24,048 bases of DNA from a virus. A program made the translations under genes and the position numbers. The DNA is taken from IMG/VR virus record IMGVR_UViG_3300044629_000391, positions 1 through 24,048 of that record; one strand, 5' to 3'. The notes under the pieces are model-generated. The model searched no databases and was not told where the DNA came from. It saw only the letters and a list, made by a program, of their open reading frames with translations. This document shows positions 1-24,048 of this stretch, one piece after another. Position 1 is the first letter of the stretch; every line of letters starts with the position of its first letter.

Positions 1-216
1 ACCAAGGCCCTTGAAGAGCTAGCAGAGCTTCAACTAATTCTAGCCAGATACAATCATGAGCCAGCACGATACTTATCTGCTGAACCCATCATTGATGAGA
101 TTGCAGACGTGGCAATCATGAACCATCAGCTCGCGTGCATGTTTGGTTACGCGGCAGTCTCTGAACGTATTGATTTCAAGATTGAGCGATTGAAAAAGCT
201 CATAGACAATTCATAA
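1..216 (+). CDS. MazG-like nucleotide pyrophosphohydrolase, C-terminal part (5' truncated)
   Basis: An open frame enters from the left edge and ends at TAA 214-216, giving 71 visible residues. The visible part carries the all-alpha NTP-pyrophosphatase signature: E6-x-x-E9, then 23 residues later E33-x-x-D36 (in EIADVAIM). These acidic residues bind Mg2+ in MazG/dUTPase-like enzymes, which hydrolyse (d)NTPs to monophosphates. A charged helix (ERIDFKIERLKKLI) closes the protein, as is usual in phage versions. In phages such enzymes are thought to clean or adjust nucleotide pools. It is followed 18 bases later by another small plus-strand gene. The start lies outside the window, so full length and any fused domains are unknown. 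Confidence 0.7.
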   Translation, partial: TKALEELAELQLILARYNHEPARYLSAEPIIDEIADVAIMNHQLACMFGYAAVSERIDFKIERLKKLIDNS

Positions 217-234
217 CCATCCGGGGGGAATGTT

Positions 235-393
235 ATGCCTTTGATTAAAAGTAAGTCAAAAGAAGTAGTGTCTGAGAATATCTCAGAACTCGTAAAGAGC
301 GGTAAGCCCCAGAAGCAAGCCATTGCCATCGCACTAGCTACTAAACGTGAAGCTCAGCGGAAGTGGAAAGAGAAGCGGAAGCCTCAGAAATGA
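235..393 (+). CDS. Small basic conserved phage protein (DUF6496-like)
   Basis: A 52-residue ORF from ATG 235, preceded by a strong G-rich ribosome site (GGGGGGAA, about 4-6 bases upstream). The protein begins MPLIKSKSKEVVSENISELV and contains GKPQKQAIAIAL, followed by a Lys/Arg-rich tail. This layout, with its SENI..L..SGKPQKQA(I/V)AIAL core, is very common among tailed phages and resembles what databases call DUF6496. The function is unknown; small size and positive charge would suit a nucleic-acid or protein-binding role, which is only an inference. Its stop codon overlaps the next start (ATGA at 390-393), so the two are probably translationally coupled. Confidence 0.7.
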   Translation: MPLIKSKSKEVVSENISELVKSGKPQKQAIAIALATKREAQRKWKEKRKPQK

Positions 394-587
394 ACGGCGA
401 TGACATGATCTGCCTCAAGTGCGAAAAGGTCGTAAACCTTAACGCTATGGGCTTATGCGTCCCATGCAGAACAGCAACGTGCAAAAAATGCGGTAAAACT
501 TTTAAGTTTAGCAAAGATCAGTCTGACCACTGTTCTCGGTGCCGGTTAAAGCGTCGAAAACAGCTATCACGTCTTCAAGACTTCTAG
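390..587 (+). CDS. Small zinc-ribbon protein, four CxxC knuckles
   Basis: A 65-residue protein from ATG 390, chosen because it forms an ATGA overlap with the preceding stop; a GTG at 363 would add nine residues inside the upstream gene. Four CxxC pairs are visible: C8/C11, C23/C26, C31/C34 and C48/C51, enough for two zinc ribbons. The C-terminus is basic (RLKRRKQLSR). Such proteins often bind DNA, RNA or a protein partner, but the specific role cannot be told. Its last 80 bases overlap the 3' end of the convergent VRR-NUC gene on the other strand, so both strands are coding there. Confidence 0.6.
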   Translation: MNGDDMICLKCEKVVNLNAMGLCVPCRTATCKKCGKTFKFSKDQSDHCSRCRLKRRKQLSRLQDF

Positions 588-924
588 CGACCAAACAGAG
601 CGCGCCAAGGGATGCCATTTCACTCAAGAACTGCTTTTGCTCTGGAGTTATACGCCCTTTAGCGCTCTTCACTTCAATACAAAGCATCTTACCAGACCAT
701 ATGCCAAGAATGTCGCTTGTTCCCTTTTGAGAGAATGGATCGTTTGAGCGTCTGAACACCTTCCTAGTCGGATCAAAGGTACCTATGCTTTTATTTTTCC
801 AAGCCTTAGTCTTCGGCTGGTAGTTGAGCCACGCTAGGATAGAGCGCTCAATTTCTCGTTCTGATGGAGTCAATTTTGTTTTCGATGCGCTCAAGACGCC
901 TCTCGATTTGCGTTTGACGTTCAC
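508..924 (-). CDS. VRR-NUC domain nuclease (PD-(D/E)xK fold)
   Basis: A 138-residue protein matching the VRR-NUC group of PD-(D/E)xK nucleases, found in phages and in the FAN1 C-terminus. Visible motifs are E26 in the first helix, KGTSDILG with D71, IEVK with E84 and K86, and the helix PEQKQFL with Q97. Phage members are proposed to act on branched DNA, for example as Holliday-junction resolvases that clear junctions before packaging; that role is inferred here. The GTG start at 924 has a good AAAGGA site about 8 bases upstream. It overlaps the preceding gene by 77 bases. A TTG at 873 would shorten it but lacks a clear ribosome site. The 3' end overlaps the convergent zinc-ribbon gene. Confidence 0.8.
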   Translation of the reverse strand: MNVKRKSRGVLSASKTKLTPSEREIERSILAWLNYQPKTKAWKNKSIGTFDPTRKVFRRSNDPFSQKGTSDILGIWSGKMLCIEVKSAKGRITPEQKQFLSEMASLGALCLVARSLEDVIAVFDALTGTENSGQTDLC

Positions 925-1045
925 GGCTTATTTCCTTTGTCTCAAAAGTTTCGTAACTCCACGAGACTAGAGCCATAGCAGACGCAATCAAAGCACTAAT
1001 TCCGCCAAGCCAAGGCCCCAAAAGCCTGATGAATTCATCGTTCAT
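848..1045 (-). CDS. Small TM plus coiled-coil protein, lysis cassette (possible inner-membrane spanin)
   Basis: A 65-residue protein with one hydrophobic segment at about residues 8-30 (LLGPWLGGISALIASAMALV), followed by a charged, probably coiled-coil helix (RERQTQIERRLERIENKID). An N-terminal membrane anchor plus a soluble coiled coil is the layout of inner-membrane spanins (Rz type) and of XhlA-like lysis proteins. It sits directly downstream of a small lipoprotein, which fits a two-component spanin, although in classical systems the i-spanin gene comes first. ATG 1045 is preferred because AAAGGAG lies 11 bases upstream; the GTG at 1054 would nearly abut that site. Function is inferred from shape and context only. 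Confidence 0.6.
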   Translation of the reverse strand: MNDEFIRLLGPWLGGISALIASAMALVSWSYETFETKEISRERQTQIERRLERIENKIDSIRTRN

Positions 1046-1293
1046 TTCTGGCACCGCTCCTTTACATACGTTAACAGAGCTTGCCAGTCGTCAACAGTAA
1101 GACATGCGTAATTAGTTGAAGCCGGAATATCAGCAAACGGTAGCGAGAACTTGCTTCCATCAGCCTTGCCACACTCTAAAGTCTGAGTATTCACGTCAAG
1201 AAAGCAGACCGTTACTTCTGGTCCATCCTTCTTGCAGCCGCTAACCACTAAGCTACAGGCGACGAATAAGCTGACTAATTTGGACAGCGGCAT
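1042..1293 (-). CDS. Small cysteine-rich phage lipoprotein in the lysis cassette (possible o-spanin)
   Basis: An 83-residue protein with a lipoprotein signal peptide: MPLSK, a hydrophobic core (LVSLFVACSLVV), then lipobox VVSGC with C20 as the expected lipidation site. The mature part holds four further cysteines (in VTVC, TLEC, NYAC and KERC), so disulfides in the periplasm are plausible. Short lipoproteins with this VxVC...C...C pattern are frequent near phage endolysin genes. An outer-membrane spanin role fits the position; superinfection exclusion is an alternative. ATG 1293 has ACGGAG 7 bases upstream and removes a longer, unlikely N-terminal extension. It overlaps the upstream gene by 41 bases and the downstream gene by 4. 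Confidence 0.7.
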   Translation of the reverse strand: MPLSKLVSLFVACSLVVSGCKKDGPEVTVCFLDVNTQTLECGKADGSKFSLPFADIPASTNYACLTVDDWQALLTYVKERCQK

Positions 1294-1474
1294 CTCTGCG
1301 CTCCGTTGGTGTTTTGGCTTCACGGGCCTTCTTGAATGTTTCGGCTGCATCCAGTAGGAAGGTGGCTGGATCATCACCAAAAGTAGATTTCATCCATGAC
1401 GCTATTTCGGTCATGAGGCTGACCATGGCGGGAATAGCTTTAAGAAGGGCTAAAAGGCCCGTGAAGAATTGCAT
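1253..1474 (-). CDS. Small membrane-active protein of unknown function in the lysis cassette
   Basis: A 73-residue protein. The N-terminal 25 residues are hydrophobic (MQFFTGLLALLKAIPAMVSL), followed by a charged helical region with GDDPATF and ending in AAVQISQLIRRL. I do not recognise a defined family, although similar short proteins with a hydrophobic start and an AKTP.E..DAA..I..L.RRL ending are familiar in phage genomes. Its place between the small TM protein and the lipoprotein suggests a part in lysis, perhaps as a holin, antiholin or pinholin. Its stop lies inside the start region of the lipoprotein gene, so the two are probably coupled. Confidence 0.55.
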   Translation of the reverse strand: MQFFTGLLALLKAIPAMVSLMTEIASWMKSTFGDDPATFLLDAAETFKKAREAKTPTERRDAAVQISQLIRRL

Positions 1475-1477
1475 GAT

Positions 1478-1654
1478 TTACTTCTTGGAGAACTTCTTCA
1501 AAAACTCAACCACACCCTGAAGCGCTTTTTCTGGCTGCTCACCAGGAATAAGAAGCGCCAAAGCCGTAACCCCAGAAAGTAACGCAACGACTGCCGAGAC
1601 AATCTCTGGGCCTTTTTCAATAACCATCTTCACAACTTCGATAGCCTTTTCCAT
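1478..1654 (-). CDS. Small single-TM protein, holin candidate
   Basis: A 58-residue ORF read directly from the sequence: ATG at 1652-1654, TAA at 1478-1480. It has a short charged N-terminus (MEKAIEVVKMVIEKGPE), one hydrophobic segment at about residues 18-37 (VSAVVALLSGVTALALLIPG), and a Lys-rich C-terminal amphipathic helix ending FLKKFSKK. Size, one TM segment and a charged tail fit a small holin or another lysis-timing protein. It starts 0 bases after the stop of the endolysin gene, which itself lacks a signal peptide and so needs a holin for export. A ribosome site (AAGGGGGAAGG) lies within the end of the endolysin gene. Family not recognised; the role is inferred. Confidence 0.6.
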   Translation of the reverse strand: MEKAIEVVKMVIEKGPEIVSAVVALLSGVTALALLIPGEQPEKALQGVVEFLKKFSKK

Positions 1655-2161
1655 TTAAGCCTTCCCCCTTTGAGCAAGATCAATAGCCGACAGGTAAAGA
1701 TTCACTTTATCCACGTAAGCCTGATTCTTATACGCACCATTTAGCCCCTTAATTGGGCTACCAGCATTGTATGATGCTATAATATCGTCACGCTCTTTAT
1801 GCTTTGAGGCAAGGCGCTTTAGAAGTTTTGCGCAGTATTCAAGATTAGTTTTCTCATCCAAAAGCTGAAACATCGGACCCTTAAGGCCAAGCTCGCGAGC
1901 CACTGCTCCCATAATCTGACAAAGGCCGTAGCTCGTCATCTGCAGGACGGTCTCAGTAGCTTCGGTGACTCCGTTGTCTTTTGCATGATCTTTCGTTTTA
2001 AAAAGCCACTTGTAATGAGGCTCAAAGCGGACGGCCCACCTGTTGTTAGAGCTTTCCGTTTGAATAATAGCAGCAAGCAGATTCTTCGGTACGTTCTCTG
2101 CGTCTGCTACGTCTTCAATAAGCTGCCAGGGTAGCCTCATGACCCATGCGTTTTGGTTCAT
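1655..2161 (-). CDS. Lytic transglycosylase (SLT-type) endolysin
   Basis: A 168-residue protein with the goose-type/SLT lytic transglycosylase pattern: catalytic Glu at E36 in IIQTESSNN, the core SYGLCQIMG, and the later IASYNAGSP motif. Enzymes of this family cut the MurNAc-GlcNAc bond of peptidoglycan, forming 1,6-anhydro-MurNAc. No signal peptide is visible, so it would need a holin if it acts at lysis. Because it directly follows the internal virion genes, a virion-borne role in cell entry is also possible, but the small membrane genes that follow favour an endolysin. The start ATG 2161 overlaps the upstream stop as ATGA; a second Met at residue 8 is an alternative. Confidence 0.85.
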   Translation of the reverse strand: MNQNAWVMRLPWQLIEDVADAENVPKNLLAAIIQTESSNNRWAVRFEPHYKWLFKTKDHAKDNGVTEATETVLQMTSYGLCQIMGAVARELGLKGPMFQLLDEKTNLEYCAKLLKRLASKHKERDDIIASYNAGSPIKGLNGAYKNQAYVDKVNLYLSAIDLAQRGKA

Positions 2162-4770
2162 TGTCTCGCTCTAGTTTCTAGCGCCTTTAAAACGTCTGGA
2201 CGATCTATCTTAAGATCATCCTTTTTTGGCGCTTCCAAAATCATCGGGGCCTTTGGCTTTTGACCAAGCATAACAGCAGCTAAGTCTCCAGACTCGACAG
2301 GCTTGTTGCTTTGAATAGCCTTCATCATTTTAGCCTTCTTAAGACTGCTTAAGGGGCTATCCATGACGTCTTTTTTAACTGACTCTACTTGGTCTGGCTG
2401 GATCAGAATCTGCTCGCTTGAAACTGCGGGGATAGTCCTAATGAAGTCGTTTTTAACTTGGTTAATGACCTCAACGGGCATCCCAGCAAAGGCCGCTTCA
2501 ATCTTCTGAACGGTAGGCATCCCCTGGACCTTCAAGTAACCATCCAGAATCTTTTGAGTCATGGCAGGGCCAAAGCGGTCAACCATACCACCGAAGCCAC
2601 CGCCAAGACCTGCAATAACCAAGGATGAGGTAGGATCGCCAGTCAGGGCGTAGACAGCTCCACCCGCCCCAAGGCCCCAGAGGTTTACGTTCCTTGAGCC
2701 GATGCGGAATTCTTTCTGGAACTCTTGAGCAAGCTTAAGGTCGCTAATCATCTGAACGAAGTCTTCGCCGCTGAGCTTAGTCAGGTTCTGAAGAAACTTA
2801 ACATATTCAGGATTCTTACCGCTTACAGCCGTGCGGATTGCACTAATGTTGCTAAGTGGTCGAGCAAATGGCCCGACGTCTTTAATCTTCTGCTGAGCTG
2901 CCTGAACTATTTGCTGCGTCTGAGCAGCCCTCTGTTGAGCTTTCATGACTGCCATAGCTTCAGGACTAGCAGTCTCTACTTTGCCCAAAGCCTGCTGAAG
3001 AGCGCCGGGACGCTTCATGCGAGCCATTTGCATTTCAGCCTTCCTCAGTGCCTCAGCTTCTGGACTCATCGTTAAAGCAGCTTCTGCAGCTCCAGGTAGC
3101 GCCATCTTTGCCCCAACTTGAATGGCTTGGACCTGTCTCTCAAACGGCCTTCCCACACGAGTCCCAAGCTCCAAAAGCACCGCTCGATCCAGGTCTCTTG
3201 CTGGAAGATCAATCCTTGCAATCTTAGGCGCTGCCCTTTCCACGTTACCGAAAAGCTTATTAGCCCGGCCTAAAAGGTCTGTATCTGTAGCGACCTCATC
3301 CATCACAGCCGCATATTCAGGGATGCTTTTAAGCTGCTCATCGAAGGCCTTACGGATAGACCGAAGCGCACGCTGCTCAGAATCGGTGAACTCGCCAGCG
3401 TCAGTGGCGGCTCGCCAGTCCTGGTCAAGCTGCTGAATCTTCTTTTTAGCGTCAGAGGCGCTCAGAGGCTTTTTATACTGCTTTAAGTCGTCGATGTAGC
3501 TTTGAATCTTTGCGTAAGCGGCAGCAGAGGCACCAGCTTTAGGCGCCTTTCCTTGAACCTTAAGCTCTTCTAGCGCCTGCTCTGCAGCCTGAATAGCTGG
3601 CTTAGCCTCAACGCTACGGCCAGACTTAAGGAGAATCTCATAACTCTTCTTCGAGCCTTGAACGACCTTCTCTTTAAGATCGGTTACAGCCTGAACCGCA
3701 TCATCTCGAAGCGCTGCCTTGCCGCCAGTCATTGCAGCTTCTGTAGATTGTTTAGAAAGCTTTACAGCCTCATTAAACTTAGTTTGAGCTTTAGCCAGCG
3801 TTTCTCTGGCGTTAAACTTGGCCGCGTTAAACTCATCGGTACGCTTAGCCACTTCTTCTTTGAGAGCGTTCTTAGCTGCATCAAGCGCGCTTTGAGCCTG
3901 TTTAGCCGAAACTTCTCCAGCCTCGACAGCCTTTGTTAGCTCATCAACCTGAGCGTCGATAATGTCCTTGATGGCCTCTGGGGATTTGGCTCTTACCAGG
4001 GCTTGAGGGTCTTTAAGATACTTCTCAATAGCGCCCTCATTAACTCCACCAAGGGCAGAAAGAACCTTTTTAGCACCGCCTGGAGCAGCTTTAATGCCGC
4101 TAACCAGAGCTTGAGCGCCTCCGCCCAGCAGGCCCCCGAACTTTGCAGCGCTAGCGATATCCATTTCTTCTGGCGTCATTACACCGGTAGGAATCTGAGC
4201 GGCGCCCTTGGCAGCCTCAGCCCCCCCTGCAGAGATAGCCCCGCGAGCAATAGCCTGACCAATAGCGGTGGGAACCTTCCCAGCGGCAGCCCCAGCAACC
4301 GCTTCAACCGCTCTAGGAGCAGCCGTCAAAACTTTGCCAGCCGTGCCAAGCCTGCCAGCAGCCGCTAGGCCCCCAGAGGCAAGACCTCCAAGGACAGCCC
4401 CACCAATCTCAGCGGGAAGAGCCACCTCTGGCATTTCAGCCTCAAGGCGCCTTCTGCGAGCTATATCCTTTTCATACTCCTGCTTTATCGCTTCTTTACT
4501 AACCGCTTGCTTTGCGAACTCGCCGATACTTTCCGCATCAAAACCAGCGTCAATAAGGTTACCGACTACAGCGTTAATCCCGCTGAATACAGGCTCTGAC
4601 AAGCCTCCGGTAATCCCTTCAACTGCAGAGCGTCCGCCCGTCTCGATCTTTTCTGCCAGAGATGGCCCTTTTTCTTCAGCCACCACTTCAAACGGCTTAG
4701 AAGGGTCAAAGGCTGGCTTTGCTTTAGCTTCTTCAAAGGGCATCTTCGGATCGAAAGCAGGTTTAGCCAT
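2158..4770 (-). CDS. Large internal virion / DNA-ejection-type protein
   Basis: An 870-residue Ala/Gly/Lys-rich protein. It opens with two copies of a KPAFDPxxPFE repeat (about residues 3-28), a feature seen at the start of several phage internal proteins. Gly/Ala-rich hydrophobic stretches follow at about 118-165 and 205-240, then a long coiled coil (about 270-345), further helical regions, and another Gly-rich hydrophobic stretch near 695-730 (LGAGGAVYALTGD). Coiled coils mixed with potentially membrane-inserting Gly-rich helices fit podovirus ejection proteins, which leave the capsid and form a channel through the cell envelope. It is the last of three such genes before the endolysin. No enzymatic domain is visible. 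The ribosome site is weak (GAG). Confidence 0.65.
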   Translation of the reverse strand: MAKPAFDPKMPFEEAKAKPAFDPSKPFEVVAEEKGPSLAEKIETGGRSAVEGITGGLSEPVFSGINAVVGNLIDAGFDAESIGEFAKQAVSKEAIKQEYEKDIARRRRLEAEMPEVALPAEIGGAVLGGLASGGLAAAGRLGTAGKVLTAAPRAVEAVAGAAAGKVPTAIGQAIARGAISAGGAEAAKGAAQIPTGVMTPEEMDIASAAKFGGLLGGGAQALVSGIKAAPGGAKKVLSALGGVNEGAIEKYLKDPQALVRAKSPEAIKDIIDAQVDELTKAVEAGEVSAKQAQSALDAAKNALKEEVAKRTDEFNAAKFNARETLAKAQTKFNEAVKLSKQSTEAAMTGGKAALRDDAVQAVTDLKEKVVQGSKKSYEILLKSGRSVEAKPAIQAAEQALEELKVQGKAPKAGASAAAYAKIQSYIDDLKQYKKPLSASDAKKKIQQLDQDWRAATDAGEFTDSEQRALRSIRKAFDEQLKSIPEYAAVMDEVATDTDLLGRANKLFGNVERAAPKIARIDLPARDLDRAVLLELGTRVGRPFERQVQAIQVGAKMALPGAAEAALTMSPEAEALRKAEMQMARMKRPGALQQALGKVETASPEAMAVMKAQQRAAQTQQIVQAAQQKIKDVGPFARPLSNISAIRTAVSGKNPEYVKFLQNLTKLSGEDFVQMISDLKLAQEFQKEFRIGSRNVNLWGLGAGGAVYALTGDPTSSLVIAGLGGGFGGMVDRFGPAMTQKILDGYLKVQGMPTVQKIEAAFAGMPVEVINQVKNDFIRTIPAVSSEQILIQPDQVESVKKDVMDSPLSSLKKAKMMKAIQSNKPVESGDLAAVMLGQKPKAPMILEAPKKDDLKIDRPDVLKALETRARQ

Positions 4771-4773
4771 AGT

Positions 4774-5910
4774 TTACTCGTAGGTTCCGGTTCTTGGGTT
4801 GTAAATATACTCGTGTCCGTTTTGAATGATACGCTTAGGCTTTTCAGCGGCAACGGCTTCCTTCATCCCAAACATAGCAGGGGCGCTTTCTTTGACAGAA
4901 GGCTCGGCGGCAGCGGTCTGAGGTTCATCCATAAGCTTCGAGACATTGTAACCGCTTTTCCCAAGGGTCTCAATTTGAGCCATTTTTTCGTCAGCGAGAA
5001 GCTGCTTAACGATGGCGATCTTTCCCTTGGCTACCTCTGGAGTGTCAGTAATGTTTGGAAGCATCTTACGATAACGCTCAATATCGGCGTCAGTCAGCTT
5101 ACCGCGCTCAAGAGAAACGCCAATCTTTTGAGCCGCAAGTTTCATCTGAGCATCAAAAGTCCTGGTCTCTGTAGCGTATGGACTAAGTGAGGTAAGAGCG
5201 CCCTTTACTGGACCCATTAAAGGCGATGACTCATCGATAATTTTTTCAATCTTTTCAAGCTGCTTACTAGAAGTATCAATTCCAGAAAGAAGCGCTGTTT
5301 GCTCAGCGGTCAACTTTGATCCAGCCGCTACTTCAGCGCCTTTCTTTCCGGCTTCCCGCTCTTTAGCCGCTACTTCACGGCCTCTAAGCTGCAGCTCCTG
5401 CTCTTTTCTGCGCTCTTCTGCTGCAGCCTTGGCCTTCTCTTGAATTAGCTTCAGCTTCTCAAGGTCAGACTTTGCAAGCTTCTCTTCCTTTTCCTCTTGG
5501 CGCCTTTTCAGCTCATCAAGCTGCTTGAGACCCGCAGTAGCCGCTTCTCCACCAGCTACACCGCCAGCGATGGCCCCCATCCCGGTGCTTGCGCCGATGG
5601 CAGCTCCTAGCACCTGTGGAACGAACCCGATCAAGAGCCTAGCGACCAGCTCTTTATTCGACATACTCTCTTTGGAAGTCGCCTCAAGCTCTTCTTGAAC
5701 TAAAGCGGCTTTCTCTGGAGCTGATGCTTTTTGATATTCTGGCTTTTTGTTGAGGGTTGTTTCGAATCTTGAAACAATCTTTTCAGCTCCAGAAAAAGTC
5801 TTCTCATCCGGCGCTTTGCCTGTTTCGGCATCGGCCAAGATAGCTTGCCCTTTTTCTAAGGCTTTCCCCTTCAGTCCAGCGCTTTGAAGTGCCGAGAGAA
5901 CGTCAACCAT
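4774..5910 (-). CDS. Internal virion-type protein with glycine-rich hydrophobic segment and coiled coil
   Basis: A 378-residue protein from ATG 5910, chosen for the GGGGGC site about 7 bases upstream; a TTG at 5931 would add seven residues. A Gly-rich hydrophobic stretch lies at about residues 90-120 (GAAIGASTGMGAIAGGVAGG), followed by a long, highly charged coiled coil (about 130-195, rich in EEKEEKL and RRKEQELQ). The C-terminus ends in GHEYIYNPRTGTYE, a short beta-like tail. Together with the flanking genes it fits a podovirus ejection protein. It overlaps the upstream gene by 8 bases and is separated by 3 bases from the next. Exact family not recognised. Confidence 0.6.
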   Translation of the reverse strand: MVDVLSALQSAGLKGKALEKGQAILADAETGKAPDEKTFSGAEKIVSRFETTLNKKPEYQKASAPEKAALVQEELEATSKESMSNKELVARLLIGFVPQVLGAAIGASTGMGAIAGGVAGGEAATAGLKQLDELKRRQEEKEEKLAKSDLEKLKLIQEKAKAAAEERRKEQELQLRGREVAAKEREAGKKGAEVAAGSKLTAEQTALLSGIDTSSKQLEKIEKIIDESSPLMGPVKGALTSLSPYATETRTFDAQMKLAAQKIGVSLERGKLTDADIERYRKMLPNITDTPEVAKGKIAIVKQLLADEKMAQIETLGKSGYNVSKLMDEPQTAAAEPSVKESAPAMFGMKEAVAAEKPKRIIQNGHEYIYNPRTGTYE

Positions 5911-6943
5911 TTGCAAGCCCCCGTTTTGCAATAAACCGCCCGATCATTCTGCAAAGCGGTATCCCGGCCTTCATCATCACCCAACCGATAAGATTAGGGC
6001 TTTTTGCCACACCCATTTGATAAGCCATTTGCTTAGCCCATGGTGTGGCGATGACATAAGCTACAAGCGTCCAGAACCTAGAGCGCTGCATAAGCTCAAC
6101 TGCGCCAGTAGCCCATGAGTGATAGCCGATCATCACCTCTGGGTCTGTCTTCATTAGCTCCGCTCCAAAGACTTGGTCAGCTTCAAAGGTTTCTGTATCC
6201 ATCAACCCTTGAGCATGAAGCTCGGTACAGATGATCTTTCCCTTGCTAGAAGCCTTTTCCATGCTCTTGCCATAGGTCTCAGTAGCTTCTTTTTGTAGTC
6301 CAGCGGCTTCAAGGGCTGCGATCTGTTGCTCTGCTGCTAGTTGAGCTGCAAGGCCTTGGAACTGACGGGCCTGCTCAGAGCTAAGCGCTCCAGACACCCC
6401 TTGCTCATAAGCTCCGAGAGCCTTCTCTTGCTGTGCAGCCTGTTGAAGCATCAGCTGAGTATCTGCTGCAGCCTTCTCTCTAGCTGCCATCTGTCCGGCT
6501 TGAGCCTGAAGGGATGCGGCAGCCCCACCACGGACTCCCTGTCTAGCCAACGCAGCTTGAAGCGCCCTGTTGCGCTGCTGTTCAGCGGCTTGCTGTCCAC
6601 CTGCCATCTGAGCCTGCATGGCGGCCAACTGTGGGGCATTAAATCCAGCTAGCGCTTCTTTACGCTGCGCCAGAATGTCCTGCATCTCTTTAGGCCCAGT
6701 TCCAGCTACGGACTCAATCTGTTGAGGCGTCATTCCAGCAAAACGCTTTCTAATCTCTTCGCTCTTTTGAGCAAGTTCAGCATCAGCAGCAGCCTTGTCA
6801 GCCTTTGCTTTGTTTTCGCTTTGCACTTTTCTTTTCTTGGTAACCTCTTGAGACTTTTCCCAGTTCTGAGCAAGTCCAGGGTTATACTTGTAAGGGTTTT
6901 CAGCGCTGTAACCTTCAGGATTACCGATAGTTTTTTTGGCCAT
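5903..6943 (-). CDS. Internal virion-type protein: Gln/Ala-rich helix plus conserved C-terminal domain
   Basis: A 346-residue protein. ATG 6943 is preferred over GTG 6949 because GAGG lies 5 bases upstream and the start falls just after the previous stop. Residues about 40-225 are Ala/Gln/Lys-rich and helical, with MAGGQQAAEQQ and LALQAALARQG-like stretches. The C-terminal 115 residues form a distinct domain: KIICTELHAQGLMD, then YHSWATGAVELMQRSRFW and aromatic/hydrophobic helices. I recognise this ICTELH...G.......MVGYH.W type of domain as recurrent in phage virion-associated proteins, without a firm function. Its position, just after the nozzle and a small beta protein, supports an internal core or ejection role. 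Confidence 0.6.
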   Translation of the reverse strand: MAKKTIGNPEGYSAENPYKYNPGLAQNWEKSQEVTKKRKVQSENKAKADKAAADAELAQKSEEIRKRFAGMTPQQIESVAGTGPKEMQDILAQRKEALAGFNAPQLAAMQAQMAGGQQAAEQQRNRALQAALARQGVRGGAAASLQAQAGQMAAREKAAADTQLMLQQAAQQEKALGAYEQGVSGALSSEQARQFQGLAAQLAAEQQIAALEAAGLQKEATETYGKSMEKASSKGKIICTELHAQGLMDTETFEADQVFGAELMKTDPEVMIGYHSWATGAVELMQRSRFWTLVAYVIATPWAKQMAYQMGVAKSPNLIGWVMMKAGIPLCRMIGRFIAKRGLANG

Positions 6944-6945
6944 AA

Positions 6946-7293
6946 TCACCTCATTAAAATAATCGTCGCGGTTACCGTACTTAGACCCGTGTTTCGGAAG
7001 TAAACAGCGGTGCTAGTCCATGGGGTTGCGCTGTCATCTATTGTGCTTCCATCTGCCTTTACGATCAATCGCTTAGACGGAATAACGCCAAGGTTGTGAC
7101 TATAACCAGTAGTCAGTCCAGGAGCCAAAACAACCTCTAAAATCTGGATATTGAAGTTATCTTCAAAGGTCAAATTAGCTAACCCAGCCTGAAGCTCCTT
7201 GAGCGATAGGGCTAGCCCGTTCAGCAGGTAGTGAATAACCTCTTCAATCGTCTTTCCGATCTTAAAGGTTCTGAATCCGCTAAACTTAGCCAT
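6946..7293 (-). CDS. Small beta-rich virion-associated protein
   Basis: A 115-residue protein with a short helical N-terminal half (IEEVIHYLLNGLALSLKELQ) and a beta-rich C-terminal half: EVVLAPGLTTGYSHNLG, IPSKRLIVKADG, TPWTSTAVYFRNTG, TVTATIILMR. Small proteins ending in a similar (V)YFRN.G....TATI(I/L) strand pattern occur often in phage structural modules. It lies between the nozzle and the internal proteins, and its start overlaps the nozzle stop as TAATG, suggesting coupled translation. A role as a minor tail or neck component is inferred from position; the family is not assigned. Confidence 0.55.
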   Translation of the reverse strand: MAKFSGFRTFKIGKTIEEVIHYLLNGLALSLKELQAGLANLTFEDNFNIQILEVVLAPGLTTGYSHNLGVIPSKRLIVKADGSTIDDSATPWTSTAVYFRNTGLSTVTATIILMR

Positions 7294-9851
7294 TAGCGCT
7301 TAAGTCCAGGTTTGTATGGAAGAGCTACTTCTAACTCATATCCAGTGATGGCTATATTTTTCTGATCTTCTGCATTCCTTAAAATAACGCGAAGCGAGAT
7401 ACAGCGACCATTTGAAAGCTTATGCTTTAGGCCAGAAGTAGATGGGTCTCCGTAGACGCTTCCATATTCAGACTGACCGTATCCACCTGATCCAAACTGA
7501 ATCGAACAGACTGAAATAGGAGCGTCAGCGGTAAAGTCTTTCTCCGTCTCAATCCCTAGCAAAAACTCGTTATCCAGTGATTCTGAACTAAAGACCTTAA
7601 TGCGCTGAAAGTTTTTAAGCACTCCAGTCTCACCCAAGAACTCCCACGGACTCTTGTAGAAACACTCAATAGGCTTGTCATGGTCTTGATAGTCTAAGTA
7701 AGTGCCAGAGTTTTGAAACCGATACAGATAGGCTTGAACGTCTACGCCAGCCCCAGATGGATCAGCGTCTCTACGCTCAATAAACAGGATCTCTTGATCT
7801 TCCTCTGAAAGCGTCATCCCGCCAGTAGCGTCAATCTTCGACCACTTTACCCAAGCGTCGCGAGTGTAGTCATAAACAATGGTTACGCTGTTCTCGTTAG
7901 AGAAGCGCTGACCAGATAGCTCAGACTCAGCCGGGATGAATACTATGTACTTTTCCCGCTTACGGTCATTTAACCCGATTGCTCGCTTTGGCCTCAACGT
8001 CTGCTCATCTGTCAGACCAAAGCTGTTAAAGAGAGGGTCAATACGGCTGTTAAGCTCTGAATCTTTTGCTTCCCCAAGACCACGCGGAATAGTCGCTCCG
8101 GTCATTACCCTTGGACCATTTAGAGACAGAAAGCATATTTTGCCCCGTACATCCTGAATAGACGCATGAGATGCGCAGCCAATATCTTGAGTAATGACAT
8201 CGACCCGAAATGATTGGTTTGGAATGTCTCCAGTAACCGCATGGATAGCTCTCGTCTGAAAGACAAGAAACAGGTCATTTGACGGATGCAGTCCGCTGAT
8301 AATGTCGCCCTGGAGGTTAGTAACCGTGAACTGGTTTCTAACCAGCGGGAAATACTCCGGGTTCTCTACGTCAGAAAAGCTGACTTGATTAGGATTACTA
8401 ATGTTTCCAGCCGTAACCATGAGGGTCTGATAGGCTGAAATATACTTTCCTGCTACTGGCGGACTCCGGTCCGTAGCAAGCTCCAAGAACTGCAGAAAGA
8501 GCGAGCTGTCAGCCGTGTTATCTGTATAATTCTGAGTGGCTGCAAAAGAGTTGTTAGGTATCTCGACAAGCTCAAACCAAAGGGTAGGGCTGACGGTAGT
8601 GTTCTTGTTTCTGAGGATCTTGATTCTCAGATTATTTGAAATGACAGCGTTGTCAGAAACAGTAACCGCAGCGCCAGCAATGGAAACGCTAGTGGCGTTA
8701 ACTCCGGTAACTTGCCTTTCTACATACGATGCAGAAACCGCATCATAAAAGTAGGCTGTATCTCCAGCCTTCATCGTGTGGCTTCCGCCGGAGCCGTTAT
8801 CTACCGTGATGGTAGTAACTAGCGTCTGAGCGCCAGCGACAATAGCGCAGTTAGTATTAAACCCGCTCCCAGCCTGAATGTTTGAAACGGTTACAGTCGC
8901 TGGATTAGTCCCTGGATCGACATAGGCATACTCTGGAGAGTCAAAAGTATTGCCTTCTGTGAAATTACCGTTCGCGTCCACTTGGATAAATTGCGAGCGC
9001 CAGACATAGACTTCAGTAGTACCAGCCGTTCCGGTTACAGTAGTTGAAAAAGTACCAGTTGACCCATCGCTAGCAGGAGGAAGGCCAGCACGGTAAAGAT
9101 TCTGTCCATCATATTTCAAAATGGGATCGTAACCGTTTGAGAAGTAAATGCAGTTCTGAAGCTGAACTGAGGTTACGTTCTCAAAGTTCATCTCGTTTTT
9201 ATTCGTTTCAGACCCGTCAAGTGGACCGCTTTTTCCAGTTTGAGCGCTGGTGTTAAGTCCAGTCCAGTAAGCAGCGTTAGTCGTTACCGTTTGACCGATC
9301 AAGCTAGCTAGTGGAACGGCTTTCAAGAAGGCTGCTGGAGTGCTAGATGATCCAGAAACAGTAGCAGAAAAGTTACCCCCGGCAATACCGTCAATAGCAG
9401 TCTCCAATGCACCGACAGTAACCGGGGATACCTCATCCCGTCCCAAACCTAATCCTAGATTGAGAACGGTAGACGTGCCTTCATCAATGCGGCATCGGTA
9501 TTGTCCAGTCGCCACATCAAAGAAGATTTCAATCTGAGCGACCGGATTCGCTCCAGAATATGTAATCGTGATGACCGACTCTACAAGCTTCTGGATAGTG
9601 TTAGATGCGCCAAGAACCTCTTGCTGCTCTACACCGTTTGAATCAACCCGGTTATAGGTGAAGATACCAAACTTAGCACCAGGCTCAGAATGAGGTTGAA
9701 ACCCAGTTCGCTTTTCAATGGTACCAGTCGGAGTAAACTGAATGTTATCTACATCAGTCGCTCTCTGTTCTGGGAACTCTAGGTCATTCGACCGAAGATC
9801 GAAGCCGAAGAAGTTCTGATACCGTTTAGCGAACTGATATTGGACACCCAT
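7293..9851 (-). CDS. Tail nozzle / tail tubular protein B-like
   Basis: An 852-residue beta-rich protein. The N-terminus (YQNFFGFDLRSNDLEFP, then RATDVDNIQFTPTGTIEKRTG) matches the way podovirus nozzle proteins begin, with a 'which parameters, then rigged-up data' style segment ending in KR.G. The middle has many short strands with SNGYDPILKYDGQNLYRAGLP, and the C-terminal half has DRSPPVAGKYISAYQ, HPSNDLFLVFQTRAIHAVTGD, DIGCASHASIQDVRGKI and YTRDAWVKWSKID. These recall T7 gp12-type nozzles and related proteins that close the tail and dock fibres. It is preceded by the adaptor gene with a TAATG overlap, the same adaptor-nozzle order as in T7 (genes 11 and 12). Confidence 0.7.
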   Translation of the reverse strand: MGVQYQFAKRYQNFFGFDLRSNDLEFPEQRATDVDNIQFTPTGTIEKRTGFQPHSEPGAKFGIFTYNRVDSNGVEQQEVLGASNTIQKLVESVITITYSGANPVAQIEIFFDVATGQYRCRIDEGTSTVLNLGLGLGRDEVSPVTVGALETAIDGIAGGNFSATVSGSSSTPAAFLKAVPLASLIGQTVTTNAAYWTGLNTSAQTGKSGPLDGSETNKNEMNFENVTSVQLQNCIYFSNGYDPILKYDGQNLYRAGLPPASDGSTGTFSTTVTGTAGTTEVYVWRSQFIQVDANGNFTEGNTFDSPEYAYVDPGTNPATVTVSNIQAGSGFNTNCAIVAGAQTLVTTITVDNGSGGSHTMKAGDTAYFYDAVSASYVERQVTGVNATSVSIAGAAVTVSDNAVISNNLRIKILRNKNTTVSPTLWFELVEIPNNSFAATQNYTDNTADSSLFLQFLELATDRSPPVAGKYISAYQTLMVTAGNISNPNQVSFSDVENPEYFPLVRNQFTVTNLQGDIISGLHPSNDLFLVFQTRAIHAVTGDIPNQSFRVDVITQDIGCASHASIQDVRGKICFLSLNGPRVMTGATIPRGLGEAKDSELNSRIDPLFNSFGLTDEQTLRPKRAIGLNDRKREKYIVFIPAESELSGQRFSNENSVTIVYDYTRDAWVKWSKIDATGGMTLSEEDQEILFIERRDADPSGAGVDVQAYLYRFQNSGTYLDYQDHDKPIECFYKSPWEFLGETGVLKNFQRIKVFSSESLDNEFLLGIETEKDFTADAPISVCSIQFGSGGYGQSEYGSVYGDPSTSGLKHKLSNGRCISLRVILRNAEDQKNIAITGYELEVALPYKPGLKR

Positions 9852-10792
9852 TAGAAGCTATCCCATCCAAGATATTGACCATCCAAAACCGGAACGTAGT
9901 CAGGATCGTTGTCAGGTTCGGCAAACGCCGTCTGAAGTGTCGTTTGAACCTTGAGCAATACCTGACCAAGAGCATCGGCATCAGTCGAAGAGTCGCGCAT
10001 CAAGATTCTGGTATTAGTGTATTCTAGGAGATACTTTTCGCAAAGGTCTGGAAGCTCTGAAAAGTTAGATGAGAACGTCCCTCTACAGACCGCATCTCCA
10101 GCTTCAATGGTCTCTCCGTCTTCATAAACGAAGCCAGCGTCAACCGTTACAACCCCAGTCGAGCTGATTGCGCTAATCGGAATGCCCTGCATCTTAATCT
10201 GACCGTTTTTGTCTAGAATAGTGATGAAGTTTTCTTCCAGAAGAGCAGCGGTATCCATTAAAACAGCGTCATCCAAGACCAGGCTTGTAATCGTCTTGGC
10301 TCCGGTATCCAGAGTAACCGACTCAACAGTAGCGCGTTGAACGTCTAGCTTAGGGATAGAGCGCTGATAAGTAACTCTAATCTTGCTGCCAGAGCTTTGG
10401 GGCTTAGGCTGAAGCAAAATCTGAGTGCCATTACGGATATAGAAGCTCGGGTCCGTCTGGATGCCAGATAAGCGCTCTTTAATAGACCCCTTTTTAAGTG
10501 GGTAGTAATTCTGAGCATTCCCGCTTTGAGTAAACTCGATCGCATCAATCCGAGTGCCCATGAATACGTCTGAAGGGATTGAGTAACCCTCTTGCCCAGC
10601 AGTCAGACTGATTTCCTTAATCTTCATCAAGATATGAGGAAATGAGCTGTTCAAGATGGTATGGATTTCCTCCTGACCATCATTGAAATACTGGATAAAC
10701 TCTTCATCTTGAATGCCAGCCGTCTCAGTGTATTCTTGGTTCTCTGTTGCGCGACGGCTCGCCAGAATCAGAGTTTCCAGCTTTCTAGCCAT
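9851..10792 (-). CDS. Head-tail adaptor / tail tubular protein A-like
   Basis: A 313-residue protein. The N-terminal third is helical (QDEEFIQYFNDGQEEIHTIL), followed by a beta part with QEGYSIPSDVFMGTRIDAIEF and YYPLKKGSIKERL. This combination of a helical bundle and a YS(I/L)P.D shoulder recalls podovirus adaptors, which bind the portal and hold the nozzle. An inserted beta region (about residues 155-235) makes it longer than the T7 gp11 adaptor (about 196 residues). The C-terminus is helical (LPDLCEKYLLEYTNTRIL) and ends with acidic, aromatic residues. The gene immediately precedes the nozzle gene. The assignment rests on pattern and order, not on a search. Confidence 0.6.
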   Translation of the reverse strand: MARKLETLILASRRATENQEYTETAGIQDEEFIQYFNDGQEEIHTILNSSFPHILMKIKEISLTAGQEGYSIPSDVFMGTRIDAIEFTQSGNAQNYYPLKKGSIKERLSGIQTDPSFYIRNGTQILLQPKPQSSGSKIRVTYQRSIPKLDVQRATVESVTLDTGAKTITSLVLDDAVLMDTAALLEENFITILDKNGQIKMQGIPISAISSTGVVTVDAGFVYEDGETIEAGDAVCRGTFSSNFSELPDLCEKYLLEYTNTRILMRDSSTDADALGQVLLKVQTTLQTAFAEPDNDPDYVPVLDGQYLGWDSF

Positions 10793-10795
10793 TGG

Positions 10796-11059
10796 TTACC
10801 CCTTCATCTTATTTTTCATGCGGGCAACGATGATAGCCACTTTGTTTTTATCGACTGGCTTTTTCATAGGAGCTTCTTCTTCATCTCCCATCGGCTCTTC
10901 ATATTCGCCGCCTTCTTCTTCTCCAGCCTTCTCGCCTTCCATTTCATCTTCAAACTCAGCAAGCGACATGCCCAAAGCTCCGAGCGCTTCCATAAGCATC
11001 TCGTAATGCTGCTTAGCCGCTTCCATCTTGCCTTTACCGTGCATTTCCATAGGTTCCAT
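10796..11059 (-). CDS. Small acidic protein of unknown function
   Basis: An 87-residue protein. The middle is strongly acidic (FEDEMEGEKAGEEEGGEYEE), flanked by a Met/Lys-rich helical N-terminus (KMEAAKQHYEMLMEALGALG) and a basic C-terminus (KNKVAIIVARMKNKMKG). A clear AAGGAG site lies 5 bases before ATG 11059. The gene is three bases upstream of the adaptor gene, so it is part of the late operon. I do not recognise the family. Highly acidic phage proteins can be DNA mimics, scaffold-like or minor capsid proteins; nothing here separates those options. Confidence 0.55.
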   Translation of the reverse strand: MEPMEMHGKGKMEAAKQHYEMLMEALGALGMSLAEFEDEMEGEKAGEEEGGEYEEPMGDEEEAPMKKPVDKNKVAIIVARMKNKMKG

Positions 11060-11068
11060 AAACTCTCC

Positions 11069-11449
11069 TTATTTGATTGCTGCGCGATAGCTTGCAATAA
11101 GCCCACTCAGCGGACCAGTCATTCCAGCCGACTGCTCTGCAAAGGCTTTGTTAAGACCAGTAGCAGTAACTCCAGCCTTCTGGCTTGCAAGGTCTCTTTT
11201 AGATTTCTCGGTTGTCGCTTGAGCCTTCAGAAGACCAGTAGCCAGTGTGGATGCAGCTCCGATCCCAGCCGCTCCAAGATCTCCCATCGAAGCATCCCCA
11301 GAAGCGCCTAAAGAGGGTCCAGCGCCATCAGCGAACTGAGAACCGATCTCTGGCATGGTTAGTTCAGCACTTGCTGGAGCGAATCCGCCAAGGAGCTTTT
11401 GATCTTCTGCTGACAGACCTTGCATGTAGTCTTTAAAGTTAAGCGCCAT
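11069..11449 (-). CDS. Small Ala/Gly-rich virion-module protein
   Basis: A 126-residue protein rich in Ala, Gly and Ser. The start at ATG 11449 gives a better spacing to GGTG than the ATG at 11455, though the latter makes an ATGA overlap with the previous stop. The N-terminus (MALNFKDYMQGLSAEDQKLL) is helical. The C-terminal 63 residues (GAASTLATGLLKAQATTEKS... to ...GLIASYRAAIK) resemble the upstream neighbour's last 63 residues in composition and in their ending (LI.[AS]YR..[MI].K). Function unknown; a minor or internal virion role is inferred from location. Confidence 0.5.
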   Translation of the reverse strand: MALNFKDYMQGLSAEDQKLLGGFAPASAELTMPEIGSQFADGAGPSLGASGDASMGDLGAAGIGAASTLATGLLKAQATTEKSKRDLASQKAGVTATGLNKAFAEQSAGMTGPLSGLIASYRAAIK

Positions 11450-11451
11450 AA

Positions 11452-11673
11452 TCATTTCACCATGGTCGAACGATAGGCATTGATAAGGTCTTGAAGCGAA
11501 TTCTGCTTTGCCTGTTGAACTTGTGAGTGCCTTGACTGCGTCATTTCATAAACGCCTTTAGCGCCTTCTGCTGCGGTAGCTTTTTTCTCTGCTGCACTTT
11601 GAGCAGATTGCCCAAAAAGCCCAGAGAGAAGCTGGCTTCCACCGAAGATTGCTGCCATCGTAATCGGGTCCAT
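11452..11673 (-). CDS. Small virion-module protein, possible paralogue of its downstream neighbour
   Basis: A 73-residue protein with a glycine-containing hydrophobic start (MDPITMAAIFGGSQLLSGLF), an Ala/Gln-rich helical middle and a C-terminus of QDLINAYRSTMVK. ATG 11673 is preceded by AAGGAG with 5 bases spacing. The M(D)P.T.....G...L.G start is typical of small phage internal or neck proteins, but I cannot name a family. The last residues resemble the end of the next gene's product (LIASYRAAIK). The gene sits just after the fibre cluster and ahead of the adaptor. Confidence 0.5.
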   Translation of the reverse strand: MDPITMAAIFGGSQLLSGLFGQSAQSAAEKKATAAEGAKGVYEMTQSRHSQVQQAKQNSLQDLINAYRSTMVK

Positions 11674-11682
11674 GGATACTCC

Positions 11683-12210
11683 TTAGCTAAAGTTTAGCTG
11701 CCAATCTGAATAATATACAGCACCAGTGTAATAAAGACTAACACCGTCAACAGCGCCTGAAGACTCCGTCCAGATAGGCTCTTGAGCTTGAGGCCATTTT
11801 ACTGCTGCTGGCCAGGTAAAGGTCAACGCCGTGGCTGGATTGATAAAGAAAAGCTTATACTCTGCACCGGCTTGAGCATTAGCAAAACTAACCGTAAGCG
11901 TGCCGGTTGCTGCCTGAAGATTAATGACGTGTATATTTCCAAGATCAAAATCAACAGTAACCGACTGATTGACTCCAGTTACTGTAATCAATGAGGCTTG
12001 GGTTAGCGCAATGTTTGGAGCAAGCTTATCACTCGTAACGCTATCAGAAGCCAGGCCAGCGGTATCAATTTGATTACCTTGACCGCCTCCAGAATGATCG
12101 TGACTAGAGATTTTATTCCAAGCGCCAGTCAATACTTGCTGGCCCCAGTTTCTTGTCCCAGAAGTGGGGACCGTAAGCGTAAGACCTAGATTGATTGTCG
12201 TATATCCCAC
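11683..12210 (-). CDS. Short tail-fibre-like protein with HDHSGGG motif
   Basis: A 175-residue protein starting at GTG 12210 with a strong AGGAGG site 5 bases upstream. The N-terminus is LTLTVPTSGTRNWGQQVL, then AWNKISSHDHSGGGQG. The HDHSGGGQG motif and LTVPT..T.NWG.....W pattern are widespread in phage fibre and virion-attached proteins. A linker (SDSVTSDKLAPNIALTQ) leads to a C-terminal beta domain (INLQAATGTLTVSFANAQAG, FTWPAAVKWP, YYTGAVYYSDWQLNFS) that resembles a receptor- or partner-binding beta-sandwich. It probably trimerises and attaches to the tail. It follows the chaperone-like gene with 13 bases between them. Confidence 0.6.
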   Translation of the reverse strand: MGYTTINLGLTLTVPTSGTRNWGQQVLTGAWNKISSHDHSGGGQGNQIDTAGLASDSVTSDKLAPNIALTQASLITVTGVNQSVTVDFDLGNIHVINLQAATGTLTVSFANAQAGAEYKLFFINPATALTFTWPAAVKWPQAQEPIWTESSGAVDGVSLYYTGAVYYSDWQLNFS

Positions 12211-12223
12211 GATCCCCTCCTAG

Positions 12224-12628
12224 TTAGCGTACCACTTTAGCGCGGGCTTCAGCGCGCAATGTTTTGATCTCAGCAGGACATGGCACACCTGCGTCCACTT
12301 CCCGGATGATAAGCCAGTCAGTCGATGCAAGGTAGGCCAGAGCCTCAGCGTTGATAGCCTCTTGTGCAACCTGCGCCGTGATGTCCTCGATCTCGACAGT
12401 ATACTCGGCTTTGAGCTTCACCCACTTCTGGGAGACGCCCTCTGAACCGGAGCGCATCTCTTCTTCGAGAACGTCAGCGTCGTCGTATGCTTCAGCCATC
12501 GGCTCGTCTTTATGGAGCACCCAGCGTTCGGGCTTGCCGAAGCAAGGCTCGTAATGAGCCTCATCGGCAAAGTCCGAAGTCCAAGAGTTTGTAATGATTC
12601 CGTTTTTTCTAACGCTATATTTGATCAT
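12224..12628 (-). CDS. Tail-fibre assembly chaperone-like protein
   Basis: A 134-residue protein. The C-terminal part (AYLASTDWLIIREVDAGVPC, then PAEIKTLRAEAR) matches the segment L.STDW..IR..D.G.P.P.E....RA..R that recurs in phage fibre-assembly chaperone-like proteins. The N-terminal part holds a short beta-like opening (MIKYSVRKNGIITNSW) and an acidic middle (EAYDDADVLEEEMRSGSEG). Its location directly downstream of the large fibre gene fits a chaperone for that fibre's trimerisation. The ribosome site GGGGAA lies about 7 bases upstream of ATG 12628. Chaperone function is inferred. Confidence 0.55.
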   Translation of the reverse strand: MIKYSVRKNGIITNSWTSDFADEAHYEPCFGKPERWVLHKDEPMAEAYDDADVLEEEMRSGSEGVSQKWVKLKAEYTVEIEDITAQVAQEAINAEALAYLASTDWLIIREVDAGVPCPAEIKTLRAEARAKVVR

Positions 12629-12630
12629 GT

Positions 12631-14724
12631 TTAATTCCCCACGCGAACGATGCTTACAAAGTTAAATCTTCCATCGTTTAACATGCCAACTGGCGATACA
12701 CTTGAGTGAGATGCGCCAAATCTTATAACTTGACCGGCTACCAAAGATGCCACCGCGCTAAAACTTGCCGGTTCAATAGTTCCTGCTGTTTCTGCATATG
12801 TCTGATCAAGGGAGTAATAATTCGCAGGATCATCTACTGAAAACCCAAATCTCCATTGGATTGAGGTATCGTTGGCAGCCCCATTCCCATTTATTAAATA
12901 CTTTCCTGAAACAGGAATTGTATAGGTACCAGCAGAGGAGTTATATGACTTATGCGTATCAATAGATGTCACCGCATGAGTGATAGCCTTCATTGCATCC
13001 AGAGATCCATTTGCCACTGTTGACGTTGATCCGTATGCCGCAAATGCAACCGTCTCACTCGCCGCGATAGTGGCTGGGCCGGATGTCCTTGCGATGCTCA
13101 GATAGTTATCAGCAGCAGCAGTGTAAGCAGGAGTTGTAAGATTGGTTCGTGACCTTGCTGTGATAACATCCCCGGCATTGCAGAATACACGCTTTGTCGT
13201 TGATATTGCACTGTCACCAGCCCCAGAAACGTAACGGTAGGTCTGCCCCCTGTTTACAGAACCGACCCAGATCTCAACAGCCAAAAATCCAGCTGCAACA
13301 GTATGAGTTATTCCGTATCCAGCGGAGACGTCATAAAATCCTGTGACCTGAACCGTGTAAGATCCAGCACTATATGCCGCGTTCGTGTCGTAATAGGTTC
13401 TGGCTGTTGAGTAGTTGATTATGTTTGAGGACGTGTTGAGCGTCCCGGTTGGAGCCGTAGAACCTGCAGCGCTTGATCCAATTTCCAAAGCAACCACCCT
13501 CGTATCGGTGTCGTTGCTCATGGAAACGGAGGATGAGAGGCCGACTACTGGAATCCTGAAGTTAATCCCAATAGTGTGACCAGATGCCACAGTTACCGTT
13601 GGAGTGTAGAAAACAATAGAGGAACTTCCTGTAACTCCTGTTGCATAATATACAACACCTGTTTGCAGCGCTCCGGAACCGGTGTTTCTATAAAGTCCAT
13701 CACCGCAAGCGGTTCTAATTCCTGTAGATGGTTCCTTATTTACGTCAATCACCACTCCCGGCGGAAGTGCAATTGTCACTTCGTTCACGCTACCAGCACC
13801 ACTAAACGTGAGATCGGCCTGATAATCGTAGGAGTCTCCCACTCTTCTATAAAGTGCAGAAGTTACAACAACTGTTGCAGCACTTGTGGCTGTCATTCCA
13901 GAAACAGACTGCCAATCCGTTACAGGGCTTCCGTACACGACCTTTTGCGGCCCGAGCTGGAAATCATCCACCTTAAGCGTCGTCGCTGCTGCTTCGCTGT
14001 TAATGCAGACCAGAACGATCCGGTAGGCAGAAGACTCGGTAGCAGTCGTCTGGAACGTACCCGATGCGAGTCCTACGCCCGATCCTTGAACAAGGTTGTA
14101 TACCCCGGCAGGTTGAATCCAGCTCACCACGGTGTCAGGGGTGCCGGTCGTGACTTCTGCAATGTAGACTGCCCAAGTGTTTGCAGTCGTGCCTGAGAAG
14201 TCCATGTTGGTCGTGATAGCCTCATACGCGAATGACCAGCCCATGACCTTCGCGACATCCTCGCGATCAATCGTGAACTCTTTAGAAACAAGGCAGTTAC
14301 CAGCCGTGAAAGCCGATGCGCCCTGAATAAGAAGCGAGTTAGCGCCTTCGAGCGGGCTTGAGCTAGAGGTTGCGATCGTGTGTCCTGCATCAGCAGCACC
14401 GATGTTACCGGTAGGAATGAAGCTAGACAGGGATACCTTCTGCATCGACCAGCTAGTGGTAGCGCCACCGTCGAAGTCAGGATTCTTAATGTAGTTCTTG
14501 CCACCAGTGCCAGCTCCGACTTCAACCCAGTTAGTCGTCGAACCTGCATCGAGCTTGCGGTAAATAGTCCCGCTCGTCGTGTTGAGGAGCAGAGAACCCG
14601 GTTCTGCGCTGACGGCAGAGGTCTGTGGGTTAGTAGTAGAGCTGATGATGTCAGCCCCACCGTTAAGTGAGAGCGTCCCTTTCAGCGTTTTGACTTTTGA
14701 TCCTGAGAAAATCGTTGCTGGCAT
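12631..14724 (-). CDS. Large tail fibre / receptor-binding protein with C1q-like modules
   Basis: A 697-residue protein rich in Ser, Thr, Gly and Ala. The N-terminus has LSLNGGADIISSTTNPQTS and LLLNTTSGTIYRKLDAGST, a common fibre opening. GGKNYIKNPDFDGGATTSW begins a galactose-binding/CBM-like beta domain (about residues 74-260). A second beta domain follows at about 270-420. Two C-terminal modules with AYSAGSYTVQVTGFYDVSAG (about 452-550) and GTYTIPVSGKYLINGNGA (about 570-697) resemble C1q/TNF-like trimeric heads. This suggests adhesion to a surface glycan or protein. AGGAG lies 9 bases before ATG 14724. No catalytic motif is visible. The host receptor cannot be deduced. Confidence 0.65.
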   Translation of the reverse strand: MPATIFSGSKVKTLKGTLSLNGGADIISSTTNPQTSAVSAEPGSLLLNTTSGTIYRKLDAGSTTNWVEVGAGTGGKNYIKNPDFDGGATTSWSMQKVSLSSFIPTGNIGAADAGHTIATSSSSPLEGANSLLIQGASAFTAGNCLVSKEFTIDREDVAKVMGWSFAYEAITTNMDFSGTTANTWAVYIAEVTTGTPDTVVSWIQPAGVYNLVQGSGVGLASGTFQTTATESSAYRIVLVCINSEAAATTLKVDDFQLGPQKVVYGSPVTDWQSVSGMTATSAATVVVTSALYRRVGDSYDYQADLTFSGAGSVNEVTIALPPGVVIDVNKEPSTGIRTACGDGLYRNTGSGALQTGVVYYATGVTGSSSIVFYTPTVTVASGHTIGINFRIPVVGLSSSVSMSNDTDTRVVALEIGSSAAGSTAPTGTLNTSSNIINYSTARTYYDTNAAYSAGSYTVQVTGFYDVSAGYGITHTVAAGFLAVEIWVGSVNRGQTYRYVSGAGDSAISTTKRVFCNAGDVITARSRTNLTTPAYTAAADNYLSIARTSGPATIAASETVAFAAYGSTSTVANGSLDAMKAITHAVTSIDTHKSYNSSAGTYTIPVSGKYLINGNGAANDTSIQWRFGFSVDDPANYYSLDQTYAETAGTIEPASFSAVASLVAGQVIRFGASHSSVSPVGMLNDGRFNFVSIVRVGN

Positions 14725-14744
14725 TTAAGTAGTCTCCTAGTTCA

Positions 14745-16412
14745 TCAACCGATGAAGTTAATTGCCACAATTCCACTAGATACAGACACAGTCGAATCAA
14801 GACGTTTTAAGCTAACCCGAGTACCGGCAGGGATTGAGTGTTCAATCGTCTGGTCGGAACCTGGACCCATTACAAGCTGAAGCACCTCAGAAAGAGCCGC
14901 TCCAGTGTAAACTCCGATAAAAGCTCCAGTCGTATCGAGGAGCTGAAGTTTCTTTACCGCCGCAGCAGTTGAAACAACCACAGCAATTGGTGAACCCGAA
15001 CTTCCTGGAATGGTGTTGCCTGGTAGCGAAGTATCCAAGATGCCAACATCAAGAAGATCGACCACCGACAAGGTATTGACGTCAACCTTACCAATAGTGT
15101 TGGTCCCGCTTGGCAGTGCAGCTACAATGTCGACCTGGACTTCAGTACCGGAGACACATCCAGCCAAGGAGCTAGTGTCAGCCTCTACAGACGCAAGAGT
15201 AGACTCGGTAGCAGCGCCAGCAGGAAGCGCGGAAGTCACTACGTCAACCTGAAGCTCATTGCCGCTGATAGCGTTGTCAATCAGCTCGACAGCCGTCTTA
15301 ATAGCCGCAAGCGTGGTTTCGGTAGCGACAGCGTTTCCAGCTCCATCCGTCACTTTAATGGCGGTCTGGTCGCTTGCGATGACAACCGGCAAGCTGTTTG
15401 CCATCGTGTCTTGGCCAAGAACCGCAGCATCAAGGCCAGCAAGGGTGGACTCGGTCGTGAGGGCGCCCGATGGGGTGACTTTTACGTCGACATAGCCGCC
15501 GCCACCGCCGGTCGTCTCACCGTGAATGATCGTGTTAGTTACAAGACCCTTATCGGTGCCTTGCAGGTTAGTCGAAAGAAGAACCACGTCCGCGACATCG
15601 CCAGCGCTGTCAACAATCTGACTCTTTTGAGTGCCGTCAGTTTGAGCGGCAGCAGTCGCCAAGGTGCTTACAGTGGCCTCTGTGGCCAGTGTTGAAACAG
15701 TCGCTTCAGTCGCAAGGGTTGATACTGTTGCCTCAGTCGCAAGCGTGGCAACCGTGGCTTCCGTCGCCAAGGTGCTGACAGTAGCCTCTGTAGCTAAGGT
15801 AGATACCGTGGCTTCGGTAGCAAGGGTGGCAACAGTAGCTTCAGTAGCCAGGGTGGCGAGCGTCGTCTCGGTGGCTGCATCAGGCGGGAGATCGACCACT
15901 CGGGTATTGATCACGCCTACCGCATCAGTGCTGATGACATGGACCTGACTTCCTGAGTAATCATATCCGGCAATAACCTTCTGCACTGCCGGAAGAGGAT
16001 CTCCGGAAGCAGCAGTCGCCTGCTCTACCGAAGTCGTCTGAAGCACGCCTCCGCTATCCACAAGCGGATACTTATGCCGGTAGCAGGCTACCAGATCGAG
16101 CGTAGCCGGAGCAGCAGGCAGAGTCTCTGCAAGGGTGATGGTCTGCCCGTCTACGTCCCAAACCTTAACTTCCTGAGAGGTATTAACAATCAGGAGCACG
16201 TCACCTTTAAGGACAGCGTGACCGACGGGTGCGATTATCTGTTCTGCGGTAGTTCCAGCCTGGCATGGGATGTTGCCATCGACTAGGTAGACAAATTGGT
16301 GAGCTACGACCGAAGAGCCATATTGCAGCTCTCTGACAGGCTCAATAGTCTGAAACTGAGCCGATAGACGGTCGTCCTTTTCCTGCGTGCTGTAACCCCG
16401 CGGCGTACTCAT
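14745..16412 (-). CDS. Fibre-like structural protein with eight tandem nonapeptide repeats
   Basis: A 555-residue protein. Residues 1-170 form a beta-rich N-terminal part. Residues 180-251 are eight tandem nonapeptides: one ATETTLATL and seven ATEATV(A/S)TL. Downstream, single TE(S/T)TL units recur (TTESTLAGLDAA, ATETTLAAIKTAVEL, ATESTLASVEADTSSL) between short beta segments. The C-terminal 100 residues have VKKLQLLDTTGAFIGVYTG and HSIPAGTRVSLKRLD, probably a beta-sandwich tip. The regular helical repeats suggest a trimeric shaft. GAGGTG lies upstream of ATG 16412, and the start overlaps the endonuclease stop as ATGA. Assignment as a fibre is inferred from repeats and location. Confidence 0.6.
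   Translation of the reverse strand: MSTPRGYSTQEKDDRLSAQFQTIEPVRELQYGSSVVAHQFVYLVDGNIPCQAGTTAEQIIAPVGHAVLKGDVLLIVNTSQEVKVWDVDGQTITLAETLPAAPATLDLVACYRHKYPLVDSGGVLQTTSVEQATAASGDPLPAVQKVIAGYDYSGSQVHVISTDAVGVINTRVVDLPPDAATETTLATLATEATVATLATEATVSTLATEATVSTLATEATVATLATEATVSTLATEATVSTLATEATVSTLATAAAQTDGTQKSQIVDSAGDVADVVLLSTNLQGTDKGLVTNTIIHGETTGGGGGYVDVKVTPSGALTTESTLAGLDAAVLGQDTMANSLPVVIASDQTAIKVTDGAGNAVATETTLAAIKTAVELIDNAISGNELQVDVVTSALPAGAATESTLASVEADTSSLAGCVSGTEVQVDIVAALPSGTNTIGKVDVNTLSVVDLLDVGILDTSLPGNTIPGSSGSPIAVVVSTAAAVKKLQLLDTTGAFIGVYTGAALSEVLQLVMGPGSDQTIEHSIPAGTRVSLKRLDSTVSVSSGIVAINFIG
15660..15875 (-). repeat. Eight 27-bp tandem repeats encoding ATEATV(A/S)TL
   Basis: Eight 27-base units with no spacers, all in frame within the fibre-like gene (residues 180-251). 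The peptide is nearly invariant but codons differ widely: serine is written as AGC, TCA and TCT in different copies, and Ala, Thr and Val codons also vary. Unit 4 and unit 8 are the closest pair (3 differences in 27 bases). The A/S pattern (A, A, S, S, A, S, S, S) hints at a higher-order three-unit duplication. Confidence 0.9.
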
Positions 16413-16894
16413 AATGACACCTCATTCAAAAGCGCAAATTCACCAAAAATTTCTTTGGCCCATTCGTTGTATTGAATGGCTGCGCCGATTTCAGATTTAA
16501 ACATTTTTGATTTTCTAAGGCCAATAGGCTTTGAAATAATAGTTGCCACCCATCTATTTCGAGACGGCTGCCATCTGACGCCTTTATATTTGCTTGTAAA
16601 ATCACCTTTTGGCTTCTGCCTATTCGCAAGATTTTGCGATCTGGTGGCCAGCCTTAAATTTTCTTTGGTGTTGTCTAATTTATTTCTGTTCTTGTGATCT
16701 ATGTCCAAAGAGTCGTTTTTCATTATTTCTTTGTGCAAATAGATCATTTTTTGTTTCCCGTTGTCTTTTTTTCCCCAACGAAAAACATAACCATTCCACT
16801 TTAAAAACCAGCTATAATTAGCGGCCCAAATGTACTCTTCGGCGTCAACTAATGCCGTTTTTTTGCCGCCACATATTTTTAGCTCTGCGCTCAT
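16409..16894 (-). CDS. Free-standing HNH homing endonuclease with AP2 DNA-binding domain
   Basis: A 161-residue protein. An HNH nuclease core spans about residues 50-92: YLHKEIM with H54, LDIDHKNRNKLDN with the D65/H67 pair and N69, then ENLRLATRSQNLANR. A C-terminal AP2 domain follows (about 101-157: SKYKGVRWQPSRNRWVATI, then FKSEIGAAIQYNEWAKEIFG). HNH-AP2 proteins are mobile endonucleases that cut a recipient phage DNA and spread by recombination. It interrupts a run of fibre genes and is visibly more AT-rich than its neighbours, which supports separate acquisition. A GGGAGGGAG ribosome site precedes ATG 16894. Both domains look intact. Confidence 0.9.
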   Translation of the reverse strand: MSAELKICGGKKTALVDAEEYIWAANYSWFLKWNGYVFRWGKKDNGKQKMIYLHKEIMKNDSLDIDHKNRNKLDNTKENLRLATRSQNLANRQKPKGDFTSKYKGVRWQPSRNRWVATIISKPIGLRKSKMFKSEIGAAIQYNEWAKEIFGEFALLNEVSL

Positions 16895-16940
16895 TCTGTC
16901 TCCCTCCCCCTACTCGTGTGGGATCTTCGTGGTTATTTTT

Positions 16941-16968
16941 AGTGTAGTGGAAACCGTAATTAGTTCAA
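16941..16968 (-). promoter_or_regulatory. Weak sigma70-like promoter candidate before the homing endonuclease
   Basis: On the minus strand TTGAAC (16963-16968) and TACACT (16941-16946) are separated by 16 bases, each matching 4 of 6 bases of the -35 and -10 consensus. The -35 element overlaps the last codons of the spike gene. The endonuclease start lies about 40 bases beyond a likely +1. This is suggestive only, since a match this weak occurs by chance. Confidence 0.22.
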
Positions 16969-18171
16969 GGCTTCCACGATCATATTTAGCTCGGTAACGA
17001 GCAGGTTGTTAGCGTTAGATCCGTTGGCAATAAACAGCTCAAGAAAGTCATTTGTCGTCAGTTCCACGATAGCCTGGGAGTAGAAGTTTTCGTTTCGGCC
17101 CGTGGCGCTTGTCGTCGCCTGAGATTCTGACTCTGCGATGGTCTTACCGTTCTTGGCAGCCCTGACCAGAATAATAGTATTGTTGGTTGTAATTGCTTGC
17201 GCAGAGCAGGAGGCTGTCACCCGGAAAGATCGAGTGATGCCGCCGGTATAGGTCAGCCGGTTATTAGTATGATTGAACTTCTGGTTAACTGAGCTTGCCG
17301 TGGTGGTCCCTAAGATTTTCTCGAAAACCCCTGTGGTCGCGATCGTGTTTTGGGTCGTGTTGTTGGTGAAGTAGCACTGTCCGATTTCAGCCGAGTTTCC
17401 GATGCCCTTACAGTTGGTGAATAGAGCCTTATTGTCATTAAACTGCACGCCTGCTGTGTAGGTTGCTCCACCCGAGAAGTTACAAGTGTCGAGGATATAG
17501 CCCTCGACAGGTATGACAGCAGAAGTGCTGACGTTGATCGCGGTAGCCCCACCGAAGGCGACGAAAGAGCTATAAGTAACCCTGATCCGCCTGGTAATCG
17601 TGAGAGTTGAGGGGAAGTTGAGCGTCGTCTGAGCAGCTACGCCCGAGAACAGGCACTGAACGAAGCCAACAGTGCCGATCGTTCCGTTGAAGGTCATGCC
17701 CGAGCTGTTCAGTAATGCGCAGTCTGACATGATGAAGTTTGAGTAGTTCTGGACCGTACCTACTCCTGAACCGCCACCAGAGGAGTTGCAGTCAAGAAAG
17801 TTTACGCCAAACCAATCGAGCGCAGCCGTGGGCGTACCAGAGCCATTAAGGTCTAGCGCCGTTCCGTGAGTAATGGTCAGGTTCCGCATCGGGAGACTGT
17901 ACTGCGAGGTAATCAGCGCAGTCGCAGCCGCTAAACCTGTGGACTTTAGTACACAGTTTTCTGAGCTTCCACCGATGATAGTCGTGTTCTGGCCGCAAAC
18001 AATGCGAGCGCCTAAAAGATCTACCGTCGCCGTGATGAAATAGGTCTGGTTGTCTAGAAGCGTAATAACGCCCGATACCGCTTCGGGAAAGTCTTCGACC
18101 TTATCGATAAACTCGATCTTGGTAGACTCTAGGAAGTTATTGTAACGCGCGTATTGCTCAAGAAAACCCAT
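16960..18171 (-). CDS. Beta-helix tail spike with C-terminal jelly-roll domain
   Basis: A 403-residue protein. The N-terminus (NFLESTKIEFIDKVEDFPEA) leads into repeated short strands typical of a right-handed beta-helix (TYFITATVDLLGARIVCG, CVLKSTG, MRNLTITHG, FLDCNSSGGG, FIMSDCALLNSSG, FVQCLFSG, LDTCNFSGG, LFTNCKG). The last 100 residues (RSFRVTASCSAQAI, IILVRAAKNGKTIAES, NDFLELFIANGSN, VTELNMIVEAL) look like a jelly-roll trimer domain seen in many phage and virus fibres. Spikes of this type bind or cleave surface polysaccharide, but I see no clear catalytic residues. The ribosome site is poor; a GC-rich hairpin lies just upstream of ATG 18171. Confidence 0.7.
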   Translation of the reverse strand: MGFLEQYARYNNFLESTKIEFIDKVEDFPEAVSGVITLLDNQTYFITATVDLLGARIVCGQNTTIIGGSSENCVLKSTGLAAATALITSQYSLPMRNLTITHGTALDLNGSGTPTAALDWFGVNFLDCNSSGGGSGVGTVQNYSNFIMSDCALLNSSGMTFNGTIGTVGFVQCLFSGVAAQTTLNFPSTLTITRRIRVTYSSFVAFGGATAINVSTSAVIPVEGYILDTCNFSGGATYTAGVQFNDNKALFTNCKGIGNSAEIGQCYFTNNTTQNTIATTGVFEKILGTTTASSVNQKFNHTNNRLTYTGGITRSFRVTASCSAQAITTNNTIILVRAAKNGKTIAESESQATTSATGRNENFYSQAIVELTTNDFLELFIANGSNANNLLVTELNMIVEALN

Positions 18172-18179
18172 GCGGCAAA

Positions 18180-18203
18180 CCGGGGAGGATTGCTCCCCCC
18201 CGG
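18180..18203 (-). promoter_or_regulatory. GC-rich hairpin in the gap before the spike gene
   Basis: In the 44-base gap a perfect 6-bp stem (GGGGAG/CTCCCC, 5-base loop) is extended by flanking CCGG bases. It ends about 8 bases upstream of the spike ATG, and its G-rich arm is the only Shine-Dalgarno-like sequence nearby. It lacks a T-run on the minus strand, so a terminator is unlikely. A translational or RNA-processing role is possible but unproven. Confidence 0.3.
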
Positions 18204-18215
18204 CCTCATTTCAGA

Positions 18216-19127
18216 TTAGACGATTGCGACTTTAGCGTACTTCACGCGAACCACGTCACCGGCAGACAGCTTCTCCTGTCCGACAGTGATCAGCGATCCA
18301 GCGAACGTGATTCGAGTCACGCTGCTAACCGTAGACAAGGTGTAGTCGTCGGTCGAATGGATTGCCAAACGATCGACAAAAGCGTTGATCGAGGCGGCAA
18401 TCGCAAGGTTTGCGAGGTCAATGTACCCGTTGGTGATGTCGCCTGCCGAGAGGACAAACTTCTCCTGGACGAACTCAACCGACGCACCTTCGAGAGCGGT
18501 GATCGCAGACTCAGCAGTGCCAAGATCCGTATCAAGCTGCACGAGAGCAGCCTGGACTTCAGTAGCTCCACGGACTGCGGTAGGCAGGTTAATGTCGTCC
18601 GACTCAAGAACAACCGTTCCAGTTTGCCCGTTAACAGTGTCAACGTCCGAACCAGACTCAATTTCAACCCATGCAGAACCGTCGTAGATGTACGTCTTGG
18701 GAAGGCCAGCGCCTGCATCCAAGACTTTAGCAACATCACCCTCTTCGATGCCCGTCAGAGCATCGCGAGCGGCGATGTCAGCCACCACGAAAACGTCGGT
18801 AATGGCGATAGCAGGAACCTGAGAAGACTCCAGCTTGCCGTTAACGTCGAGGGTCGCGATCCCAGACGGCTGTCCGAGAACGTCGGTGACGCCCTCGTCG
18901 AAGAAGCCTTTCGTAATCACGTCTGCGTCATCGGAGACAACAGCGACAGAAGCGTCCATGCGAGGGCGCTTAAGGAGCTTAAGGACATCAGATCCGTCCA
19001 GCTCCAGAAGCTCGACGTTTGCGCTGTCAGCAGCGTTACGAGCTTTAAGCGCACCGCTGTTCAAGAGCAGGATTTTGGACTCGTCGACTGCATCATCTTT
19101 AATAAACTTCTTTTGAATTTGAGACAT
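18216..19127 (-). CDS. Fibre-like structural protein with collar-type and C-terminal beta domains
   Basis: A 303-residue protein. The first 100 residues have repeated Ala/Leu/Asp-rich short segments (SGALKARNAADSANVELLEL, ADVITKGFFDEGV). Residues 110-160 hold ITDVFVVADIAARDALTGIE and KTYIYDGSAWVEIESG, a module common in phage fibres. Next comes DTVNGQTGTVVLESDDINL (about 163-181), another fibre hallmark, then a short coiled coil. The C-terminal domain (about 217-300) matches both halves of the next gene's product (DYTLSTVSSVTRITFAGSL, LSAGDVVRVKYAKV). An AGGGGGT site precedes ATG 19127. It is probably attached to the capsid or tail; binding partner unknown. Confidence 0.65.
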   Translation of the reverse strand: MSQIQKKFIKDDAVDESKILLLNSGALKARNAADSANVELLELDGSDVLKLLKRPRMDASVAVVSDDADVITKGFFDEGVTDVLGQPSGIATLDVNGKLESSQVPAIAITDVFVVADIAARDALTGIEEGDVAKVLDAGAGLPKTYIYDGSAWVEIESGSDVDTVNGQTGTVVLESDDINLPTAVRGATEVQAALVQLDTDLGTAESAITALEGASVEFVQEKFVLSAGDITNGYIDLANLAIAASINAFVDRLAIHSTDDYTLSTVSSVTRITFAGSLITVGQEKLSAGDVVRVKYAKVAIV

Positions 19128-19142
19128 TAGTACCCCCTAGGT

Positions 19143-19736
19143 TTACACGTTCACGGCATAGATTATATGAATTATATCGCCAGCTTCCAGAGGAGAAAGT
19201 CCACTTACGGCGAGTGATCCGGCAAAATGCACCCTAGTTGACCCACCCACGTTTTCTAAAGTGTAATGAAGCCCCTCTGTGAACGATAGCCCTGAGCAAA
19301 TAAATTTTTCCGACAGGTCGATAACCACTTCCGGAATATCAAAGTATTGGTTGACAATATCAATCGGAGATAGAGTCACGGTTTCTTTTCTAAACTCCAC
19401 TGTGGGTACTATTGGGTTAACGGCATAATTGATTAGCACCTTGTCTCCAGAGACGATCTCAGAGACCCCACCAGTGGCCAGTTCACCTATTAGATTAATC
19501 CTGTGAACGCCGGAAACCTCGGATATCGTGAAGTCCAATCCCTCGATCTGGACTACTCCATCCACCTGAAATGAAAGCGAGTTTTCCACGGGAGCATCTA
19601 ACAGCTCCAGGTATCCAGATAGTTCCTCGGTAAGCGTTACCGTCCTAGGCTCCTTGGTGAAGTTGATGCTTCCAAAGTCGCCAGAGACATTAACCTCTCG
19701 AAGGGTTCCATTTGGATCAATGCGTAGGACTTTCAT
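19143..19736 (-). CDS. Structural protein made of two copies of a beta domain
   Basis: A 197-residue protein. After a short N-terminal strand (MKVLRIDPNGTLREVNVSGD) it consists of two similar domains, residues about 30-106 and 115-197. Each has an opening T(V)TL, a central GL(D/H)(F/Y)T(I/L) segment, an R(I/V) strand leading to GEL/GSL, and an ending SGDKVLINYAV or AGDIIHIIYAV. The same domain closes the product of the following gene. No family name is assigned. ATGA overlap with the upstream stop suggests coupling. A role as fibre base or capsid-surface protein is inferred from the neighbourhood. Confidence 0.6.
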   Translation of the reverse strand: MKVLRIDPNGTLREVNVSGDFGSINFTKEPRTVTLTEELSGYLELLDAPVENSLSFQVDGVVQIEGLDFTISEVSGVHRINLIGELATGGVSEIVSGDKVLINYAVNPIVPTVEFRKETVTLSPIDIVNQYFDIPEVVIDLSEKFICSGLSFTEGLHYTLENVGGSTRVHFAGSLAVSGLSPLEAGDIIHIIYAVNV

Positions 19737-20134
19737 AGCCGCACTATTCTTGATCCTTTCAGTACAATCAATCTCGTGTCATCAAAAGGCTGACCGAGCT
19801 TCAGGACCACTGTCCCGCTTGCTATAGGCGCCAAAACCGTAATTGCACCCGGTACAGTCTCGCTCAGGTAATACTCAGCAGCGGTGTCGAGACCGGAAAA
19901 GATCGACGCGCTCACCCCGTTAATCCTGACCGTGCAGGTAGCGTCTAGGTTCACCTGCTCCACAAGCCCGAGCACGTTTGAGTTTTCGAAGGTGTCAGCC
20001 AAAGCCTTGACTGCTATTCCAGCATCCATCCTCACAAAATCACCGACCATAACCGTAGGATCACAAGGAACCCCGGTCAGGATTGCGTTGGCGGAGTTTC
20101 CCGCTGGATTAAATGCACTGGTTAAAAGGCTCAA
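19733..20134 (-). CDS. Small beta-rich virion protein, decoration-like (TTG start)
   Basis: A 133-residue protein starting at TTG 20134, with GAGGAG 5 bases upstream and a TTGA overlap with the previous stop. The sequence contains PCDPTVMVGDFVRMD, VLGLVEQV, EYYLSETVPGAITVLAPIA and RLIVLKGSRIVRL. The YYLS.T.PG.(I/L)T....... G.VV..LG pattern is shared by small phage proteins of DUF2190-like or surface-decoration type. This assignment is tentative. It lies among several small beta proteins after the capsid gene. Confidence 0.5.
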   Translation of the reverse strand: MSLLTSAFNPAGNSANAILTGVPCDPTVMVGDFVRMDAGIAVKALADTFENSNVLGLVEQVNLDATCTVRINGVSASIFSGLDTAAEYYLSETVPGAITVLAPIASGTVVLKLGQPFDDTRLIVLKGSRIVRL

Positions 20135-20559
20135 GCCAGCTCCTCAACGTAGGCCGTGCCGGTAACAGTGGGAGCTTCCATTCTTCCGTAGAGGGTTAAC
20201 CCATCTCCCAGAAGAATCTCCCTGTGGCCTCCGTCGAGTAGACGAAATCCTAAGTTTGCTGCGGCGGTGTTAGAATAATTTAAAAGAATGACCCCCCCGT
20301 TATTGCTCTGATTCTGAACAATAACGACGCGGCGATCAGTGAGCTTCACAGTTGGGAGTGCTCGCCATTGGTTATTTAATAACGTAACCCTAGACGAGCT
20401 AGCCCCACCTTCTAAACCCTTAATGTAAACATCTCCGTCGATCTCATTAAGCACGACCGTATCAGCAGCCACCTTATTACCAGGAATGGAAGTGCCAGTC
20501 TGGACTTCCGCCTGAGATGGAGAAGCTGTTTTTGTCGGATATAGATCGACCTTAGCCAT
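20131..20559 (-). CDS. Small beta-rich virion-module protein
   Basis: A 142-residue protein with an extended N-terminus (PTKTASPSQAEVQTGTSIPG) and a beta-rich body: DGDVYIKGLEGG, LTDRRVVIVQNQSNNGGVIL, LGFRLLDGGHREILLGDGL, LYGRMEAPTVTGTAYVEELA. The R.V.VQN.S...I.L.........L..GG..E..LG pattern is familiar from minor phage structural proteins, but I cannot name a family. ATG 20559 overlaps the upstream stop as TAATG. Capsid or fibre-base association is inferred. Confidence 0.5.
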   Translation of the reverse strand: MAKVDLYPTKTASPSQAEVQTGTSIPGNKVAADTVVLNEIDGDVYIKGLEGGASSSRVTLLNNQWRALPTVKLTDRRVVIVQNQSNNGGVILLNYSNTAAANLGFRLLDGGHREILLGDGLTLYGRMEAPTVTGTAYVEELA

Positions 20560-20912
20560 TACTTCCTCTTATCGTAATAGACTACAAAGTCAGCGGTAGC
20601 CGTCTGCGCGCCACCCGTAAGTGCCCACCGCATCCGAATCTTGCCCAAGATAGGGCTAGTCGTAGATGCGATCATAGCTCCAGTGGTTGTCAAAGAACCG
20701 CCCCCCGGCTTCGCAAGCTGCACGACGTCGAACCAGGTCGTTCCGTCTGGAGAGTGCTGAAGAAAGGCGTCAAAAGTAGTAAACCCAGCAGCGGAGCAGA
20801 CCACTGAACCGATTACATCCATCACGTAAGCTTCCAAGCTAACTGGAGTCGTCTGTCCAGATGCTCCAGAAATTGCCCCGCTCTGCAATACAAGTCTTTG
20901 CACGCTTGCCAT
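20559..20912 (-). CDS. Small beta-sandwich-like virion protein
   Basis: A 117-residue protein with VSLEAYVMDVIGSVVCSAAG, DAFLQHSPDGTTWFDVVQL and ILGKIRMRWALTGGAQTATA. The LQ.SPDG..W.DV......G followed by G.IR....LTGG..TATA strand pattern is a common small phage beta-sandwich type, often near capsid genes. It starts only 18 bases after the 3' end of the tRNA-like gene, with GGGGGT as ribosome site. Exact role unknown; decoration or minor structural protein is likely. Confidence 0.55.
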   Translation of the reverse strand: MASVQRLVLQSGAISGASGQTTPVSLEAYVMDVIGSVVCSAAGFTTFDAFLQHSPDGTTWFDVVQLAKPGGGSLTTTGAMIASTTSPILGKIRMRWALTGGAQTATADFVVYYDKRK

Positions 20913-20929
20913 TTTAAACCCCCGTTAGG

Positions 20930-21007
20930 CGGCCCGGAGAGGATTCGAACCTCTGACCCGCTTTAAGTGCCGCGCTTAAAGCTACTCTACCCCTGAGCTA
21001 CCGGGCC
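20930..21007 (-). tRNA. tRNA-like gene with abnormal 8-bp anticodon stem (isotype undetermined)
   Basis: On the minus strand a 7-bp acceptor (GGCCCGG/CCGGGCC), D arm (GCTC-AGGGGTA-GAGT), 5-base variable loop (GGGTC) and perfect T arm (AGAGG-TTCGAAT-CCTCT) are all canonical. The anticodon arm (20960-20982) is 23 bases instead of 17: GCTTTAAG-CGCGGCA-CTTAAAGC, an 8-bp perfect stem with a 7-base loop. The loop has G, not U, at position 33; read literally the anticodon would be CGG (Pro). Discriminator is G, followed by CCT rather than encoded CCA. It lies 9 bases after the decoration gene stop, inside the late transcription unit. It may be a non-decoding tRNA-like RNA or a degenerate tRNA. Confidence 0.7.
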
Positions 21008-21016
21008 TGACTAGCC

Positions 21017-21346
21017 TTAGTATTCGTCAGCAGCGTCAAAACCTTGAACGATCAAGTGAAGCTCCACGTCAAGCGCAGAGGCTGCAAGATCAAAGGCCTT
21101 CACAGTGACAGCCGTTGCGCTGGCAGAATCAACCAAGGCGACTCCGATAGCAGCTCCGCCAACCGTAGCCGATACAACTGGAACGCGGGCAAATGGCTGG
21201 GCGAAAGTAACGGTATAGTCTCCAGTTCCGTTCACGGTCAGGACGCCATCAAGGGCACCGACCAAGAGCGAAGACGTGGAAACGCCATCGACTTTAAAGT
21301 GAAGCTGTCTAGGGAGACGCTGAGGGGACTTAATAGAACGAAGCAT
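21017..21346 (-). CDS. Small decoration-like protein next to the capsid gene
   Basis: A 109-residue protein with LPRQLHFKVDG, then GVLTVNGTGDYTVTFAQPFA, RVPVVSATVGG and an ending strand VELHLIVQGFD. The NGTGDYT(V/I)TF..PFAR.PVV.AT pattern recurs in small phage structural proteins encoded beside capsid genes. It is the first gene after the capsid terminator, with GGAGG 4 bases before ATG 21346. Capsid-surface decoration or minor structural role is likely but unproven. No signal peptide or membrane segment is seen. Confidence 0.6.
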   Translation of the reverse strand: MLRSIKSPQRLPRQLHFKVDGVSTSSLLVGALDGVLTVNGTGDYTVTFAQPFARVPVVSATVGGAAIGVALVDSASATAVTVKAFDLAASALDVELHLIVQGFDAADEY

Positions 21347-21370
21347 AAAACCTCCGGTTAAACTCGGGTT

Positions 21371-21402
21371 AAAAAGGGAGGCCAGGACAATCCCAGCCCC
21401 CC
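21371..21402 (-). terminator. Intrinsic terminator just after the capsid gene
   Basis: On the minus strand GGGGGGC (21396-21402) pairs with GCCTCCC (21376-21382), and the pairing continues inward to about 12 bp including G-T pairs, closing a 3-base TTG loop. Five T residues follow directly (21371-21375). It starts 16 bases beyond the capsid stop codon, the same place as the T7 terminator after gene 10, and would lower expression of downstream genes relative to capsid. Confidence 0.8.
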
Positions 21403-21417
21403 AGTACTGCTAGCAGA

Positions 21418-22602
21418 TTAGATAGCCAACCCGCTGATCACGCCGTGGAACGATGGAACGATATAAGCTTCCAAGTATCCACCGAAGCGAGCTTCGTAAG
21501 CATCCGAAGAAGCCGTACGAAGGAAGACCGAACCATCATCATCGAACCAGCCAAAGTCTGGGCGATGGTGAATCTGAATGTAGTTGTCATTCAGGAGGTA
21601 CATACGATCGTCTTCAATAAAGCGCTCTGGAATGACGGCCACTGGACCAGCGGACGACATGAACTCGACGCCCTTGAACGACACCTTGCCGACCAGCTCA
21701 GGAGAGCGTGGCTCAACAATGTATTGCTTTTGGTCTTCGAGCACGTTCAGGAGCTTACGATACTGAGTGAACGAGCAGAGGATGAGGTTAGGAACCTTAC
21801 CGCTCTTGCGCTGAATCTCAAGCATCGTCTGGTTCATGAGGTCAGTCGTAAGACCTGCACCAGCAGCAGCCACCTGAGCACCTGCCTGCCAACGACGGCC
21901 CACGGTGATGCCGTAGAGGGAGCCTGAGGTAGCATCCAAGACGCCCTTGAGGCCGCTTGGGTCATTGAGCTTCGAGTTCTGCATATAGATTACATCCCCA
22001 GCGAGTGGGGTGTAGGAGCCAGAGACAGCCGTCAAGGTGACGGTTTTGGTCGCTGGAACCACTGCAGTAATTTCGAAGACAGCCGAAGATGAAGCAAGGT
22101 TCACATAGTCCTTTTCTTCGAAGTTGGCTTCTTTCCAGGTAGCGTCAGAGATAACGACGTCCCAAGGGCCTGCACCAGAAACACCGCCAGCGGCGATGGT
22201 TCCGAGCGATCCTGATCCGTCGTTAAACAGAGCGCGGCTCATGTTGCGCATCCAGCTCTCAACGCCCTTTTGAACTGAGTATTTGGTCAGCTCAACGAAA
22301 GCGCCTTCGTTCTGGCTCGAAGCTTTGATGGCTTCACGGTCGATCTGAATGACCGAGTACATCTTCTTCGAGGTGATAACTGCATCTTGCACCGCTGCGT
22401 AGTTAGGGGTTGGGAGTGATCCAGAACCCACGCCGCCAGCGAAAGAGGTAGGCACAGCGATATCCATGCGCTTACCGGTGAAGTTGAAATCTTTCTTCAC
22501 GCGGCCAAGGAGCACGTTCGCAGAGTTGTAGGTGTTTTCAGAAAGTTTGCCGTACTTGATTTTGAACAAGTTCGACGCAGTGGTCAGGTTAAATTGAGCC
22601 AT
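21418..22602 (-). CDS. Major capsid protein, HK97-like
   Basis: A 394-residue protein. The N-terminus has NLFKIKYGKLSENTYNSANV and LLGRVKKDFNFTGKRMDIAV, followed by AVITSKKMYSVIQIDREAIK and VESWMRNMSRALFNDGSGSL, segments I recognise from a group of podovirus/siphovirus capsid proteins. The later part has VPNLILCSFTQYRKLLNVLE and EFMSSAGPVAVIPERFIEDD, then RTASSDAYEARFGGYLEAYI near the C-terminus, the P-domain style end of HK97-fold proteins. It follows the scaffold gene, has a strong GGAGG ribosome site and is followed by a terminator, as expected for the most highly expressed late gene. Confidence 0.88.
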   Translation of the reverse strand: MAQFNLTTASNLFKIKYGKLSENTYNSANVLLGRVKKDFNFTGKRMDIAVPTSFAGGVGSGSLPTPNYAAVQDAVITSKKMYSVIQIDREAIKASSQNEGAFVELTKYSVQKGVESWMRNMSRALFNDGSGSLGTIAAGGVSGAGPWDVVISDATWKEANFEEKDYVNLASSSAVFEITAVVPATKTVTLTAVSGSYTPLAGDVIYMQNSKLNDPSGLKGVLDATSGSLYGITVGRRWQAGAQVAAAGAGLTTDLMNQTMLEIQRKSGKVPNLILCSFTQYRKLLNVLEDQKQYIVEPRSPELVGKVSFKGVEFMSSAGPVAVIPERFIEDDRMYLLNDNYIQIHHRPDFGWFDDDGSVFLRTASSDAYEARFGGYLEAYIVPSFHGVISGLAI

Positions 22603-22621
22603 AGGCCCTCCAGTTATTTAG

Positions 22622-23758
22622 TTAAATGTCATCGAAAAACAGTGGGTCAGAACCAGCGTTTTTAACGGCTTTTGAGCCGCCCTGCCTGTTAGACTTCATG
22701 TTTTTCTCAATCTTTTTCGACAGCTTCCGTTCTGGAGTTTCTCCGTAGAGCTGAGCGATTACCTCTGCCATCTCCGCCTCACTTGCTTCGGTTTGGATTG
22801 CATAAGTAGCCAGTTGCTCTACAGTTTTCGCATCAGAAGCCAGTTCAGGATTAAGCTCCTGCAGCTTGGTCTCGATGAAATCGATCTTTTTAGTGTTGGC
22901 GTAATACGTGCCGAGAAACTCCGGAGTAATCTCGTCAGCGTTATGCCCCATCTTTGTAAGATCGTCCCATGCTTTAACCAGTGCGGCCTGGTCCATGCCG
23001 TGACTTTCCATCACCTGCTGGACCTTGCTTTCTAGGGCAGCCCTAGATTTAGCGGCCTCTTGAGTCTGCTTTTGCGTATCCATTCGCTTTTTGTAGTAGG
23101 CATTTTCTGCCTCTACTTCCCGAAACTTCCGTTCTTCGGGACTCATCGTCTGATACTCTTCAATCTGCTTTTGGATATTTCCAATCGCATCTTGATAAAG
23201 TGTCTGACTGTCTACGCCCATAGCTTCCCCGAGATAGTCCAGGAAGCCCCTAAGGTCTTTCTGGTTCACAAGGTAGTCATAGGACTTATTCAAAGCCTCA
23301 GAGATACCCTTACGTTCCTTCTCAAAGCCTTCTTTTTCAGCTTTGTAAGTCTTGTAAAGCTTATCCAAGTGGCTCTGCTGAGAGTAGCGATTGATAGCCT
23401 CCTGTAGCGGGACCTCTACGACTTTACCGTCAACTTTGACGGGGACGAGAGCATCTGCAGCCACGTCGAACTCTGTCTCACCACTTCTCAACTTATATAG
23501 TTTGGCAGGGGCGTCAGACTTTTCAAGAGCCTTGGCCTCTTTTCCTTTTGAAGCCTCAACCTTTTCATCTTTCTCTTCAGGCTTATCTTCTTTAGCCTTC
23601 TTAGTTGACTCTTTCGGTTCGGATTTAGGCTCTTGCTTAGGCTTGCTAGTAACAGACTCCAGCTCGTCCCAAGAGGCGGGGGATTCCCCCCCTCCTAAAA
23701 CGATAGGCTCCGCTGCAGGCGCGGTATCTCCAGAAAACGGTGCGGCATTAGTTTCCAT
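22622..23758 (-). CDS. Capsid scaffolding protein
   Basis: A 378-residue, highly charged and mostly helical protein. It begins with a Gly/Pro-rich segment, then a Lys/Glu-rich low-complexity stretch (about residues 38-85). A small beta segment (LYKLRSGETEFDVAADALVP, about 87-106) and DGKVVEVPLQEAINRYSQQS follow. Long coiled-coil helices fill about 120-260, and the acidic/basic C-terminus ends NAGSDPLFFDDI. The charged helical make-up, size and place between portal and capsid gene are those of scaffolds that guide procapsid assembly. AAGGA lies upstream of ATG 23758. No protease motif is visible. Confidence 0.78.
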   Translation of the reverse strand: METNAAPFSGDTAPAAEPIVLGGGESPASWDELESVTSKPKQEPKSEPKESTKKAKEDKPEEKDEKVEASKGKEAKALEKSDAPAKLYKLRSGETEFDVAADALVPVKVDGKVVEVPLQEAINRYSQQSHLDKLYKTYKAEKEGFEKERKGISEALNKSYDYLVNQKDLRGFLDYLGEAMGVDSQTLYQDAIGNIQKQIEEYQTMSPEERKFREVEAENAYYKKRMDTQKQTQEAAKSRAALESKVQQVMESHGMDQAALVKAWDDLTKMGHNADEITPEFLGTYYANTKKIDFIETKLQELNPELASDAKTVEQLATYAIQTEASEAEMAEVIAQLYGETPERKLSKKIEKNMKSNRQGGSKAVKNAGSDPLFFDDI

Positions 23759-23772
23759 CTAGTTTCCTTGTC

Positions 23773-24048
23773 TTAAATGCCCTTGGTCGGCTCTACAGGA
23801 GGCATCATGCCGCCAGCCTGCTGAGCTTCCATCGGGAGTTGAGGTTCAAGAGTCGGCTGTTGAGGTTCCCCGCCGACCATAGGGTTTACTGGAAGACCGG
23901 GCATTGGAGCCATACCTTCCGAGACTGGCTGCGCTTCTGCAGGCATAGGCATTTCTGGAGCCATTGCCGGAGGAGCAGGAGGAGTGAAGAACATCGGGAA
24001 CATGGGAAGCTGTCCAAGCTGTTCAGCGAACCCTGGGGACCGCTTAGC
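23773..24048 (-). CDS. Probable portal protein, C-terminal tail (5' truncated)
   Basis: The frame is open to the right edge and ends at TAA (23773-23775), giving 91 visible residues. These start SPGFAEQLGQLPMFPMFF in the edge region and are then almost entirely Pro/Met/Ala/Gln (PPAPPAMAPEMPMPAEAQP), ending VEPTKGI. Flexible Pro-rich or Gln-rich tails are common at portal C-termini, and the position directly before the scaffold gene is that of a portal. An internal ATG at 24001-24003 exists, but the frame continues beyond it without a stop, so this is most likely the end of a longer protein. The portal core is not visible. Confidence 0.6.
   Translation of the reverse strand, partial: AKRSPGFAEQLGQLPMFPMFFTPPAPPAMAPEMPMPAEAQPVSEGMAPMPGLPVNPMVGGEPQQPTLEPQLPMEAQQAGGMMPPVEPTKGI

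Follow-up and report, generated by a model that had tools for sequence, protein, structure and literature searches.

Described alpha/beta coiled coils

Alpha/beta coiled coils are rare three-stranded rods in which a six-residue helical stretch alternates with a three-residue triangular beta-layer; their description draws on a few structures and a single long array of nonads found in nature (PMC4786415). That array belongs to Tcar0761 of Thermosinus carboxydivorans (DUF3782 group; PDB 5APZ), a bacterial coiled-coil protein with 14 nine-residue units in tandem between flanking heptads. The same account gives the residue rules as aliphatic residues at a and beta-1, a small residue at beta-2, and T, S, D, or N at beta-3, and it describes two spacings of the layers, nonads and hexads. 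A cap network with D, E, or Q "almost always" at g and K or R "broadly conserved" at e is presented there as frequent and non-defining. The only examples of hexad spacing known previously were tandems of two layers (PDB 2C3F and reading frames resembling it), and the discoverers of the fold failed to build a hexad fibre (PMC4786415). Among the matches listed in our literature search on natural nonad arrays in phages, only this paper was relevant.

Here, we describe a tandem array of eight nonads in P0001, a fibre-like protein encoded in a virus record. The array likely adopts the alpha/beta coiled-coil fold and serves as the shaft of a homotrimeric fibre on the virion of an SU10-like podophage. 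With Tcar0761, the array has in common the aliphatic-A-T beta-layer, the aliphatic a, and the T cap, and the arrays of its relatives run into heptads as the Tcar0761 array does (PMC4786415). It differs in having E at e and T at g (K and D in Tcar0761), in leading into AAAQTDG and not into heptads, and in its setting, since Tcar0761 is no phage fibre. The tail-fibre hyaluronidase of Streptococcus prophage SF370.1 (2C3F; PMC4786415, Table 2) is closer in setting, as it is a trimeric phage fibre whose coiled coil contains several beta-layers, including two at a six-residue distance, and its AATKAYVD neck resembles the single AATETTL motifs of P0001. Unlike the array, it has four layers of mixed spacing in an unrelated sequence and no uniform array. 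The stalk of Actinobacillus OMP100 (5APP) resembles the array in that a nonad is inserted in a trimeric stalk, but it contains a single KAD layer of the C-capping type and belongs to an adhesin, not to a phage (PMC4786415).

Setting and domains of the fibre gene

The window, meaning the whole stretch of DNA analysed, comprises 24,048 bases of virus record IMGVR_UViG_3300044629_000391 and carries its structural genes on the minus strand. The P0001 gene (Table 1) sits between SU10-type capsid and adaptor genes (SU10_MCP, 35 bits against a cutoff of 24.1; SU10_adaptor, 45.8 bits against 27), and the presence of both identifies the setting as that of an SU10-like podophage. The next structural gene upstream (16960-18171) matches the tail-fibre profile phrog_24754 (E = 1.2e-11), and a gene downstream (12224-12628) has the tail-fibre-assembly profile phrog_4912 as its second-best match (E = 3.2e-6). 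Judging from these neighbours, P0001 is most likely a virion fibre, of the tail rather than of the head. Directly upstream of the fibre gene lies a free-standing HNH endonuclease gene reminiscent of homing endonucleases (16409-16894, minus strand; HNH_3, E = 3.9e-8, with an additional subthreshold AP2 match). Genes for a VRR-NUC domain protein (508-924, minus strand; barely above the cutoff) and an SLT transglycosylase (1655-2161, minus strand) are found near one end of the structural block.

Table 1 Features of the P0001 gene, in window coordinates
Feature	Position	Strand	Remarks
P0001, fibre-like virion protein, 555 aa	14745..16412	-	among SU10-type virion genes
Small beta-barrel domain, residues 39-114	16071..16298	-	mostly confident model, pLDDT 81-92 in blocks 41-110
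Proposed entry beta-layer A-A-T after LPPD, residues 179-181	15870..15878	-	register assignment
Eight nonads, residues 180-251, proposed alpha/beta coiled-coil shaft	15660..15875	-	ATETTLATL + 7 x ATEATV(A/S)TL
Proposed last beta-layer L-A-T before AAAQTDG, residues 251-253	15654..15662	-	register assignment
Single motif LTTESTLAGLDAAVL, residues 318-332	15417..15461	-	helix 321-332 predicted right after T320, low pLDDT
Single motif VATETTLAAIKTAVELIDNAIS, residues 362-383	15264..15329	-	helix 365-383 predicted right after T364, low pLDDT
Single motif AATESTLASVEADTSSLA, residues 400-417	15162..15215	-	helix 403-417 predicted right after T402, low pLDDT
C-terminal beta-sandwich, residues 447-555	14748..15074	-	pLDDT 72-86 from residue 471; end conserved in relatives

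The predicted model of P0001 has low confidence in its middle parts. Its beta-barrel aligns with 74 residues of the LKA1 tailspike gp49 (Z = 8.9; rmsd 2.3) and also with phage tail proteins. The C-terminal sandwich shows weak matches to CBM36, the C1q head, and the KHP40 trimeric cement protein (Z = 6.3 to 7.0), a likeness that would suit a trimeric tip without proving one. When the whole model was compared with the PDB by Foldseek, there was no match at an E value of ≤0.001; 11 matches in a viral library at the same threshold were set aside because their TM-scores were ≤0.19. A phmmer search of the whole protein against the PDB gave only an unrelated match (E = 0.24). Pfam yielded nothing for P0001 up to an E value of 0.1 and, for the array fragment, only an ISL3 helix-turn-helix (E = 0.74). 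The profile phrog_30808 of PHROGs, which has no assigned function, matches residues 171 to 261 (E = 1.2e-5), possibly through the repeat alone. In INPHARED, tblastn gave no match for the whole protein (E = 0.001), for the array plus flanks (E = 10), or for a typed module query (E = 0.01), negatives that say little because BLAST masks low-complexity sequence.

The nonad repeat

The initial annotation had described eight identical nonapeptides, and its coordinates are exact (residues 180 to 251, window 15875 to 15660). Seven of the units are alike apart from position 7, which is A in two and S in five, whereas the remaining one (ATETTLATL) differs at positions 4 and 6, with T and L. Serine is encoded by both AGC and TCN as had been noted, in the order TCT, AGC, TCA, TCA, AGC, and TE(S/T)TL units do recur singly later in the protein (TESTL, TETTL, and TESTL at residues 320, 364, and 402). 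The array is far beyond chance: over the best stretch, 58 of 63 residues are identical to the residue nine further on, compared with a maximum of 18 in 2,000 shuffles of P0001. At the DNA level, it is weak by Tandem Repeats Finder (period of 27, 69 to 74% matches).

The hydrophobicity of the array has powers of 69, 33, and 52 at 4.5, 3.0, and 2.25 residues per turn, respectively, and of 0.07 to 1.0 at 3.4 to 3.8 residues per turn. The strict nine-residue period leaves no heptad or hendecad core, and a regular coiled coil of either kind was ruled out by the power of 0.07 to 1.0 at periods of 3.5 to 3.67. These near-zero values bear out the earlier remark that the unit is not a heptad. The distinct fold that had been anticipated is also indicated, as the already known alpha/beta coiled coil and not as the beta-solenoid that had been offered as one option.

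On the plus strand, an open antisense frame of 94 residues with VASVA-type repeats (15664-15948) is probably a by-product of the codon periodicity of the array. P0001 weakly matches a plus-strand stretch overlapping this frame (15646-15894; E = 2.6e-4).

Unit number and selection among relatives

We found 38 related loci (given here as L numbers), two of which have the same protein as the window. Closer relatives have the first ~160 and the last ~110 residues in common, with modules between them, and five of these (L003, L007, L008, L010, and L012) are without the array. At the array site, L008 reads GAATSAAQTDGSQK, and L006 reads GAAT, eight units, and AAAQTDGTQK. Arrays of at least three units are present in the window (8 units), L006 (8), L004 (12 and 4), L005 (6 and 4), L014 (3), L045 (at least 6), L046 (6), L064 (4), and L047; the unit finder used gave no run of two or more units in the remaining loci of the 38. 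A comparison of repeat number among related phages, which the initial annotation had suggested, thus shows that unit number differs. A single insertion point between (G/D)AAT and AAQ(T/A)DG holds 0, 6, 8, or 12 units in proteins that are alike at both ends, and the arrays of 3, 4, and 6 units sit elsewhere. The entry GAAT is common to most array-bearing relatives. Whole-unit loss or gain still happens: over 3,158 nt, L045 differs from L006 by one mismatch and one missing 27-nt unit, to which an assembly effect may contribute because L045 ends inside its array.

Synonymous divergence among the window's units is saturated (all pairs, pS = 0.78 and pN = 0.11). Pairing units 1 to 6 of the window with those of L006 gave a dS of 0.36 and a dN of 0.048, in agreement with the selection on the protein that had been proposed from the window alone. 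Across 15 paired units (window/L006 plus L004/L006), we counted 29 synonymous and 5 nonsynonymous codon differences. The L006 units enter both comparisons, the window's units 7 and 8 are doubtfully paired, and one L004/L006 pair with 9 differences was excluded. Four of the five nonsynonymous changes are at position b (A/S), and one is T/S. Free variation at the protein level, raised earlier as a possible objection, is not what the relatives display; the unit is kept.

Codon choice had also been suggested to guard against recombination between DNA repeats. We find no sign of this in the window, where same-codon pairs make up 68 of 223 (0.305), against 0.305 expected from independent draws from the window's codon usage. 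As the codons differ the way independent draws would, selection against DNA repeats is not needed. Among seven other arrays, four do not deviate significantly from expectation, the closely similar L006 and L045 fall below it (0.251, P = 0.05, and 0.224, P = 0.04, respectively), and L046 lies above it (0.443; P = 0.026). Together, saturated synonymous sites and chance codon sharing indicate that the array is old, or that its units have fully diverged, while the protein was held. Window units 1 to 8 pair with L006 units 1 to 8 better than in any of 500 shuffled orders, with units 7 and 8 pairing poorly (7 and 9 differences); in paired unit 6, the window encodes serine by TCA and L006 by AGC. Against L005 and L046, pairing in the window's unit order was no better than chance.

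Fit to the alpha/beta register

We searched 177,635 distinct PDB sequences with the array by phmmer without naming a target. Up to an E value of 10, a single chain was returned, 5apz_A, which is the Tcar0761 construct (E = 0.39, not significant), and the alignment falls in the predicted register. A profile of nine array sequences again gave 5apz_A alone (E = 1.5, not significant). The array scores 16.4 bits against the Tcar0761 insert, a value reached by none of 300 arrays after full shuffling and by 6 of 300 arrays with permuted units. Of the nine possible rotations against the Tcar0761 unit, the best (13 or 16; next, 10 or 8) was that in which both a (V) and beta-1 (L) are aliphatic, and in this rotation beta-2 is A and beta-3 is T. 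Its score is matched by 123 of 30,240 permutations of the S unit.

The residue rules of the alpha/beta coiled coil hold in all eight window units. In a set of 51 units (8 from the window and 43 from relatives), for which the unit finder had already required part of these rules, a is V or L in 51, beta-1 is L, V, or I in 51, beta-2 is A in 48 and G in 3, and beta-3 is T in 49 and S in 2; the outward positions b and c vary the most. This set excludes L045 (L006 lineage, with an array truncated where the contig stops), L001 and L002 (the window's protein), the second array of L005 (a near copy of that in L004), L047 (irregular), two-unit arrays, L053, and L054. Elsewhere the rules are broken at a by Q in L061 and A in L068, and at beta-1 by R in L048/L049 and L052; A is also found at a in 3 of the 17 nonads of L047. 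The usual cap residues of known layers are replaced throughout, with T at g and E at e in all 51 units.

Three results are independent of how the register was set: array exits, single motifs, and the spacings in L047 (see below). Five distinct arrays of at least three units, namely, those that do not exit by ATAAAQ(T/A)DG and do not stop at the end of a contig, run on as heptads with the last V or L at a; two of these exits, in L004 and L046, are related. Their core sites are hydrophobic in 19 of 20 cases, compared with 6 of 50 other sites, and none of 200,000 shuffles was as good. The rule that a layer leads into e-f-g-a is therefore observed in relatives, the window's own exit being of the AAAQTDG kind. 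Ten distinct exits of two-unit arrays give a weaker and short signal: 18 of their 40 core sites are hydrophobic, compared with 15 of 100 other sites, and of these 18, 14 fall among the 20 sites of the first two core positions and 4 among the 20 of the next two. These exits include L068, L048, L052, and three L056 runs; the copies of L048 in L049 and a duplicate L056 exit were not counted again. The 34 single motifs, three of which are also among the five exits and a few of which are retained chance pattern matches, prefer the same phase of seven (0 of 5,000 shuffles). In the low-confidence whole-protein model, the helix begins exactly one residue past the motif T in all three single motifs of P0001, and the low-pLDDT residues 362 to 383 carry the heptad series L-I-V-I-I in register.

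We also built a crude threefold backbone as a feasibility check and not as a structure, without sequence, with the beta-2 hydrogen bond imposed and from 26 starts. The arrangement is sterically possible, and the four best solutions bury a, beta-1, and beta-2 the most, at 15 to 17 A per nonad. Their burial ranking picks the proposed register in all four for this array and in two of four for the Tcar0761 control. A second family of solutions buries other positions at a nearly equal penalty.

Proposed shaft

From these patterns, we infer a trimer with the alpha/beta fold. The chain would enter at AAT (179-181) after a proline turn, alternate between helical stretches and layers, and exit at LAT (251-253). 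Within each unit, E-A-T-V-(A/S)-T would make up a short helical stretch (positions e-f-g-a-b-c) whose V would lie in the trimer core. The L-A-T that follows would form the triangular beta-layer: each chain would pass about 120 degrees round the axis, the small A in the middle would pair with its counterparts in the other two chains, and the T would cap the next helical stretch. Eight units with the AAT entry and LAT exit layers would thus give nine layers in a rigid, interlocked rod. Because each 27-nt unit would close its own register, whole units could be gained or lost without disturbing the flanking domains. The differing unit numbers of the relatives probably set fibre length, and we infer that the array serves as a length-tunable spacer.

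Alternative folds

The alternative that fares best, although we consider it unlikely, is an uninterrupted alpha-helix running the length of the array, either on its own or packed with other straight helices in a bundle (18 residues making 5 turns). AlphaFold2, given the array alone as a monomer with 3 sequences, predicts such a helix: it spans fragment residues 11 to 93 without a break at a pLDDT of about 98 in the top model of five, four of which have a mean pLDDT of 90 to 92 and one of 55. The whole-protein model, also a monomer, disagrees, as the array there is without helix (pLDDT of 31 to 41); the alignment of relatives for folding held 12 of the 38 loci plus the query. We regard monomer helices predicted by AlphaFold for repeats with shallow alignments as weak evidence. 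Thr and Val are poor helix formers, and each unit contains three Thr and one Val. Moreover, the hydrophobic power of 0.07 at 3.6 residues per turn means that such a helix would have no single hydrophobic face, and it gives no reason for the L047 spacings of only 9 and 6.

Those spacings, both multiples of three, would suit an all-beta trimeric rod of (A-T-x)3 triplets, such as a triple-stranded beta-helix or beta-spiral, as would the Thr-rich composition, the triplet subperiod ATE ATV ATL, and the high powers of hydrophobicity at 2.25 and 3.0 residues per turn. Such a rod is nevertheless improbable: the array is without Gly or Pro turns, the relatives' arrays pass unbroken into heptad helices in a fixed register, and the single motif copies start helices straight after their T in the low-confidence model. 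A disordered Thr/Ala-rich linker kept only by composition would fit the low pLDDT of the array in the whole-protein model and its low-complexity sequence but is very unlikely given the fixed E and T in 51 of 51 units, the strict spacing of 9 (or 6) in arrays of at least three units, and the purifying selection (dS and dN as above), with nonsynonymous change almost only at b.

Mixed spacing in L047 and related repeats

The alpha/beta coiled coil also offers a reading of L047 (2629-3159; IMGVR_UViG_3300009082_000062), where 21 layers are spaced by 9 residues 16 times and by 6 residues 4 times, with no other spacing (in order, 9,9,9,9,9,6,9,9,6,9,9,9,9,9,6,9,6,9,9,9). All of the six-residue steps read ATEATT, with AKEATLALV coming next; the 15-residue pairs are recoded at the DNA level, and the array runs into heptads. 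A DNA scan for the hexad motif found no contig besides that of L047. It is possible that L047 is a natural hexad/nonad alpha/beta coiled coil.

More tentatively, an environmental phage family may build its fibre shafts from natural alpha/beta coiled coils with a cap chemistry of their own (L-A-T-E-x-T for M-A-T-K-x-D) and set their length by whole 27-nt units, L047 mixing nonads and hexads in a 21-layer array that would be a long hexad-containing alpha/beta fibre; we would not yet put this wider reading on a par with that of the window's shaft. We would class the window's array as a predicted variant of an established fold that occurs here in a new setting, and L047 may be the more striking case. 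If correct, the relatives would provide a natural series of 3 to 12 units plus one mixed 9/6 array with which to test the requirements of the fold. They would also illustrate a plain mechanism of fibre-length change, by in-frame 27-nt steps that keep both flanking domains in register.

Outside this group, a genome scan for cellular arrays confirmed only L053 and L054 (short frame), both of which look coincidental and were set aside. L053 (5001-5204) is a Bacteroidales gene with an in-frame, ATEATV-like TEATVSTVATEATVSTQATGATAYTEGTEATL stretch in an otherwise enzyme-like protein, and this stretch could be a translated DNA repeat. In other phages, L048/L049 and L056 carry 14-residue repeats, KDFATQTTLASLEG, and related DFATETTL units, possibly a beta-layer plus a heptad repeat with one extra residue.
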